This document shows positions 1 to 64,000 of a stretch of DNA of 64,000 nt, piece by piece. This stretch comes from Polynucleobacter sp. MWH-Loch1C5 (GTDB taxonomy: Bacteria; Pseudomonadota; Gammaproteobacteria; Burkholderiales; Burkholderiaceae). Numbering within the stretch: the first letter of the stretch is position 1; each line of letters begins with the position of its first letter. The notes beneath the pieces are model-generated. The model saw only the letters and a program-made list of their open reading frames with translations, had not been told where the DNA came from and searched no databases. Made by a program: the position numbers and the translations under genes. The stretch lies in contig NZ_JACVPR010000001.1 in NCBI RefSeq assembly GCF_018881775.1, positions 186,001-250,000 on the forward strand, given 5' to 3'.

Positions 1-162
1 CCCGGAACGCTCCAATAGCGATTTCACTGGGCTATCACTTTGTTCAAGCATGGCCCATAAAACATGCTCGGGCTCTATATAAGCATGCTGATGATCAAGC
101 GCCAAACTCTGCGCATCAGCCAATGCCTCTTGAAATTTGCTGGTTAATTTATCGAGTCTCAT
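1..162 (-). CDS. clpB: ClpB disaggregase, N-terminal fragment (gene runs off the window)
   Basis: The reverse strand reads [20 protein letters not shown] and continues with [14 protein letters not shown], the characteristic start of the ClpB N-terminal (Clp-N) domain. Only 54 codons are inside the window and the frame stays open to base 1, so the rest lies to the left. ClpB is a cytosolic hexameric AAA+ protein that resolves protein aggregates together with DnaK. The start codon has a strong ribosome binding site, AGGAGG, 8 bases upstream. It is too short for the ORF track. Identification is by recognised family sequence; the ATPase domains cannot be seen here. Confidence 0.9.
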
Positions 163-185
163 CCTGAAACCTCCTATATATGAGC

Positions 186-214
186 AATATGAGCTCATTT
201 TTAGCTTTTTCAAG
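186..214 (-). promoter_or_regulatory. Candidate sigma-32 heat-shock promoter of clpB
   Basis: On the reverse strand CTTGAAA (208-214) is followed after 14 bases by CTCATATT (186-193). This matches the sigma-32 pattern of CTTGAAA, a 13-17 base spacer and CCCCATNT, with one clear mismatch in the -10 part. It ends 24 bases upstream of the clpB start codon. ClpB is a classic sigma-32 target, which makes the match more believable. No start site is demonstrated. Confidence 0.6.
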
Positions 215-227
215 TGATTTAGATCAA
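214..227. promoter_or_regulatory. FNR-like 14-mer between clpB and the GIY-YIG gene
   Basis: Reverse strand TTGATCTAAATCAC matches 9 of the 10 defined positions of the FNR site TTGAT-N4-ATCAA. It touches the -35 part of the clpB promoter candidate and lies about 23 bases upstream of the GIY-YIG start codon. The region is AT-rich, so chance is a real possibility. Confidence 0.25.
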
Positions 228-249
228 AAAAACAGCGGTATCATGCCGC

Positions 250-507
250 ATGACTTGGATTGTTTACCTTCTTGAGTGCTCAGATCAAACGTATTACACC
301 GGTATTACGAATCGTCTTGATCACCGAATTGAGATGCACAATAAAGGTCAAGGAGCAAAATATACGCGTGGGCGTGGACCCGTTATTTTGCTCGGGCAAC
401 GTGCATATCCAGATAGAGCCAGCGCTAGTCGTGCTGAAGCCCAAGTAAAACGATTAAAAAAAGTAGAGAAATTGGCCTTTTTTCAAGATGATCAGTCGAT
501 CACCTAA
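250..507 (+). CDS. GIY-YIG nuclease-superfamily small protein (UPF0213/YhbQ type)
   Basis: This is an 85-residue single-domain protein. Near the N terminus it has YLLECSDQTYYTGIT, the variant GIY...YIG signature of the UPF0213 family, followed by the conserved arginine-bearing helix (RLDHRIEMHN). Length and layout match YhbQ-type proteins, which consist of the GIY-YIG fold alone with no DNA-binding appendage. The cellular role of this family is poorly defined, with DNA repair or nuclease activity proposed. The start at 250 has only a weak ribosome binding site. An ATG 7 bases upstream is in another frame. The stop codon overlaps the end of moaE, which converges from the other strand. Confidence 0.85.
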   Translation: MTWIVYLLECSDQTYYTGITNRLDHRIEMHNKGQGAKYTRGRGPVILLGQRAYPDRASASRAEAQVKRLKKVEKLAFFQDDQSIT

Positions 508-956
508 CTCTGCCATTTTTTGAGCGCTTCATCATCACTCAACCGTGCATCAACCCAACGAGAGCCATTTGGAGTATCTTCTTTTTTCCAAAATGGCGCT
601 TGGGTTTTTAGATAGTCCATCACGAATTCGCAGGCGGCGAAAGCTTCACCCCGATGCGCGCTGGTGACCGCTGTTAAAACGATTTGATCTTCAATGTGCA
701 AAGGACCGATTCGATGAATAATCAATACTTCATAGATATCCCAGCGCGCTTTTGCCTGAGCAATAATATCTTCTAAAGCTTTCTCAGTCATACCCGGATA
801 ATGCTCTAGCGTCATCGCAGAGACTTCGGCACCATCATTACGATCTCTCACTGTACCAATGAAAGCGGCAACGGCACCCACGCGCGCATCATTGGCTCGC
901 AATGCCGCCAACTCCTGACTGACATCAAAATCTTGGGTTTGAACGCGCACTGGCAT
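504..956 (-). CDS. moaE: Molybdopterin synthase catalytic subunit
   Basis: MoaE forms a heterotetramer with MoaD and transfers sulphur to cyclic pyranopterin monophosphate to make molybdopterin in the cytosol. The 150-residue protein has the usual family length. It shows the conserved start FIGTVRDRNDG, the central HRIGPLHIEDQIV and SAHRGEAF blocks, and the C-terminal active-site lysines in APFWKKEDTP. It is the last gene of a minus-strand group, 2 bases after moaD, and shares 4 bases at its 3' end with the convergent GIY-YIG gene. Function is assigned with high certainty from family motifs and from its position next to moaD. Confidence 0.95.
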   Translation of the reverse strand: MPVRVQTQDFDVSQELAALRANDARVGAVAAFIGTVRDRNDGAEVSAMTLEHYPGMTEKALEDIIAQAKARWDIYEVLIIHRIGPLHIEDQIVLTAVTSAHRGEAFAACEFVMDYLKTQAPFWKKEDTPNGSRWVDARLSDDEALKKWQS

Positions 957-958
957 GA

Positions 959-1213
959 CTAACCTCCCGTCACCGGAGGAAAGAAGGCCAACTCAGCCCC
1001 CTCTGTAAGAACCTGATCCACATGAATCATTTCATGATTAAGGGCTATACGAACAGCCTGCCCCTCTGCCAAGGCGCTCGCCCAAGGTTCACCACGTTGA
1101 ATTAATAATTGACGCACGCCATATGCAGTCGTACCACTCGGACAATCTATTGTGTCATTAGCGGTATGAAGAGCTTCGCGCAAAGAGGCAAAAAACTTCA
1201 ACTGTATTTTCAT
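959..1213 (-). CDS. moaD: Molybdopterin synthase sulphur carrier subunit
   Basis: This is an 84-residue ubiquitin-fold protein that ends in Gly-Gly (FFPPVTGG), the C terminus that is adenylated and thiocarboxylated so that MoaE can use its sulphur. The start MKIQLKFFASLREAL is typical of MoaD. It lies 18 bases after moeA and 2 bases before moaE, in one transcriptional unit. No MoeB/MoaA/MoaC gene is in the window, so the pathway is only partly encoded here. Confidence 0.95.
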   Translation of the reverse strand: MKIQLKFFASLREALHTANDTIDCPSGTTAYGVRQLLIQRGEPWASALAEGQAVRIALNHEMIHVDQVLTEGAELAFFPPVTGG

Positions 1214-1231
1214 GATCTCACTATCTCAGTC

Positions 1232-2464
1232 TTAATTAAAAAAACTGGAGTAAGGAATATATTTCACCATATCTCCACGTTGAATGACTTGCTCTGGAGG
1301 ATTATCCAATAAGCCATCAGCCCATGCTGCACCGGTCAGAACGCCAGAGCTCTGATTAGGGAAAAGATCTAAACCACCTTGTTCATTGACTTTCACTCTT
1401 AGAAATTCATTACGGCGATCAGGCCTAGGCCAATCAAAATCAGCTCGCAATACATAGCTGCGCAAAGGAGTCGGGGTGCGTCCTTGTAAACCATGAATAA
1501 ACGGTCTGGCAAAGATTAAAAATGTAACGAAACTGGCCACAGGATTGCCTGGCAAACCCATAAACCAAGCATGACCGTCCTGCCCGCGTCGCTGAACTTG
1601 ACCAAATGCAAAGGGCTTACCCGGTTTCATAGCAATCTGCCAAAGATTCAATTGACCTTCTGCCTCAACAGCAGGCTTGATATGGTCTTCCTCGCCTACT
1701 GAGACACCACCAGAAGTGACTATCAAATCATGATCTTGCGCTGCCTGACGGAGAGTTTGACGCGTTGCCTCAAGTGAGTCTGGAACAATGCCTAAATCAG
1801 TGACCTCACAACCGAACGAGCGAATCAAGGCTAACAAGGTATCGCGATTAGAGTTGTAGATACCGCCTGGTTGAAGAGACTGGCCCGGCATGACCAATTC
1901 GTCTCCCGTGAAAAAAGCGGCGACACGAACTTTACGAAACACTGGAAGATGAGTGAGACCCATTGCAGCAGCGACACCTAAATGTTGAGCATCAAGGCGC
2001 GTTCCACTTTGAAGCGCAATGCGGTCTATTTGCAAGTCCTCCCCTTGGCGGCGAATATAGTCCCCTACCTTAGGTTTCACTTTAATACGCACACCCTCAC
2101 CCATTACTTCACAATCCTCTTGCATTACGACCGCATCGGCACCCTCAGGGATCACTGCACCAGTAAAAATCCTGGCAACAGTCCCTATCGCTAAAGGATG
2201 GCCTGGGTGGCCAGCAGGAATACGCTGGCTAATCGGTAAGATGAGCTCATCTTGAACATCAGCCACACGGACTGCATAGCCGTCCATCTGACTGTTATCT
2301 TGGGTGGGAACGTTCACAGCACTGACTAGATCTTCTGCCAAGATATGGCCCAAAGCCTGTTGAGTGGGTAACTGTTGAGAACTAGCACAACGCTTAGCAT
2401 GCTCCATCAAGAATGCCAAAGTTTCTTGGGTCGTTTTCATAGGAGGCTTAGCGGGTGAATTCAT
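1232..2464 (-). CDS. moeA: Molybdopterin molybdenumtransferase
   Basis: MoeA inserts molybdate into adenylylated molybdopterin to give active cofactor. The 410-residue protein has normal family length. Visible motifs are the N-terminal NSQMDGYAVR block, the domain II segment IFTGAVIPEGADAVV, the domain III (MoCF-like) GGVSVGEEDH and GLPGNPVASF loops, and a C-terminal domain starting near DRRNEFLRV. Its start codon overlaps the mobB stop by 4 bases, which implies translational coupling. A second in-frame ATG eight codons on (MKTTQETLAFL) could also serve as start. Confidence 0.95.
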   Translation of the reverse strand: MNSPAKPPMKTTQETLAFLMEHAKRCASSQQLPTQQALGHILAEDLVSAVNVPTQDNSQMDGYAVRVADVQDELILPISQRIPAGHPGHPLAIGTVARIFTGAVIPEGADAVVMQEDCEVMGEGVRIKVKPKVGDYIRRQGEDLQIDRIALQSGTRLDAQHLGVAAAMGLTHLPVFRKVRVAAFFTGDELVMPGQSLQPGGIYNSNRDTLLALIRSFGCEVTDLGIVPDSLEATRQTLRQAAQDHDLIVTSGGVSVGEEDHIKPAVEAEGQLNLWQIAMKPGKPFAFGQVQRRGQDGHAWFMGLPGNPVASFVTFLIFARPFIHGLQGRTPTPLRSYVLRADFDWPRPDRRNEFLRVKVNEQGGLDLFPNQSSGVLTGAAWADGLLDNPPEQVIQRGDMVKYIPYSSFFN

Positions 2465-3021
2465 AAAGTCTTCAGCCCAAAGTAATCAAGTACAAACTGC
2501 GCCACGGTCTCATGCGAATTGAGGTCCAAGAGTGGCAATGAGCGTTGTAGCTGTTGATTTAATACCTCTTGATCCTGAGTCGGACACGCTAAGGCGACTA
2601 TGTAAGGATCTTGATTCGCTCTCAAAGGCTCTGTTTGACAGGCCGGATGAGCCGCTCGCCATAATTCAATCTTAGGAATGGGCGCTAGACGAAAGCCCTC
2701 TACGATCACCAGATCACAGGGTGAAATACGTTCCAATTGCTCTTCGATTTTCGGATTACGCTCAGCACGCAATTCATGCATTAAAAACCAACGCTGATCG
2801 GAAACCAATAAGACTTCATGCGCCCCAGCTTCACGATGACGATAGGAATCTTTGCCTGGGCGATCCATATCAAAATCATGATGCGTGTGCTTGATGACAG
2901 TGACTTTGAGCCCACGCTCTGTGAGATATGACAAGAGCTTTTCAATGAGCGTGGTTTTACCCGTACCCGAGTACGCCATAAAGCCCATGACCGGATACCG
3001 ATAACTCGGAATATGGGTCAT
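2461..3021 (-). CDS. mobB: Molybdopterin-guanine dinucleotide biosynthesis adapter protein MobB
   Basis: This is a 186-residue P-loop GTPase-type protein with Walker A YSGTGKTTLIEKLL near residue 18, followed by the family block VIKHTHHDFDMDRPGKDSYR. MobB helps MobA attach GMP to molybdopterin, although in Escherichia coli it is dispensable. It is the first moco gene in the group and has a good ribosome binding site (GAGGAG) just upstream. No mobA is present in the window. The stop overlaps the moeA start. Confidence 0.93.
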   Translation of the reverse strand: MTHIPSYRYPVMGFMAYSGTGKTTLIEKLLSYLTERGLKVTVIKHTHHDFDMDRPGKDSYRHREAGAHEVLLVSDQRWFLMHELRAERNPKIEEQLERISPCDLVIVEGFRLAPIPKIELWRAAHPACQTEPLRANQDPYIVALACPTQDQEVLNQQLQRSLPLLDLNSHETVAQFVLDYFGLKTL

Positions 3022-3049
3022 TTGTCTCCTCTTATATTTTTATATGATG

Positions 3050-3082
3050 GGTATAGTCCTAGATAAGACTATACCGTTTTTT
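3050..3082. terminator. Stem-loop between thrC and mobB with a T-run on the plus strand
   Basis: GGTATAGTC (3050-3058) pairs with GACTATACC (3067-3075) across an 8-base loop, a perfect 9-bp stem. Six T follow on the plus strand (3077-3082) and run into the thrC stop codon. The T-run is on the side that would stop plus-strand (antisense) transcription. On the sense (minus) strand there is no U-run, so there it would act as an intercistronic hairpin after thrC. Confidence 0.55.
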
Positions 3083-4526
3083 ACAAACCCGTATGCTCTT
3101 CAATTAAAGACTTGACAGCTTGGACATCAGCTGCCATGACCATCACACGTTGTGGCTGATCCTCAATACCCACAAAGCTCGCTGGCCTATCCGGTAGGCG
3201 ACCAATCGCCTCAGCAATGGTTTCGGCAAATTTGATCGGCAAGGCGGTCTCCAGCACCAACATCGGAATATTGCTTTGCAAATAATCACGTGCCACACGA
3301 ACCCCATCAGCAGTGTGTGTATCGATAAGCACTGAATACTTTCCGTGCACATCGCGAATCGTCTCTAAACGATTTTGATGGGTACTACGTCCAGATACAA
3401 ATCCGTAAGATGCCACTTTTTTAAATACCGGATCCGCCGCTAGGTCAAAGCCCCCGAGCGTGTCGACATCTTTAAACATTTGCTTCACACGTGCACCATC
3501 ATGATCGAGTAAATCATAGATGAAACGCTCGAAATTACTGGCTTTGGAAATATCCATCGATGGGCTTGATGTATGAAATGTCTCTGCTGATTTACGCGCA
3601 CGGTAAACTCCTGTTTTGAAAAACTCATCCAAAACATCATTTTCATTGGTGGCCACGACTAATTTTTCAATCGGTAAACCCATCATCCGCGCGATGTGGC
3701 CCGCGCAAACATTACCGAAGTTACCTGAAGGCACACAAAAAGATACTTTTTGCTCACTGCTAGTAGTTGCCGCCAAGTATCCTTTGAAGTAGTACACCAC
3801 TTGCGCTACAACCCGCGCCCAATTGATAGAGTTCACTGTGCCAATCTTCTGACGCGCCTTGAATGTCAAATCATTACTGACCGCCTTGACAATGTCTTGC
3901 GCATCATCAAAAACACCTTCAATAGCAATATTGATGATGTTGGGGTCTTGCAAAGAATACATCTGCGCCACTTGGAAGGGACTCATCTTGCCATGTGGCG
4001 ATAACATAAAGACGCGTACCCCTTTTTTACCGCGCATCGCATATTCCGCAGCACTACCGGTATCTCCCGATGTTGCGCCCAAAATATTTAACTCTTGACC
4101 GCGCTTAGCTAAGGTGTACTCAAATAGATGGCCTAGAAGCTGCATCGCCATATCTTTAAAGGCGAGCGTGGGGCCATTCGATAAGCTCAAAAGACCGACG
4201 CGCGTACCTTGCTCATCGCCTAGCCAATGGATAGGTGTAATGTCATTGGCATTATCTGCACTCCGTCCATTGCAATAAACTTCTGCGGTATAAGTCTTTC
4301 TAAGAATTTGACGTAAATCATCACTCGGAATGTCATCGCAATACAGGCTCAACACTTCATATGCCAAATCAGCATAAGAGAGATGACGCCACTGATCGAG
4401 TTGTTCACGAGTGACTTTTGGATAGCTTTCTGGCATGTAGAGGCCACCATCAGCAGCCAAGCCTTCTAACAAAATTTCCGAAAAGCCGAGCTTAGCTTCA
4501 TGACCGCGCGTTGAAACGTATTTCAT
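3081..4526 (-). CDS. thrC: Threonine synthase
   Basis: Threonine synthase converts O-phosphohomoserine to threonine, the last step of the pathway. The 481-residue protein is of the long class I type. It starts MKYVSTRGHEAKLGFSEILL and carries the pyridoxal-phosphate lysine in NGPTLAFKDMAM (Lys124), plus the phosphate-binding stretch PSGNFGNVCAG. It follows hom by 10 bases in the same direction, so homoserine made by Hom can pass on to this branch; no thrB is nearby. A stem-loop separates it from mobB. Confidence 0.96.
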   Translation of the reverse strand: MKYVSTRGHEAKLGFSEILLEGLAADGGLYMPESYPKVTREQLDQWRHLSYADLAYEVLSLYCDDIPSDDLRQILRKTYTAEVYCNGRSADNANDITPIHWLGDEQGTRVGLLSLSNGPTLAFKDMAMQLLGHLFEYTLAKRGQELNILGATSGDTGSAAEYAMRGKKGVRVFMLSPHGKMSPFQVAQMYSLQDPNIINIAIEGVFDDAQDIVKAVSNDLTFKARQKIGTVNSINWARVVAQVVYYFKGYLAATTSSEQKVSFCVPSGNFGNVCAGHIARMMGLPIEKLVVATNENDVLDEFFKTGVYRARKSAETFHTSSPSMDISKASNFERFIYDLLDHDGARVKQMFKDVDTLGGFDLAADPVFKKVASYGFVSGRSTHQNRLETIRDVHGKYSVLIDTHTADGVRVARDYLQSNIPMLVLETALPIKFAETIAEAIGRLPDRPASFVGIEDQPQRVMVMAADVQAVKSLIEEHTGL

Positions 4527-4536
4527 AAAAAATCTC

Positions 4537-5847
4537 TTAACTCAGGTTTTCCAAGCGGATTTTGGTGACTGAGCCCTCCACCGTCTTGAGTGTTTCAATT
4601 TTTGTGATAGCAGCCAAGATATGCTTTTCCTTGGTTTCGTGAGTGAGCATAATGAGATCTGTTTGGTTCTCGCCATCTCCAGCTTCACGCTGCAACATCG
4701 CATCAATAGAAATGCCGTGATCTGCCATGACGCGCGTGATGTCAGCCAAAACGCCAGCCACATCAGCAACGCGCATACGCAAGTAATAGCTAGTAGTGAC
4801 CTCGCCCATAGGCATGACCGTTGTATTCACTACAGAACCTGGCTGGAAAGCCAGATGCGGCACACGCTGCTCAGGGTCCGCCGTTTGCAAGCGCGTCACA
4901 TCCACTAGATCTGCAATGACGGCTGAAGCAGTCGGCTCAGCACCAGCACCTTTACCGTAGTACAAAGTGGTACCGACTGCATCACCTTGAACTTGGACGG
5001 CATTCATGGCGCCCTCGACGTTAGCGATCAAACGCTTACTTGGAATTAAAGTAGGATGCACACGCAACTCAACTCCGTCTTGAGTTTTTTTAGTGATGCC
5101 CAATAATTTAATGCGGTATCCCAATTGCTCCGCATAACGAATATCAACAGCAGATAATTTTGTAATGCCTTCAATATGTGCTTTATCAAATTGCATCGGT
5201 ATACCAAAGGCAATCGCACTCATAATGGTAGCCTTGTGAGCAGCATCAACGCCCTCGATATCAAATGTTGGGTCGGCTTCTGCATAACCTAAGCGTTGAG
5301 CCTCTTTGAGCACCACGTCAAAATCTAGACCTTTGTCACGCATCTCGGACAAGATGAAATTGGTGGTGCCATTGATGATGCCGGCAATCCATTCGATACG
5401 GTTGGCAGTCAAACCTTCACGCAAGGCCTTGATAATCGGAATGCCACCCGCAACCGCAGCCTCAAAGGCCACTGTGACACCTTTGGCTTGAGCCGCAGCA
5501 AAAATTTCATTACCGTGCACTGCCAATAAGGCCTTATTAGCAGTGACTACATGTTTGCCTTGAGCAATCGCTGCTAAGACTAAGTCCTTCGCAATGCCAT
5601 AGCCACCAATCAGCTCCACGACAACATCAATCTCAGGATTATTCACGACCAACTTAGCATCATTAACGACTTTGGCACGTCCTTTAACTAACGCTTCTGC
5701 ACGAGCCGTATCCAAATCAGCAACAGTATGAATCTGAATGCCCCGTCCAGCACGACGCTGAATCTCTTCTTGATTACGCTCAAGAACGGTGAAAACACCA
5801 CCGCCTACAGTACCAATGCCCAATAAGCCAACTTGAATAGGTTTCAT
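4537..5847 (-). CDS. hom: Homoserine dehydrogenase
   Basis: Hom reduces aspartate semialdehyde to homoserine with NAD(P)H in the cytosol. The 436-residue monofunctional form has a nucleotide-binding loop GLLGIGTVGGGVF near the start and the catalytic region GIINGTTNFILSEM. A C-terminal ACT domain begins near YYLRMRVADVAGVLADITRVM and normally mediates threonine feedback. There is no aspartokinase fusion. It lies between alaA (38 bases upstream) and thrC (10 bases downstream), a common arrangement in Burkholderiales. Confidence 0.96.
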   Translation of the reverse strand: MKPIQVGLLGIGTVGGGVFTVLERNQEEIQRRAGRGIQIHTVADLDTARAEALVKGRAKVVNDAKLVVNNPEIDVVVELIGGYGIAKDLVLAAIAQGKHVVTANKALLAVHGNEIFAAAQAKGVTVAFEAAVAGGIPIIKALREGLTANRIEWIAGIINGTTNFILSEMRDKGLDFDVVLKEAQRLGYAEADPTFDIEGVDAAHKATIMSAIAFGIPMQFDKAHIEGITKLSAVDIRYAEQLGYRIKLLGITKKTQDGVELRVHPTLIPSKRLIANVEGAMNAVQVQGDAVGTTLYYGKGAGAEPTASAVIADLVDVTRLQTADPEQRVPHLAFQPGSVVNTTVMPMGEVTTSYYLRMRVADVAGVLADITRVMADHGISIDAMLQREAGDGENQTDLIMLTHETKEKHILAAITKIETLKTVEGSVTKIRLENLS

Positions 5848-5885
5848 AAAAACTCGACGACTCTCTAATAAATGAATTAAAAAAG

Positions 5886-7112
5886 TTATTGACCGTATTT
5901 TTGACGATAGCGTTCCAAAAATCTCGCTAAACGACCAATGGCCTCACGCAGAACATCTTCATGAGGTAAGAAAACAATTCGGAAGTGATCCGCTTGTGGC
6001 CAGTTAAAACCGCTACCTTGGACCAGGAGCACCTTCTCTTCCTTAAGCAATTGCGCAACAAAAGCCTGATCATCTTCGATGGGGTACATCTTAGGATCGA
6101 GCTTAGGGAACAAATACAAAGCTGCTTTGGGCTTAACACAAGTAACACCAGGGATCTGAGTCACCAGTTCATAAGCCAAGTCACGCTGACGACGCAATCG
6201 ACCGCCTTCTGCCACTAAATCGTTAATACTCTGATAGCCACCTAGAGCGGTCTGAATCGCATATTGACCAGGGACATTGGCACAAAGACGCATAGAGGAG
6301 AGCATATTCAATCCCTCAATGTAATCTTTAGCAGCACTCTTGTCCCCTGAAACCACCATCCAACCGGCGCGATATCCACAAGAACGATAGTTTTTAGATA
6401 AACCATTAAAACTGACCGTGAGGACATCCGTCGACAATGCCGCAATCGAATGATGTTTGACACCATCAAACAAGGTTTTATCGTAGATTTCATCAGCAAA
6501 GATAATCAGGCCGTGCTCACGTGCCACGGCGATGATGGCCTTGAGCGTCTCAGGACTGTAGACAGCTCCGGTGGGATTGTTGGGGTTAATAACAACAATC
6601 GCCTTGGTCTTGGGTGATATTTTTTTACGAATATCATCTAGATCAGGGTTCCAGTCTTTGCTCTCATCACAGAGATAATGAACAGGTGTGCCACCGGATA
6701 ATGAGACAGCCGCCGTCCACAATGGGTAATCTGGGGCCGGTACCAAAACTTCATCTTGGGCGTTGAGCAAGGCATTCATTGCCAAAACAATGAGCTCAGA
6801 CACGCCATTACCGGTATAGATATCTTCTAGCATCACACCCTGAATTTCTTTTTCTTGGCAGTAATGCATGATGGCTTTACGTGCGGAGAAAATACCCTTT
6901 GAATCTGAGTAAGGTGCGGCATTCGCTAAATTACGAATCATGTCCAACTGTATTTCTTCAGGCGGATCAAAACCAAAAACGCCGACATTACCAATATTCA
7001 ATTTGATAATCTTTTGACCCTCTTCCTCCATCTGTTGAGCAAGCTCTAAGACGGGGCCGCGAATGTCGTAGCAAACGTTATTGAGTTTGTTCGATTTTTT
7101 AATTTCTTTCAC
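5886..7112 (-). CDS. alaA: Alanine-synthesising aminotransferase, AlaA type
   Basis: This is a 408-residue class I aminotransferase very close in wording to E. coli AlaA: NVCYDIRGPV at the N terminus, then YTGNGVSELIV, VPAPDYPLWTAAVSLSGG, INPNNPTGAVY, and the pyridoxal-phosphate lysine in SFNGLSKNYR (Lys240). AlaA makes alanine from pyruvate and glutamate. It is the first gene of a probable alaA-hom-thrC unit. The symbol rests on sequence resemblance; substrate range is not testable here. Confidence 0.88.
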   Translation of the reverse strand: MKEIKKSNKLNNVCYDIRGPVLELAQQMEEEGQKIIKLNIGNVGVFGFDPPEEIQLDMIRNLANAAPYSDSKGIFSARKAIMHYCQEKEIQGVMLEDIYTGNGVSELIVLAMNALLNAQDEVLVPAPDYPLWTAAVSLSGGTPVHYLCDESKDWNPDLDDIRKKISPKTKAIVVINPNNPTGAVYSPETLKAIIAVAREHGLIIFADEIYDKTLFDGVKHHSIAALSTDVLTVSFNGLSKNYRSCGYRAGWMVVSGDKSAAKDYIEGLNMLSSMRLCANVPGQYAIQTALGGYQSINDLVAEGGRLRRQRDLAYELVTQIPGVTCVKPKAALYLFPKLDPKMYPIEDDQAFVAQLLKEEKVLLVQGSGFNWPQADHFRIVFLPHEDVLREAIGRLARFLERYRQKYGQ

Positions 7113-7192
7113 AATAGCCAGCCCAGAAATGACCCTAAAGTCTTAATTTATCTATAATTTTGTAATTATGACAGAGCTTGAAGGCCTACCCC

Positions 7193-7564
7193 TTGAAACT
7201 ACAGCCTGATGCAGCCCAAAATCTCAATACTGTGACCCGTTATGGGCCAGGCTTTATTGAAATCAACCATCTCAGCCACCCCACTTCTATCTGGGTCATG
7301 CCTGAAGGCCCTATTACTCCGTGGCCTGTGAGTCGGTTTGAGGATCTTACCAGCGCCGATTTCGCCCAAATGGCGAGCTTACAACCGCAAGTCATCATAT
7401 TTGGCAGCGGTCACCGTATCCGCTTCCCAAAACCAGAACTATTGGCTCCTTTATTCGCTGCCAAAATCGGCATAGAAACCATGGATTTACAGGCGGCTTG
7501 TCGAACCTACAATATATTGATGGCAGAAGGTCGCCAAGTTCTAGGGGCTTTTCTGATTGATTGA
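7193..7564 (+). CDS. Mth938-like domain protein (DUF498), TTG start
   Basis: This is a protein of about 123 residues with the Mth938/DUF498 fold signature: NTVTRYGPGFIEINH early on, IIFGSGHRIRFP in the middle, and a C-terminal METMDL-like segment ending with AACRTYNILMAEGRQV. Members are uncharacterised in bacteria; related proteins act in respiratory complex I assembly in mitochondria. The ORF track starts at TTG 7178. I prefer TTG 7193 (MKLQPDAAQNL), because GAAGG (7180-7184) sits 8 bases before it and relatives start at this point. The gene is divergent from alaA and 70 bases upstream of bcp. Confidence 0.8.
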   Translation: MKLQPDAAQNLNTVTRYGPGFIEINHLSHPTSIWVMPEGPITPWPVSRFEDLTSADFAQMASLQPQVIIFGSGHRIRFPKPELLAPLFAAKIGIETMDLQAACRTYNILMAEGRQVLGAFLID

Positions 7565-7634
7565 CCTTGAAAATCGGTCTTTTAGGACATAAGTCTGCTA
7601 TAAATACGTAAAACATAATATAAAAGGAGACTCC

Positions 7635-8099
7635 ATGTCAGTTGCTCTTGGCAAAGCGGTGCCCCATTTTGAAATTCCCGCAACTAGCGGTCTGACATTT
7701 AGCCCATCAGCCTGCTTGGGTAAAAATATTGTCATGTATTTCTATCCCAAGGATGCCACCCCAGGTTGCACCGTAGAAGCGATGGATTTCAGAGACCACA
7801 TTGATGCTTTTACGCAAGCCAATACGGTGATCGTTGGCATTTCTAGAGACAGTCTTAAGTCCCATGAGAACTTCAAACGAAAGATTGAATTGCCCTTCGA
7901 ACTACTCAGCGATGAAGATGAGATTGCCTGCCAGCTTTTCGGCGTCATTAAAATGAAAAATATGTATGGCAAGCAGGTTCGCGGTATTGAACGCAGCACC
8001 TTTTTAATTGATGCCCAAGGCATCTTACGACATGAGTGGCGCGGCCTGAAAGTTCCTGGGCATGTTCAAGATGTACTTCAAGCAGCACAAAAAATTTAA
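7635..8099 (+). CDS. bcp: Peroxiredoxin, Bcp/PrxQ type
   Basis: Bcp is a cytosolic thiol peroxidase that reduces hydroperoxides. The 154-residue protein has the PrxQ active site YPKDATPGCTVEAMDFRD with the peroxidatic Cys45. The resolving cysteine that E. coli Bcp has five residues later is replaced by Met50. The protein therefore either works as a 1-Cys enzyme or uses another cysteine (Cys27, or the one in EIACQLF). AAAAGGAGAC upstream gives a good ribosome binding site. A rho-independent terminator follows before phoH. Confidence 0.92.
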   Translation: MSVALGKAVPHFEIPATSGLTFSPSACLGKNIVMYFYPKDATPGCTVEAMDFRDHIDAFTQANTVIVGISRDSLKSHENFKRKIELPFELLSDEDEIACQLFGVIKMKNMYGKQVRGIERSTFLIDAQGILRHEWRGLKVPGHVQDVLQAAQKI

Positions 8100-8177
8100 T
8101 TTATTTAAATTGTTTGCAATGTCATAAAAATTAGGATAAGTTATCACTCAGATGCACACAATAACTTCACCCTCAAT

Positions 8178-8208
8178 AACCGCCACCCCACCCGGTAGGC
8201 GGTTTTTT
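8178..8208 (+). terminator. Intrinsic terminator after bcp
   Basis: AACCGCC (8178-8184) pairs with GGCGGTT (8198-8204) around a 13-base loop, and six consecutive T (8203-8208) finish the structure. It lies 79 bases after the bcp stop and 22 bases before phoH, so bcp and phoH are probably separate units unless readthrough occurs. Confidence 0.8.
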
Positions 8209-8229
8209 CTTTATTAGGAGACCTCCGGA

Positions 8230-9897
8230 ATGCCTCTGCCACCAGTACCTTCCCAAATTGCAGACCAAGTCAATATCCGTCGCCAACCTAAAGCAGAGTT
8301 AAAAAAACGTCCCAAACGCATCGAAGCCACTATCACTGAGATGGATGAGCCTGCAGAAGTCATTGCAGAGCCGGTGGATAGTAGTGCTATGACACTCGCT
8401 ACCCTAGAGCGCATGAGAGCTCCTGAAAAAGGCAAGAAAGCAGCTAGCAAACTCAACACGCCCAAGGCCAGCCCTAAGGTTAGAAAAACACCAGATGATG
8501 GCATCACTCGTTTGTTTGTGCTCGACACGAATGTATTAATGCACGATCCTACAGCGCTCTTTCGTTTCGAGGAGCATGATGTCTATCTACCCATGATGAC
8601 ACTCGAAGAACTCGATAACCATAAAAAAGGGATGAGTGAAGTCGCACGTAATGCTCGTACTGTGAGTCGCTCTCTCGACAATTTAGTGGCGGGCACCAGT
8701 GGCATACTCGAAGAAGGTATTCCTCTGAATAAATTGGGTAATAAAGACGCTACGGGTCGACTGTTTTTCCAAGTCTCACTCAATCAAATCAATCTTCCCG
8801 ATGGCTTACCCACAGGCAAGGCTGACAACATGATTTTGGGCGTCGTGCGTGACCTACAGCAGGCGCGCAAAGATCGTCAGGTTGTTCTAGTCTCTAAAGA
8901 CATCAATATGCGTATTAAAGCGCGCGCATTGGGTCTGCCCGCTGAGGATTACTTTAACGATCAGGTCTTAGAAGACCGTGACTTAATGTACTCCGGCGTA
9001 CTCCAACTGCCGATTGACTTCTGGCCAAAACACGGTAAAGACATGGAAAGCTGGAGCGACACCAAGTCAGGCACGATGTTTTACCGCGTCACAGGCCCGA
9101 GTGTTGCCCATATGATGGTGAACCAGTTCGTCTATCAAGAAAATCCCGACGGCAGCACACCTTTTTATGCTCAAGTCAAAGAGATTCAAGGTAAAACCGC
9201 ACTACTGCAAACACTCCGTGATTTTTCACATCAGAAAAATAATGTTTGGAGCATCACGGCTAGAAATCGTGAACAAAACTTTGCGATGAATTTACTCATG
9301 AACCCTGAGATAGATTTTGTCACTCTCTTAGGTCAAGCAGGTACCGGAAAAACCTTACTAGCGCTTGCTGCAGGACTTGAGCAAGTCTTAGATAGTAAAC
9401 GCTATAACGAGATCATCATTACCCGTGCCACGGTTCCTGTGGGCGAAGATATCGGCTTTTTACCAGGGACTGAAGAAGAAAAAATGCAACCTTGGATGGG
9501 CGCTTTTGATGACAACCTCGAAGTCTTACATCGTAGCGATGATGGCGCTGGCGAATGGGGTCGTGCCGCAACTCAAGAACTCATCCGCTCACGCATCAAA
9601 GTTAAAAGTATGAACTTTATGCGTGGCCGTACTTTCGTGAGTAAGTTTGTGATCATTGATGAAGCACAAAACTTAACGCCTAAACAAATGAAAACCTTAG
9701 TGACGCGTGCAGGTCCGGGCACCAAGATTATTTGCTTAGGCAATATTGCACAGATTGATACGCCGTATTTGACTGAAGGCTCTTCGGGTCTTACCTATGT
9801 GGTCGATCGATTCAAAGGATGGCGTCACAGCGGTCACGTGACTTTGGCACGCGGTGAGCGCTCGCGCTTAGCCGATCATGCAGCTGACGCACTCTAA
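8230..9897 (+). CDS. PIN-domain PhoH-family ATPase (PhoH2-like)
   Basis: The 555-residue protein has three parts. Residues 1 to about 90 are a charged, probably disordered tail. A PIN nuclease-like domain follows from about residue 96 (FVLDTNVLMHDP) to about 230 (VSKDINMRIKA). A PhoH ATPase domain has Walker A LLGQAGTGKTLLALA near residue 370 and Walker B VIIDEAQNLTP. PIN-PhoH proteins of this kind have been linked to RNA unwinding and cleavage; the phosphate-starvation name is historical. AGGAG (8216-8220) supports the start. The C terminus overlaps the NlpC/P60 gene by 20 bases. Confidence 0.9.
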   Translation: MPLPPVPSQIADQVNIRRQPKAELKKRPKRIEATITEMDEPAEVIAEPVDSSAMTLATLERMRAPEKGKKAASKLNTPKASPKVRKTPDDGITRLFVLDTNVLMHDPTALFRFEEHDVYLPMMTLEELDNHKKGMSEVARNARTVSRSLDNLVAGTSGILEEGIPLNKLGNKDATGRLFFQVSLNQINLPDGLPTGKADNMILGVVRDLQQARKDRQVVLVSKDINMRIKARALGLPAEDYFNDQVLEDRDLMYSGVLQLPIDFWPKHGKDMESWSDTKSGTMFYRVTGPSVAHMMVNQFVYQENPDGSTPFYAQVKEIQGKTALLQTLRDFSHQKNNVWSITARNREQNFAMNLLMNPEIDFVTLLGQAGTGKTLLALAAGLEQVLDSKRYNEIIITRATVPVGEDIGFLPGTEEEKMQPWMGAFDDNLEVLHRSDDGAGEWGRAATQELIRSRIKVKSMNFMRGRTFVSKFVIIDEAQNLTPKQMKTLVTRAGPGTKIICLGNIAQIDTPYLTEGSSGLTYVVDRFKGWRHSGHVTLARGERSRLADHAADAL

Positions 9898-10456
9898 AAC
9901 TCAATCAGATCATGGCCGAGCTACACCGACCCCCAAGGGTCGGCGTAGCGTTTTGCGATGCGGTTTACTCATTATGAGTTGCGGTGTTTTATCTGCTTGC
10001 TCATCGCTACCTTTTCGAACTTCCTCCTTACCTGATTTTTCTCAAGTGGTCAGCGCCGGTCTAGAGGACTATTCCATCGCGGCCATTGGCCTCGTGGGGG
10101 TTCCTTATCGATATGGGGGTAACACGCCTAAAGGTGGCTTTGACTGTAGTGGCTTGATTGGCTACGTTTATCAAAAGGTAGGACAAATCAAACTACCAAG
10201 AACCGTAGAAGGGATTGGTCAAGTGGGCCAATCCCTGGGCAATCAAACCCCTGCTCCAGGAGATTTAGTATTTTTTAACACCCAAGGCCATAAACACTCT
10301 CATGTGGGTATTTATGTAGGTCAAGGACGCTTCGTCCATGCCCCCTCTAAAGGGGGCACAGTACGTCTAGAGAAAATCTCTTCACCGTATTGGTCGAGTC
10401 GCTTTACCGAATCACGCCGGATTGCGACAAGCACTGCATCACGTTCTAAAAACTAA
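9878..10456 (+). CDS. NlpC/P60 cell-wall peptidase, lipoprotein
   Basis: This 192-residue protein has a basic N terminus, a hydrophobic stretch and a lipobox LSACSS with the lipid-attachment Cys at about residue 41, so it should be an outer-membrane lipoprotein. The NlpC/P60 domain follows with the catalytic cysteine in GGFDCSGLIG, His in HSHVGIYVG and third polar residue in FVHAPSKGG. Such enzymes cut gamma-D-Glu-diaminopimelate bonds in peptidoglycan stem peptides. The start lies inside the phoH 3' end (20-base overlap). It is a paralogue of the protein at 42991-43647. Confidence 0.9.
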   Translation: MQLTHSKTQSDHGRATPTPKGRRSVLRCGLLIMSCGVLSACSSLPFRTSSLPDFSQVVSAGLEDYSIAAIGLVGVPYRYGGNTPKGGFDCSGLIGYVYQKVGQIKLPRTVEGIGQVGQSLGNQTPAPGDLVFFNTQGHKHSHVGIYVGQGRFVHAPSKGGTVRLEKISSPYWSSRFTESRRIATSTASRSKN

Positions 10457-10464
10457 CTGCGTCT

Positions 10465-11475
10465 TTATAAAAAGAAGCGTCCGAGCCACCAGGCTGCAGC
10501 TGCCATGAGTGCAGACGCGGGGATGGTTAAGACCCAAGCCCAGACAATGCTACCTGCTAGACCCCAACGTACCGACGAAGCACGTCGTGCAGAACCGACT
10601 CCAACAATCGCTCCGGTGATGGTATGCGTCGTTGACACCGGAATACCCAAGGCACCCGCCAAGAATAAAGTCATTGCACCACCCGTTTCAGCACAAAAAC
10701 CGCCAAAGGGTTTGAGCTTAGTGATCTTCTGCCCCATGGTCTTGACAATGCGCCAGCCACCGAAGAGCGTTCCTAAACCAATCGCCACATAACAAGACAC
10801 AATCACCCACATTGGCGGTGCTGTATCTGTAGTCGATATGTAGCCCCCTGTGATTAACAAGAGCCAAATAATCCCGATCGTCTTTTGCGCATCATTACCA
10901 CCATGGCCCAAGCTATACATCGACGCAGAGACTAACTGTAAACGTCTAAACCAACGATCCACATAAGCGGGAGACATTCTGAAACATAACCAAGAAAATA
11001 AGAGTGTTAACAAAGCTCCCAATGTGAAACCTAAGAGAGGAGACACCAAAATGAACAAGATGGTCTTAATGACACCCGAGCTAATAAGGGCAACTGGCCC
11101 TGCTTTGGCTAAACCAGCTCCCACCAAACCACCAATCAAGGCATGAGAAGAGCTTGATGGAATGCCGAACCACCAAGTGATGACATTCCACACAATAGCA
11201 CCTGATAGAGCACCAAAAATGACTACGTGATCCACCACCGCTGGATCAATGGTGCCTTTGCCAACGGTCGCAGCCACCTTGAGCTGAAATACCAAAATAG
11301 CAATGAAGTTAAAGAAAGCAGCCAAAGCGACAGCCTGTTGGGGCTTGAGAACTCCCGTAGAGACTACCGTAGCAATTGAGTTCGCGGCATCATGAAAACC
11401 ATTCATGAAGTCAAATAAGAGTGCTAAGCCCACTAAGAGGACCATCACCCACATACTAATTTCTAATGTTGACAT
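10465..11475 (-). CDS. pit: Inorganic phosphate transporter, Pit family
   Basis: This is a 336-residue membrane protein with about ten hydrophobic segments and the duplicated Pit signatures. The N-terminal one is FDFMNGFHDAANSIATVV and the C-terminal one contains GIPVSTTHTITGAIVG. It imports phosphate (as a metal-phosphate complex in the family) by proton symport. The DUF47 gene upstream overlaps its start codon by one base (TGATG), so the two are translated together. The assignment to phosphate rests on the family; the DUF47 partner agrees with it. Confidence 0.92.
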   Translation of the reverse strand: MSTLEISMWVMVLLVGLALLFDFMNGFHDAANSIATVVSTGVLKPQQAVALAAFFNFIAILVFQLKVAATVGKGTIDPAVVDHVVIFGALSGAIVWNVITWWFGIPSSSSHALIGGLVGAGLAKAGPVALISSGVIKTILFILVSPLLGFTLGALLTLLFSWLCFRMSPAYVDRWFRRLQLVSASMYSLGHGGNDAQKTIGIIWLLLITGGYISTTDTAPPMWVIVSCYVAIGLGTLFGGWRIVKTMGQKITKLKPFGGFCAETGGAMTLFLAGALGIPVSTTHTITGAIVGVGSARRASSVRWGLAGSIVWAWVLTIPASALMAAAAWWLGRFFL

Positions 11476-12101
11476 CAGGCGTTTTCCAGAACAATACCTT
11501 CGAGAATGTTCGCGACATCTTCACACTTATCTGTAATAGTCTCGAGTAACTCATAAACCGCTTTGAGCTTCATCAAACGCTTGAAATCGTTTTCTTCTCT
11601 GAATAAAACCGAGATGGCTGAACGCATGACACGGTCAGCATCAGACTCCAGCATGTCGATTTCTGTGGCAATACGTAAAATATCTTTGGCATTTTTCATA
11701 TCATGCAATTTGCCAACCGCAACACTCACACGCTCACAGCAAGCTACACAAATACGTGCTAACTCGACGGCCTCAGGAGTCACTTGAGTCACATCGTATA
11801 ACTGAATGACTTCAGCCACATCTTCCATCAAGTCCAAAATATCATCCATGGTAGTGATGAGCTTATGAATCTCATCACGATCTAAGGGTGTAATAAATGT
11901 CTTGTGGAGCAAATCAATTGTCTCGTGAGTGATTTTGTCTGCTTTTTTCTCAGAAGATTGAATCGCCTGAGTATGATCAGCGGCATTGGGCAAATCGTTG
12001 ACTAGTTTGTATAGCTCTTCTGCCCCAGTGACACACAAATGAGCATGCTGATTGAATAATTCGAAGAAGTTTTCTTCTTTAGGCATGAAGCGACCGAGCA
12101 T
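11475..12101 (-). CDS. DUF47/PhoU-like partner of the Pit transporter
   Basis: This is a 208-residue all-helical soluble protein of the DUF47 (TIGR00153-type) family. It has PhoU-like metal-binding E/D clusters such as DRDEIHKLITTMDDILDLMEDVAE, and a C-terminal EDVANILEGIVLENA. DUF47 proteins occur next to Pit transporters and modulate them. It is cotranscribed with pit through a one-base stop/start overlap. A PHO-box-like inverted repeat lies 20 bases before its start. Confidence 0.88.
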   Translation of the reverse strand: MLGRFMPKEENFFELFNQHAHLCVTGAEELYKLVNDLPNAADHTQAIQSSEKKADKITHETIDLLHKTFITPLDRDEIHKLITTMDDILDLMEDVAEVIQLYDVTQVTPEAVELARICVACCERVSVAVGKLHDMKNAKDILRIATEIDMLESDADRVMRSAISVLFREENDFKRLMKLKAVYELLETITDKCEDVANILEGIVLENA

Positions 12102-12120
12102 AGACGTCCTTTTTTATGAC

Positions 12121-12138
12121 ATGACACAAAACTGTCAT
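12121..12138. promoter_or_regulatory. PHO-box-like sequence and inverted repeat upstream of DUF47-pit
   Basis: ATGACA (12121-12126) and TGTCAT (12133-12138) form a perfect 6-bp inverted repeat around CAAAAC. Read on the plus strand the 18-mer also matches 15 of 18 bases of the PHO-box pattern CTGTCAT-AAAA-CTGTCAT. It is close upstream of a phosphate transporter unit but in the opposite orientation to it. Alternatively it is just a 5'-leader hairpin. Confidence 0.35.
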
Positions 12139-12204
12139 CATTTTAGTCTATGCGCGTCACTGGCCCAAAAAAAAGCAGCCGAAATGTCTAGGGTAGGAAT
12201 TAGA

Positions 12205-13605
12205 TTAGAACGGCTCGTAGTTGGCGGACATGCCACCACCGCCATAGCTTTGGGCTAAATTATCGAACTTCGTAAATTGACCTTGCCAACTTAATTTAAC
12301 GGTGCCAATGGGACCGTTACGCTGTTTGGCGACGATGATCTCAGCAATACCCTTGTCTGTGGTGGTATCGGGGTGATAAACCTCGTCACGGTAGATAAAC
12401 AAGATCAAGTCGGCATCTTGTTCAATGGCGCCCGACTCACGCAAATCTGACATCACCGGACGTTTGTTAGGTCGTTGCTCTAAACCACGGTTGAGCTGCG
12501 ACAAAGCAATCACGGGGCACTGTAACTCTTTGGCGAGGGATTTTAAAGAACGTGAAATTTCTGAAATTTCTGTGGCTCGGTTTTCGCTACTACCGCCACC
12601 ACTACCACTCATTAACTGCAAGTAGTCCACCACGATTAAACCTAGAGCCCCACATTTACGAGCTACACGACGTGCTCTGGCTCTGAGTTCTAAACTACTT
12701 AAAGCCCCCGTCTCATCAATCATGATGGTCGTTTCATTTAAACGCGCAATCGCCTCAGTGATCTTAGGCCACTCATCTTCTTGCAACTTGCCTGTGCGCA
12801 TGCGCGATTGGTCAATACGACCGACCGAACCCAAGATACGCGAGGCCAATTGAGACGCGCCCATCTCCATCGAGAACACTAAAACAGGTAAACCCTCTTT
12901 GAGAGCCACATTCTCAGCAATATTGACTGAAAATGCAGTTTTACCCATGGATGGACGACCGGCAACAATAATTAAGTCGCCTTTTTGTAAACCACTGGTC
13001 TGACGATCCAAGTCAATAAAGCCTGTCGCCACACCCGTAACATCACTTCCGCCCTGACGATGATAAAGCTCATCAATACGAGTCACGACATCAGTTAGAA
13101 GGTTGCTGATTTCAAAGTAATCCGTCTTACCACGATTACCCTCTTCACCAATAGCCAAAATACGAGACTCGGCTTCATCCAAAATTGTGCGCACATGTCG
13201 GCCTTCGGGCGTAAAGGCAGAGCTAGCAATCGTGTCTGATACTTGAATTAAACGACGCAGCACACTGCGATCGCGCACAATTTCAGCATAACCACGAATA
13301 TTGGCTGCGCTAGGCGTAGCTTGCGCTAAAGAATTGAGGTAATCAATACCAATCGCTTGACCATCGCTCTGGCTCTTCATGGCTTCTGCGACAGTAATCA
13401 CATCAGCCGGCATACCATCAGATACTAATCGTCCAATCACTCGATAAATGAGCGCATGATCAGGGCGATAAAAATCTTGCTCAGTGAGAACATCACCGAC
13501 ACGATCCCAAGAAGCATTGTCCAAAAGCAAACCGCCGAGCACCGATTGCTCGGCCTCGACGGAATGCGGAGGTACTTTTAATGCTTGGATTGCAGAATCA
13601 GCCAT
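12205..13605 (-). CDS. dnaB: Replicative DNA helicase DnaB
   Basis: DnaB is the hexameric 5'-3' helicase at the replication fork. The 466-residue protein has the N-terminal domain (PPHSVEAEQSVLGGLLLDN) and the RecA-like ATPase with Walker A AGRPSMGKTAFSVN. Further blocks are VFSMEMGASQLASR, VVDYLQLMSG, and the C-terminal SDLRESGAIEQDADLILFIYRDEVY. There is no intein. It sits downstream of rplI in the conserved rpsF-priB-rpsR-rplI-dnaB order. Confidence 0.97.
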   Translation of the reverse strand: MADSAIQALKVPPHSVEAEQSVLGGLLLDNASWDRVGDVLTEQDFYRPDHALIYRVIGRLVSDGMPADVITVAEAMKSQSDGQAIGIDYLNSLAQATPSAANIRGYAEIVRDRSVLRRLIQVSDTIASSAFTPEGRHVRTILDEAESRILAIGEEGNRGKTDYFEISNLLTDVVTRIDELYHRQGGSDVTGVATGFIDLDRQTSGLQKGDLIIVAGRPSMGKTAFSVNIAENVALKEGLPVLVFSMEMGASQLASRILGSVGRIDQSRMRTGKLQEDEWPKITEAIARLNETTIMIDETGALSSLELRARARRVARKCGALGLIVVDYLQLMSGSGGGSSENRATEISEISRSLKSLAKELQCPVIALSQLNRGLEQRPNKRPVMSDLRESGAIEQDADLILFIYRDEVYHPDTTTDKGIAEIIVAKQRNGPIGTVKLSWQGQFTKFDNLAQSYGGGGMSANYEPF

Positions 13606-13612
13606 GTCTTGA

Positions 13613-13632
13613 TGATATCAGAGGTGATATCA
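13613..13632. repeat. Paired TGATATCA palindromes upstream of dnaB
   Basis: The 8-base palindrome TGATATCA occurs at 13613-13620 and again at 13625-13632, separated by GAGG. It occupies most of the 39-base rplI-dnaB gap, starting 8 bases before the dnaB ATG, where the ribosome binding site should be. It could fold into a short hairpin on the dnaB message. Function is unknown. Confidence 0.5.
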
Positions 13633-13644
13633 GACAAATGCTAA

Positions 13645-14097
13645 TTAAACCTGCTCACCAATCACTTGCACAGTGATGTCGACAACAACATCCGTATGCA
13701 CGGCAACAGATAGAGCGTGATCACCGACCATCTTCAATGGACCGGTTGGCATACGCACATTGGCCTTCTCAATCTGGAAACCTTTTTGCTGTAACGCTTC
13801 TGCCACATCATGGTTAGTTACAGAACCAAATAAACGACCATCCACACCGGCCTTTTGTTTGATTTGTACAACAACACCGTTGAGCTTCTCACCGACAGCT
13901 TTAGCGGCTGCTAATTTTTCGGCAGCTGCTTTTTCAAGTTCAGCACGCTTGGCTTCAAACTCAGCAATCGCTGTTTCTGTAGCACGACGAGCCATGCGTT
14001 GTGGGATCAAGAAGTTACGTGCATAACCATCTTTAACTTTAACGATATCGCCCAAATTACCGAGGTTGGCGACTTTCTCGAGGAGAATAACTTGCAT
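13645..14097 (-). CDS. rplI: 50S ribosomal protein bL9
   Basis: The 150-residue protein has the canonical bL9 start [32 protein letters not shown] and the long alanine/glutamate/lysine connecting helix. Its C-terminal domain contains [15 protein letters not shown]. It binds 23S rRNA at the base of the L1 stalk. It lies 15 bases after rpsR in the rpsF-priB-rpsR-rplI group. Confidence 0.98.
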
Positions 14098-14112
14098 CGA
14101 ATGACTCCCTGA

Positions 14113-14391
14113 TTATTTCTTATGTTGATCGGTGAAAGGCATCAATGCCAAGAAACGTGCGCGCTTAATCGCTGTTTCCAACTGACGCTGATACAAGGCT
14201 TTGGTGCCGGTTAAACGGGCAGGAATAATCTTGCCGTTTTCAGCAATGAAGTCACGTAGAGTGTCTACATCTTTGTAGTCAATCTGGTCTACGCCAGCTG
14301 CCGTGAAACGACAAAAACGCTTGCGCTTGAATAATGGGTTTTGTTGGGCAGGACGCTTATTTTTGCGATCCTCGTTATTACCGTATGCCAT
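14113..14391 (-). CDS. rpsR: 30S ribosomal protein bS18
   Basis: This is a 92-residue basic protein with the bS18 core [20 protein letters not shown] and the [22 protein letters not shown]-terminal helix. bS18 binds the platform of the small subunit together with bS6, whose gene rpsF is two genes upstream. The N-terminal extension before KRKRFCRF is rich in Lys, Asn and Gln. The spacing to priB is 11 bases. Confidence 0.97.
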
Positions 14392-14402
14392 GTTTAAATC
14401 CT

Positions 14403-14690
14403 TTACGTATTTAGATTCGTGATATGAAAGACGAGCCGCTGGCTGCGCTGACTTTGCGGGGCCATGAAACCTTCACACTGCCTTTGCTCACCTAGGGGCC
14501 ATTGTTCTAATTGCTGGGCAATTGTTCCAATCGCTATTGCTGTCAAACTCATTTGTATACGCCGAACTTGTTGATCTTCTATCACTTCACCGCAATGCTC
14601 TAATTGACATTGCACAACAGGAAGACCGGCCGGTGTATAACGCAGAGCCTCTTTAGCAATTAAGGTGGCAGTGAGGATGAAGTGATTCAA
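14403..14690 (-). CDS. priB: Primosomal replication protein N (PriB)
   Basis: This is a 95-residue OB-fold protein related to single-stranded DNA-binding protein. It starts [20 protein letters not shown], followed by [15 protein letters not shown], and ends with a short basic/aromatic tail. PriB helps PriA restart stalled forks. The position between rpsF and rpsR is diagnostic and typical of Beta- and Gammaproteobacteria. Without that context the short sequence would be harder to name. Confidence 0.93.
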
Positions 14691-14711
14691 CCCTAGCCAG
14701 CTCAGTGCCTA

Positions 14712-15083
14712 TTAGGCAGCAGGCGCCTCCGTAGCTTGTTGAGCTTTACGTGCTTCTTCACGCTCAACTTGCTTCATCATGATGGATGGCTCTGTTTCAG
14801 CCTTCTTCATCTTGATTACCAAGTGACGCAAAACCGCATCGTTAAACTTAAATGAATGCTCGAGTTCTTCGAGTGTGTTCAAACCACATTCGATATTCAT
14901 GCAAACATAGTGAGCTTTGGCGAGCTTGTCGATCATGTAAGCCATCTGACGACGACCCCAATCTTCTACGCGATGTACCTTACCACCTTGTGTCGCGACA
15001 GTACTCTTGTACTTCTCGATCATGGCAGGCACTTGCTCGCTTTGGTCCGGATGGACGATAAAAACGATTTCATAGTGACGCAT
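14712..15083 (-). CDS. rpsF: 30S ribosomal protein bS6
   Basis: The 123-residue protein begins [21 protein letters not shown] and contains the bS6 motif [25 protein letters not shown], with [13 protein letters not shown] near the end. It is the first gene of the ribosomal/replication group, with a clear AGGAG ribosome binding site. The acidic/alanine-rich tail (QQATEAPAA) is a usual bS6 ending. Confidence 0.97.
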
Positions 15084-15161
15084 ATCTACTCCTTATGGAT
15101 AAAAGCCACCTGGGCGTCTGATGAACCACTGTTTAGGCACATCACCAGTGTGACAAGGCTT

Positions 15162-15187
15162 AAAAAAACTACAGCACTAAATTGTAG
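15162..15187 (-). terminator. Possible weak intrinsic terminator at the asparaginase 3' end
   Basis: On the reverse strand CTACA (15183-15187) can pair with TGTAG (15169-15173), followed by seven T (15168-15162). The left arm lies within the last codons of the asparaginase gene. A 5-bp stem is short, so efficiency is doubtful. Confidence 0.4.
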
Positions 15188-16148
15188 CAAAAATAGTGCG
15201 CCAATCGCGATTTTGGGTGGTTTTTTCCTCTAAAAGAGCCAACTGTAGGGCAATTCTGGCTTTGGGTGGGTTCAAATCACGGGCTGAAACCCAATTCCAC
15301 TGCGTATCTGGCTCGGGAATTTCAGAAAAAACGACCCCAGCCCCAACCCTTGAAGAGCGCACCACAGCCACCCCTAACTCGGCAGCCATCAAAAGCGCCT
15401 CAGACATCTCTTTATGAACGCTACCCTGCCCTGTGCCAGCAATCACAATGCCCTTAACGCCTTCTTTAACAAGTAAATCAACCGCTTTGGCAGACGCTCC
15501 TGCATGACTAGTCACAATCTCTACCCACGGCCAATCAATCGTTGTGGGTAACATCACATCAGCTTGACGCTTATGAATCGGGCCATCTAGCTCACGGGCA
15601 CTCATCACGAGAGCATCTAAGGCATGGGTATGCTGTTTGGATAACTCTCTGGCTAAACATGGCTTACCCGCCATCACAGCCAAAACCCCAAACTGTTGGT
15701 TCTGCTTAGCCTCCTTAGCCAACATTAAAGCGGCTCGCAGATTCGCTGGGCCATCGGCATGGTCAGCATTAGCAGGCAACATAGCACCGGTTAAGACAAC
15801 CGCTTTCTTATGGTGACTGGCCAACTTACCCAAGGTCGCATGTAAAAAAATAGCGGTTTCCTCAAGAGTATCCGTCCCATGGGTAATGACGATCCCCGAG
15901 ATATCATCACGCTCTAACCCCGCTTCAACTGCATGGGCTAAATCGATCATTAAAGCCTCATGCATATGACGGCTATCTATATTGGCCACCTGAATACATT
16001 CCAACTCACCAAAATCACTGGCCGCCTCACGAATCAAATCGGTAATTGCCAAAGCCCCCGCTTGGTAAGCCATGGGCTTAGACGGATCATGAGCCAAGCC
16101 GGCAATCGTGCCGCCCATGCCTAAAACCATTAAATGTGCAGAATTCAT
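15177..16148 (-). CDS. L-asparaginase, cytoplasmic type
   Basis: The enzyme hydrolyses asparagine to aspartate and ammonia. Two catalytic threonine blocks are present, LGMGGTIAG near the N terminus and VITHGTDTLEETA further on, together with the serine/aspartate block IDSRHM. No signal peptide is visible, so it should be cytosolic. The ORF track begins at 16187, but that ATG lies on the LexA box. I chose the ATG at 16148 (MNSAHLMVLGMGGTI), giving 323 residues, because relatives begin just before the first motif. Both starts lack a strong ribosome binding site. It is divergent from lexA. Confidence 0.9.
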   Translation of the reverse strand: MNSAHLMVLGMGGTIAGLAHDPSKPMAYQAGALAITDLIREAASDFGELECIQVANIDSRHMHEALMIDLAHAVEAGLERDDISGIVITHGTDTLEETAIFLHATLGKLASHHKKAVVLTGAMLPANADHADGPANLRAALMLAKEAKQNQQFGVLAVMAGKPCLARELSKQHTHALDALVMSARELDGPIHKRQADVMLPTTIDWPWVEIVTSHAGASAKAVDLLVKEGVKGIVIAGTGQGSVHKEMSEALLMAAELGVAVVRSSRVGAGVVFSEIPEPDTQWNWVSARDLNPPKARIALQLALLEEKTTQNRDWRTIFATI

Positions 16149-16186
16149 AAAAACATTATCGAGGGGTCTTGCGTGGAATGAAATCA

Positions 16187-16202
16187 CTGTATAGAATCAC
16201 AG
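16187..16202. promoter_or_regulatory. LexA (SOS) box in the lexA promoter
   Basis: CTGTATAGAATCACAG fits the consensus CTGT-N8-ACAG exactly at the eight conserved positions. It ends one base before the lexA ATG (16204). TATAGA inside the box (16190-16195) is a candidate -10 hexamer that would place transcription start at or next to the ATG. This implies autoregulation, and perhaps a leaderless message. Confidence 0.8.
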
Positions 16203-16203
16203 C

Positions 16204-16863
16204 ATGGATACAAATACAGTCAAACCCAAATTGACCGCTCGGCAAGAAGAAATCTTGGAGCTCATCCAAGACAGTATCGCTAAAAGCGGTATGCCACCAA
16301 CACGCGCTGAAATTGCCAAACAACTGGGGTTTGCCTCCGCGAACGCTGCTGAAGAACATTTACGCGCCCTATCCCGAAAAGGTTACTTAGAACTGAGTCC
16401 AGGCACTTCACGCGGTATTAAATTAGCCCATCAAATGACTCTACCCATTGCCGCTTTACAGCAATTGAGTTTGCCTTTGATTGGGCGTGTGGCAGCAGGC
16501 TCACCCATCCTAGCTGTAGAACATGTTGAGAAACAAATCCCAGTAGATCCTTGCCTCTTTGACCGAGGAGCTGACTACCTACTCAAAGTACGTGGCATGA
16601 GTATGCGTGACGCCGGTATTTTGGAAGGTGACTACCTCGCTGTGAAAAAAACAAGTGATGTACGCAGCGGTGATATTGTGGTTGCACGACTTGAAGATGA
16701 AGTCACCGTGAAACGTTGGTCACAAAAGAAGACCAACCATGGTTTGATGATTGAGCTAGTGGCTGAAAATCCAGATTTTGAAAATATTCTGATTGATCCA
16801 CGTCGTGAAGAAATTGTTGTTGAAGGTCTTGCTGTGGGGCTGATTCGACCTGGTGGTCTCTAA
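16204..16863 (+). CDS. lexA: LexA repressor of the SOS response
   Basis: The 219-residue protein has a winged-helix DNA-binding domain ([36 protein letters not shown]). The autocleavage site VAAGSP follows (Ala98-Gly99), then the catalytic dyad Ser133 (RGMSMRD) and Lys170 (EVTVKRW). It represses DNA-damage genes until RecA filaments trigger self-cleavage. The ATG at 16204 has no Shine-Dalgarno sequence and directly follows the SOS box. A TTG at 16231 is an alternative start but also lacks a ribosome site. It is divergent from the asparaginase gene and convergent with the acyltransferase gene. Confidence 0.96.
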
Positions 16864-16878
16864 ACTAAGATAGTCTTC

Positions 16879-17766
16879 TTAGTAAATCGATTTTTCACCA
16901 TCAGGACGATTTTTAAAGCGCTTGTGTATCCAATAGTACTCCGGAATGCGCGGACGAATCACTGTTTCGAAAAAAGCATTCATGCGCGCTGTATCTGCGA
17001 TGGCATCTTCACTCGGAAAACCTGGCCAAGCCTCACCCACATGACAAACATAACCTGACCCATCCTCTTTGAGTACGGTGTAGATGGGGCATACCTCAGC
17101 ACCTGCCAACTGGGCCATCTTAGACACAGATAAAACAGTATTAGTAGCCACCCCAAAAAATGGCACAAAGGCAGAGTCTTTACGGCCCAAATCCATATCA
17201 GGTGATAAGCACACAAAGGTACCCTGCTTTATCTCACGAATCAACTCGCGACCGTGATGCTCACGCAATAGCATACGTGCGCCAAAACGCTCACGCCAAG
17301 CCTTAATGCGTGGCTCAAAATAATCATTGGTCATGTGAATATAGAGCGTAATACCGGGTTTAACACCGAGCTTTTTTAGATGTAAAGATATTGCGATTAA
17401 ACCAGCCTCGATACCGACCATATGCATGCCAACGTAAAGCCGTGGCTTACCATCTGCCAAATTCACAGCCGATTGCACCTCGACTAATTCTGTAATTTGT
17501 TGCTCACTACCTAACCACAAAATACCTCGTTCAGCAAAGCTTCGACCGAGTAAGCGCCAGTGTTCTTTTTGAATTTGCTCACGCTCTGACTCACTCATTT
17601 GCGGAAAACACGCGCGCAAATTAGCGGCAATCACCTTCACACGTGACTTAGAAAAACGTGGCGCTAAGCGTGCCAGAAAATAGCCCACATGGACAGTCCA
17701 GCGATAAGGAATGTGCGCGAGGAGCCATAAAAAGGCGTGCGCTAGACAATTAAAAAAAAACTTCAT
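16879..17766 (-). CDS. Lipid A biosynthesis acyltransferase, LpxL/LpxM (HtrB) family
   Basis: This is a 295-residue inner-membrane protein with an N-terminal hydrophobic segment (FLWLLAHIPYRW). The LPLAT catalytic motif H-x4-E appears as HMVGIE. The conserved block CLSPDMDLGRKDSAFVPFFG follows, with EYYWIHKRFKNRP at the end. Members add the secondary acyl chains to the Kdo2-lipid IVA precursor. Which position it acylates cannot be told. Burkholderiales often carry two copies side by side; here there is one. The start codon is embedded in an intrinsic terminator-like hairpin (see 17752-17793), an unusual arrangement. Confidence 0.88.
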   Translation of the reverse strand: MKFFFNCLAHAFLWLLAHIPYRWTVHVGYFLARLAPRFSKSRVKVIAANLRACFPQMSESEREQIQKEHWRLLGRSFAERGILWLGSEQQITELVEVQSAVNLADGKPRLYVGMHMVGIEAGLIAISLHLKKLGVKPGITLYIHMTNDYFEPRIKAWRERFGARMLLREHHGRELIREIKQGTFVCLSPDMDLGRKDSAFVPFFGVATNTVLSVSKMAQLAGAEVCPIYTVLKEDGSGYVCHVGEAWPGFPSEDAIADTARMNAFFETVIRPRIPEYYWIHKRFKNRPDGEKSIY

Positions 17767-17793
17767 GCCTGAGATTTTCGCATGAAGTTTTTT
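17752..17793 (-). terminator. Bidirectional intrinsic terminator containing the acyltransferase start codon
   Basis: CTTCATGC (17761-17768) pairs perfectly with GCATGAAG (17780-17787) around 11 bases. On the minus strand nine T follow (17760-17752), and on the plus strand six T (17788-17793). It is 18 bases after the cytochrome c stop. Its 3' arm and U-run on the minus strand are the first codons (ATG AAG TTT TTT TTT) of the acyltransferase gene. Confidence 0.75.
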
Positions 17794-17810
17794 AGACGAA
17801 GCGGATCAAC

Positions 17811-18194
17811 TTATTTCTTTTTAAGTTGCTTCTCGCGCTTTTCAATCTCTTTGTGAATAGCCTGTAAAAGATTAGCATCAGGCTCCTTCCACTGCCCACC
17901 ACTTTGATTCGCCATATAGACTACGGCACTAGCAAAACCTTCAACACTCAGATCGGGTTGACCCCCTTTGGGCGGCATGCCACGCACACCCACATACCCG
18001 TGGGCAGTTAATACAGCCTGACCTTCCTTAATCAAGGGGGCCCACTTAGCCTTATCCCCTGTTTTGGGAGCACCCGCTACACCCGCACCATGACAGGCCA
18101 TGCAGGCCTGCTTATAAATCGCTTCTCCGGAAGCCCAAACACTAGAAGCGGCTGAAAGCGTGAGTGCTGAAATTAGATAAGTAATTGTTTTCAT
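17811..18194 (-). CDS. Periplasmic c-type cytochrome (class I, c5-like)
   Basis: This is a 127-residue monoheme cytochrome. A Sec signal peptide of about 21 residues ends at VWA-SG. The heme motif is CMACH (Cys31, Cys34, His35), and the likely axial methionine is in VRGMPPKGG. The C terminus is a lysine-rich helix (KEIEKREKQLKKK). It probably shuttles electrons in the periplasm; the partner is unknown. It stands alone, ended by the hairpin terminator described separately. Confidence 0.9.
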   Translation of the reverse strand: MKTITYLISALTLSAASSVWASGEAIYKQACMACHGAGVAGAPKTGDKAKWAPLIKEGQAVLTAHGYVGVRGMPPKGGQPDLSVEGFASAVVYMANQSGGQWKEPDANLLQAIHKEIEKREKQLKKK

Positions 18195-18335
18195 TGATTT
18201 TTAATGCTTGGGTTAAACATATAGTTATCTTAGTCTAAATCCAAATTAGGGGTACCCATTTTTGCGATAGGGTCAGCAATGATTTAATTCTTACTATAAG
18301 CTTACAAATATCCATCACCCGGCTAGGGAGTCTAT

Positions 18336-18728
18336 ATGTTCATGTTCAGTGAGCGTTTTAATCAGCAGTTCTGGAAACTGTTTTCTTCCCACGGGTTTCT
18401 AGTCATTCATATTCTGCTAGTCGATCTGTACTTGGGTGCGAATCTGCTTTTTTACATGTTCGAATCCGAATCACTAAGCCATCTAAGCTTTATTGCCCTC
18501 ATCGCCGGTCTCTACCTACTTGTGTCTTGGGAGTCTGGTCGAACCTACACGGTAACTTTTGTATGCGCCTTATGGTGGATACTCGGGCACAGCCTTGATT
18601 GGCGCATCGGCCTAGTGATTGCAGCATCCGCTGCGTTCTCGCATTGGTGGGTATTTTTGAAAGGTCAAACTCAAACAGTGGAGCAAAGTGACGACAGCAG
18701 TTTGCAAAAAATCCGTATTAAAGACTGA
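18336..18728 (+). CDS. Small integral membrane protein of unknown function
   Basis: I do not recognise this family. The 130-residue product has a short N-terminal amphipathic stretch (ERFNQQFWKLFSS), then about four hydrophobic segments (FLVIHILLVDLYLGANLLFYMF, LSFIALIAGLYLLVSW, TVTFVCALWWILGHS, IGLVIAASAAFSHWW) and a polar tail. AGGGAG (18325-18330) lies 5 bases before the ATG at 18336 and 11 before a second ATG at 18342, so either may be used. The gap before it (18195-18335) shows no other feature that I can support. Confidence 0.65.
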   Translation: MFMFSERFNQQFWKLFSSHGFLVIHILLVDLYLGANLLFYMFESESLSHLSFIALIAGLYLLVSWESGRTYTVTFVCALWWILGHSLDWRIGLVIAASAAFSHWWVFLKGQTQTVEQSDDSSLQKIRIKD

Positions 18729-18813
18729 TTGATGTGTGCTCACAATGAAGCGATTTTCACAAGCGCTTAGGAGGGCTTGATAGTAAATAAGCGAAAATGA
18801 GATAAACAGTAGA

Positions 18814-18890
18814 TGGGGTGGCTGATGGGACTCGAACCCACGACAACAGGAATCACAATCCTGGACTCTACCAACTGAGCTACAGCCACC
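18814..18890 (-). tRNA. tRNA-His (anticodon GTG), CCA encoded
   Basis: The reverse strand folds into a complete cloverleaf: acceptor GGTGGCTG...CAGCCACC with the extra 5' G (G-1) diagnostic of tRNA-His, D arm AGCTCAGTTGGTAGAG, anticodon stem CAGGA/TCCTG with loop TTGTGAT, and T arm TGGGTTCGAGTCCCA. The anticodon GTG is at 18856-18854 and a 3' CCA is encoded. It lies downstream of dusA on the same strand. Confidence 0.97.
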
Positions 18891-18904
18891 GCAGAGAAAT
18901 GAGA

Positions 18905-19984
18905 TTATACCCTGTCAGCGTCTTCTTCTTCAACCACGATACGCAGCTGTTGGTTCGCACGAACAAAGAATTCGCGAATTTGTTCATCACTTTGAACCTC
19001 TGCCAACTGCGCATAATCCGATAATTGCCTACGCCAGTAGCGCGATCCTCCCTTGCCATGCGCTAGACCTAAGATATGTCGGGTAATCGCTGCCAAGTGA
19101 AAAGGTCGCCCAGCTTTCATGCAATGCTCGCGCCAATCAATAGCCTGAGCAATTAATGCCTCAGTGATACGTAACCAATCCTCTGCACCGAAAAAATGGC
19201 CCATCTCGGTCGCATCCGAAGTGATCAAACGATCCCAGTCCAACAACATAGCAGGCGTGTGATAGGCAGCACGTCCCACCATAAAACCATCAAAGTCATG
19301 CCAATAACGCACGATATCGTGATTGCTGGCTAAACCACCATTGAGCAAAATGCGGACGTGCGGAAAATGTCGCTGCACATCCTGCCGTAAACGTTTAGCA
19401 ATGTCATATCGCAGCGGGGGCACCTCACGATTTTCTTTAGGCGACAAACCTTTGAGTACGGCATTGCGGGCATGGATCGTTAACTGTGTAGCGCCCGCCT
19501 GCGCAACCTGACACATAAAATCGAGAACCCATTGATAATCAGCAACCTGTCCTTGCGCATCCATCTCATTCAAACCAAGACGATGCTTCACAGTAATGGG
19601 TCGATTGGCGACGTCCACCATCGCTTTCACGCAATCTGCGACCAATTGAGGCTCGGCCATTAAACAGGCTCCAAAAGAGCCGCGTTGTACGCGCTCTGAT
19701 GGACAACCACAATTGAGGTCAACCTCATCGTAGCCCCACTGCTCAGCCAATTTGACACACGCCGCTAAATCATGAGGCTCACTACCTCCCAACTGCAGAA
19801 CAACGGGGTGTTCACAGGCACTGTAATCTAAATGACGCGCCTGATCCCCGTAGATGAGGGCTCCAGTAGTGACCATTTCTGAATATAAAACTGCATGACG
19901 ACTGAGACCTCGATGAAAAGTACGGCAATGACGATCCGTCCAATCCATCATCGGTGCCACAGCAAGTCTCTTGGGAGAAGTCAT
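18905..19984 (-). CDS. dusA: tRNA-dihydrouridine synthase DusA
   Basis: DusA is an FMN enzyme that reduces uridines 20/20a in the tRNA D loop. Visible blocks are the N-terminal APMMDWTDRHCR, QLGGSEPHDLAACV and DLNCGCPSERVQRG. The catalytic cysteine is in SFGACLMAEP, followed by KHRLGL, TIHARNAVLKGLSPKENR and LNGGLASNHDIV. The CPSERVQ/FGACLM wording is specific to DusA rather than DusB or DusC. The ORF track starts at 20026, which overlaps the upstream gene. The ATG at 19984 (MTSPKRLAVAPMMDW) gives a normal N terminus of 359 residues and lies 4 bases after the upstream stop. Confidence 0.94.
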   Translation of the reverse strand: MTSPKRLAVAPMMDWTDRHCRTFHRGLSRHAVLYSEMVTTGALIYGDQARHLDYSACEHPVVLQLGGSEPHDLAACVKLAEQWGYDEVDLNCGCPSERVQRGSFGACLMAEPQLVADCVKAMVDVANRPITVKHRLGLNEMDAQGQVADYQWVLDFMCQVAQAGATQLTIHARNAVLKGLSPKENREVPPLRYDIAKRLRQDVQRHFPHVRILLNGGLASNHDIVRYWHDFDGFMVGRAAYHTPAMLLDWDRLITSDATEMGHFFGAEDWLRITEALIAQAIDWREHCMKAGRPFHLAAITRHILGLAHGKGGSRYWRRQLSDYAQLAEVQSDEQIREFFVRANQQLRIVVEEEDADRV

Positions 19985-19988
19985 ATCT

Positions 19989-20879
19989 TTATTGTAGGCG
20001 CAGTACTTGTCGACTATGGAATTCATACGACTGCGAATCGATAGGATCGATAAAACTCAGAGACTTTGCTAGCAATTGCAAAGGTCGATCAAAGGGTAAA
20101 TCTGTTCCAGCAAAGGGAGTCAAAGTAGGATAAATCGCATCATTTTTGATAGGTATGTCTAAAGCATTCATGTGCACACGTAGCTGATGTTTTTTTCCTG
20201 TGGTGGGTATTAAACGATAACGTGCCCACATACCCTGATGCTCAAGATATTCAATCAAAGTATGGGTGTTAGGGCTTCCGCCCACCTCTATCATTTGTAA
20301 AAAATGGGCACCAGGCTCTAAACGACTCTCACGCACTCTAGGATTACGAAAATGGGCTTGGTACGGGGCGATCGCCTCATAGATTTTTTGTATGTGACGA
20401 TCACGAAATAAATTTTGATACAAGGCGCGATCACCTGCACGTTTTGCAAAAACGACCAAGCCGGCCGTATCGCGATCAATGCGATGCAATGGCGACAACT
20501 CAGTATTGCCAGTTTTGACTCTTAAACGATTTAAGAGCGTCTGCATGAGATATTGTCCTGACGGTGTCACAGGTAAAAAATGAGGTTTATCTGCCACCAA
20601 AAGACGCTCATTTTCAAAGATGATCTCTTCTTCAAAGGGAATCTGTGGCTCTTGATTGACTCGCTTGAAATAACGCAGATGTACGCCCGGACAATACGGG
20701 TCGTCAGCCGCAAGAGTCTGTTGATTCTCATCTTGCACCAAACCCAAACAGAATCTTTCCTGCCACTCTGCAGACGGGATATGCGGGAAATGAGCGCAGA
20801 AAAAGGAGAGTAAATCAGGGTAAGACTGATCAGCGGGTAGATAAACTCTGGAAGAAAACTGCGCATGAGCAGAGTTCAT
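19989..20879 (-). CDS. RluA-family pseudouridine synthase
   Basis: This 296-residue protein has the RluA-family catalytic block LSPLHRIDRDTAGLVVFAK, with the active-site aspartate in HRIDRDT. The substrate-strand block PTTGKKHQLRVHMNALDIPI and the central LLVADKPHFLPVTPSG are also present. The N-terminal 70 residues may be a degenerate S4-like region. The target RNA cannot be told, so no symbol is given. It is 24 bases after typA and nearly touches dusA, so two RNA-modification genes are linked. Confidence 0.87.
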   Translation of the reverse strand: MNSAHAQFSSRVYLPADQSYPDLLSFFCAHFPHIPSAEWQERFCLGLVQDENQQTLAADDPYCPGVHLRYFKRVNQEPQIPFEEEIIFENERLLVADKPHFLPVTPSGQYLMQTLLNRLRVKTGNTELSPLHRIDRDTAGLVVFAKRAGDRALYQNLFRDRHIQKIYEAIAPYQAHFRNPRVRESRLEPGAHFLQMIEVGGSPNTHTLIEYLEHQGMWARYRLIPTTGKKHQLRVHMNALDIPIKNDAIYPTLTPFAGTDLPFDRPLQLLAKSLSFIDPIDSQSYEFHSRQVLRLQ

Positions 20880-20903
20880 CTAACCCCCTTTAAGTGCAAA
20901 GGC

Positions 20904-22733
20904 TTAAACAACCGCCTCGCGAGACGCCTTTTTACGCTCATGCTCTTTGAGATAACGCTTACGAATACGAATACTCTTGGGCGTGACCTCTACCAATTCA
21001 TCATCAGCAATGAACTCAACAGCGTACTCAAGATTGAGTTGTACAGGTGGGACCAAACGCACTGCTTCATCAGTACCTGAGGCGCGCACGTTAGTTAACT
21101 GCTTACCTTTAATGGGGTTGACGACCAAGTCATTATCACGACTATGAATACCAATCACCATGCCCTCATAAAGCGGCTCACCAGGAGACACAAACATGCG
21201 ACCACGATCTTGCAGTTTCCATAAAGCATAAGCGACTGCATCACCATCATCTTGAGAAATCAGAACACCATTATGACGCTCACCTAAAACACCATCTTTC
21301 ACAGGTCCATAGGCATCAAAGGTGTGACTCATCAGACCCGTACCACGCGTCATAGTCAGAAAGTCCCCCTGAAAACCAATCAAGCCACGCGCAGGAATAC
21401 GATATTCCAAACGGGTTCTACCCTTACCATCAGAAACCATATCCAAAAGCTCACCCTTGCGTTTGCCTAATTCTTCCATGACAGAACCTTGGGTGTTATC
21501 TTCTACGTCTACAGTGAGATTTTCATAAGGCTCTAATTTGACGCCATTTTCTTCTTTAAACACCACGCGCGGTCTTGAAACTGCTAACTCATAACCTTCA
21601 CGACGCATGTTTTCAATGAGAATGGTGAGATGTAATTCACCACGACCCGATACTTCGAAGACAGTATCATCATCTGTGTCATTCACACGCAACGCCATAT
21701 TGTGTTTTAACTCTTTATTCAGTCGATCACGAATCTGACGGCTAGTCACAAACTTACCCTCGCGACCAGCTAAAGGACTGGTGTTCACCATAAAGTTCAT
21801 AGTCAGTGTCGGCTCGTCTACTTTCAGCATCGGCAATGGCTCTAATGCATCTGCTGCACAAACAGTAGTACCAATACCCAACTCTTCAATCCCGTTGATC
21901 AAAACGATATCGCCAGCAATCGCTTGATCGACCAACTCACGCTCCAAACCGCGGAACTTCAGTACCTGATTGATTCTGCCATTAAATGCTTGGCCGTCTG
22001 GGCCATTGGCACAAACTACGTTCTGCCCAGGCTTGACTGTGCCACGTTTAATACGACCCACACCAATCTTACCGACATAACTGTTGTAATCAATCGATGA
22101 AATCTGCAACTGCAATGGTCCATTAGGATCATCATCACGCACCGGCACGTACTTCAAAATCGTTTCAAAGAGCGGCTTCATATCACCACTGCGTACATCA
22201 TCTGTGAGGCCTGCATAACCACTCAAGCCAGAGGCATAAACGACTGGGAAGTCCAACTGCTCTTCTGTAGCACCCAATTTATCAAAGAGCTCAAAGGTTG
22301 CATTCACTACGTAGTCAGTACGTGCACCCGGACGATCTACTTTATTAACCACCACAATTGGCTTTAATCCTAATGCAAGCGCTTTTTTAGTCACAAAGCG
22401 AGTCTGCGGCATAGGGCCCTCAACCGCATCAACCAGCAATAGCACACCGTCGACCATCGATAAGACACGCTCGACCTCTCCACCAAAGTCGGCGTGCCCC
22501 GGGGTGTCGACGATATTAATATGTGTGCCTTCATATTCCACAGCACAATTCTTGGCTAAGATCGTGATACCACGCTCTTTTTCAATGTCGTTAGAATCCA
22601 TGACGCGTTCAGCGACCTGTTGGTTTTCACGGAAAGTACCTGATTGACGCAATAACTGGTCAACCAACGTGGTCTTACCGTGGTCCACGTGGGCAATAAT
22701 CGCAATATTTCTTAAGGCGCGGTTTGTAGTCAT
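20904..22733 (-). CDS. typA: Ribosome-associated GTPase TypA/BipA
   Basis: This is a 609-residue translational GTPase with G1 [15 protein letters not shown], the [12 protein letters not shown] switch [13 protein letters not shown], and NKVDRPGA. The BipA-type C-terminal half follows ([21 protein letters not shown]). It binds the 70S ribosome, aids large-subunit assembly and stress growth, and is related to EF-G. It follows truB by 22 bases and may be part of the rimP-nusA-infB transcript. Confidence 0.97.
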
Positions 22734-22755
22734 ACTTGGCTCTCTTTTCTATCAA

Positions 22756-23718
22756 TTAGGCGGCGACTTGTGCCATCAAACGCTTAGGGTGCAATACCCC
22801 CTTACGAAAGTTAGCCGTCCCCAAAAAATTATCTGAAGCGATAGAACCACGATAAATTCGTAGTACTTGCTCCTCCTCATCACTGGTCCGTACTGCGTGA
22901 CCCGTGCTCTGATCTGTATTCGACACCACAGGCACTCGCTGGCCTAAACAAAAACGTTCGGCTTGACTCTGCCCTAGGCCTAAACTGCTTAAATTCTGAA
23001 CCAAGGCATCGACTGGCAACAAAACTCGATTTAATCGGTCAGCGTCCATGGCGCGTAACTCCTCTAAGGTGTGCGCTTTGTCTAGTTGTAAATGGCCCAC
23101 CGCTTCGCGACGCAAAGCGCTTAAGTGCGCACCGCAACCCAGAGCATGCCCCATATCTTCAGCCAAAGTACGTATATAAGTACCCTTACTACACGCGACC
23201 CTAAGACTCGATTTAGGCCAGGCCATCACCAACCAATCTAATGAATGAATTTCTACAGTTCGTGCGACTCGTTCAATTTCTTGACCAGCCCGCGCATATT
23301 CATACAAAGGCTTCCCATCCTTTTTTAAAGCAGAGTACATAGGCGGTACTTGCTCGATAGTCCCAAGAAAACGACTTTGTAATGCGCAAAGCCGCTCTCT
23401 CAATAGATCAGCATCCTCTATATCAAAATCAGGGTGCGCCTGAGCCACAATCTCACCTTCAGCATCACCTGTATTGGTGGATTGACCCCAACGAATTTCC
23501 GCTAAATAGGTCTTATCAGCATCCAACAAATCCTGAGAATATTTTGTTGCCTCACCCAAACAAACAGGGAGCAAACCGCTCGCCATCGGATCTAAGGTAC
23601 CCGTATGACCAGCCTTTTGCGCACCAAAGATACGCTTGACGATGGTGACGGCAGTTTGCGAGGTAATGCCTGCAGGTTTATCCAGCAAGACCACCCCATG
23701 AATAGCTGGGGAAATCAT
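22756..23718 (-). CDS. truB: tRNA pseudouridine-55 synthase
   Basis: TruB forms pseudouridine 55 in the T loop of tRNAs. The 320-residue protein has [16 protein letters not shown], and [16 protein letters not shown] with catalytic Asp43. It continues with [19 protein letters not shown], the [15 protein letters not shown] block and a C-terminal PUA-like part. The start overlaps the rbfA stop by 4 bases. It is part of the classic nusA-infB-rbfA-truB order. Confidence 0.97.
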
Positions 23719-24074
23719 GATGGTTTGTGGCGGTCGCCCAGAGCTTGATCAATCAGACGTGACATCTCAATACCACGCTCAATCGATGCATCATGAAAAA
23801 AATGTAATGTCGGTACAGTGTGAATATGCAGACGCTTAAATAAAAGTGAATGCAAATAACCAGCTTTTTCCTTGAGCGCCTGTAAGGCTAACGCCTCATC
23901 ACCACCTAATACCGTAAAAAAAACCTTCGCATGCGCTAAGTCAGGGCTGAGCTCCACCGATTGCAAGGTGATTAATCCTACCTTAGGATCACGCACCTCT
24001 TTCGGGATCAGCTCAGCCAAGTCCCTCTGAATTTGATCAGCGACTCGTTGATGACGATGGTTTTTACCGCTCAT
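23715..24074 (-). CDS. rbfA: Ribosome-binding factor A
   Basis: The 119-residue KH-type protein starts [22 protein letters not shown] and contains [27 protein letters not shown] and [18 protein letters not shown], all typical of RbfA. It assists 30S maturation at the 5' end of 16S rRNA. It is 3 bases after infB and overlaps truB. Confidence 0.97.
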
Positions 24075-24077
24075 ACT

Positions 24078-26810
24078 TTATAAAGTTCTTGCTACTTCAG
24101 TGACTTCATAAATCTCAAGCTGGTCACCGACTTCAATATCGTTATAACCGCGCAATGAAAGGCCACACTCAAAACCGCCCTTCACCTCTTTAACGTCATC
24201 TTTGAAACGCTTCAATGAATCGAGCTCACCACTCCAAATAACTACGTTATTACGTAATAAACGAGCTCTTGATGAACGTTTGACGAGACCCTCTAAGACC
24301 ATACAACCGGCGATAGAACCGACCTTAGAAACGTGGAATACCTGACGAATCTCAACGAGGCCCGTGACTTCTTCTTTCTTCTCAGGTGCCAACATACCAC
24401 CCATAGCAGCCTTCACCTCATCCACCGCATCATAGATGATGTTGTAGTAACGAATATCCACGCCATTGGCTTCTGCCAGCTTTCTGGCCGTTGCGTCAGC
24501 TCGTGAATTAAAGCCGATCACGACTGCCTTAGAAGCCACCGCCAAGTTAATGTCGGTTTCAGTAATGCCACCAACAGCCGCATGAATAATCTGTACACGT
24601 ACTTCCGGAGTAGAGAGCTTCATCAAAGATTGAGAAAGTGCTTCTTGAGAACCTTGTACATCGGCCTTGATGATGATCGGCAAAGTCTTTGCCTCAACAC
24701 TACCCTCACCCATGTTCTCAAACATGCTTTCTAATTTGACGGCCTGCTGTTTAGCTAACTTCACATCACGGAACTTACCCTGACGGAACAAAGCAATTTC
24801 ACGAGCCTTACGCTCATCTGCAACCACAATAACTTCTTCACCAGCTGCCGGCACTTCTGATAAACCTTGAATCTCTACTGGAATAGAGGGTCCAGCTTCC
24901 TGACATGGCTTACCGTTTTCGTCCAACATGGCACGCACGCGACCAAATGATTGGCCAGCCAAAAGCATGTCACCACGCTTTAAGGTACCCGATTGAACCA
25001 AAATGGTCGCTACCGGGCCTTTACCTTTATCTAACTTGGCTTCAATCACTAAGCCTTTTGCTGCCGCATCACGTGGCGCAGTTAACTCTAAAACTTCAGC
25101 TTGTAACAAAACGTTTTCGAGTAACTCATCAATACCTGCACCGGTCTTAGCAGATACAGGAATAAATGGCGAGTCACCACCGTATTCTTCTGGAACCACT
25201 TCCTCAGCGACCAACTCTTGCTTGACACGCTCAGGATTAGCTTCTGGTTTATCAATTTTGTTGACTGCCACGACTAAAGGCACACCCGCTGCTTTAGCAT
25301 GGGCAATCGCCTCCTTAGTTTGCGGCATCACACCATCATCTGCTGCCACAACCAAAATAACAATATCAGTCGCTTGTGCACCGCGAGCACGCATGGCCGT
25401 AAAGGCCTCGTGACCTGGCGTATCCAAGAAAGTAATCATGCCGCGTTGTGTCTCAACGTGATAAGCACCGATGTGCTGCGTAATACCACCGGCTTCGCCA
25501 GAGGCTACTTTGGTTGCACGAATCTTATCTAGCAAAGAAGTCTTACCGTGATCCACGTGACCCATCACAGTAACGACTGGAGGTCTTGGAAATAGCTCAG
25601 ACTCATGCGCTTCAGTGTTGAGATCAGACTCAGGATCGTCTAATTTCGCTGCAAAAGCACGATGACCCATTTCTTCAACGATGATCATGGCCGTGTCTTG
25701 ATCCAAGACTTGGTTGATTGTCACCATTTGCCCCATGCCCATGAGCAACTTAATGACCTCAGCGCCTTTAACAGACATCTTATGCGCTAACTCAGAGACA
25801 GTAATCGTTTCTGGAATATGAACATCACGCACCACAGGCTCAGTAGGTGCGACAAAATTAGTCGCTTGTTCGGCTTGATGGGATTTCTTCTTACCACCCC
25901 CTGTGCGCCAACCACCGCCTGTACCACCTGTAGCATCACCACGAACTTTCAAGCCACCCGGACGCTTTTTAGCACCCTCTTCTTGCCAAGTCGATGAGGA
26001 CTCAGAAGACTTGATGGTCTTACCTGGCTTAGCTTTATCTTTTTTCTTATCTGCATCGGCACCTTCTGCCTTCACTGGCTTGTGTAATGTGCCTTTTTTC
26101 TCTTCCTCAGGTGGCTTAGGTGCTTTGAGAACGCGCGCTGGCGCATTCATCATTTCTCGAATCGCTAATGCTTCAGCCTCAGCTTTCGCACGACGCACAC
26201 GTAACTGCTCTAACTCTTCATCCTTGGCTTGTGCACTCGCTTTAGCCTTCGCTGTTTCTTGTGCTTCTTCTTGCACATCTGCAGCGCTCGGCTCAATCGC
26301 TTGCTCGGCAGCTTTCTGAGCTTTAGCAGCTTGGCGCTCAGCCTCTTCTTTGGCTTTGCGCTCTAACTCAGCCTTCATATCTGCTTCTTGACGGGCCAAC
26401 AACTCAGCTTGACGCTTGGCTTCAGCCTCACGCTTCGCTAATTCAGCATCATCGAGCACATGCTGCACAGGAGCTGCAACACTCTCAGGCTCAGCACTCG
26501 CGGCTTCATCACGCTTCACGAGTACGCGTTTTTTACGAACCTCTACCTGAACAGTCCGTGTGCGACCTGCAGAATCCGCTTGACGAATTTCTGTAGTTTC
26601 ACGCTTCGTTAAGGTAATTTTCTTACGCGCTGTTGGTTCAGCTGAACCATGAGCAGTACGCAGATAATCCAAAAGTTTGGTTTTATCTTTTTCTGTTAAT
26701 TTATCTTCCACAGATGTCTTACTAATACCTGCGGCCTGAAGCTGCTCCAATAATGCCTCTGGAGTGCGCTTCAGTTCTTTTGCCAAATCTTGTACGGTCG
26801 TGGTCGCCAT
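24078..26810 (-). CDS. infB: Translation initiation factor IF-2
   Basis: IF-2 is the GTPase that places fMet-tRNA on the 30S subunit. The 910-residue protein is of the long form. It has an IF2_N module ([21 protein letters not shown]) and a highly charged Ala/Glu/Lys linker to about residue 310. A second N module follows ([21 protein letters not shown]), then the G domain with [31 protein letters not shown] and [10 protein letters not shown], and finally the C-terminal tRNA-binding domains. It is 16 bases after nusA. Confidence 0.98.
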
Positions 26811-26826
26811 GCGAACCCCTTATGAA

Positions 26827-28302
26827 TCAGTTAAACCAGTGCTCACGCGCTTTCATGATCATGCCCTTAGCAGACTCCTCGTTGATACCAGTCATTTCTA
26901 CCAACTCATCAACTGCTAACTCAGCCAAATCATCACGGGTATGCACTTGGTTATCCGCTAATTTAGCGATTAAAGAAGTAGTCATACCATCCAAAGAACG
27001 TAAGTCTTGAGATACCTCTTCAACACGCTCTTCTTTGGCTAATTCCATGGTGAGTAATGAATCACGCGCACGATTACGTAATTCATTGACTGTATCTTCA
27101 TCAAAGGCTTCAATCTGTAACATCTCAGAAAGCGGCACATAAGCAACTTCCTCAAGACTATTAAAGCCCTCTTCAATCAAAATATCAGCCACCTCTTGAT
27201 CAACATCGAGCTTATCCATGAATAGTGCACGCACCTTACCAGCCTCTTCCTCAGTCTTCTGTGCAGATTCTTCTGGTGTCATGATGTTGATATGCCAGTC
27301 AGTCAACTCACTCGCTAAACGAACGTTTTGACCACTGCGACCGATCGCAATCGCTAAATTCTCCTCATCGACCACCACATCCATGGCATGCTTTTCTTCA
27401 TCGACCACGATGGATTGCACTTGCGCTGGCGCTAGAGCACCAATCACAAACTGTGCTGGATCTTCAGACCACAAAACAATGTCCACCGCCTCACCCGCGA
27501 CTTCATTACGTACCGCAGTCACTCGTGTGCCACGCACACCTACACATGTACCGATAGGATCAATGCGCTTATCGTGGGCTACCACCGCAATCTTGGCGCG
27601 AATACCAGGGTCGCGCGCAGCACCTTTAATTTCTAATAAACCTTGCTCGATTTCAGGCACTTCGTTTTCAAATAATTTCATCAAGAAATCAGGCGCGGTT
27701 CTTGATAACTCAATCTGAGGGCCGCGTGCTTCACGGTCTACCTTGACAATAAAACCGCGGACACGATCGCCACTACGCAAATTCTCCTTAGGAATCATTT
27801 GGTCACGACGCAATAAAGCTTCAACACGACCTGATTCAATAATGAGACCATTTTTGTCAGCACGTTTGACAGTGCCTGTCATGATTTTTTCGCCACGCTC
27901 CAAATAATCATTCAAGATCTGTTCACGCTCAGCGTCGCGAATCTTTTGCAAAATCACTTGCTTAGCTGTTTGAGCGCCAATACGGCCAAACGCGACAGAC
28001 TCCACCTGCTCTTCAATGTAGTCGCCAATCTCAATATCTTCAATCTGTTCTTTGGCTTCGAAATGCAGAATCTCTTTGTCTGGCTCTTGCAAACCCGCCT
28101 CATCCGGAACGACTAACCAGCGACGGAAAGTCTCGTACTCGCCACTATTGCGATCAATCGCAACGCGAATATCCACATCTTCCTCATAACGCTTTTTGCT
28201 CGCTGAGGCCAAGGCCATCTCGAGGGCCTCAAAGACCACTTCACGTTCCACATTTTTTTCACGCGCCAGTGCATCAACTAGCATGAGAACTTCACGACTC
28301 AT
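26827..28302 (-). CDS. nusA: Transcription termination/antitermination factor NusA
   Basis: The 491-residue protein shows the NTD ([27 protein letters not shown]), S1 domain ([24 protein letters not shown]), and the two KH domains ([34 protein letters not shown]). It ends with two C-terminal acidic repeats. NusA modulates pausing and termination and can autoregulate its operon. It overlaps rimP by 4 bases. The leader of this operon contains a terminator-like hairpin on which NusA could act. Confidence 0.98.
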
Positions 28303-28793
28303 GATTTTCTTCCTTTGAAATCAACGACGGGAACTAGCCTAGTTTTATCAACTTCAGCTAGCGTAAATTCAAGCATGGCTTCTTCACCATTCGCGGCCTC
28401 AAATAAGAGACCTAATTTGGCATCCACCGACTCAGGATCCCCTGAAACCAAACCCTGCAAAATACCTGTGTAATTTTTTCGTCCTGCATGAGCAACACGC
28501 AATTTCACATTCGCTTGAAGACCAGCAAAACGAATGTAATCAGCCACAGTCTTCACAGGACGATCGAGTCCAGGAGATGACACTTCTAAACGTTCGTAAT
28601 TAATGTTTTCAATGGGCAAGCTGTAATTCAAATGACGCGTCACCTTTTCACAATCGGTCAAGGTGATGGGCTGTTCATAATTCGTGTTCTCAATGGTGAC
28701 GCGCAGCAAACCCCGGCCTTCGCGCTCGATATCTACGAGTGCGTAACCCAGAGTTGTCACTGCATCAGCAATAAAAACTTGCTCGTTAGCCAT
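28299..28793 (-). CDS. rimP: Ribosome maturation factor RimP
   Basis: The 164-residue protein of the RimP/YlxS family has [18 protein letters not shown], the [10 protein letters not shown] block and a C-terminal SH3-like region ([23 protein letters not shown]). It helps assemble the 30S subunit. It is the first gene of rimP-nusA-infB-rbfA-truB, preceded by a leader of about 110 bases with a strong sigma-70-like promoter. Confidence 0.97.
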
Positions 28794-28817
28794 ACATCAA
28801 TACGTTCTTTAAACACC

Positions 28818-28842
28818 AAAAAAAAGTGGGCATATAGCCCAC
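28818..28842 (-). terminator. Terminator-like hairpin in the rimP leader
   Basis: On the minus strand GTGGGC TATAT GCCCAC (28842-28826) is a 6-bp GC-rich stem with a 5-base loop, followed at once by eight T (28825-28818). It is 24 bases before the rimP ATG and downstream of the predicted promoter. It is therefore either an attenuator of the rimP operon or a late terminator for rluB. Confidence 0.75.
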
Positions 28843-28868
28843 ATTCTTAACATCACTAGAATATGCCC
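28828..28868 (-). other. Candidate antiterminator pairing in the rimP leader
   Basis: In the leader RNA GGGCAUAU (28868-28861) is perfectly complementary to AUAUGCCC (28835-28828), which includes the 3' arm of the terminator hairpin. Forming this 8-bp helix would prevent the terminator stem. The two structures are mutually exclusive, the usual layout of an attenuator. This is inferred from sequence only. Confidence 0.5.
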
Positions 28869-28912
28869 GACTTACGTTCACCGAACTTTGGCCGGATTTA
28901 CTAAACAATTGA

Positions 28913-28940
28913 ATTATATAGGAACTTTGCCTTTCTGCAA
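28913..28940 (-). promoter_or_regulatory. Sigma-70-type promoter of the rimP-nusA-infB operon
   Basis: On the minus strand TTGCAG (28940-28935), a 16-base spacer and a perfect TATAAT (28918-28913) are present between rluB and rimP. Transcription would begin near 28906, giving a leader of about 113 bases that includes the terminator-like hairpin. It is the best -10 match I noticed in the window. Confidence 0.7.
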
Positions 28941-28967
28941 AGCAATAATCCTGATAAAAAACGCTAA

Positions 28968-30599
28968 CTAGTTAAATTTCTTAGGAAATTTTTGACCAGA
29001 ACGCCCTTTGGGGCCGCCTTTAGAGCCCCTCGCACCCCCAGGACCTCCCTTGGAAGGCGACTTTTTACCGTTTTTATTCCCAGAGCTCGATCCTGAACCG
29101 AATGCACTACCGTAGTGCACCCCTTGTTGACTGTCATCGTCATAACGACGTTGGCCACCCTGGCGCCCACCATGATGTGATTTGGTTTTGTTTTGCTGTC
29201 CGTAATTGGCATGCCCCTGACTTAAAGCATCCTTAGAGCCCCAATAGGAGACGGAGGTTTGCATCGGATCAGGCGCAGCATCCATACGGTGCCCTCCTTT
29301 TTGATCTTTGGCACCCTTTTGTCCTGCCTGTGGCACTTTGAGTCCAGCCATCTTCATCAGCTGTACTACTTGCTCGCTTGGCACCTCTTCCCAACGACCC
29401 CGACGTAAGCGTGGAGGCAAAACAAATAAACCATAACGAGTACGAATCAAGCGTGAGACCACGTGGCCTACCGCCTCAAACATACGTCTTACCTCACGAT
29501 TGCGTCCTTCCGTCAAAGCGACGTGATACCAGCGGTTTGCACCTTCTCCACCGCCGCTGACCAAACGTAAAAAACGTGCCTGACCATCATTGAGATTAAT
29601 ACCTGTTTTTAAAAGCTTCTCTTGCTCGCCATCAAGCTCACCCAAGATACGAGCCGCATACTCACGCTCGACCCCGTAACGCGGGTGCATTAAACGATTG
29701 GCTAGTTCGCCTGAGGTTGTAAACAATAAAAGGCCTTCGGTATTAAAGTCCAAACGCCCAACGGCAATCCAACGGCCTTGTTTTGGCTTAGGTAAGCGAT
29801 CAAATACTGTAGGGCGTCCCTCAGGATCGGCCTGACTCACGATTTCACCGGCAGGTTTGTGATAGATCAGAACACGCGGCGGTTTAGTTGGAATCTTGCG
29901 ATGAACCATCTTGCCATTAATACGAACCTGATCCGTCGGACCCACACGTTGTCCGATGTGCGCAGGCATACCATTGACTGATACACGACCTGAAATAATC
30001 AAATCTTCCATATCGCGTCGCGAGCCCATGCCTGCGTCCGCTAGAACTTTATGTAGCTTGACAGTATCTTCATCAAAAGCTTCATCATCTAGGTCATCTA
30101 AATCCGACCAGACTTCATCACGCAAACTCAGAGGTAACTCATCCACACTTGCAAACTGCAAACCTTCAGGCACACCAACATCAGATTCATCATCTTCATC
30201 ATCAGCATTTGTAAGGCCAGTGCTAGGCACTTGAGTCGCTGGATCAATCACTGGTTGAGCGTTCAAATCAAGCGGCGCTGCAGCTTCTGCAAGCTCTGGT
30301 GCATCCAAAACAGTGTCAAACTCACCGGATACCACTTTGGCAAATAGCGCTTGGCTCTCTTCAGCCAAAGCCGCATTTTTTGGCTTGTTGGGTGAACCCT
30401 CCCCTGAGTGACCTGCTGCAGACTCAGCCGTATTCTCGCCCTCGTTTTTTTTCTGGAATTTGCGGTGACGACCTTTGCCCGAGCCACCATAAGGATTGCG
30501 ATGAAAGCGTTTTTTTGTAGCTTGACCGTCTTCTGCAGACCCCCCCGCATCTGAGGGCTGAGCATCCGTTATCGGTTTTTCAAACTGATCAGTACTCAT
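28968..30599 (-). CDS. rluB: 23S rRNA pseudouridine synthase RluB with long disordered tails
   Basis: The 543-residue protein has a core from about residue 180 to 430. An S4 domain ([29 protein letters not shown]) is followed by the RsuA/RluB catalytic block [14 protein letters not shown] with its aspartate, and by [17 protein letters not shown]. RluB modifies U2605 of 23S rRNA. The first 180 residues are low-complexity, acidic and repeat-like. The last 110 are Gly/Lys/Ser/Arg-rich ([16 protein letters not shown]), far longer than in E. coli, a feature known in Burkholderiales. It overlaps scpB by 4 bases, the usual scpB-rluB pairing. Confidence 0.93.
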
Positions 30600-31249
30600 G
30601 ATTGAGGTTTCTCGCCAGCCACATCAGCATCGCTAGAGCTTGAGTCGACAGACTCTGTCGCACTCGCTTGTTCAGCTTGCACTTGCTCTTGGTTCTCAAA
30701 ATCAATCACATGCTGCGCTAGACTATCCGCTTGTTCTTGGGCACTTTCGAGCATCGGTAACTCTTGCAAAGATTGCAAGCTGAGATCTTCTAAGAACTGT
30801 TTCGTAGTGGCGTATAAACCTGGACGACCCACTGTGTCTTTGTGACCTACCACCTCGATCCAACCACGATCTTCAAGCTGCTTGACTACATTAGAGCTGA
30901 CAGTCACACCTCGAATTTCTTCAATCTCACCCCGCGTGACGGGTTGACGATAAGCGATGATGGCCAAGGTTTCCATCACAGCGCGCGAATATTTTGGAGG
31001 TTTCTCAGGCGTTAAGCGGTCTAAATACTCACGCATCGCTAAGCGACTTTGAAAACGCCAGCCCGTTGCCAAATGACATAACTCCATGCCCTTCTCAGAC
31101 CAGGCTGCCTGAATATCGGCCAAGGCAGCTTCGATATCAGCCACAGGGACTTCTTCCAAAAATAAACGAGTGAGTTCATTGGCCGACATAGGCTCATTAG
31201 CGCATAAGAGCGCTGTTTCAAGCACCAGCTTGAGCTGTTCTGAATTCAT
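30596..31249 (-). CDS. scpB: Segregation and condensation protein B
   Basis: The 217-residue protein has the two winged-helix domains of ScpB. Signatures are [50 protein letters not shown] and [22 protein letters not shown]. An acidic Ser/Gln-rich tail of about 45 residues follows. ScpB joins ScpA and SMC in chromosome compaction, but no scpA lies next to it here. The 102-base gap to the next gene (31250-31351) is AT-rich and holds a short CCGG...CCGG repeat only. Confidence 0.93.
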
Positions 31250-31351
31250 AAATGGTCTTAATTGGGGATCTATATATATTTAGGTTAAGAAACCGGTGAT
31301 TCCGGATTATGTTTATTTCTTATTAACCGTCATGGCATTGTAAATCAAACT

Positions 31352-32077
31352 TTACGCAATGCAAAAACCACCACGAATCAGGTCTAGTGGCAAGGTCCAA
31401 GCCCGGTATAAACCCAAAACACCGGTCAAGATCATCAAAGCCGCGACGGCATAACGTAACCCAACCCAATGAGCCCAGCTCGCTAGACGAGCTGTCAAAC
31501 CGGAAATCAATAATAAATTAGGAAGCGTTCCTAGACCAAAGGCGAGCATTAATAAGGCCCCTGAAGCAGCATCGCCTGATAAGAATGCTAAGGGCAAGAC
31601 ACCGTAAATCAAACCACAAGGAACCAAACCCCAGAGCATGCCGGATAGAAAGCGCCCGAAATGACTATGCCTGTCTTGTAACTTGGCTAAGCGCACCCAG
31701 ACTCTGGCCGCTACTTGATTAAGCCAGTGCTCAAAACGAGATAAACGAGCTTGATTCTGACGCAGGATCCTAATACCCTGCAAAATAAATATGAGCGCTG
31801 CAAGGGCAAATAAGCCACGCTGAATGGGGAGAATATCTTGCTGCCAAATCAAAAACCCGAGAGCACCAGACACTGACCCCAAAATCACATAAGTCAAAAT
31901 ACGACCGCCATGCATCCATAACTGTTCGACAAATAGAGATTTTTTTGTTATTTGTCTAAGACGATGAGTTGAAGGACTCTCAATGGATGCGGCAATACCC
32001 CCGCACATCAAGGCGCAATGCCAACCGCTCAATAAACTAGCAAGGAATATCGTTAGAAAAAGACTGCTCGTCACCAT
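31352..32077 (-). CDS. TauE/SafE (DsbD_2/UreH-like) membrane protein near fnr and cco
   Basis: The 241-residue protein has about six membrane segments. It has a conserved metal/thiol-looking motif GWHCALMCGGI near residue 20 and GLVPCGLIYG in the second half. Proteins of this type sit beside ccoI/ccoS or anr/fnr in many Proteobacteria and are thought to take part in copper or thiol handling during cbb3 oxidase maturation. That role is an inference from context. It is divergent from fnr with a 91-base shared gap. Confidence 0.8.
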   Translation of the reverse strand: MVTSSLFLTIFLASLLSGWHCALMCGGIAASIESPSTHRLRQITKKSLFVEQLWMHGGRILTYVILGSVSGALGFLIWQQDILPIQRGLFALAALIFILQGIRILRQNQARLSRFEHWLNQVAARVWVRLAKLQDRHSHFGRFLSGMLWGLVPCGLIYGVLPLAFLSGDAASGALLMLAFGLGTLPNLLLISGLTARLASWAHWVGLRYAVAALMILTGVLGLYRAWTLPLDLIRGGFCIA

Positions 32078-32168
32078 TATTAATTGATTTTCATAACTAG
32101 AAAAGTCATAAGCATGGGGATAGAATACAAGTAATTGCTGTCACATTGATTGATTTAAAACAAAACGC

Positions 32169-32915
32169 ATGAACCACATACCCGTCAGCGCCTCACCTAA
32201 CAAATGCTCAACCTGCGTGCTAGGACAATTCTGTTTGCCGGTAGGCTTGTCTTCTGACGATATACAAAAGGTGGATTCTTTAGTCACAGAACGTGTACGT
32301 CTCAAAAAAGGTGAACCCTTGTATCGCCAAGGTGATGCCCTAACAGCCATTTACGGTATTCGTTTTGGCACTCTAAAAACTGAATACGCTTTGCCCGATG
32401 GTCGCGAACAAATTACTGGTTTTCATTTGCCCGGCGAAATGCTCGGTCTCGATGGTATCGGTGAGAACACCTACCAATCAAATGCTATTGCGCTAGAGGA
32501 TAGTGAAGCCTGTGTAGTTCGTTTTAATGATTTTGAACAACTTGCACGCCAACTCCCTTCTTTGCAAAATCAGTTTCATAAAATTCTCAGCCGCGAACTC
32601 ACACAAGATCAAAGACACTTACTGTCTCTTGGCACACTGAGAGCCGAAGAACGTTTAGCGAGTTTCTTACTCAATCTGTCTGATCGTCTATCGGCTCGAG
32701 GTTATTCACCTCATGAATTTCATTTGCGTATGAGTCGTGAAGAAATCGGCTCTTATTTAGGAATTCAACTAGAAACAGTCAGCCGACTCTTCTCACGCTT
32801 TACTGAGTCAGGACTGATACAAATTAAGCAAAGACATATCAAACTTGTCGATACAGATGGCTTATTGGAGCTAGCAGGAAAGTCCCGAGCGATTCACTGT
32901 ACGCACGTGCAATAA
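32169..32915 (+). CDS. fnr: Oxygen-sensing transcription regulator FNR
   Basis: The 248-residue CRP/FNR protein has the [4Fe-4S] ligands Cys13, Cys16, Cys22 (KCSTCVLGQFCLP) and Cys115 (DSEACVVRF). A cyclic-nucleotide-type barrel and dimer helix follow. The helix-turn-helix IGSYLGIQLETVSRLFSRF carries the E..SR residues that read TTGAT half-sites. It should activate microaerobic genes, and a matching site lies before ccoN. It converges with the cco operon end, separated by a bidirectional terminator. Confidence 0.95.
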   Translation: MNHIPVSASPNKCSTCVLGQFCLPVGLSSDDIQKVDSLVTERVRLKKGEPLYRQGDALTAIYGIRFGTLKTEYALPDGREQITGFHLPGEMLGLDGIGENTYQSNAIALEDSEACVVRFNDFEQLARQLPSLQNQFHKILSRELTQDQRHLLSLGTLRAEERLASFLLNLSDRLSARGYSPHEFHLRMSREEIGSYLGIQLETVSRLFSRFTESGLIQIKQRHIKLVDTDGLLELAGKSRAIHCTHVQ

Positions 32916-32954
32916 GCGCTGAGCACTGCGTGCTGCGTGCTGATGAGGCTCCAA

Positions 32955-32986
32955 TTAAAAACCGCCCGAAGGCGGTTGTTTGTCTT
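32955..32986. terminator. Bidirectional terminator between fnr and the cco operon
   Basis: AACCGCC (32960-32966) and GGCGGTT (32971-32977) form a 7-bp stem with a CGAA loop (TTCG on the minus strand, an extra-stable tetraloop). The minus strand continues with TTTT (32959-32956 region), and the plus strand with GTTTGTCTT. It serves the convergent fnr and ccoH-orf86 ends. Confidence 0.8.
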
Positions 32987-33245
32987 ATAAGAGACCGCCG
33001 TCGGCACGCTCTTCTAAATCAGATAAGCTGCCCGGCAATATATATATGGTCAAAGCACTCGATAGCGCACACAAGAGCCAAAGAACAAAAAAACCTAAGG
33101 TGTAGACCGCCTCCACTGAGGCTGTTACAGGCTCACCAAAAAAAACGAGGTCTTCAGGATGAACCAGAGTAAATAACAAACCTTCTGCCAAGCCGGCAAT
33201 CATGAAAGAGGGCCACAGAATCCAGATCCAAATTCGGGCTTTCAT
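32985..33245 (-). CDS. Conserved small membrane protein at the end of the cco operon
   Basis: This 86-residue protein has two hydrophobic segments (WIWILWPSFMIAGLAEGLLFTLV and VYTLGFFVLWLLCALSSALTIYIL) joined by an acidic loop (HPEDLVFFGEPV). I do not know a function. Similar short proteins accompany cbb3 oxidase genes in Burkholderiales. Its start overlaps the ccoH stop by 4 bases, so it is translated with ccoH and probably serves oxidase assembly or stability. Confidence 0.75.
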   Translation of the reverse strand: MKARIWIWILWPSFMIAGLAEGLLFTLVHPEDLVFFGEPVTASVEAVYTLGFFVLWLLCALSSALTIYILPGSLSDLEERADGGLL

Positions 33246-33430
33246 TTGTTCACCTGCTCTACTTTAAGACCTTGTTTAATCACGCCATCCCGAATCGGCT
33301 GGTCCACATGTTGCGTAAATGCCAACCAGATAGTGACAATGGCACCTAAAAACCCAATTAAAGGCCCACTAATAATGATCCAAGGCCACAACTGTTTCCA
33401 CCAGGGCTTATTCAGTTCTTGCTCAGACAT
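33242..33430 (-). CDS. ccoH: FixH/CcoH-like cbb3 assembly protein, short form
   Basis: The 62-residue single-span protein begins with the FixH pattern (PWWKQLWPWIIISGPLIGFLGAIVTIWLAF), followed by RDGVIKQGLKVEQ, the counterpart of the family's DDYYKxGLxIN motif. Classic FixH proteins have a periplasmic domain of about 100 further residues that is absent here; short versions are common in Betaproteobacteria. It lies between ccoG (26 bases) and the 86-residue protein (overlap). Confidence 0.78.
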   Translation of the reverse strand: MSEQELNKPWWKQLWPWIIISGPLIGFLGAIVTIWLAFTQHVDQPIRDGVIKQGLKVEQVNK

Positions 33431-33456
33431 GATGACTCCTATCTTCCAATATTCAA

Positions 33457-34914
33457 TTAGCGGGGCACTATAAAACTAGATTTCTCAACACGCTCACGCA
33501 TAGCTCCGCTCGCATGAGCACCCACCTCTTCTGCTCTAATTTCAAAGTGAATAGGGTGTGTCCCCTTTTGCACGTCTTCGATACCAACCCTCACCTTAAC
33601 GGGTAATAACAAATTACTAGCTGGGCCCACGCTTAACTGGTTCACCAATTGCCCCTGAGAATCCAATACCTGAATATCAGGCAATCCTTTGGCGACCACT
33701 TTAACCTGCATCACATTTTCAGAGGCATTCATTATTTGAAGACGATAAATGTTTTCTATCTTCGTCCCTTCAATCTCACGAGCTAAAGCACCACGATCTC
33801 TCATTACATCCACGCGTAATGGGTTACGTAAAATCAATGAGGCAACAAATGCCGTCATCAAGACGGTCATGATGCTGATATAGATTAATACTCGCGGTCT
33901 AAAGATGTAATGGCGCGCTTTCTTGTTATCCATCTTTTCTAACATCGCCCGCTCTGAGGTATAACGCACCAAACCGCGCTCATACCCGACCTTATCCATG
34001 ACTTGATTACAAGCATCGATACAAGCACCACAACCAATACACATGTACTGTAAACCGTCACGAATATCGATACCTGTTGGGCAAACCTGCACACAAATAC
34101 TACAGTCCACACAATCCCCTAGCCCCATTTGCTTGTGATCCGCACTCTTTGAACGCGAACCACGAGGCTCACCCCGGGTCTTGTCATAAGTCACTACAAA
34201 AGTATCTTTATCGACCATAACACTCTGAAAACGAGCATAAGGACACATGTACTTACATACTTGTTCGCGCATAAAACCAGCGTTACCCCAAGTGGCAAAC
34301 GCGTAGAACAAAAGCCAAAAGGCTTGCCAGGGGCCCAAAGTCATCTCTAAGACTTCTTTTGCCAGCACTTGAATAGGCGTGAAGTAGCCCACAAACGTAA
34401 AGCCTGTCCAAAGAGCTAAGAGGATCCAAAGACTGTGCTTGGTTAATTTAATACGCCACTTTTTAAAACTCCAAGGCCACTCTTCTCCATCTAGGCGAAT
34501 ACGGGCAAAACGATCCCCCTCGACCTTACGCTCAATCCACATAAAGATTTCTGTATAAACCGTTTGTGGACAGGCATAACCACAAAATAAGCGCCCAGCG
34601 ACTGCAGTAAATAAAAATAATGCCAACGCTGAAAGAATCAGAATAATCGTGAGGTAAATGATGTCCTGGGGCCACAGCACCAAGCCAAAGATATAAAACT
34701 TACGACTAACTAAATCAAATAAAACCGCTTGACGGTCATTCCAACTAATCCATGGCAGACCGTAATAAAGAATTTGCGTGGCCAATATCAAAATCACGCG
34801 CCACTTGGCAAAAACCCCGCTAACGGCGCGGGGGTATATTTTGCGTCTAACTTCGTAGAGTGCCTGCTCAACTACATTACTTGAGCCAGGCTCATTCGAG
34901 ATGGTATCGGACAT
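33457..34914 (-). CDS. ccoG: Cytochrome cbb3 accessory iron-sulphur protein CcoG
   Basis: The 485-residue membrane ferredoxin has several membrane spans. It has a NapH-like cytosolic motif GYACPQTVYTEIFMWIER and two [4Fe-4S] motifs, CVDCSICVQVCPTGID and CIGCGACIDACNQVMDK. A C-terminal Ig-like periplasmic domain follows (RLQIMNASENVMQVKV). CcoG reduces Cu(II) for delivery to the cbb3 binuclear centre. The start overlaps the ccoP stop by one base (TAATG). Confidence 0.95.
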   Translation of the reverse strand: MSDTISNEPGSSNVVEQALYEVRRKIYPRAVSGVFAKWRVILILATQILYYGLPWISWNDRQAVLFDLVSRKFYIFGLVLWPQDIIYLTIILILSALALFLFTAVAGRLFCGYACPQTVYTEIFMWIERKVEGDRFARIRLDGEEWPWSFKKWRIKLTKHSLWILLALWTGFTFVGYFTPIQVLAKEVLEMTLGPWQAFWLLFYAFATWGNAGFMREQVCKYMCPYARFQSVMVDKDTFVVTYDKTRGEPRGSRSKSADHKQMGLGDCVDCSICVQVCPTGIDIRDGLQYMCIGCGACIDACNQVMDKVGYERGLVRYTSERAMLEKMDNKKARHYIFRPRVLIYISIMTVLMTAFVASLILRNPLRVDVMRDRGALAREIEGTKIENIYRLQIMNASENVMQVKVVAKGLPDIQVLDSQGQLVNQLSVGPASNLLLPVKVRVGIEDVQKGTHPIHFEIRAEEVGAHASGAMRERVEKSSFIVPR

Positions 34915-35843
34915 TATTTCTGACTATCAGCACTTACTTTTTGATTGGATAAACCCCAAACATAAGCCGTCAACAAATGAACTTTTTCTGGGGTCAAGAT
35001 TTCTTGGTGCGCTGGCATCATGCCATTACGACCTTTAGCAATCGTTTCAATAATGGATGCTTCCGAACCACCATAAAGCCATACTTTATCGGTCAAATTA
35101 GGTGCACCCATCGCTGGATTGCCTTTGCCATCACCACCATGACAAGCTGCACAATTGGCTTTAAATACTTCGGCACCCCGAGCAGACTTTAATTGATCAG
35201 CTGCTAAGCCAGCCATATTACGTACATAGTTGGCCACATCACTTTGCTCAACTCCTGAGAGATGCGCAAAAGCAGGCATGACTCCAGCACGTCCTTGCAG
35301 AATCGTCGTGCGAATATCCGCAGGCTCACCACCATATAGCCAATCACGGTCGCTCAAATTAGGAAAACCTTTCGAGCCACCTGCATCAGAACCATGACAC
35401 TGTGCACAGTAATTTAAGAAAAGGCGTTGACCCATTTCTTTGGCTTTAGGATCTGCGGCCACCAACTTGACATCCATTTCCATGTACTTGGCATAAATGG
35501 GCTTGAGTTGTTGATTGGCTTGCTGAACAGAAGCCTCATGGGCTCCGGTCGTAGAGTAGCCTAAAGTACCCTGATAATTACCTAAACCTGGATATAAGAC
35601 TAGGTAGGCAATACCAAACACACAAGATAACAAAAACATCCACATCCACCAACGTGGTAATGGATTATTGAGCTCACGTAAATCATCATCCCAAACATGA
35701 CCAGTATCAGCTACTGAACCATCTGGCTTATAGGTCACCTGGGTTTTGCGCTGTGAGAACAATAGCCATAGACACCAGACGATGCCTACTATTGTTACAA
35801 GCGCAATATAAACACCCCAACCGCTATTAAAAAAATCACTCAT
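34914..35843 (-). CDS. ccoP: cbb3 oxidase diheme subunit CcoP
   Basis: The 309-residue protein has two N-terminal membrane segments (YIALVTIVGIVWCLWLLF and WWMWMFLLSCVFGIAYLVLY) that frame the HVWDDDLRELNNPLP block. Two cytochrome c domains follow with heme motifs CAQCH and CAACH. It passes electrons to CcoO. The gene is 2 bases after ccoQ. Confidence 0.96.
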   Translation of the reverse strand: MSDFFNSGWGVYIALVTIVGIVWCLWLLFSQRKTQVTYKPDGSVADTGHVWDDDLRELNNPLPRWWMWMFLLSCVFGIAYLVLYPGLGNYQGTLGYSTTGAHEASVQQANQQLKPIYAKYMEMDVKLVAADPKAKEMGQRLFLNYCAQCHGSDAGGSKGFPNLSDRDWLYGGEPADIRTTILQGRAGVMPAFAHLSGVEQSDVANYVRNMAGLAADQLKSARGAEVFKANCAACHGGDGKGNPAMGAPNLTDKVWLYGGSEASIIETIAKGRNGMMPAHQEILTPEKVHLLTAYVWGLSNQKVSADSQK

Positions 35844-35845
35844 GA

Positions 35846-36007
35846 TTAATCCTTCTTGTATTCGTCAGGAAGCGCAAATGGCAAATTAGCTGATTGCTGA
35901 TTGGCCGACTTGCGACCATCCGACCATGCCCACATGGCAATACCAACAAAAAATAACAACCCCAAGATGGTTGATAGTGCTGACAAATAAGGTGCGATGA
36001 ATTGCAT
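35846..36007 (-). CDS. ccoQ: cbb3 oxidase small subunit CcoQ (FixQ), absent from the ORF track
   Basis: Translating the gap between ccoO and ccoP on the minus strand gives an open frame of 53 residues. It starts MQFIAPYLSALSTILGLLFF, continues VGIAMWAWSDGRKSANQQ and ends in DEYKKD before TAA. One membrane span followed by W-x-W-x-DGRK is the FixQ/CcoQ signature. GGGAG in CAGGGAGAGATTAG upstream gives a good ribosome site. It stabilises the oxidase complex. It was missed because it is under the track's length limit. Confidence 0.92.
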   Translation of the reverse strand: MQFIAPYLSALSTILGLLFFVGIAMWAWSDGRKSANQQSANLPFALPDEYKKD

Positions 36008-36024
36008 CTAATCTCTCCCTGTTA

Positions 36025-36681
36025 TTAGTTACTTGCTGTCGTTTTAGCTGGACTCACGGCACGACGGTTCGTGCCAAGACCTTGTAAATAAGCAATCAGA
36101 GCATCTTCTTCAGTTTTACCTTCTAGCTCTTTGAGTGCTCCAGCAATTTGTTCGTCGGTATAGGGCACGCCTAATTTACGCAAAGCCTTCATATGCGCCT
36201 GAATGTCACCCACATTAGTTGCAGGTTTATGTTGCAACCATGGATAACCAGGCATATTGGACTCAGGCACCACATCACGTGGATTACGTAAATGAATACG
36301 ATGCCAATCATCGGAATAACGTTGACCTACGCGTGCTAAATCAGGACCTGTTCGCTTTGAACCCCACAGAAATGGATGTTCAAAAACAGATTCACCTGCA
36401 GTCGAATATGGGCCATAACGCTCAGTTTCAGAACGTAAAGTACGAATATGCTGTGAGTGACAACCCAAGCACCCTTCACGTTGATACACATCACGACCCG
36501 CCAAGCGTAAGGCTGAAGGAGGAGTCACACCTTCCGCTGGCGCAGTAGTAGAGTGTTGGAAAAAGAGCGGCACAATTTGCACCAAGCCCGCAATCGCAAC
36601 GACCAAGATCGTCGTAATAATCAACCAGCCAGCATTTTTTTCAATGGTGGCATGAGAAAAGAATTTATTGTTTTCAGACAT
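36025..36681 (-). CDS. ccoO: cbb3 oxidase monoheme subunit CcoO
   Basis: The 218-residue protein has an N-terminal membrane anchor ([24 protein letters not shown]) and the family block [21 protein letters not shown] with heme motif [37 protein letters not shown] follows, with the methionine ligand region [11 protein letters not shown]. It takes electrons from CcoP to the CcoN active site. Spacing is 9 bases from ccoN and 17 to ccoQ. Confidence 0.97.
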
Positions 36682-36690
36682 GATGACCTC

Positions 36691-38127
36691 TTAATGAGCA
36701 GCCTGGAGTGCAGGAATAGGCGCATCAACGAAGCGCTTTTGCTGCACAGTCTTAAATACGTTGTATGCCATAACAAACATACCGCTCAGGTAACACACAC
36801 CCCCTAATAGACGGATAGCGTAGAAAGGATATGTTGCTTTGACTGACTCAACAAAGCTATAAGTCAAGGTACCGTCTGGCTGGAATGCGCGCCACATCAA
36901 ACCTTGCATGACACCTGCAATCCACATAGCAGCGATGTAGAGCACGACACCAATCGTAGAAATCCAGAAATGCAACTCAATGAGTCGGGTGCTGTACATC
37001 TCTTTTTCGCCCACTAAACGTGGAATCAAGTAATACAAAGAGCCAATCGTAATCATCGCCACCCAACCCAAGGCACCAGAGTGCACGTGACCAATGGTCC
37101 AATCGGTGTAATGCGACAAGCTATTGACCGTCTTGATTGACATCATCGAACCCTCAAAGGTCGACATGCCGTAGAAAGATAGGGCCACGATCAAGAATTT
37201 CAGGATAGGGTCACGACGCAATTTGTACCAGGCACCTGAGAGTGTCATGATGCCGTTGATCATGCCACCCCATGAAGGCGCCAACAAAATGAGTGAGAAA
37301 ACCATACCCAATGACTGAGTCCAATCAGGCAAGGCCGTGTGTTGTAAATGATGTGGACCTGCCCACATATAGGTAAAGTTCAAGGCCCAGAAGTGAACGA
37401 TCGATAAACGATAAGAATAAATAGGACGTTCGGCTTGCTTAGGAATGAAGTAATACATCATGCCCAAGAAGCTGGTGGTCAAGAAGAAACCCACAGCATT
37501 GTGGCCATACCACCATTGAATCATGGCATCCTGAGTACCTGCATACGCTGAATAAGACTTCAAAAAGCTTGCAGGCATTTCGATATTATTGACGATGTGC
37601 AACATCGCAATCGTGAGGATGTAGGCGCCAAAGAACCAATTCGATACATAGATATGTTTAGTCTTACGCTTGATTACGGTACCAAAGAACACCACCGCAT
37701 AGGCAACCCATACTAATGTGATCAAAATATCAATCGGCCACTCGAGCTCAGCATATTCTTTTGATGTGGTGTAACCCAAAGGGAGCGTAATTGCCGCAGA
37801 CACGATGACAGCCTGCCAACCCCAGAAAGTGAAGGCTGCTAATTTATCGCTAAAGAGGCGAACCTGACAGGTTCTTTGAACGATATAGTAGGAAGTCGCG
37901 AATAAAGCACTGCCACCGAAAGCAAAAATCACTGCATTGGTATGCAATGGGCGCAGACGTCCATAGCTTAACCACGGAATATTGAACGTGATATCTGGCC
38001 AAATTAATTGTGCAGCCAAAATCACACCCACCAACATGCCCACAATACCCCAAAGTACTGTTACTAGAGCAAATTGGCGCACCACCTTATAGTTAAAGGT
38101 GCTTGAATTATCCACGGCAAATCCCAT
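36691..38127 (-). CDS. ccoN: cbb3 oxidase catalytic subunit CcoN
   Basis: The 478-residue heme-copper oxidase subunit has 12 membrane segments. His-containing heme/CuB motifs include [36 protein letters not shown], and [18 protein letters not shown]. This is the C-family high-affinity oxidase used under low oxygen. It is the first gene of the ccoNOQPGH unit, with an FNR-type promoter just upstream. Confidence 0.97.
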
Positions 38128-38162
38128 GGTCTCTCCTTACTAGCCAAAAGGCCGATTTATCC

Positions 38163-38211
38163 CATAGGAATTATCAAACTGGACCTAAGAAATCAATTTG
38201 ACATAGGTCAA
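38163..38211 (-). promoter_or_regulatory. FNR-activated class II promoter of ccoNOQPGH
   Basis: TTGACCTATGTCAA (minus strand, 38211-38198) is a perfect palindrome of the FNR/ANR type. Its centre lies 29.5 bases from the first base of GATAAT (38175-38170), a 5/6 match to the -10 hexamer. That is exactly the geometry of FNR bound at -41.5 (class II). Transcription would start near 38163, 36 bases before the ccoN ATG. Confidence 0.8.
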
Positions 38212-38268
38212 GTTCAGTAAGAGATTACATATAAATTACAAAATCAAGAGAACGCTTAATGTTTAAAA

Positions 38269-38484
38269 CTAAGTTTTAGAGGCGCAACCCTCTCCATCTT
38301 TATCGGTGTTTGCCGACACTGATTCAGGCTGATTTTTTTTGGGTGTATCGTCATCCATCAAGATGGCATGGCCTGGCCCCTCAAGATCCTCAAACTGGCC
38401 ATTTTTCACGGACCAGTACAGTAGCACCACCACCAAAGCGATAACCAACAAAGAGAGTGGGATCAGAAGATAGAGGCTTTCCAT
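38269..38484 (-). CDS. ccoS: cbb3 oxidase maturation protein CcoS
   Basis: The 71-residue protein has one N-terminal membrane segment (SLYLLIPLSLLVIALVVVLLYWSVKNGQFEDLEGPGHAIL). The conserved W-x-V-KxGQFEDLxxP-x-x-x-IL pattern is that of CcoS/FixS, which inserts copper/heme cofactors into CcoN. It follows ccoI by 4 bases. The tail is polar and ends with a lone Cys. Confidence 0.93.
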   Translation of the reverse strand: MESLYLLIPLSLLVIALVVVLLYWSVKNGQFEDLEGPGHAILMDDDTPKKNQPESVSANTDKDGEGCASKT

Positions 38485-38488
38485 GGAC

Positions 38489-40972
38489 TTAAGTGATTTT
38501 TCGTAGGCGCCAGGCGTTGAGCGTTACAGCTAAGGATGACAAAGACATACCAATCCCAGCAATCCAAGGATTGATCCAGCCCAACATGGCCACCGGAATA
38601 GCAATCACATTGTAAATGAAGGCCCAAACCAAATTTTGTTGCATGATAGTTTTGCCACGCTGCGCTACAGACATGGCCTGACTGATCACTTTTAAAGACG
38701 TTTGCGTCAAGATAGCATCAGCTCCTGCTTGCGCCAAAGGAGCACCACTGCCTACCGCAATTGAAATATTGGCTTTTGCCAAGAGCGGCGCATCATTCAC
38801 ACCATCCCCGATGGCGGCCACCACAGCTCCTGTGGATTGCAAACGATTTAAATACTGATATTTCTCTTCAGGAAGTGCCGCCCCTTGATAAGCCGCTATG
38901 CCTAAATACTGAGCCCACCACGCCACTGTTGCAGGATGATCCCCTGAGACCAAATGAACAGTGATCCCTTGATTTTTTAGTGTCTTTATTAAGTCTAGAG
39001 CACCTTCACGTACGGTATCTGAGAGCATAAAAATAGCTAATAAACCCGACTCATCTGCTAAACATACCGGGCTGTAATGCTCAGGTATAGCCCAGTCATG
39101 TAAATCGACGCCTATCCATTGCGGACTACCCAAACGATAATGCCCAGCCATCACACCCTTACCCACTTCGGCCACTGGCAGATAACCTAGAGCTAAGGGT
39201 TCAATATTTTTTTCCTGCGCTGCACGCAAGATCGCTAACGCTAGGGGATGATTGTGACCTTCTTCAAGTGCTGCAGCTATTTGCAGTGCAGTCGTTTCAT
39301 TGATGCTTGTTCTGACAATTTTTATATCTGCTAAATGAGGGATACCCGTCGTTAAAGTACCTGTCTTATCAAAAACACAATCCGTGATCTTAGCGAGAGT
39401 TTCCATGGCATGACCACGAACAACTAATAAACCGAGGCGCGTGACTGCTCCTTGAGCAGCGGCCATCGCCGCAGGAGTCGCCAGCGACAAAGCGCATGGG
39501 CAACTAGCGACCAAAACAGCGACCGCAATCTCCCACGCCCGTGATGAGTCTACATAAAACCAAATAACTCCGGTCATCAATGCAGCTAACATCAGGAACA
39601 CAACAAAATAACCTGCCCATTTTTCTGCTAGTCCCAATAACTGTGGTTTAGACGCTAAGGCCTGATCGAGTAACTGAGCGATACCCGCAATTCTAGTGGC
39701 CTGACCCACCGCAATGACACGCAGCGTAATCGGACTTTGGATGTTATGACTGCCGGCATACACATGGTCACCGATACTTTTCGCTACCGGCCTTGACTCA
39801 CCAGTCAGTAAAGATTCATCCACCTGGCTTTGCCCCGCAAGAATCTCTCCATCGAGAGCTATCAACTCGCCAGGGGCGACACGAATGACATCACCAATCT
39901 GGCACTTAACGACGGGCACAATGACACCCTGCCCTGAACTTGGAAAATTCTCTAAACGTTCACAAGTCGCAGGCAACTGCTTCGCCAAGGCCTCCGCTCC
40001 ACCTTGAGCATCTTGCCTAGCGAGTAACTCAACATAGCGCGCTGTGAGTAAAAAAGCGACAAACATCGTGATCGAGTCAAAGTAACTATCGCCACTTTGC
40101 GTGACCAATGTCATCGTGCCAGCTAAAAATGCGAGGCCGATGGCTAATGTCACGGGAACATCCATGCCGAGCATTTTGGTTTGCGGAAACAAACGCAAAC
40201 TATGCCACGCCGCTTTAAACATCGGACCGGCCGAATAAACGACAACTGGCACAGTTAACAACCAACTCGTCCAACTCAATAAGAGTGCATGTTCAGCAAT
40301 TAAATCTTCCGCATTGGTATACGTTGGCCAGGCATACATCATGACTTGCATCATGCCCAATACCGCCACACCCAAACGCATCAGTAATTGGCGACGCTCT
40401 TTCTTAGCAGTTTCTGCCGCAAGACTTGGCTCAAAAGGCCAAGCCTCATAACCAATCATTTCTACGGCATACAGAATTTCCGAGATTCTGATCTTCCCTG
40501 GCTGATACTTAATCTGTGCCCTCTGAGTCACGTAATTCATTTGCACGTCAAGCACACCGGGTTGACGGCGCAAATGTTGCTCATTCAACCAAACACAGGC
40601 GGCACAACGAATCTTTTCTAAACGCAGTGTGATGATGCGACTCTCAGAATCGAGCGGTCTTGAAAAGCGAGCTACCAAACTAGGGTCATCGTAGGCTAGT
40701 AAAGACTCAGGGACTTGTCCGACCTGCCCTTCCCCAGGATCTTTAGGGCGAGAACCCAATGGTATCCGTCTTGCGTAAAAGGCGTCTAAACCCTGACCAT
40801 GGATAGTTTGCGCAATCGCTAAGCAACCTGCACAGCAAAATTGACGAGCCTGCCCACCCAAAACTTCTGTAAATAGATGCCCCGGCTCTAGATCGCTACC
40901 ACAGTGATAACACAGGCCGAGCGAGCGTGTGCCTGGGTCTAGGTCAGAGGTCTTCTTGGGCAAATCAATCAT
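38489..40972 (-). CDS. ccoI: Copper-transporting P-type ATPase CcoI (FixI)
   Basis: The 827-residue P1B ATPase has an N-terminal cysteine-rich DUF2318-like part (CYHCGSDLEPGH, FCCAGCLAIAQTIHG), and a heavy-metal domain with CAACVW. The membrane metal site is SCPCALS, and the phosphorylation motif DKTGTLT and hinge GDGVNDAPLL are present. It exports copper into the periplasm for cbb3 assembly, unlike the detoxifying CopA type. It lies 24 bases after the iron-binding protein gene, from which it may be cotranscribed. Confidence 0.95.
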   Translation of the reverse strand: MIDLPKKTSDLDPGTRSLGLCYHCGSDLEPGHLFTEVLGGQARQFCCAGCLAIAQTIHGQGLDAFYARRIPLGSRPKDPGEGQVGQVPESLLAYDDPSLVARFSRPLDSESRIITLRLEKIRCAACVWLNEQHLRRQPGVLDVQMNYVTQRAQIKYQPGKIRISEILYAVEMIGYEAWPFEPSLAAETAKKERRQLLMRLGVAVLGMMQVMMYAWPTYTNAEDLIAEHALLLSWTSWLLTVPVVVYSAGPMFKAAWHSLRLFPQTKMLGMDVPVTLAIGLAFLAGTMTLVTQSGDSYFDSITMFVAFLLTARYVELLARQDAQGGAEALAKQLPATCERLENFPSSGQGVIVPVVKCQIGDVIRVAPGELIALDGEILAGQSQVDESLLTGESRPVAKSIGDHVYAGSHNIQSPITLRVIAVGQATRIAGIAQLLDQALASKPQLLGLAEKWAGYFVVFLMLAALMTGVIWFYVDSSRAWEIAVAVLVASCPCALSLATPAAMAAAQGAVTRLGLLVVRGHAMETLAKITDCVFDKTGTLTTGIPHLADIKIVRTSINETTALQIAAALEEGHNHPLALAILRAAQEKNIEPLALGYLPVAEVGKGVMAGHYRLGSPQWIGVDLHDWAIPEHYSPVCLADESGLLAIFMLSDTVREGALDLIKTLKNQGITVHLVSGDHPATVAWWAQYLGIAAYQGAALPEEKYQYLNRLQSTGAVVAAIGDGVNDAPLLAKANISIAVGSGAPLAQAGADAILTQTSLKVISQAMSVAQRGKTIMQQNLVWAFIYNVIAIPVAMLGWINPWIAGIGMSLSSLAVTLNAWRLRKIT

Positions 40973-40996
40973 TTGCCCAAGATTCTATGCCCTAAA

Positions 40997-42046
40997 TTAC
41001 TTGTAGGAAACCTTATCGAGTATTTTTTGCGCGTATATTTGATTTTTACCAATTGCGCCAATACTCACATTTTCCATTTTGAAATCGCCCAGCTTGTTTA
41101 GCGCAGGATTATTGGTTTTCACAGATTTGACGGTGGGCCATTCATTATTACCATCGGCAAAATACTGTTGCGCCTGATCACTGGCTAAGTACTCTAAAAA
41201 TTGAATAGCGGCTGCTTTATTCGGAGCATGCTTCGCAACCCCACCACCAGAGACGTTCATATGAGTTCCAGAAGTCGCCTGATTAGGCCAGATATAACCT
41301 ACTTTAGATACCACTTCTTGATCGGCTGGCTTATCAGAACGCATTAAACGAGCAAAGTAATAGGAGTTCGTCAGAGCCACACCACATTCGCCAGATGCCA
41401 CCGCTCTAATTTGATCCGTGTCACCACCCTTGGGAGCACGAGCCATATTGGTCACCATACCTTTTGCCCACGCCTCAGTTTTAGCCTCACCTTGACGCTC
41501 ATACATAGCACCAATGAGAGATAGCATATAAGGATGAGATCCCGAGCGAGTACAAACCTTACCTTTATTGATCGGCTCAGCTAGTTTTTCATAAGTATCG
41601 ACATCACTCGGTTTGATACTTGCTTTGTTGTAAACAATCACTCGTGCACGACTTGAAAAGCCAAACCATTGACTGCCGTCGCCACCGTCGGTAGAACGGA
41701 AATTTTTTGGAATACGTTGCTCTAGAGTTTTTGACTTCACCGGCTGAAACAGGCCCTCAATTTCAGCACGCCATAGGCGCGCTGCGTCGACTAACAGAAT
41801 CACGTCTGCAGGGCTATTTTTACCTTCACTTTTGAGCCTCTCAATGATGACATTATCATCAGCCTCAATACGGTTAATCTTGATACCTGTTTGCTTGGTG
41901 AAGTTCGCATACAAAGCCTCGTCGGTTTGATAATGACGAGCCGAATAGAGGTTGAGCACTTGATTGGACTGGGCAAACACACCATGGGCGATAAGAGATG
42001 CGAAAATACCAACAAATGTCGAACGCTTTAGACAACCAGAAAACAT
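40997..42046 (-). CDS. Fe(III) ABC transporter periplasmic binding protein, FbpA/FutA type
   Basis: The 349-residue protein has a Sec signal peptide (FVGIFASLIAHGVFAQ). The FutA-type mature part has VLNLYSARHYQTDEALY, the tyrosine pair region ALTNSYYFARLM, and YIWPNQATSGTHMNVSGGGV. It binds ferric iron in the periplasm. No FbpB permease or FbpC ATPase is in the window, so it depends on a transporter elsewhere. GGAGC precedes the start, and a near-consensus Fur box lies 29 bases upstream. Cotranscription with ccoI would put that copper ATPase partly under iron control. Confidence 0.88.
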   Translation of the reverse strand: MFSGCLKRSTFVGIFASLIAHGVFAQSNQVLNLYSARHYQTDEALYANFTKQTGIKINRIEADDNVIIERLKSEGKNSPADVILLVDAARLWRAEIEGLFQPVKSKTLEQRIPKNFRSTDGGDGSQWFGFSSRARVIVYNKASIKPSDVDTYEKLAEPINKGKVCTRSGSHPYMLSLIGAMYERQGEAKTEAWAKGMVTNMARAPKGGDTDQIRAVASGECGVALTNSYYFARLMRSDKPADQEVVSKVGYIWPNQATSGTHMNVSGGGVAKHAPNKAAAIQFLEYLASDQAQQYFADGNNEWPTVKSVKTNNPALNKLGDFKMENVSIGAIGKNQIYAQKILDKVSYK

Positions 42047-42060
42047 TTAATAATGCTCCT

Positions 42061-42966
42061 ATGAAAAATAAGATTGAGAATAATTCTCATATAGATTACC
42101 ACATCTCCAGAAGAGGACTACTGACCCTGACCGGAATGGGTCTACTGAGCATGACCTTATCTGCTTGTTCTAGCCTCAGTCGAAAAAAACCAGTCATCGG
42201 CTTAGCCTTAGGTGGTGGGGCTGCGCGTGGTTTTGCTCATATAGGCGCCATCAAAGCACTGGAATCACAAGGCATCAAACCGGATCTTGTGGTGGGTACG
42301 AGCGCTGGCAGTGTCATTGCCGCACTTTATGCCGCAGGCAATAATGGCAGCGACCTCAATCGTTTAGGCATTAGCCTAGATGAGGCCAGTATTGCTGACT
42401 GGGCGCTACCCTTCTCTGGAAAATTCGGTGGACTCATCAAAGGCGATGCCTTGCAAAATACAGTCAATCGTCTGATTAAGAATCGCTTGATTGAAAATAT
42501 GAGTATTCCCTTGGGTATCGTGGCAACTGATTTGCAAACGGGTAATGGCATCCTCTTTCAGCGTGGGGATACAGGTCAGGCCGTGCGCGCCTCTTGCAGC
42601 GTACCAGGAGTCTTTCAACCGACGATGATTGGAGGGCGTGAATACGTAGACGGCGGCTTAGTGTCCCCTGTCCCTGTGAGCTACGCCCATCAGATGGGGG
42701 CTAGTTTTGTCATTGGCATCAATATCTCTACTGATCCCACTACCCAAGACACCAGCGGCACTCTAGGCGTTCTATTACAAACCACGTCCATCATGGGCAA
42801 ATCCATCAATCGCTATGAATTAGAAAAAGCCGATATTGTGATTCGTCCTGAACTAGGCGGCATGAAAGGGACAGACTTCCGCTCTAGGAACTCTGCAATC
42901 CTTGCAGGCGAAGAAGCCACCATGACTCAAATGAGTCTGATTAAACAAAAACTCGGAATGCGTTAA
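42061..42966 (+). CDS. Patatin-like phospholipase, lipoprotein with twin-arginine-like signal
   Basis: This protein is about 301 residues from the ATG at 42061. The start has HISRRGLLTLTGMGLLSMTLSACSS, a twin-arginine-like motif leading to a lipobox with Cys36. The patatin domain has the oxyanion stretch GLALGGGAARGFAHIGAI, nucleophile Ser81 in GTSAGS, and catalytic Asp in YVDGGLVSPVPVS. It is a RssA/YlbK-like serine hydrolase. The ribosome site at 42061 is poor and the Fur box of the divergent gene lies inside its first codons, so an ATG at 42136 remains a possible start. Confidence 0.85.
   Translation: MKNKIENNSHIDYHISRRGLLTLTGMGLLSMTLSACSSLSRKKPVIGLALGGGAARGFAHIGAIKALESQGIKPDLVVGTSAGSVIAALYAAGNNGSDLNRLGISLDEASIADWALPFSGKFGGLIKGDALQNTVNRLIKNRLIENMSIPLGIVATDLQTGNGILFQRGDTGQAVRASCSVPGVFQPTMIGGREYVDGGLVSPVPVSYAHQMGASFVIGINISTDPTTQDTSGTLGVLLQTTSIMGKSINRYELEKADIVIRPELGGMKGTDFRSRNSAILAGEEATMTQMSLIKQKLGMR
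42075..42089. promoter_or_regulatory. Fur box upstream of the iron-binding protein gene
   Basis: TGAGAATAATTCTCA is a perfect 7-1-7 palindrome and matches the Fur pattern TGATAAT-N-ATTATCA with one change per arm, a variant common in Beta- and Gammaproteobacteria. It ends 29 bases before the start of the FbpA-like gene and falls inside the first codons of the divergent patatin frame. Confidence 0.8.
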
Positions 42967-42990
42967 TTAGGAAGGAAGTTGTAGAGACGT

Positions 42991-43647
42991 TTAGAGACGA
43001 TTACCGCGCTCAAGACGCTCTTGATACTCAAGCAATAATTTCTGGCGCTGATCTTCATTCATGGACTCGGCACCATCCATGCGACGCGCACCGTTGTAGC
43101 GCTTATCCCAATAAGTCTTGGTCATATCGTCCACACGAATCGCTTTACCCTTGGAGGGGGCATGAATAAATTTATTGTCACCCACATAGATACCAACATG
43201 AGAGAAGGCATGGCGCATGGTGTTAAAGAAGACTAGATCACCAGGTCTTAACTCATCACGTTTGACTTCCATGCCGACTTTACTCATCTGCGCAGACTTG
43301 CGCGGCAACAGGAAGCCAAAAGTATCCTTAAAGACATATCGTACGAAACCACTGCAGTCCAAACCGCTCTGAGGGGTATTGCCTCCCCAACGGTAACGCA
43401 CACCAATGAGTTGCATCGCGTTATTGATGAGCTGCTCAGTACCGTCTGCCACAGAAGTGGTTACAGTGGTTGCCAATTGCGAGGCAACACCTGTAATTTT
43501 GGCAGCCGTTGTTTCGCGACCTGATTCGCGACCGATAGCCGCTTCTTCAGGTAAGTTCTGAGCGTGCACAGGACTTACAGCCAGCAATAATGCCGCTGCA
43601 ATCCAAGTAAAACGAGTAGCGAAAGCTAATTGCTTGAATTTACGCAT
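42991..43647 (-). CDS. NlpC/P60 cell-wall peptidase, secreted
   Basis: The 218-residue protein has a Sec signal peptide (FTWIAAALLLAVSPVHAQ) and no lipobox, so it should be periplasmic. The catalytic residues are in SGLDCSGFVRYV (Cys), FSHVGIYVGDNKF (His) and FIHAPSKGKAIRV. A C-terminal tail of about 25 charged residues follows. It is a paralogue of the lipoprotein at 9878-10456. It probably cleaves peptidoglycan stem peptides. It lies 34 bases upstream of yejF's end, on the same strand as the yej genes. Confidence 0.9.
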   Translation of the reverse strand: MRKFKQLAFATRFTWIAAALLLAVSPVHAQNLPEEAAIGRESGRETTAAKITGVASQLATTVTTSVADGTEQLINNAMQLIGVRYRWGGNTPQSGLDCSGFVRYVFKDTFGFLLPRKSAQMSKVGMEVKRDELRPGDLVFFNTMRHAFSHVGIYVGDNKFIHAPSKGKAIRVDDMTKTYWDKRYNGARRMDGAESMNEDQRQKLLLEYQERLERGNRL

Positions 43648-43681
43648 GAATTTCTATTGTAACGGATGACAAAAGCCCTGA

Positions 43682-45277
43682 CTAGCCCTCCACTGCTAGC
43701 TCTTCCTCTTTGATTTTCTTACCTTTTTTAAGAGTAATGACGCGGTGCGACATAGCCTGAATGACGTCCATGTCATGGCTAATCAATAAATAAGCCAAGT
43801 TATATTTGCTCTGTAATTGAGTCAATAACTCCAGAACTTGCTTTTGAATCGTGACATCCAAAGCCGAAGTGGGTTCATCCAAGACCAAAATAGCCGGCTT
43901 TAAAACTAAAGCCCGTGCGATGGCAATTCTTTGCCGTTGACCTCCAGAAAATTCATGTGGGTAGCGTGATAAGGCCGTGCGATCTAAACCGACCTCTTTG
44001 AGCGCTTCTACGACTCGTGCACGAACTATTTCTTCTGATAATTCCGGGTGGTGTAAACGTAGACCCTCAGCCACGATATCCATCACCGTCATGCGCGGCG
44101 AGAGTGACCCAAATGGATCTTGAAAAATAACTTGGAAACTTTTACGCACCGTGCGTCTTTGGCTTGCACTTAAATCGCGCCAGACCTGCCCCATCACCTC
44201 GACGCGCCCTTCAACTCTCGCCCCAGATTGAGCTAATAAGTCTAATAAGGCTAAAGCCAAGGTCGATTTACCGCTCCCTGATTCACCAATCACACCGACT
44301 GTCTCACCTTGCTTGAGCTCTAAAGCCATATCTTTAAGCACTACCAGACTGTCTTGCTCAAGTAAGGGCTTCAATGACAAGGCACGCACACAATCGGCTA
44401 AGCGACTGAATAAAGCGACAGGTTTTGGGTAACTGACTTGTAAATGATCAGCCTTCAATAAAACAGGCGCGATCGGTACCAGAGGAATGACTTGACGCTG
44501 AGGTCGACTGTGAACCAGTTGCTGTGTATAGGCATGCTCTGGCTCTGTAAAGACCTTATGAGTTGAACCCGTCTCTAGAATTTTGCCTTGATGCATCACG
44601 ACAACCCGCTGGGCAAAGCTTTGCACGGAAGTGAGATCGTGGGTAATCAGAATGACAGCCATCTCTGAGCTAGATGTCTCTTGTAAATCTTTGAGCAAAT
44701 CGAGAATCTGATTACGTAAACTCGGATCCAAGGCCGTCGTGGGTTCATCGGCAATCAGTAATCTTGGCTTACAGGCTAGCGCCATGGCTATCATGGCTCT
44801 CTGACGTTGCCCACCTGATAATTGATGCGGGTAACTGTAAAAACGTTGCTCTGGCTCAGGTATTCCGGTCTTTTGTAAAAGCTGTACCGCCTCTTGATGA
44901 GCCGCTGCCGTTGACATGGCTTGATGACACAAAATAGCCTCAACAATTTGATTACCCACGGTATACAAGGGATTGAGTGCAGTCATCGGCTCTTGAAAGA
45001 TCATGGCAATTTCTTGTCCACGCAAAAGACGCTTCTCATCTTCAGTAAGCTGATTGATATCGACCCGACGATCACGACCTGACCATAAAATTTGGCCATG
45101 TACGGTAGCCGACTCAGGCAAAAGACCCATTAAAGATAAGCCACTGAGTGTCTTACCAGAACCAGACTCACCCACAATGGCGATACGCTCGCCTGGCTGA
45201 ACATCTAAATGAAATTGATCCACAACTCTTTTTCTACCAAAGTCGATAGAGAGATCGCTAACTTGCAAGAGACTCAT
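43682..45277 (-). CDS. yejF: Oligopeptide/microcin C ABC transporter ATPase YejF (double)
   Basis: The 531-residue protein has two ABC domains in tandem. The first has Walker A GESGSGKTLSGLSLMG and signature LSGGQRQRAMIAMAL. The second has GESGSGKSTLALALLD and FSGGQRQRIAIARALVLKP. Both have normal Walker B aspartate-glutamate pairs (LLIADEPT, ILVLDEPT). The fused arrangement is that of YejF. It powers import of peptides bound by YejA. It overlaps yejE by 4 bases. Confidence 0.93.
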   Translation of the reverse strand: MSLLQVSDLSIDFGRKRVVDQFHLDVQPGERIAIVGESGSGKTLSGLSLMGLLPESATVHGQILWSGRDRRVDINQLTEDEKRLLRGQEIAMIFQEPMTALNPLYTVGNQIVEAILCHQAMSTAAAHQEAVQLLQKTGIPEPEQRFYSYPHQLSGGQRQRAMIAMALACKPRLLIADEPTTALDPSLRNQILDLLKDLQETSSSEMAVILITHDLTSVQSFAQRVVVMHQGKILETGSTHKVFTEPEHAYTQQLVHSRPQRQVIPLVPIAPVLLKADHLQVSYPKPVALFSRLADCVRALSLKPLLEQDSLVVLKDMALELKQGETVGVIGESGSGKSTLALALLDLLAQSGARVEGRVEVMGQVWRDLSASQRRTVRKSFQVIFQDPFGSLSPRMTVMDIVAEGLRLHHPELSEEIVRARVVEALKEVGLDRTALSRYPHEFSGGQRQRIAIARALVLKPAILVLDEPTSALDVTIQKQVLELLTQLQSKYNLAYLLISHDMDVIQAMSHRVITLKKGKKIKEEELAVEG

Positions 45278-46320
45278 GCACGCACCTCCTTGACTTGTCG
45301 GCGCGTATCAAAAGCATCCCGTATGGCATCACCAATAAAAGTGAGCAGCAGCAAGGTGAATACCAAAACCAAGAAGGTCGATAAAGAAATCCACCAAGCA
45401 TCTAAGTTCGCTTTACCCTGCGCCAAGAGCTCACCCAAACTGGCCTGATTAGCGGGGACGCCTAAGCCTAAGAAATCCAAACTGGTCAGCGCCAAAATAG
45501 CAGCACTCATACGAAACGGTAAAAAAGTAATCACAGGGGTCATGCTATTAGGCAATATATGACGCCAGATGATTTGACGATTGGATAAACCTAAAGCTTG
45601 AGCGGCGCGCACATATTCTAGTGCGCGGTTTTTAAAGAATTCTGCACGTACGTAGTCAGACAGCCCCATCCAACCAAATAAAGATAAAAGAATGATTAGT
45701 AAAGCAACACTAGGGGCAAAGATGGATGCAAAAATGATGAGCAGATAGAGCTCGGGCATCGAGCTCCAGATCTCGATAGCGCGCTGCGATATCAGGTCAA
45801 CTCGCCCCCCGAAATAACCCATCAAGGCACCTGTCAAAACACCAATAACCACGCCAATAATGGTCAATGCCAAAGCAAAGAGAATCGATAAGCGAAAGCC
45901 GTAAATTAAGCGCGCTAAAACATCTCGACCACGATCATCAGTCCCCAGCCAATTATCAACAGAAGGCGAGGCTGGATTAGGCTCCTTCGCAAAATAATTG
46001 AGCGTGTCATAACGATAAGGAATGATGGGGTAGATCGCCCAATGCCCTGCTTCTTTAAATTTTTTGCGTATCGCAGGATCTAGATAATCAGTGGGTGTCG
46101 GAAAGTCACCCCCAAAAGTGGTCTCAGGATAGGTCTTGATCATCGGTAAGTAATACTCACCTTGATACTTCACGATCAATGGTTTGTCATTTGCAATCAC
46201 TTCGGCGAATAGGCTCAGAACAAATGCAAAACTAAAAATGAGCAAACTCCAGTAGCCCAGACGATGCGTTTTAAAACGCTGCCAGATACCAGATTGTCGA
46301 ATCTGCCTGAGACTAAGCAT
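45274..46320 (-). CDS. yejE: ABC transporter permease YejE
   Basis: The 348-residue permease has an N-terminal span and the long YejE-specific periplasmic insert (YQGEYYLPMIKTYPETTFGGDFPTPTDYLD region). The binding-protein-dependent transport loop is present (EYVRAAQALGLSNRQIIWRHILPN). It pairs with YejB. The start shares a base with the yejB stop (TAATG). Confidence 0.92.
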   Translation of the reverse strand: MLSLRQIRQSGIWQRFKTHRLGYWSLLIFSFAFVLSLFAEVIANDKPLIVKYQGEYYLPMIKTYPETTFGGDFPTPTDYLDPAIRKKFKEAGHWAIYPIIPYRYDTLNYFAKEPNPASPSVDNWLGTDDRGRDVLARLIYGFRLSILFALALTIIGVVIGVLTGALMGYFGGRVDLISQRAIEIWSSMPELYLLIIFASIFAPSVALLIILLSLFGWMGLSDYVRAEFFKNRALEYVRAAQALGLSNRQIIWRHILPNSMTPVITFLPFRMSAAILALTSLDFLGLGVPANQASLGELLAQGKANLDAWWISLSTFLVLVFTLLLLTFIGDAIRDAFDTRRQVKEVRA

Positions 46321-47408
46321 TAGCGCTGCCCTCCCTGACTACCAAACTGAATCCGAGGGTCTACCAAAACATAAGCCAAATCTGAAACCAAACGCGTGAC
46401 TAAACCAATTAAAGTAAATAGATATAAAGTTCCCAAGACCACTGGATAGTCGCGTTTCATGACGGCCTCATAAGAGAGCAAACCCAAACCATCGAGAGAA
46501 AACAAGGTTTCTATCAACAAGGATCCAGTAAAGAATGCACCGATAAATGCTGCCGGGAATCCAGTGACTAAAGGAATCATGGCATTACGAAAAACATGCT
46601 TCCATAACACTCTATTTTCCGTGAGGCCCTTTGCGCGCGCAGTGAGAACGTATTGCTTACGAATCTCTTCCAAGAAAGAGTTTTTTGTCAACATGGTAAT
46701 CACGGCAAAATTACCTAAAACTGATGCCGTAATAGGTAAAACCAAATGCCATAAATAATCCATCACCTTGGCCATCAAACTAAGCTCCGCCCAGTTATCA
46801 GATGTGAGCCCTCTGAGAGGGAAAAGCTGTAAAAAACTACCCCCACCAAATAAGACGAGGAGCAACACTCCGAGCACGAATCCAGGGATGGCATAACCGA
46901 CCAGAACGATCACACTGGTCACCGTGTCAAAACGCGTTCCTGCACGAACCGCTTTCTTAATACCCAAGGGTATTGATATCAAGTATGTAATAAAAAAAGT
47001 CCAAAGACCGAGGCTAATCGATACTGGTAATTTAGAGACGACCAAATCCCACACGCTACGATGTTGATAGTAACTCTGGCCTAAATCAAACATCGCAAAA
47101 CGTTTGAGCATCAACCAATAACGCTCCAGAACTGGTTTATCAAAACCATAGAGTGCTTGGATTTCTTTGAGTCGCTCAGCATCGATACCTTGGCGCCCTC
47201 TGTATTGTGACGGCGTGGCACCACCGCCACTAGACTCACCGGCACCCACACTGGCCTCACCGCGACCTTTGAGCTCAAGCATCATTTGCTCAACAGGGCC
47301 GCCGGGTACAAATTGAATCACCGCAAAAGTCAGCGTCAATACTCCCAAAAGCGTGGGGATCATTAATAGGCAGCGCTGAATAATGTATCGAATCAGTGCG
47401 GGGTTCAT
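46320..47408 (-). CDS. yejB: ABC transporter permease YejB
   Basis: This permease is about 362 residues from the ATG at 47408 (MNPALIRYIIQRCLLMIPTLLG). I chose it over 47441 because GGAGGAAGG lies just upstream and relatives begin this way. Six membrane segments, a YejB-type Gly/Ser-rich insert (GAGESSGGGATPSQYRG) and the permease loop QYVLTARAKGLTENRVLWKHVFRN are present. It overlaps yejA by 4 bases (ATGA). Confidence 0.92.
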   Translation of the reverse strand: MNPALIRYIIQRCLLMIPTLLGVLTLTFAVIQFVPGGPVEQMMLELKGRGEASVGAGESSGGGATPSQYRGRQGIDAERLKEIQALYGFDKPVLERYWLMLKRFAMFDLGQSYYQHRSVWDLVVSKLPVSISLGLWTFFITYLISIPLGIKKAVRAGTRFDTVTSVIVLVGYAIPGFVLGVLLLVLFGGGSFLQLFPLRGLTSDNWAELSLMAKVMDYLWHLVLPITASVLGNFAVITMLTKNSFLEEIRKQYVLTARAKGLTENRVLWKHVFRNAMIPLVTGFPAAFIGAFFTGSLLIETLFSLDGLGLLSYEAVMKRDYPVVLGTLYLFTLIGLVTRLVSDLAYVLVDPRIQFGSQGGQR

Positions 47409-49294
47409 GGAGCCTTCCTCCACCAAGTCGACAGAATCCATGACTCAGCAGCGTAGTAACTAGGTGGCGCGACGTAAGTCAGGTCTTTCTTAAATGACAC
47501 ACGATGCGTTGCAGAATACCAATGAGGCACAACATAATGACTGTGCATGAGCACTCGGTCGAGCGCACGTGTGGCGGTAATCAGATCAGCGCGCGTCGGG
47601 GCTTTCACAATCTGACCAATTAAGGCATCGACCACGGGTGAATGAACACCAATAATATTGTCTGAGCCTTTGGTCTTAGCAGCTTCACTACCAAAACGAT
47701 CCCATAATTCATTACCAGGACTTTGTGAATCAGGGAAACGAGTTGTAGTCATATCAAAATCAAATTCTTCAATACGCTTTTGATACAAAGCAAAATCGGT
47801 CGTGCGTACATCGACTTGAATTCCTAACTTTTCTAAATTACGTACATAGGCGGCAATCACACGCCCCATAGCACCGCCATCCTCCATGATCTCGAAACGA
47901 AATACTTGACCCTGAGCATTGCGTAAAGCACCGTCTCGATAAGTCCACCCTGCTTGCGCCAAGAGACGCTTAGCTTCACGTAAATTGCCACGCAAGCTCT
48001 GTGGCTCTGCCGTGGATACTGGCAAGAGCATCGGACCTAGAGCTTGACTTGGGAATTCTTTTGGAAATTGCTTTTGTAGGTTTTCTAAAAGCCGCTTTTC
48101 TGCACCCTGAGGCAAGCTGCCAGGCTCATAAGAAGCACCCAACTCACTATTTGAGAAGTAACTATCTAGACGATAGTACTGCCCATAAAAAAGTTGGCGG
48201 TTCATCCACTCAAAATCAAGTGCCATAGTGAGCGCTTGACGCACTCTGGCATCGGTAAAGATGGGTTTGCGCAAGTTCATCACAAAACCTTGTATCCCTG
48301 CACCATTGCGATGCTTGAACTCTTTCTTCACGAGTGTGCCATCTCTAAACTTGGGTCCCACATAACTCTTGGCCCAATTTTTGGCGCGGTATTCCACGAG
48401 GGCATCAAACTCACCTGCCTTAAATGCTTCTAGACGGGCAGTGTCATCTTTGTAAAGCCTGTAGGCAATTCTTTCAAAGTTAAAAAAACCGCGGCGCACA
48501 TTGATATCTTTGGCCCAATAGTCAGGATTCTTCTTAAATGTGATGGTCTTGCCCGGGTCGAACTTTTCAATCAAATAGGGTCCAGTACCTATGGGGGTTT
48601 CAAAGGTTAATTGATTGAATGGCTTACTTTGACCCTTAGCATCTTGACCCCATCGTTTTGAAAAGATGGGCATAGCACCAACAATCAAGGGTAATTCTGA
48701 GTTCTTACGTACAAACTCAAAACGTATCACACGCTCAGAGACTACCACCGCGCGCTTCACATCCGCATAAATGGTTCTAAATTGTGGGCTAGCTAACTTA
48801 CTAATCAGGGTTTCAAAGGAATACTGCACATCTTGAGCCAATACCGGCTGACCATCATGAAAACGTGCCTGAGGACGAATCCTAAAAGTGACTGATAACT
48901 GGTCCTTTGCTAATTCCACATCTTCTGCCAAAAGACCATAAGACACTGCAATTTCATCAGCGCTACTCGTTAATAAACTTTCAAACATCAAGGCAGCAAT
49001 ACCTGGCGCAGTGATACCCTTGAGTGTAAAAGGGTTGAACTTATCAAAACTTGTGCGTCGATCAGGATTGGGTAATTGAAGCGTGCCCCCCATGGGAGCA
49101 TTGGGGTTCACGTATGAGAAGTGTGAGAAATTGGCTGGGTACTTCATCTGCCCATATTGAGCAAAGCCATGCGCAGCGTGCGCCTTGTGGCTCAGCAGCG
49201 CCAGTGCAAGCAGAATGACAATGCAGAGCCCAGCAAGAGTGAACTTTTGCTTTACATGAAAAAATGGTGAGGGGCTCACGTGCATATGTGACAA
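47405..49294 (-). CDS. yejA: Periplasmic peptide-binding protein YejA
   Basis: The 629-residue SBP_bac_5 protein has a signal peptide (LAGLCIVILLALALLSHKAHA), then HGFAQYGQMKYPANFSHFSYVNPNAPMGG, a standard YejA opening. RFHDGQPVLAQDVQYSFETL and PYLIEKFDPGKTITFKKNPDYW follow. It captures peptides such as microcin C. The start could be M1 or M4. It heads yejABEF. Confidence 0.92.
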   Translation of the reverse strand: MSHMHVSPSPFFHVKQKFTLAGLCIVILLALALLSHKAHAAHGFAQYGQMKYPANFSHFSYVNPNAPMGGTLQLPNPDRRTSFDKFNPFTLKGITAPGIAALMFESLLTSSADEIAVSYGLLAEDVELAKDQLSVTFRIRPQARFHDGQPVLAQDVQYSFETLISKLASPQFRTIYADVKRAVVVSERVIRFEFVRKNSELPLIVGAMPIFSKRWGQDAKGQSKPFNQLTFETPIGTGPYLIEKFDPGKTITFKKNPDYWAKDINVRRGFFNFERIAYRLYKDDTARLEAFKAGEFDALVEYRAKNWAKSYVGPKFRDGTLVKKEFKHRNGAGIQGFVMNLRKPIFTDARVRQALTMALDFEWMNRQLFYGQYYRLDSYFSNSELGASYEPGSLPQGAEKRLLENLQKQFPKEFPSQALGPMLLPVSTAEPQSLRGNLREAKRLLAQAGWTYRDGALRNAQGQVFRFEIMEDGGAMGRVIAAYVRNLEKLGIQVDVRTTDFALYQKRIEEFDFDMTTTRFPDSQSPGNELWDRFGSEAAKTKGSDNIIGVHSPVVDALIGQIVKAPTRADLITATRALDRVLMHSHYVVPHWYSATHRVSFKKDLTYVAPPSYYAAESWILSTWWRKAP

Positions 49295-49322
49295 TTGTAG
49301 TTAGTCGTCAAAAAAGTGGTGA

Positions 49323-49338
49323 ATTGTTTAAAAACAAT
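49323..49338. repeat. Inverted repeat upstream of fabI
   Basis: ATTGTTT (49323-49329) and AAACAAT (49332-49338) form a perfect 7-2-7 palindrome 34 bases before the fabI start, in the 78-base gap between divergent yejA and fabI. It could be an operator or a chance AT-rich repeat; I do not recognise a regulator. Confidence 0.35.
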
Positions 49339-49372
49339 GGATTTCACCCGAAAAATAGAAGGAAATCTGTAT

Positions 49373-50167
49373 ATGGGTTTTTTAGCCGGAAAAAAAATTG
49401 TCCTAACAGGACTGTTATCAAATCGCTCTATTGCCTATGGAATTGCTAAGGCCTGCCACCGCGAAGGTGCCGAATTAGCCTTCACTTATGTTGGCGAGCG
49501 TTTTAAAGATCGTATTACTGAGTTTGCTGCTGAATTTAACAGCCAACTGGTCTTTGACTGTGATGTCGGTAGCGATGAGCAAATCGCTCAACTATTTAAA
49601 GATCTATCAGCTTCCTGGCCACAATTTGACGGCTTGATTCATTCGATTGGCTTTGCCCCGCGTGAAGCAATCGCAGGTGATTTTTTAGAGGGTCTCAATC
49701 GCGAAGCCTTCAAAATTGCCCACGATATTTCAGCTTATAGTTTTCCGGCACTGGCTAAAGCAGCACTGCCGATGCTAAGACCTAATTCTGCACTTCTAAC
49801 CCTCACTTATTTAGGCTCACAGATGGTCGTGCCTAACTACAACACGATGGGCTTGGCTAAAGCCTCTTTAGAAGCTAGCGTGCGCTACCTGGCTAATTCG
49901 GTGGGCCCCAAAGGAATTCGTTGTAATGGTATTTCAGCTGGCCCCATTAAAACGCTGGCAGCATCAGGCATCAAAGGTTTCGGCAAGATCCTAGACTTTG
50001 TAGAAGCGAACGCACCACTACGTCGCAACGTAACGATTGAAGACGTAGGAAATGCAGCAGCATTCTTAATGTCTGATTTAGCCGGCGGCATTACCGGTGA
50101 GATCACCTATGTAGACGGTGGTTTTAGCCATGTAGTCGGCGGCATGGCCGAGGGCGAGTCTGCCTAG
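49373..50167 (+). CDS. fabI: Enoyl-[acyl-carrier-protein] reductase (NADH), FabI
   Basis: The 264-residue short-chain reductase has [15 protein letters not shown] (cofactor loop) and the catalytic tyrosine-lysine in [22 protein letters not shown]. The [18 protein letters not shown] substrate loop is typical of FabI. It reduces trans-2-enoyl-ACP in the last step of each fatty-acid elongation cycle and is the triclosan target. The ORF track starts at 49316. The ATG at 49373 ([13 protein letters not shown]) is preceded by GAAGGA at 9 bases and is the family start. Confidence 0.95.
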
Positions 50168-50182
50168 AGTGACTTGAAGGGC

Positions 50183-50188
50183 TATAAT
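50183..50188 (+). promoter_or_regulatory. -10 hexamer of the tRNA-Ser gene
   Basis: A perfect TATAAT occurs 29 bases before the tRNA-Ser 5' end, just after the fabI stop. The -35 position (about 50160-50165) has no good match, so promoter strength is unclear. Confidence 0.5.
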
Positions 50189-50216
50189 TCACGTTCTTTT
50201 TAGCGCCCTTCTTCTC

Positions 50217-50307
50217 GGAGAGATGGATGAGTGGTTTAAGTCGCACGCCTGGAAAGCGTGTGTAGGTTAATAGCCTACCGCGGGTTCGAATCCCGCTCTC
50301 TCCGCCA
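50217..50307 (+). tRNA. tRNA-Ser (anticodon GGA), CCA encoded
   Basis: The gene is 91 bases: acceptor GGAGAGA/TCTCTCC with discriminator G and encoded CCA, D arm TGAGTGGTTTAAGTC, anticodon stem CACGC/GCGTG with loop CTGGAAA (anticodon GGA), a long variable arm (TGTAGGTTAATAGCCTAC) typical of class II tRNA-Ser, and T arm CGGGTTCGAATCCCG. Confidence 0.97.
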
Positions 50308-50356
50308 ATACAGAGAATCGCGCTTAAATCATTGATTTACCTAAGTATTACAATCA

Positions 50357-50423
50357 AGTGACACATCACACGATCTAGTGACAATCCCTGATTGTTGATT
50401 GATGGGCTAGGTTCTAGTATCTA
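50357..50423 (+). promoter_or_regulatory. Candidate control region of the ABC importer operon
   Basis: In the 148-base gap before livG the heptamer AGTGACA occurs twice exactly 20 bases apart (50357-50363, 50377-50383), two helical turns. The first copy is part of GTGA-CACA-TCAC. A weak promoter with TTGATT (50395-50400), 17-base spacer and TATCTA (50418-50423) follows. No regulator is recognised. Confidence 0.35.
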
Positions 50424-50455
50424 AATCTGAACAACAACAATAACGGGCCAACCGT

Positions 50456-51226
50456 ATGTCAGATGTGATTCTAGAAACAAAAAACCTAAGTAAAGAGTTC
50501 TTAGGCTTTTTGGCGGTCAGCGATGTCAATCTCCAGGTTAAAAAAGGTACGATTCATGCGCTTATTGGTCCTAATGGTGCAGGTAAAACAACTTGCTTTA
50601 ATCTGCTGACCAAGTTCATTACGCCGAGTTCCGGAACCATTTATTACAAAGGGCAAGACATTACAGCGATGAACTCTGCTGAAATCGCTCGCATCGGGCT
50701 AGTCCGATCTTTTCAGATTTCCGCGGTATTCCCCCACTTAAGTAATCTTGAGAACGTGCGTATTGCCATCCAGCAACGTACCGGGGTCTCGATGCATTTT
50801 TGGAAAAGTGAAAACACACTCAAACATTTAAATGATGAGGCAATGTCTTATTTAGATCAGGTGGGCCTCACTGAATACGCCGACATGTTGGCTGTGAATT
50901 TGCCCTATGGTCGAAAAAGAGCTTTAGAAATCGCGACTACGCTTGGCATGAATCCTGAAGTCATGCTACTTGATGAGCCGACCCAAGGCATGGGTCACGA
51001 GGACGTAGAAAAGGTCACACAACTAATTAAGAAAGTTTCCGCCGGACGGACCATCTTAATGGTGGAACACAATATGAAAGTAGTCGCCTCCATTGCCGAT
51101 ACGATTACTGTTTTACAACGAGGCAAAATCATCACCAGCGGTAACTATGCAGAAGTATCAAGCAACCCTCAAGTGATTGAAGCCTATATGGGTTCAACGA
51201 CTCAATCACTAGGAGCTCATGCATGA
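50456..51226 (+). CDS. Branched-chain amino acid-type ABC transporter ATPase (LivG-like)
   Basis: The 256-residue ATPase has Walker A LIGPNGAGKTTCFNLLT and Q-loop VRSFQISAVFPHLSNLENV. The signature region is LPYGRKRALEIATTL, and Walker B is VMLLDEPTQGMGHEDV. The LivG-type C terminus ends with PQVIEAYMG. It pairs with the next ATPase. The ligand may be an amino acid, amide or organic acid; the family is broad. The start codon has no strong ribosome site. It overlaps the next gene by 4 bases. Confidence 0.9.
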   Translation: MSDVILETKNLSKEFLGFLAVSDVNLQVKKGTIHALIGPNGAGKTTCFNLLTKFITPSSGTIYYKGQDITAMNSAEIARIGLVRSFQISAVFPHLSNLENVRIAIQQRTGVSMHFWKSENTLKHLNDEAMSYLDQVGLTEYADMLAVNLPYGRKRALEIATTLGMNPEVMLLDEPTQGMGHEDVEKVTQLIKKVSAGRTILMVEHNMKVVASIADTITVLQRGKIITSGNYAEVSSNPQVIEAYMGSTTQSLGAHA

Positions 51227-51924
51227 CTACTGTCTTAAAGATTTCAGATTTGCATGGCTGGTATGGTGAATCACACATCCTGCACGGCATCGACTTAGAA
51301 GTGAAAGATGGTGAGGTCATTACTCTTTTAGGACGTAATGGCGCAGGTCGAACCTCTACCCTACGTGCGATTTGCGGACTGATGGGCAAGCGCACGGGTC
51401 ATATAGAAATTTTTGGAAAAGCCAGTCTGAGCTTGCAATCTCATGAGGTAGCTCGTCTAGGTGTGGGCTATTGCCCTGAAGAACGCGGTATTTTTGCTAG
51501 CCTGAGCTGCGAACAAAATCTAATGTTGCCGCCAACGCTGGCACCAGGCGGCATGTCTGTTGATGAAATCTACGATATGTTTCCTAATCTTAAGGAGCGT
51601 CGCAACAGCCCAGGCGGGCGCCTCTCCGGCGGCGAACAGCAGATGCTGGCGATTGCTCGAATTTTAAGAACCGGCGCCAAATTACTCTTACTCGATGAAA
51701 TTACTGAGGGGCTCGCTCCTGTAATCGTGGAGAAATTAGGCGAAGTAGTTCTGAACCTAAAAAAACGTGGTTTTACGATTGTCTTGGTAGAGCAAAACTT
51801 CCGTTTTGCTGCACCCTTGGCCGATCGTCATCACGTTATTGAACATGGCAAGGTTGTCAAAGTAGTCAGCCAAAACGAATTAGCCACCAGTACCTCTGAA
51901 CTCAATGAGCTACTTGGCGTCTGA
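51223..51924 (+). CDS. Branched-chain amino acid-type ABC transporter ATPase (LivF-like) with Walker A Arg
   Basis: The 233-residue ATPase has Walker A written LLGRNGAGRTSTLRAI: the invariant lysine is replaced by Arg43 (codon CGA). The rest is intact: CPEERGIFASLSCEQNL, signature RLSGGEQQMLAIARIL, Walker B LLLLDEITEGLAPVIV, and switch His in LVEQNF-type LivF ending. I believe related importers in Burkholderiales share this change, so it may be a subfamily trait rather than a defect. The partner ATPase has a normal lysine. Confidence 0.9.
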   Translation: MTTVLKISDLHGWYGESHILHGIDLEVKDGEVITLLGRNGAGRTSTLRAICGLMGKRTGHIEIFGKASLSLQSHEVARLGVGYCPEERGIFASLSCEQNLMLPPTLAPGGMSVDEIYDMFPNLKERRNSPGGRLSGGEQQMLAIARILRTGAKLLLLDEITEGLAPVIVEKLGEVVLNLKKRGFTIVLVEQNFRFAAPLADRHHVIEHGKVVKVVSQNELATSTSELNELLGV

Positions 51925-51965
51925 TGCAGTTCTTTTTGTTTAAACGCAGTAACAAAGGAGTGGAG

Positions 51966-53183
51966 ATGAAATACAAATTAGTGACCAAGGCTATTGCAGC
52001 GGCCTGTTTGACTGCTATGGCAGCCGGCGTATCGGCGCAAAAAGTCAGCGATGATGTCATCAAAATTGGCGTTCTCACGGACCTATCCGGTATTTATTCT
52101 GATTTAGCAGGACAGGGTTCTGTGATTGCCGCTCGTATGGCAATTGAAGATTTTTCTAAGAATAAGACTGTTCTTGGCAAAAAAATCGAATTAGTTTCTG
52201 CAGACCATCAAAATAAAGCGGACATCACAGCCAATAAAGCACGTGAATGGTTTGATAAAGAAAAAGTGGATGTCATCGTTGACTTGGTGACCACTAGCGC
52301 AGCACTGGCTGCTATGGAAGTAGCTGAACAGAAAAATAAAATCACTTTGATTTCTGGTGCGGCTTCTTTAGATATCACTAACTCCAAATGTACCGCAACC
52401 AATGTGCATTGGACGTATGACACCTACGCTCTGTCTGTCGGTACAGGTGGTGCCATGGTTAAAGCTGGCAAGAAGAATTGGTTCTTCGTGACTGCTGACT
52501 ATGCTTTTGGTCACAATTTAGAACGTGATACTGCAGCGGTGGTGAATTCCTCTGGCGGCAAGGTAGTTGGCTCAGTTCGCCACCCCTTCCCTGGCAGCGA
52601 CTTCTCTAGCTTCTTGTTAAAGGCTCAAGCTTCAGGTGCTCAAGTAATTGGCCTCGCCAATGCAGGTCAAGATACGATTAACTCCATTAAGCAAGCCGCT
52701 GAGTTTGGCATCACACAAAAGCAAACGATTGTGCCCTTACTTATGTTTATTACAGACGTTCACTCATTGGGTCTCAAAGCCGCGCAAGGTTTGACAGTCA
52801 CTGAAGGCTTCTACTGGGACTTTAATGACAAAACGCGTGCCTGGTCTAAGCGCTTCTTCGCTCAACACAAGCGCATGCCAAGCATGGTGCATGCTGGTGT
52901 TTATTCAGCAGTACTCAATTATTTGAAGGCTGTTGAGGCCACTAAGTCTGACGACACAGCAGCAGTGATGGCTAAGTTGAAATCAACCCCGATTGATGAT
53001 GGCTTGTTCAAAGGCGTGATTCGTGCGGACGGTAAGTTTGAGCATGATATGTACCTCCTCGAAGTGAAAAAGCCAAACGAATCTACAACACCATGGGATT
53101 ACTACCATGTACGTGCTGTGATTCCAGCCAAGGATGCAACTTTGCCCTTGTCTAAATCAGTCTGTAAGTTGGTCAAGAAGTAA
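51966..53183 (+). CDS. ABC transporter periplasmic binding protein, branched-chain amino acid type
   Basis: This protein is about 405 residues from ATG 51966, supported by AGGAG (51956-51960). It has a signal peptide (LVTKAIAAACLTAMAAGVSAQ) and the Peripla_BP_6 opening VIKIGVLTDLSGIYSDLAGQGS. LVSADHQNKADITANKAREWF, VTADYAFGHNLERDT and a late YYHVRAVIPAKDA follow. Such proteins bind amino acids, amides, urea or aromatic/organic acids. The wording resembles large Burkholderiales families whose ligands are mostly unassigned. Confidence 0.9.
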   Translation: MKYKLVTKAIAAACLTAMAAGVSAQKVSDDVIKIGVLTDLSGIYSDLAGQGSVIAARMAIEDFSKNKTVLGKKIELVSADHQNKADITANKAREWFDKEKVDVIVDLVTTSAALAAMEVAEQKNKITLISGAASLDITNSKCTATNVHWTYDTYALSVGTGGAMVKAGKKNWFFVTADYAFGHNLERDTAAVVNSSGGKVVGSVRHPFPGSDFSSFLLKAQASGAQVIGLANAGQDTINSIKQAAEFGITQKQTIVPLLMFITDVHSLGLKAAQGLTVTEGFYWDFNDKTRAWSKRFFAQHKRMPSMVHAGVYSAVLNYLKAVEATKSDDTAAVMAKLKSTPIDDGLFKGVIRADGKFEHDMYLLEVKKPNESTTPWDYYHVRAVIPAKDATLPLSKSVCKLVKK

Positions 53184-53205
53184 TCGGGCTTGACTGGAGC
53201 GCATC

Positions 53206-54126
53206 ATGTTTGAATTACTCGGCATTACGCCGCAAGGTTTGGTGGCCCAACTTTTGGTTGGGTTAATCAATGGCTCTTTCTACGCCATCCTCAGCTTGGG
53301 GCTTGCCATCATTTTTGGTTTACTGAATGTGATTAATTTCACACATGGTGCGCAGTACATGTTAGGTGCATTTATTTCATGGATAGGGTTGACTCAGCTC
53401 GGTATGTGGCTAGGTCAACCCGACTTCGTGATGAATTACTGGGTGTCATTATTCTTAACCCCCATCATCGTTGCCATGATTGGTATCGCCATTGAAAAAA
53501 CGATGCTCAAACGTTTGTATCACTTAGATCATTTATACGGTTTATTACTGACTTTTGGTCTAGCTCTTGTCATGGAAGGCATGTTCCGCCACTGGTATGG
53601 CATTTCCGGTGAGAGCTATCCGGTTCCTGAAATTCTGCAAGGTGGCATACAACTCGAAAGCCTAGGCTTATTCCTACCCAAATATCGTGTCTGGGTCATT
53701 GCCGCATCACTGACTGTATGTCTAGGTGCTTGGTACCTTATTGAAAAGACAAAACTGGGCAACTATTTAAGAGCCGGCACAGAAAACCCAAAACTCTTGC
53801 AAGCATTGGGGATTAATGTGCCTCTGATGATTACCCTCACCTATGGTTTTGGGGTCGGCTTAGCAGCCTTTGCCGGTGTATTAGCAGCACCGGTATTTCA
53901 GGTGAACCCACTGATGGGTTCCAATTTAATTATTGTGGTGTTTGCTGTGGTCGTGATCGGTGGTATGGGCTCGATTATGGGTTCGATTGTGACCGGTTTG
54001 GGCCTTGGTTTATTGGAAGGCTTAACAAAAGTTTTCTACCCTGAAGCATCAAGCGTGATCATTTTTGTGATCATGGCAATTGTGTTATTGCTACGACCTG
54101 CTGGTCTGTTTGGAAAAGAAAAATGA
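53206..54126 (+). CDS. ABC transporter permease, LivH type
   Basis: The 306-residue inner-membrane protein has about eight spans. The LivH signature regions are LINGSFYAILSLGLAIIFGLLNVINFTHGAQYMLGAF and LRAGTENPKLLQALGINVPLM (cytosolic coupling loop). VVIGGMGSIMGSIVTGLGLGLLEGL follows. It follows the binding protein by 22 bases and overlaps the next permease by 4 bases (ATGA). Confidence 0.92.
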   Translation: MFELLGITPQGLVAQLLVGLINGSFYAILSLGLAIIFGLLNVINFTHGAQYMLGAFISWIGLTQLGMWLGQPDFVMNYWVSLFLTPIIVAMIGIAIEKTMLKRLYHLDHLYGLLLTFGLALVMEGMFRHWYGISGESYPVPEILQGGIQLESLGLFLPKYRVWVIAASLTVCLGAWYLIEKTKLGNYLRAGTENPKLLQALGINVPLMITLTYGFGVGLAAFAGVLAAPVFQVNPLMGSNLIIVVFAVVVIGGMGSIMGSIVTGLGLGLLEGLTKVFYPEASSVIIFVIMAIVLLLRPAGLFGKEK

Positions 54127-55070
54127 AAAATACAGGGCCTTATGTGCAGTGGATTTTGCTAGCGCTTTTATTGCTGGCACCGTTTCAAGATTTCATCTAC
54201 ATCATCTTTTTGATGAAGGTCTTGTGTTTTGCTTTGTTCGCTTGCGCGTTTAATTTATTGTTGGGGTACACCGGCTTACTCTCCTTTGGCCATGCTGCTT
54301 TCTTTGGTGGTGCCGCCTATATCTCTTCGCACGTATGTAAAGAGTGGGGTTGGACTCCTGAACTCGGTATTCTGGCTGGTATGGTCTATGCCGGGGTGAC
54401 CGGTTATATCGTTGGCTCTCTTGCGATTCGTCGCCAAGGTATTTACTTTGCCATGATCACCCTAGCACTATCCCAGTTGATCTTCTTCTTAGCCTTGCAA
54501 TTACCCTTCACCAAAGGTGAAGACGGTATCCAAGGGGTACCCCGCGGTCACTTTTTAGGTCTCATTAATTTATCTGATGACATCAGCATGTATTACTTTG
54601 TCCTGGCTATTTTTGTGGCAGGCTTTGTCTTAATTCAGAGAACGATTCACTCACCTTTTGGACAAGTACTTAAATCTATTCGCGAAAACGAACCACGAGC
54701 CATTTCATTAGGCTATGACGTGGCTAAGTTCAAATTACTCGCTTTTGTAATTTCCGCCACTATTGCTGGTATGGCAGGATCTACCAAATCTTTGGTCTTC
54801 CAACTAGCAAGTCTCACTGATGTGCACTGGCACATGTCTGGAGAAGTCGTTCTGATGACTATTCTGGGTGGTATCGGCACAGTTTTAGGTCCTATCGTAG
54901 GTGCGACGGTGGTGGTGGGTCTACAAAATTACTTGGCCGGTATTGGCTCATTTAGCACCATCGTTCTTGGTGCCATTTTTGTGATTTGCGTCTTAGCATT
55001 TCGTCGCGGTATTGTGGGTGAAATCCAAGAATTGTGGAATCGCAAAAATCAATCTAAAGCCTCTTCATAA
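54123..55070 (+). CDS. ABC transporter permease, LivM type
   Basis: The 315-residue inner-membrane protein has AFNLLLGYTGLLSFGHAAFFGGAAYI, the coupling loop SIRENEPRAISLGYDVAKFKLLAFVISA, and LGGIGTVLGPIVGATVVVGLQNYL, all typical of LivM. It is the last gene of the importer operon. Strong hairpins follow at 55078-55130. Confidence 0.92.
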   Translation: MKNTGPYVQWILLALLLLAPFQDFIYIIFLMKVLCFALFACAFNLLLGYTGLLSFGHAAFFGGAAYISSHVCKEWGWTPELGILAGMVYAGVTGYIVGSLAIRRQGIYFAMITLALSQLIFFLALQLPFTKGEDGIQGVPRGHFLGLINLSDDISMYYFVLAIFVAGFVLIQRTIHSPFGQVLKSIRENEPRAISLGYDVAKFKLLAFVISATIAGMAGSTKSLVFQLASLTDVHWHMSGEVVLMTILGGIGTVLGPIVGATVVVGLQNYLAGIGSFSTIVLGAIFVICVLAFRRGIVGEIQELWNRKNQSKASS

Positions 55071-55077
55071 ACAGTCT

Positions 55078-55104
55078 CTAGTCCCCATGCTTGCATGGGG
55101 CTAG
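55078..55104 (+). terminator. Strong hairpin at the end of the importer operon
   Basis: CTAG-T-CCCCATGC (55078-55090) pairs with GCATGGGG-CTAG (55093-55104) around a 2-base TT gap (so the loop opens to 4 or more), with one bulged T. No T-run follows on the plus strand, so it may mark a processed 3' end rather than a classical intrinsic terminator. Confidence 0.5.
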
Positions 55105-55105
55105 T

Positions 55106-55130
55106 AAAAAAAATGGCAGCCGAAGCTGCC
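55106..55130 (-). terminator. Intrinsic terminator of the aminotransferase gene
   Basis: On the minus strand GGCAGC TTCG GCTGCC (55130-55115) is a 6-bp GC stem capped by the stable UUCG tetraloop, followed by A and eight T (55113-55106). It is about 60 bases after the aminotransferase stop. Confidence 0.85.
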
Positions 55131-55190
55131 TAACGCGTACGTCAAAATTAGATTGGCTCTGTTGTTTGTCTCCTCCGGCCCTTGACTGAA

Positions 55191-56378
55191 TTACGCTTGT
55201 AAAACTTCCTGTGCGGCCAATACACCGCTGCCCTTGAGCTGAATACCAAAGGCCTTCATGCCCATCTCGCAGCCGCTCAATGCGCCTAATAAGGCTAGCT
55301 CATTACACTCGCCTAAGTGACCAATACGATACATGCGGCCCTTAACCTTGCCTAAGCCAGTACCCAAAGATAAGTTGTAACGCTCATGGATGAGCTTACG
55401 CAACTGATCAGCATCCACCCCCTCAGGCGTCACCACACCCGTTAAAACGGGTGAGTAAACCGCAGGGTCTTGACATTGAATCTCCAAACCCCAAGCTTGC
55501 ACTGCTGCACGGCATGCCTTGGCTAAACGCTGGTGGCGCGCAAAAACTTGATCTAAACCCTCTGTGAGAATCATGTCCATGGCCTCATGCAAACCATAGA
55601 GCAAATTGGTGGCTGGGGTAGATGGCCAATAGCCCGTTTTATTAGATTCTAAAATTTCGTCCCAAGCCCAGAATGCTTTGGGTAACTTAGCAGTTTTGCT
55701 GGCCTCGATGGCACGTGGGGATAAAGCGTTAAAACCCAAACCAGGGGGCAACATCAACCCTTTTTGTGAACCACTGACTGTCACATCTACGCCCCACTCG
55801 TCGTGCCTGAAGTCTGCAGAGGCTAAACCAGAAATCGTATCCACCATCAAAAGAGCTGGATGCTTGGCTGCGTCAATCGCCTTTCTTACCGCTGCAATAT
55901 TAGAAGTCACACCCGTGGAAGTTTCATTGTGAACGACGCACACTGCCTTAATTTGATGTTGTGTATCCGCTTTGAGTCGCTCTTCAATTTTGGCGGCATC
56001 CACACCATAGCGCCAACCTTCAGCACCTGGCATACCTAAAAATTCTGTTTTTAAACCCAGTCTATCTGCGAGTTTTTTCCACAAAGTAGCAAATTGACCG
56101 GTCTCATACATTAAGACCAAATCACCAGGCGATAAGGTATTGACCAAGGCACCTTCCCAGGCGCCTGTTCCTGATGATGGATAAATAATCACAGGGTGCT
56201 TGGTTTTGAAGATCTTCTGGATATCGCTCAATATTTTTAGACCCAACTCCCCAAACTCAGGACCACGATGGTCGATGGTTTGGAAACTAATGGCACGCAA
56301 AACACGAGCAGGTACAGGGCTTGGGCCTGGGATGTGTAAAAAATGGCGGCCGGATGCGTGATTGTCTAATTTGAGCAT
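55191..56378 (-). CDS. Class V aminotransferase, serine-glyoxylate/alanine-glyoxylate type
   Basis: The 395-residue pyridoxal-phosphate enzyme has HFLHIPGPSPVPARVL and DHRGPEFGELG at the start, and YPSSGTGAWEGALVN. VCVVHNETSTGVTSNI and the lysine in TVSGSQKGLMLPPGLGF (Lys206) follow. This is the SgaA/AGXT pattern: transamination of glyoxylate to glycine with serine or alanine as donor. It is divergent from gntR and shares its operator region, so it is probably controlled with the oxidoreductase operon. The best fit is glyoxylate disposal, but the donor is not known. Confidence 0.88.
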   Translation of the reverse strand: MLKLDNHASGRHFLHIPGPSPVPARVLRAISFQTIDHRGPEFGELGLKILSDIQKIFKTKHPVIIYPSSGTGAWEGALVNTLSPGDLVLMYETGQFATLWKKLADRLGLKTEFLGMPGAEGWRYGVDAAKIEERLKADTQHQIKAVCVVHNETSTGVTSNIAAVRKAIDAAKHPALLMVDTISGLASADFRHDEWGVDVTVSGSQKGLMLPPGLGFNALSPRAIEASKTAKLPKAFWAWDEILESNKTGYWPSTPATNLLYGLHEAMDMILTEGLDQVFARHQRLAKACRAAVQAWGLEIQCQDPAVYSPVLTGVVTPEGVDADQLRKLIHERYNLSLGTGLGKVKGRMYRIGHLGECNELALLGALSGCEMGMKAFGIQLKGSGVLAAQEVLQA

Positions 56379-56432
56379 AGTGATAGTCTCTCTCGGTTGT
56401 TATTTGTAGAAATATTAAACCATTTTTCTTTT

Positions 56433-56441
56433 TTGTATGCA
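56433..56441. promoter_or_regulatory. TTGTATGCA half-site in the aminotransferase promoter
   Basis: TTGTATGCA here repeats the half-site of the 56519-56548 inverted repeat. On the minus strand it covers TTGCAT, a plausible -35 with TTTAAT 17 bases later, upstream of the aminotransferase start. Confidence 0.5.
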
Positions 56442-56467
56442 AAAAATATGATTAGGAATTAACCCTA

Positions 56468-56485
56468 TAGTGGTAAATACCACTA
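56468..56485. promoter_or_regulatory. TAGTGGTA-AA-TACCACTA palindrome, candidate GntR/FCD operator
   Basis: This is an 18-base perfect palindrome midway in the 198-base divergent gap. TGGT...ACCA is the core read by several FadR-subfamily GntR proteins, though usually with a 3-base centre; here it is 4. Confidence 0.55.
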
Positions 56486-56518
56486 AATATAGCGTGTTTT
56501 AGGGCTTTCTAAAAAGAA

Positions 56519-56548
56519 TTGTATGCAGTATATTAAGAATGCATACAA
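56519..56548. promoter_or_regulatory. TTGTATGCA-N12-TGCATACAA inverted repeat over the gntR promoter
   Basis: Two perfect 9-base inverted half-sites flank TATATT (56529-56534), a likely -10 of gntR, 28 bases before its start codon. The layout fits autorepression by the GntR/FCD protein. Confidence 0.65.
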
Positions 56549-56576
56549 AATTGTCGATAAGTGAGAATTTCCAGTC

Positions 56577-57275
56577 ATGGCTGCCATTATTCCGATTTCT
56601 TCTGAGCTCAATGCCCAAAACTTGCATGAAATGACCTTTCAAAAGCTACGCAATATGCTTGTCGAGGGTCAAATTGCACCAGGAAGCAAACTCAATGAAC
56701 GTGAATTAGCGGAACAATTGTGCGTTTCTCGTACCCCAATTCGTGAGGCAATACGTCGTTTAGCTGCGGATGGCTTAGTCGAACTGATTGCCAATCGCGG
56801 TGCAATTGCCGTCAAACTCGATCGTGAAGATATTCTGAACACCTTTGATGTGATTGCTAATTTAGAGGGTTTTTCAGGAGAATTAGCCGTACAAAATATT
56901 ACGGTAGAACAGTTAACAGAGCTAGAAGCCACTCACTACGAAATGTTGGCTCAGCATGCGCGTAAAGATCTGTCGAACTATTACCGCCTTAATCTAAAGA
57001 TTCACCACCTCATCAATCAGGCTGCCAACAATCCGGTTCTGACTCGCTTGTATCAACAAGTGAATGCGCGTATTGAGGCTTTGCGCTTCAAATCAAACCA
57101 AGATGAACACAAGTGGCAAAAAGCGATTGAAGAACATCAAGAAATGATCGACGCCCTTAAGGCACGCGACACACAACGTATGCGTGCCGTAATGCAGTCT
57201 CATGTGATGAACAAACGCGATGTAGTGTTGGCCCTATTAGATACAGAAAACTTCAGCATTGCTCAACAATCATGA
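56577..57275 (+). CDS. GntR-family regulator with FCD ligand domain (FadR subfamily)
   Basis: The 232-residue protein has an N-terminal winged helix (HEMTFQKLRNMLVEGQIAPGSKLNERELAEQLCVSRTPIREAIRRLAADGLVEL). An all-helical FCD domain follows, with metal/ligand histidines in LNLKIHHLINQAANN and MQSHVMNKRD. Such regulators respond to organic acids. It overlaps the oxidoreductase gene by 4 bases and lies divergent to the aminotransferase, so it probably controls both. Confidence 0.92.
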   Translation: MAAIIPISSELNAQNLHEMTFQKLRNMLVEGQIAPGSKLNERELAEQLCVSRTPIREAIRRLAADGLVELIANRGAIAVKLDREDILNTFDVIANLEGFSGELAVQNITVEQLTELEATHYEMLAQHARKDLSNYYRLNLKIHHLINQAANNPVLTRLYQQVNARIEALRFKSNQDEHKWQKAIEEHQEMIDALKARDTQRMRAVMQSHVMNKRDVVLALLDTENFSIAQQS

Positions 57276-60200
57276 ACAAACTTTACGAACCGATTACCGA
57301 TCAACAAGCACAAGTCCAAGCCTTAGCCCTTCGCCTCAAAAAAGAAACTCAAGGCGAGGTTTTACTCGATACGCCATCGCGTGGCCGTTATGCGACTGAT
57401 GCCTCGATTTACCAGGCTCTTCCTTTAGCCGTCTTTATTCCTAAGAGTGCTGCAGATATCGAAACCGCCATTCATTTGGCGCGCGAGCACAGCATACCGA
57501 TTCTGCCGCGCGGGGGTGGCACCAGTCAGTGCGGTCAAACGACCGGCGCAGCGCTCGTGATCGACAATACAAAACATATTCGGCAAATCGTTGATCTCAA
57601 CCTCGAGCAAGGCTATGTCGATGTTGAACCCGGCATTGTTTTAGATCATCTCAATGCAGCACTCAAAAAACATCAAGTATGGTTCCCCGTCGATGTATCC
57701 ACGGCAGCACAAGCCACTATCGGCGGTATGGCTGGCAATAACTCTTGCGGCAGTCGCTCAATTGCCTATGGCAATATGGTCCATAACGTTTTAGGTATCG
57801 AAGCCTGGCTTGCTAGCGGCCAATCCCATTGGTTTGGTCCGATGAGCAAGGCTCAAGGCCGCCCTCTTGAAATTGGTCAATTTGTTGCCGATTTAGCCAC
57901 TCGACTCCAACCTGAAATTGAAGAAAAATGGCCTAAAGTAATGCGTCGCGTTGCAGGTTATAACCTCGACATCTTCAATAATCAAAGTGAGCGACCTTAT
58001 ACCAGCGATGGTCAAGTGAACCTAGCTCATCTACTGGTCGGTAGTGAAGGATCCTTATCAGTCTATAAAAAACTTCGCTTGAAACTCGCCGAGCTACCGC
58101 GTCATAAAACTTTAGGGGTAGTGAATTTTGCCAGCTTCTATGACGCGATGGATAGCGCCCAGCATATTGTGAAGTTAGGGCCTTGCGCTGTGGAACTCGT
58201 CGATCGCACGATGATTGATTTATCGCGCAATAATCCGGCCTTCCGCTCAGTGATTGAAACTGCCCTCGTGAACCCTCAAGGAAAAACACCTGAGGCGATT
58301 TTGCTGGTTGAATTTGCCGGCTCTGATTTAGCGAGCCTGGAAAGAAAAGTGAAAGATCTCGTTGCCTTGATGTCAGATCTTGGTCAAGCTGATAGCGTAG
58401 TAGAGATGCTCCATCCAGAGATGCAAAAGAATCTCTGGGAAGTTCGTAAAGCAGGTCTGAACATCATGATGAGCTTAAAAGGCGATGGCAAGCCTGTCAG
58501 CTTCATCGAAGACTGTGCAGTCCCCTTGCCCAATTTGGCTGAGTACACCTCAGCACTGACAGAAGTATTTGCAAAATACGGTTCGCGCGGCACTTGGTAT
58601 GCCCATGCCTCCGTAGGCACCTTACACGTGCGCCCTATTTTGGATATGCGCCGTGACGGCGCACAGAAAATGCGTGCCATCGCTGAAGAAGCTGCTGAAT
58701 TAGTCCGTCGTTATAAAGGCGCCTACAGCGGTGAACATGGTGACGGCCTCTGTCGTGGCGAATGGATTGAATGGCAATTTGGCGAGCACATCACCAAAGC
58801 ATTTGCCCAAATCAAACACTATATGGATCCAAGTAACTTGCTGAACCCCGGCAAGATTATTAATCCACCGCGCATGGATGATGCACGCTACTTTAGATTT
58901 TCTCCACAATACCGCGTCATACCACTGCAGACCTCGTTAGATTGGTCACAGTGGAATGTGCAAAATGATCCAGTGACCGAAGAGACCACAGCACCAGGTA
59001 CCGGCGGCGATCCTGCACTCGGTTTTGCTAAGGCCGTGGAGATGTGTAATAACAACGGTCACTGTCGTAAGTTTGATGCCGGCACGATGTGCCCTAGCTA
59101 TCGCGTTACACGCGATGAAAAGCATCTCACTCGCGGCCGTGCCAATACCTTGCGACTCGCACTCTCCAATCAATTAGATCGTCCTGGCATGGATGGCTTC
59201 TTAGCTCCTGAAGTCAAAGAAGCTTTTGATTTATGTGTGAGTTGCAAAGGCTGTAAGCGCGAGTGCCCTACCGGCGTGGATATGGCTAAGATGAAGATTG
59301 AATATCTAAGCCACTACAAGAAAAAACATGGCTGGTCATTACGCGATCGAGCGATTGCTTATTTACCGAAGTACTCGCATTGGATTGCCGACATCCCTGG
59401 CTTGGCACATGCTCTCAATTGGTGCAACCAAAGTCCACTACTCAAGAAACTAGGTGAAAAATTACTCGGCTTCTCAGCCAAACGTAGCTTACCTAGCTGG
59501 CGTCGTGACACGATCTGGCGTGAAACGCTGGGTAGTAGCCTAGAAAACTTATTAAGTTCTGACAAACCTGTGGTTTTATGGGCAGATACTTTCAATGGCT
59601 CATTTGAAACGGAGAACCTACGCAGCGCTGTACGTGTTTTAGAGGCAGCGGGCTACTGTGTATATATCCCCAAGAAGAATAATGGCCACTACTGTTGTGG
59701 TCGAACTTATTTAGCGAGCGGCATGGTCGATCGGGCTAAAGCGTCTGCACAAGAGCTCGTGCAAGCCTTCAGTACTTTTAGCTCAAGAAATATCCCAGTG
59801 ATTGGCCTAGAACCTTCTTGCATACTCAGTTTACGAGATGAGTTTTTGGTCATGGGCCTCGGTTCTCCTGCTGAAAAGTTAGCTGCAGTGAGCCAAACTT
59901 TTGAAGAGTTTTTAAGTAAAGAGTATGAGGCAGGTCGGTTTATGCCGCAATTAAAGCCAGCGAGTCAAAACTTTTTATTGCATGGTCACTGCCATCAAAA
60001 ATCGTTTGATGCCGTCAAACCCATCATACGTCTGCTGCAATTAATCCCAGAAGCCAAGGTGCAAATGATTGAAAGCTCCTGTTGCGGTATGGCTGGTAGC
60101 TTTGGCTATGAAGCTGAACATTTTGACTTATCGATGCAAATGGCTGAACTGAATTTATTGCCCGCTATTCGTCAAGCGCCTGATGCTCTTTTAATTGCAG

Positions 60201-60292
60201 ATGGCTCTAGCTGTCGTCATCAAATTCAAGATGGTGTTGAGCGTCAAGCGTGGCATGTAGCACAAGTATTAGAAAAGCATTTAGCGCATTAA
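57272..60292 (+). CDS. FAD-linked oxidase with iron-sulphur and CCG domains (YdiJ/D-2-hydroxyacid dehydrogenase-like)
   Basis: This 1006-residue fusion has three parts. An FAD_binding_4 domain (PRGGGTSQCGQTTGAALVID, GGMAGNNSCGSRSIAYGNM) is followed by an FAD-oxidase C domain (SGEHGDGLCRGEW, NPGKIINPP). Next comes a two-cluster ferredoxin part (CNNNGHCRKFDAGTMCPSY; CVSCKGCKRECPTG). Two CCG-type segments follow (HYCCGRTYLASGM; SSCCGMAGSFGYEAEH). Architecture and length are as in E. coli YdiJ, a D-2-hydroxyglutarate dehydrogenase, and related D-lactate/glycolate dehydrogenases. It oxidises a 2-hydroxyacid at the membrane; the substrate is not identifiable, so no symbol is given. Confidence 0.88.
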   Translation: MNKLYEPITDQQAQVQALALRLKKETQGEVLLDTPSRGRYATDASIYQALPLAVFIPKSAADIETAIHLAREHSIPILPRGGGTSQCGQTTGAALVIDNTKHIRQIVDLNLEQGYVDVEPGIVLDHLNAALKKHQVWFPVDVSTAAQATIGGMAGNNSCGSRSIAYGNMVHNVLGIEAWLASGQSHWFGPMSKAQGRPLEIGQFVADLATRLQPEIEEKWPKVMRRVAGYNLDIFNNQSERPYTSDGQVNLAHLLVGSEGSLSVYKKLRLKLAELPRHKTLGVVNFASFYDAMDSAQHIVKLGPCAVELVDRTMIDLSRNNPAFRSVIETALVNPQGKTPEAILLVEFAGSDLASLERKVKDLVALMSDLGQADSVVEMLHPEMQKNLWEVRKAGLNIMMSLKGDGKPVSFIEDCAVPLPNLAEYTSALTEVFAKYGSRGTWYAHASVGTLHVRPILDMRRDGAQKMRAIAEEAAELVRRYKGAYSGEHGDGLCRGEWIEWQFGEHITKAFAQIKHYMDPSNLLNPGKIINPPRMDDARYFRFSPQYRVIPLQTSLDWSQWNVQNDPVTEETTAPGTGGDPALGFAKAVEMCNNNGHCRKFDAGTMCPSYRVTRDEKHLTRGRANTLRLALSNQLDRPGMDGFLAPEVKEAFDLCVSCKGCKRECPTGVDMAKMKIEYLSHYKKKHGWSLRDRAIAYLPKYSHWIADIPGLAHALNWCNQSPLLKKLGEKLLGFSAKRSLPSWRRDTIWRETLGSSLENLLSSDKPVVLWADTFNGSFETENLRSAVRVLEAAGYCVYIPKKNNGHYCCGRTYLASGMVDRAKASAQELVQAFSTFSSRNIPVIGLEPSCILSLRDEFLVMGLGSPAEKLAAVSQTFEEFLSKEYEAGRFMPQLKPASQNFLLHGHCHQKSFDAVKPIIRLLQLIPEAKVQMIESSCCGMAGSFGYEAEHFDLSMQMAELNLLPAIRQAPDALLIADGSSCRHQIQDGVERQAWHVAQVLEKHLAH

Positions 60293-60352
60293 TGTTGTTG
60301 TTATGTAGTTTTGCAAGCAGTGAAAGGTTCATTTACCAATAAGGAGGAGAGC

Positions 60353-61342
60353 ATGAACACACGTCGCAAATTACTCGTCGCAGGATCGATCCTGGCAGCA
60401 GGATCATTAATGAATGTCCCGGTGATGGCTCAAAGTGGTGCTTGGCCCAACAAGCCGATTAGAGCCTTAGTCGGTTTTGCACCCGGCGGTGGCACAGATA
60501 TCGTGGCCCGCGCACTAGCCCCCAAAATGGGTGAGGTATTAGGACAATCCATCGTGGTCGAAAACCGCGCAGGTGCTGCCGGCACAATTGCCGCTGACAC
60601 TATTGCCAAACTACCCCCTGATGGCTACAACCTGCTGATTGGCCACTCCAACTCAAATGCGATTTCACCATTCGTGTTGCCTAAGATTGGTTATAACCCA
60701 GGCACAGATTTCACACCCATTACCTATATTGGTTACGTACCGAACGTACTCGTTGTGCATCCTTCAGTACCCGCCAATAGCGTTGAAGAATTAATTAAGT
60801 TAGCCAAGAGCAAGCCTGGTCAGCTGACATACGGATCATCAGGTATCGGTAGTACACAACATTTGGCTGGCGCACTTTTCTCGAAGATTGCAGGTGTGCA
60901 AATGAACCACATTCCCTACAAAGGTAGTGGTCAGGCCATCGTTGACTTGCTCGCAGGTCAAATCAATATGAACTTTGACACCATGCCACCGGTCTTGGAA
61001 CATATTCGTAGTGGCAAGCTCAAAGCCTTGGCGATTTCAACACCGAAACGCATCCCACAACTACCGAACGTGCCTACTTTTGAAGAAGTCGGCATCAAAG
61101 GGTTTGATGTGACTAACTGGTACTCCGTCATGGGTCCAAAGGGTATGCCAGCAGACATGGTGAATAAGATCGACAAAGCTGTCAAAGCAGCGATGGCCGA
61201 TCCTAAAAATAAGGCGACCTTAGATGCTCAAGGTTTGCAAACCGGTGGCGCTGACAGTCCTGCAGCCTTCGATGCTTTCTTGAAAGCTGAATTGACTAAA
61301 TATCAGCGCCTCGTGAAAGAACTCAACGTGAAAGCGGAGTAA
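60353..61342 (+). CDS. TctC/Bug-type periplasmic solute-binding protein
   Basis: This protein is about 329 residues from ATG 60353, preceded by the perfect ribosome site AAGGAGGAGA; the TTG at 60311 in the track is not needed. It has a signal peptide (LLVAGSILAAGSLMNVPVMAQ), then WPNKPIRALVGFAPGGGTDIVARALA and VVENRAGAAGTIAAD, the Bug-family signatures. Ligands are carboxylates. There is no TctA/TctB membrane pair in the window, as is usual for the many orphan Bug proteins of Burkholderiales. Confidence 0.92.
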   Translation: MNTRRKLLVAGSILAAGSLMNVPVMAQSGAWPNKPIRALVGFAPGGGTDIVARALAPKMGEVLGQSIVVENRAGAAGTIAADTIAKLPPDGYNLLIGHSNSNAISPFVLPKIGYNPGTDFTPITYIGYVPNVLVVHPSVPANSVEELIKLAKSKPGQLTYGSSGIGSTQHLAGALFSKIAGVQMNHIPYKGSGQAIVDLLAGQINMNFDTMPPVLEHIRSGKLKALAISTPKRIPQLPNVPTFEEVGIKGFDVTNWYSVMGPKGMPADMVNKIDKAVKAAMADPKNKATLDAQGLQTGGADSPAAFDAFLKAELTKYQRLVKELNVKAE

Positions 61343-61350
61343 GGCACTGC

Positions 61351-62583
61351 ATGAGCTCAATACCTAGCTCGACTTCACGCCCTCTGCCCTTAGAGGGCGT
61401 GAAGGTCCTTGATATTAGCCAAGTCATGGCAGGTCCCTATTGCTGCATGCTACTCGCGGATATGGGTGCCGATGTCATCAAAATAGAACCTCCAGGCACA
61501 GGAGATCAGACGCGTGGCGCCATGGGTTTCAAGATGAAAGGCCCCGATAGCATGGGCTTTTTGAATATGAACCGAAATAAGCGCAGTATCTCGCTGAATC
61601 TCAAATCTGATGCTGGAAAAAAAATTCTTTTTGAACTCGTTCAAGATGCAGATATCTTGGTGGAGAATTATCGCCCCGGCGTCATGAAAAAATTAGGCGT
61701 AGGTTATGAAGTTCTCTCTGAAATCAACCCGCGTTTAGTGTATGCCAGCATCTCTGGTTTCGGTCAATCCGGACCTTGGGCTGATCGCCCAGGCTTTGAT
61801 CTAATGGCCCAAGCCATGTCTGGAGTGATGGCCATGACGGGCCACGGCGATGGTAAGCCTGTCAAAGCAGGCGTGCCTGTGGCTGATATTGGCTGCGCCC
61901 TCTTTGCGCTCTACGGTGTTTTATCGGCTTACATTGGAGCCCAGAAAACAGGTGTGGGGCAATATATTGATGCCTCCCTATTTGACTCAGCGCTCGCATT
62001 TTCTATTTGGGATACCGCGCAATACTGGGGCACAGGAGAAGCACCTGTGGCTTTGGGTACCGCGAATCGAATGAGCGCACCCTATCAAGCGGTGAAAGCC
62101 CAAGATGGCTATTTTGTGATGGGCGCTACCAATAAAAAACTTTGGGAAAAACTCTGCAAGATTTTAGAGCGAGCAGATCTACTAGAAGATCCACGCTTTA
62201 TAACTATTGCTGATCGCCTAGCCCATCGCGAAGTCCTCATAGAAGAATTAGAAAAAAGTTTTGCTAAAAAGAAATGTGATGTTTGGATTGATGAGTTATT
62301 GTCACAGGGCATTCCTGCAGGCCCCATCTTGGACTATCCGCAGGCTTTTGCCAGTGAACATGGTCAACATCGTCAGATGAAAATGACGATCCCACATCCT
62401 ATCGAAGGCAGCGTTCCGAATATTGGCTTTGCAGTCAAAATGATGGGTACTCCACAACAGGTGCGTCGTCATCCCCCCTTACTCGGCGAACATACCCGGG
62501 AAATTCTTCTAGAAAAAGGGTTGACTGCAGAAGCGATAGAACAATATGAAGCCGCCGGTGCCTTTACACCAGAAAGAGAATAA
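61351..62583 (+). CDS. Class III CoA transferase (CaiB/BaiF family)
   Basis: The 410-residue protein has LEGVKVLDISQVMAGPYCCMLLADMGADVIKIEPP, NRNKRSISLNLKS and ADILVENYRPGVMKKLGVGYE. The catalytic aspartate is in DRPGFDLMAQAMSGVM (Asp150). The enzyme moves CoA between carboxylic acids. It lies 8 bases after the TctC gene and overlaps the crotonase gene by one base (TAATG), so it probably activates the acid that the operon degrades. Confidence 0.93.
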   Translation: MSSIPSSTSRPLPLEGVKVLDISQVMAGPYCCMLLADMGADVIKIEPPGTGDQTRGAMGFKMKGPDSMGFLNMNRNKRSISLNLKSDAGKKILFELVQDADILVENYRPGVMKKLGVGYEVLSEINPRLVYASISGFGQSGPWADRPGFDLMAQAMSGVMAMTGHGDGKPVKAGVPVADIGCALFALYGVLSAYIGAQKTGVGQYIDASLFDSALAFSIWDTAQYWGTGEAPVALGTANRMSAPYQAVKAQDGYFVMGATNKKLWEKLCKILERADLLEDPRFITIADRLAHREVLIEELEKSFAKKKCDVWIDELLSQGIPAGPILDYPQAFASEHGQHRQMKMTIPHPIEGSVPNIGFAVKMMGTPQQVRRHPPLLGEHTREILLEKGLTAEAIEQYEAAGAFTPERE

Positions 62584-63362
62584 TGTCTGATCAGGGTCGT
62601 GTCGTATTAGAACTGCGTGATGATATTGCTTACATCACTTTTGATCATGTTAGCGCTCGCAATGCGATGACATGGTCGATGTACGATCAGCTAAGCAGTA
62701 TTTGCGCCCAATTAAAAGAAACCCGGGGTATACGTGCTGCCGTTTTACGTGGCGCCGGTGGTAAGTCTTTTGTATCAGGCACAGCGATTGACCAATTTAC
62801 TGAATTTAAGGACGGACAAGCGGGCGTTGATTATGAAAAACATGTAGACGCCCATATCCAAGCTTTGGAGCAACTGCCCTTTCCAACGATCGCTGTTTTA
62901 GAAGGTTTAGCTATGGGGGGCGGACTTTTATTTGCTACCGCCTGCGACTTCAGAATTGCTAGCACAGGCACGAAGCTAGGTTGTCCCATCGCGCGCACTG
63001 TCAGCAATTGTTTATCTTCAGATAATCTAGCCCGCTTAATCACCGAGTTCGGTACCCAGAAAGTCAAACGTATGCTTTTACTCGCCGAAACACCGACGGC
63101 TGAGGAACTGTCTGATACGGGCTTTTTTTATCAGATCTGCCCTGCTGATCAGCTAGATCAGGTTTGCGAGCAGTTAATTCACACCATTCGTGCTCTATCG
63201 CCAACCACCTTGAAGGTTACCAAATTAGCCATGCGAGGTGCACATCAATCTCTCTTACCCAATGCAGACGATCTGATTCGGGAATGCTATGGCAGCGCTA
63301 ATTTTAGAGAAGGGGTGAGTGCATTTTTAGCTAAACGCCCGGCACAATGGCGCACCGAGTGA
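62583..63362 (+). CDS. Enoyl-CoA hydratase/isomerase-family protein (crotonase)
   Basis: The 259-residue protein has crotonase oxyanion elements VLRGAGGKSFVSGTAIDQF and LEGLAMGGGLLFATACDFRIAS. After that the usual hydratase stretch (PE...PGxGGTQRL) is replaced by LGCPIARTVSNCLSSDNLARL. No glutamate stands at the typical second catalytic position, so it may catalyse a lyase, isomerase or hydrolase reaction rather than hydration. It is the last gene of the gntR operon and converges with the Rrf2 gene. Confidence 0.88.
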   Translation: MSDQGRVVLELRDDIAYITFDHVSARNAMTWSMYDQLSSICAQLKETRGIRAAVLRGAGGKSFVSGTAIDQFTEFKDGQAGVDYEKHVDAHIQALEQLPFPTIAVLEGLAMGGGLLFATACDFRIASTGTKLGCPIARTVSNCLSSDNLARLITEFGTQKVKRMLLLAETPTAEELSDTGFFYQICPADQLDQVCEQLIHTIRALSPTTLKVTKLAMRGAHQSLLPNADDLIRECYGSANFREGVSAFLAKRPAQWRTE

Positions 63363-63369
63363 TCAATGA

Positions 63370-63951
63370 CTAGCGCGTTTTAACGAGAAACTTGCCCCAG
63401 TTAAATACTGAATTGACCACGGGCTTTTTGTCAGTCGTAGATTTTTTAACTGCCGCTTTTTTGGGCGTTTGCTCGGCCTGCGTCACTTTTTTAACACGTG
63501 CCTCTTTATGAGCGATGACTTGAGCCAAACGCTTGAGTTGGTTTTCTGAAAAAGCCTGATCGACTTTTTTGACGAGTTGTTCATCCATCAGCGAAGCTAA
63601 AGTCACGCTAGCTAGATAGCCTAACATCTGCTGATGTAAGGTAGTCCATAAGGCACTGCTCGTTTGATCGGCTTCTTGCGGCTCACTATCAATGCCATCG
63701 ACCGCAATAATGATGTCGGCTACCGTAATGTTAACTGGGCTACGCGCCAAGAGATAACCACCCCCTGGGCCACGAGCACTTTCAACAAGTTGTGCTTGGC
63801 GCAACTTACAAAACAACTGCTCAAGATAGCTCAAAGAGATAGCCTGGCGCTCACTGATAGAGGCCAAAGCTTGTGGTTTATGGTGAATAGCCTGCTCAGC
63901 CAAATCTAGCATGGCTGTCACAGCGTATCGACCTTTAGTAGCAACTCTCAT
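63370..63951 (-). CDS. Rrf2-family regulator, IscR-like but lacking the cluster cysteines
   Basis: The 193-residue protein has an N-terminal winged helix almost identical in wording to IscR (MRVATKGRYAVTAMLDLAEQA, ISERQAISLSYLEQLFCKLRQ, SARGPGGGYLLARS). Where IscR has its three [2Fe-2S] cysteines and histidine, this protein reads AVDGIDSEPQEADQTSSALW, with none. The only cysteine is Cys48. The C-terminal 45 residues are Lys/Ala/Thr-rich and basic (KKAAVKKSTTDKKP). No iscS/iscU follows; the gene ends against the crotonase gene. It is therefore not standard IscR. Confidence 0.88.
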   Translation of the reverse strand: MRVATKGRYAVTAMLDLAEQAIHHKPQALASISERQAISLSYLEQLFCKLRQAQLVESARGPGGGYLLARSPVNITVADIIIAVDGIDSEPQEADQTSSALWTTLHQQMLGYLASVTLASLMDEQLVKKVDQAFSENQLKRLAQVIAHKEARVKKVTQAEQTPKKAAVKKSTTDKKPVVNSVFNWGKFLVKTR

Positions 63952-64000
63952 ACTGATAATCTAACACAGTTTGCCTAGTTAGAATTTTTCTATAAGTATT

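Follow-up and report, generated by a model that had tools for sequence, protein, structure and literature searches.

The short region between rluB and rimP in Polynucleobacter sp. MWH-Loch1C5 (genome size 1.65 Mb) raises the question of how the operon encoding NusA and IF2 is controlled and whether its leader acts as an RNA switch. In the window, by which we mean the whole stretch of 64,000 nucleotides analyzed, the genes are arranged as rluB-rimP-nusA-infB-rbfA-truB. The operon and its leader lie on the reverse strand, and the leader is thus read from higher to lower coordinates. Its first gene, rimP (28299–28793, ATG at 28793), was assigned from its open reading frame and its relatives, whereas nusA (26827–28302) and infB (24078–26810; IF2) are reading frames identified by sequence and gene order. 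The initial annotation had described a TATAAT promoter, a hairpin followed by eight U and a segment complementary to that hairpin at eight of eight positions, and all three were found where it had placed them. The promoter, on the reverse strand, consists of the −35 box TTTGCA (28941–28936) and the −10 box TATAAT (28918–28913) with a 17-nt spacer, matches the consensus at 10 of 12 positions and is the best among seven promoter-like sites within 12 kb. As a class, such sites are rarer than in shuffled sequences (7 vs. 14.5), and the promoter match alone is therefore little proof; from its position, transcription would start near 28906. Across the genus, 90 of 93 leaders have TATAAT between rluB and the hairpin, 38–143 nt 5′ of the GGGC of the terminator, and the other three have near-matches. 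The leader of the window folds somewhat better than its shuffles (z −2.2). Main-clade leaders such as L016 and L021 have an additional hairpin directly after the transcription start (ACAGCAG...CTGCTGT), the sequence of which varies among species with the pairing apparently kept.

The hairpin at 28842–28818 (reverse strand) has the form of an intrinsic terminator, with the arms GUGGGC (28842–28837) and GCCCAC (28831–28826) around the loop UAUAU, and exactly eight U (28825–28818) directly 3′ of the stem, 24 bases before the rimP ATG. Naville and Gautheret described in 2010 a rimP-leader, a terminator whose GGGc...gCCC stem is highly conserved and followed by a U-tract, located 4–130 nt from rimP, that precedes rimP-nusA-infB and is specific to that locus; it usually comes without an antiterminator, and NusA was considered the best candidate regulator (PMC2965389). 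The hairpin of the window has the same motif, position and operon, its stem, U-tract and 24-nt distance all falling within that description, and it shares the absence of a general antiterminator. The motif is also largely confined to the locus, with approximately one copy per genome among 200 genomes of the order. The window differs in having further hairpins, P1/P2 and P3, ahead of the terminator, and these are specific to the genus; the extra upstream structure reported for some Gammaproteobacteria is a second terminator, CCCg..cGGG (PMC2965389). Judged by sequence, the hairpin is thus the known rimP-leader in its Polynucleobacter version, with a genus-specific addition.

The conservation of the terminator is broad. 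A GGGC...GCCC stem followed by a T-run precedes rimP in 57/57 leaders of a first set, comprising 35 from the genus and 22 from different other Burkholderiales families, and in the final collection the hairpin with its U-tract was present 5′ of rimP in all 93 Polynucleobacter leaders. The unit of promoter, leader and terminator that the initial annotation had drawn ahead of rimP-nusA-infB is thus conserved genus-wide. A strict motif, ATGGGC-N3-14-GCCCATTTTTT (ending in GCCCAT6), was found in 129 of 200 order genomes and nearly always as one copy, whereas the reversed pattern, run as a control, matched once across all 200; the window itself falls outside this count as the base of its stem is G–C and not A–U. 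Where rimP coordinates were known, the motif was at rimP in 14/14 genomes, with one extra copy elsewhere. The stem is invariant and consequently provides no covariation support of its own for the core pairing. The motif searches show a terminator signature that appears conserved across the sampled Burkholderiales families and separable from the lineage-specific upstream domains. Elsewhere in the window, a hairpin at 32960–32977 (AACCGCC..GGCGGTT), T-rich on both sides, lies between an fnr/crp-like gene (32169–32915) and an opposing small ORF (32985–33245) and looks like a shared bidirectional terminator.

We compared the locus with the families in Rfam. A search of the window with gathering as well as permissive thresholds returned only two tRNAs. 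The family RF01770 (rimP), which we take to be the enterobacterial rimP leader and which by its name shares the gene context, has a gathering cut-off of 47 bits; it had no match in the window and none above the cut-off in 21 relatives, and among 14 controls it matched E. coli only. The second candidate, RF02420 (Bp1_162; cut-off 50 bits), reached 24.3 bits on the forward strand of the window and 18.6 bits on the reverse. It had strong matches in 18 of 60 genomes of the family and, in all 12 strong loci checked, covered the rluB-rimP spacer including the rimP-leader terminator hairpin, usually together with the −10 box. The model differs from the leader in being on the strand opposite to rimP, as observed in 12/12 rluB-rimP spacers of the Burkholderia group (L153–L164). 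An Rfam family of predicted Burkholderia "sRNA" thus sits on the rimP leader in the opposite orientation; it may represent an antisense RNA, or else the leader itself assigned to the wrong strand. Leaders of the Burkholderia group (L153–L163) carry a different conserved segment 5′ of the terminator, GTCGCTGGGC...GGTGCGACCACC, that looks capable of forming a hairpin; the distinctness of this segment suggests that each lineage adds a 5′ domain of its own to the common terminator.

The 5′ domain of Polynucleobacter begins with the hairpin P1/P2 (28896–28866, reverse strand), in which P1 pairs UCCGGC (28896–28891) with GUCGGG (28871–28866) and P2 pairs GUUC (28886–28883) with GAAC (28879–28876). 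Located between the promoter and the terminator, it is present in 88 of 93 genus leaders with the consensus CCGRCU-GAU-GUUG-NNNN-CAAC-GUA-RGYYGG. Two pairs show changes on both sides (G–C, A–U and G–U), giving covariation in P1, and the pairing is lost when the partners are slid against each other, while the loop-side nucleotides GUUG/CAACGUA are invariant. MAFFT misplaces one gap in the P2 loop of the window, leaving the pair 16–21 gapped for L002. Searched with a covariance model, 108 of 121 genus genomes each gave a single hit, located at rimP wherever coordinates were compared, and genome-wide there were no second copies in the genus that would form a regulon; the copy of the window scored 44.6 bits but was part of the model's training set. 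Among 109 other genomes of the family there was no clear match and one marginal (E 0.0027). The exact degenerate pattern, searched across ~85,000 species, gave 102 stretches that by title belong to Polynucleobacter, to bins of Betaproteobacteria or Burkholderiaceae, and to one bin labeled Chthonomonas, which we take to be mis-binned. Neither P1/P2 nor the small helix P3 was matched to any described family; an RNA survey of 26 genomes included Polynucleobacter, and its supplementary lists may contain the hairpin (PMC8632094). Some members of the genus (L027, L029 and L084, also L035 and L098) lack P1/P2 and keep the terminator, and three of these bear an unrelated AU-rich leader (TTTAGTACTGAAATTTAGTA).

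Downstream of P1/P2 lies P3, in its extended form a pairing of CAUAUUCU (28865–28858) with AGAAUGUG (28847–28840) on the reverse strand that emerges from prefix folding. The core of P3 (UGUUCU/AGRAUA) is standard-paired in 99.5% of the alignment cells and mostly invariant; being conserved mostly in sequence, its pairing is weakly supported. The last three bases of the extended P3, GUG, at the same time begin the terminator stem. In the order given by the energy model, P1/P2 folds before the extended P3 and this before the terminator, with between one and three bases at the foot of the terminator held by the extended P3 until the 3′ arm has been made. In these predictions the extended P3 competes with the terminator less strongly than the antiterminator proposed earlier would, and it is available genus-wide.

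We consider it probable that this locus controls the NusA/IF2 operon by premature termination on a rimP-leader, and NusA feedback appears the most likely form of that control. From the anatomy of the leader, its conservation, the restriction of P1/P2 to the genus and the modeled order of folding, we infer the following scheme. The TATAAT promoter would start a leader of ~90 nt as far as the U-tract, and at the intrinsic terminator, 24 nt 5′ of rimP, a fraction of RNA polymerase would halt, so that the efficiency of termination would set the expression of rimP-nusA-infB-rbfA-truB. The invariant GGGC/GCCC stem indicates that a factor acts in trans; the most likely one is NusA, which by promoting termination at its own leader would exert negative feedback. 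P1/P2 and P3 would fold ahead of the terminator, P3 transiently engaging one to three bases at the foot of its stem, and anything stabilizing P1–P3 would then favor readthrough. The precedent on which the initial annotation relied is established: in Bacillus subtilis, intrinsic termination stimulated by NusA in the leader autoregulates NusA (PMC12288461), and in E. coli a reduced termination function of NusA raises the transcripts of the operon (PMC6511841). The nusA (ylxS) leader of B. subtilis resembles ours in having a terminator before the same operon with NusA encoded downstream (PMC12288461, PMC2965389), but there the dependence on NusA has been demonstrated whereas for Polynucleobacter it is a prediction. 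The E. coli metY-rimP-nusA-infB leader similarly has terminators (t1 and t2) 5′ of rimP, but it includes metY and several promoters, while the window has a single promoter after rluB, with no tRNA in between and none near rimP. A literature search found neither transcript ends nor reporter data nor experiments perturbing NusA for the Polynucleobacter lineage. A constitutive terminator, strong but unregulated, would be expected to have the same appearance in sequence.

P1/P2 may serve as a binding site, as a timing element or to protect the 5′ end. The first of these leads to an alternative that we regard as unlikely though worth weighing, in which a protein or ligand on P1/P2, acting with P3, is the main control and shifts the balance between P3 and the terminator, the latter being the output only; RimP, a ribosomal protein or the KH domains of NusA could, for instance, be the binder. 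The single-copy, genus-wide occurrence of P1/P2 only at rimP, the invariance of its loop-side nucleotides and the early folding of P3 across the terminator base are all consistent with such a role. However, five leaders of the genus and all other families keep the terminator without P1/P2, and just two pairs covary.

The initial annotation favored a different mechanism, a switch in which the segment GGGCAUAU (28868–28861, reverse strand) pairs with AUAUGCCC (28835–28828) on the 3′ side of the hairpin, so that terminator and antiterminator exclude each other. The two segments are fully Watson–Crick complementary, AUAUGCCC consisting of four bases of the 3′ arm and four of the loop, and when the leader is shuffled by dinucleotides, an 8-base match to the 3′ arm arises in 0.12% of cases, or 2.4% with G–U pairs allowed; given the many features that a reader scans, such a match is uncommon, not extraordinary. 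A helix of seven to eight pairs, some of them G–U, is possible in 14/14 leaders of the window's subclade, although only that of the window is fully Watson–Crick, and the parallel use of the same bases by P1 (GUCGGG) and P3 (CAUAUUCU) explains this local conservation. Among 34 distinct leader types (alignment A2), the third pair of the helix is broken in 27 and a partner base is missing in 27, and no pair shows changes on both sides. Thus, while the terminator of the proposed switch is conserved, the antiterminator, whose lack of conservation in close relatives would by the standard of the initial annotation refute the switch, is absent outside the nearest subclade of 14 genomes and without covariation. 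It is also energetically weak: the forced antiterminator has −18.0 kcal/mol against −23.9 kcal/mol for the terminator fold, a cost of 5.9, its equilibrium pair probability is 0.0002, and its formation must break P1 in addition to the terminator. In several other families, just 12–36 nt separate the −10 box from the hairpin, a distance that can scarcely, if at all, accommodate such a switch and that favors a protein acting on the hairpin. We therefore reject the antiterminator as a conserved element and hold the switch to be improbable.

A more speculative proposal, and one to which we give little credence, sees in the P1/P2–P3 domain of Polynucleobacter a new sensor, particular to the lineage, that was added to the ancient terminator of the rimP-leader. 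In one version this sensor would work through translation: in 74 of 93 leaders (e.g., L009 2014–2093, reverse strand), P2 contains an in-frame mini-ORF of five codons, AUG-UUG-NNN-NCA-ACG-UAR, mostly encoding MLRST. By eye, the mini-ORF has no evident Shine–Dalgarno sequence. In the subclade of the window AAG replaces the AUG, and the loop of the window is out of frame, which disfavors this reading there. If true, initiation at the mini-ORF could report 30S/IF2 capacity to the operon that encodes RimP, IF2 and RbfA.

Alternatively, the hairpin could simply terminate transcription of scpB-rluB, the preceding operon, and follow the rimP promoter by chance, as rluB is located upstream and co-directional both in this genome and in 10 of the 20 loci compared at order level. 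This is decidedly improbable, as the −10 box is 5′ of the hairpin genus-wide and the hairpin is retained next to upstream genes that are unrelated or divergent. The divergent neighbors encode AMP-binding enzymes in G057 and G040 and CreA in G051, where the hairpin cannot serve the preceding gene; termination of an upstream gene as the sole function is thereby contradicted. That the leader is chiefly a stable small RNA with incidental attenuation, as the recovery of the Salmonella rimP leader as a ProQ-bound sRNA might suggest (PMC5391140), is hardly credible for a leader in which conservation is concentrated on the terminator and its place before rimP, and no evidence for it was found in the Polynucleobacter lineage.

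Premature termination at the invariant hairpin, probably under NusA feedback, remains our preferred reading. The rimP-leader has been described as the most ubiquitous of transcription attenuators, and its effector has been settled in few models only. Separating the terminator from the domains added to it would permit a clean test of how the invariant hairpin responds to NusA and of what the additions contribute.
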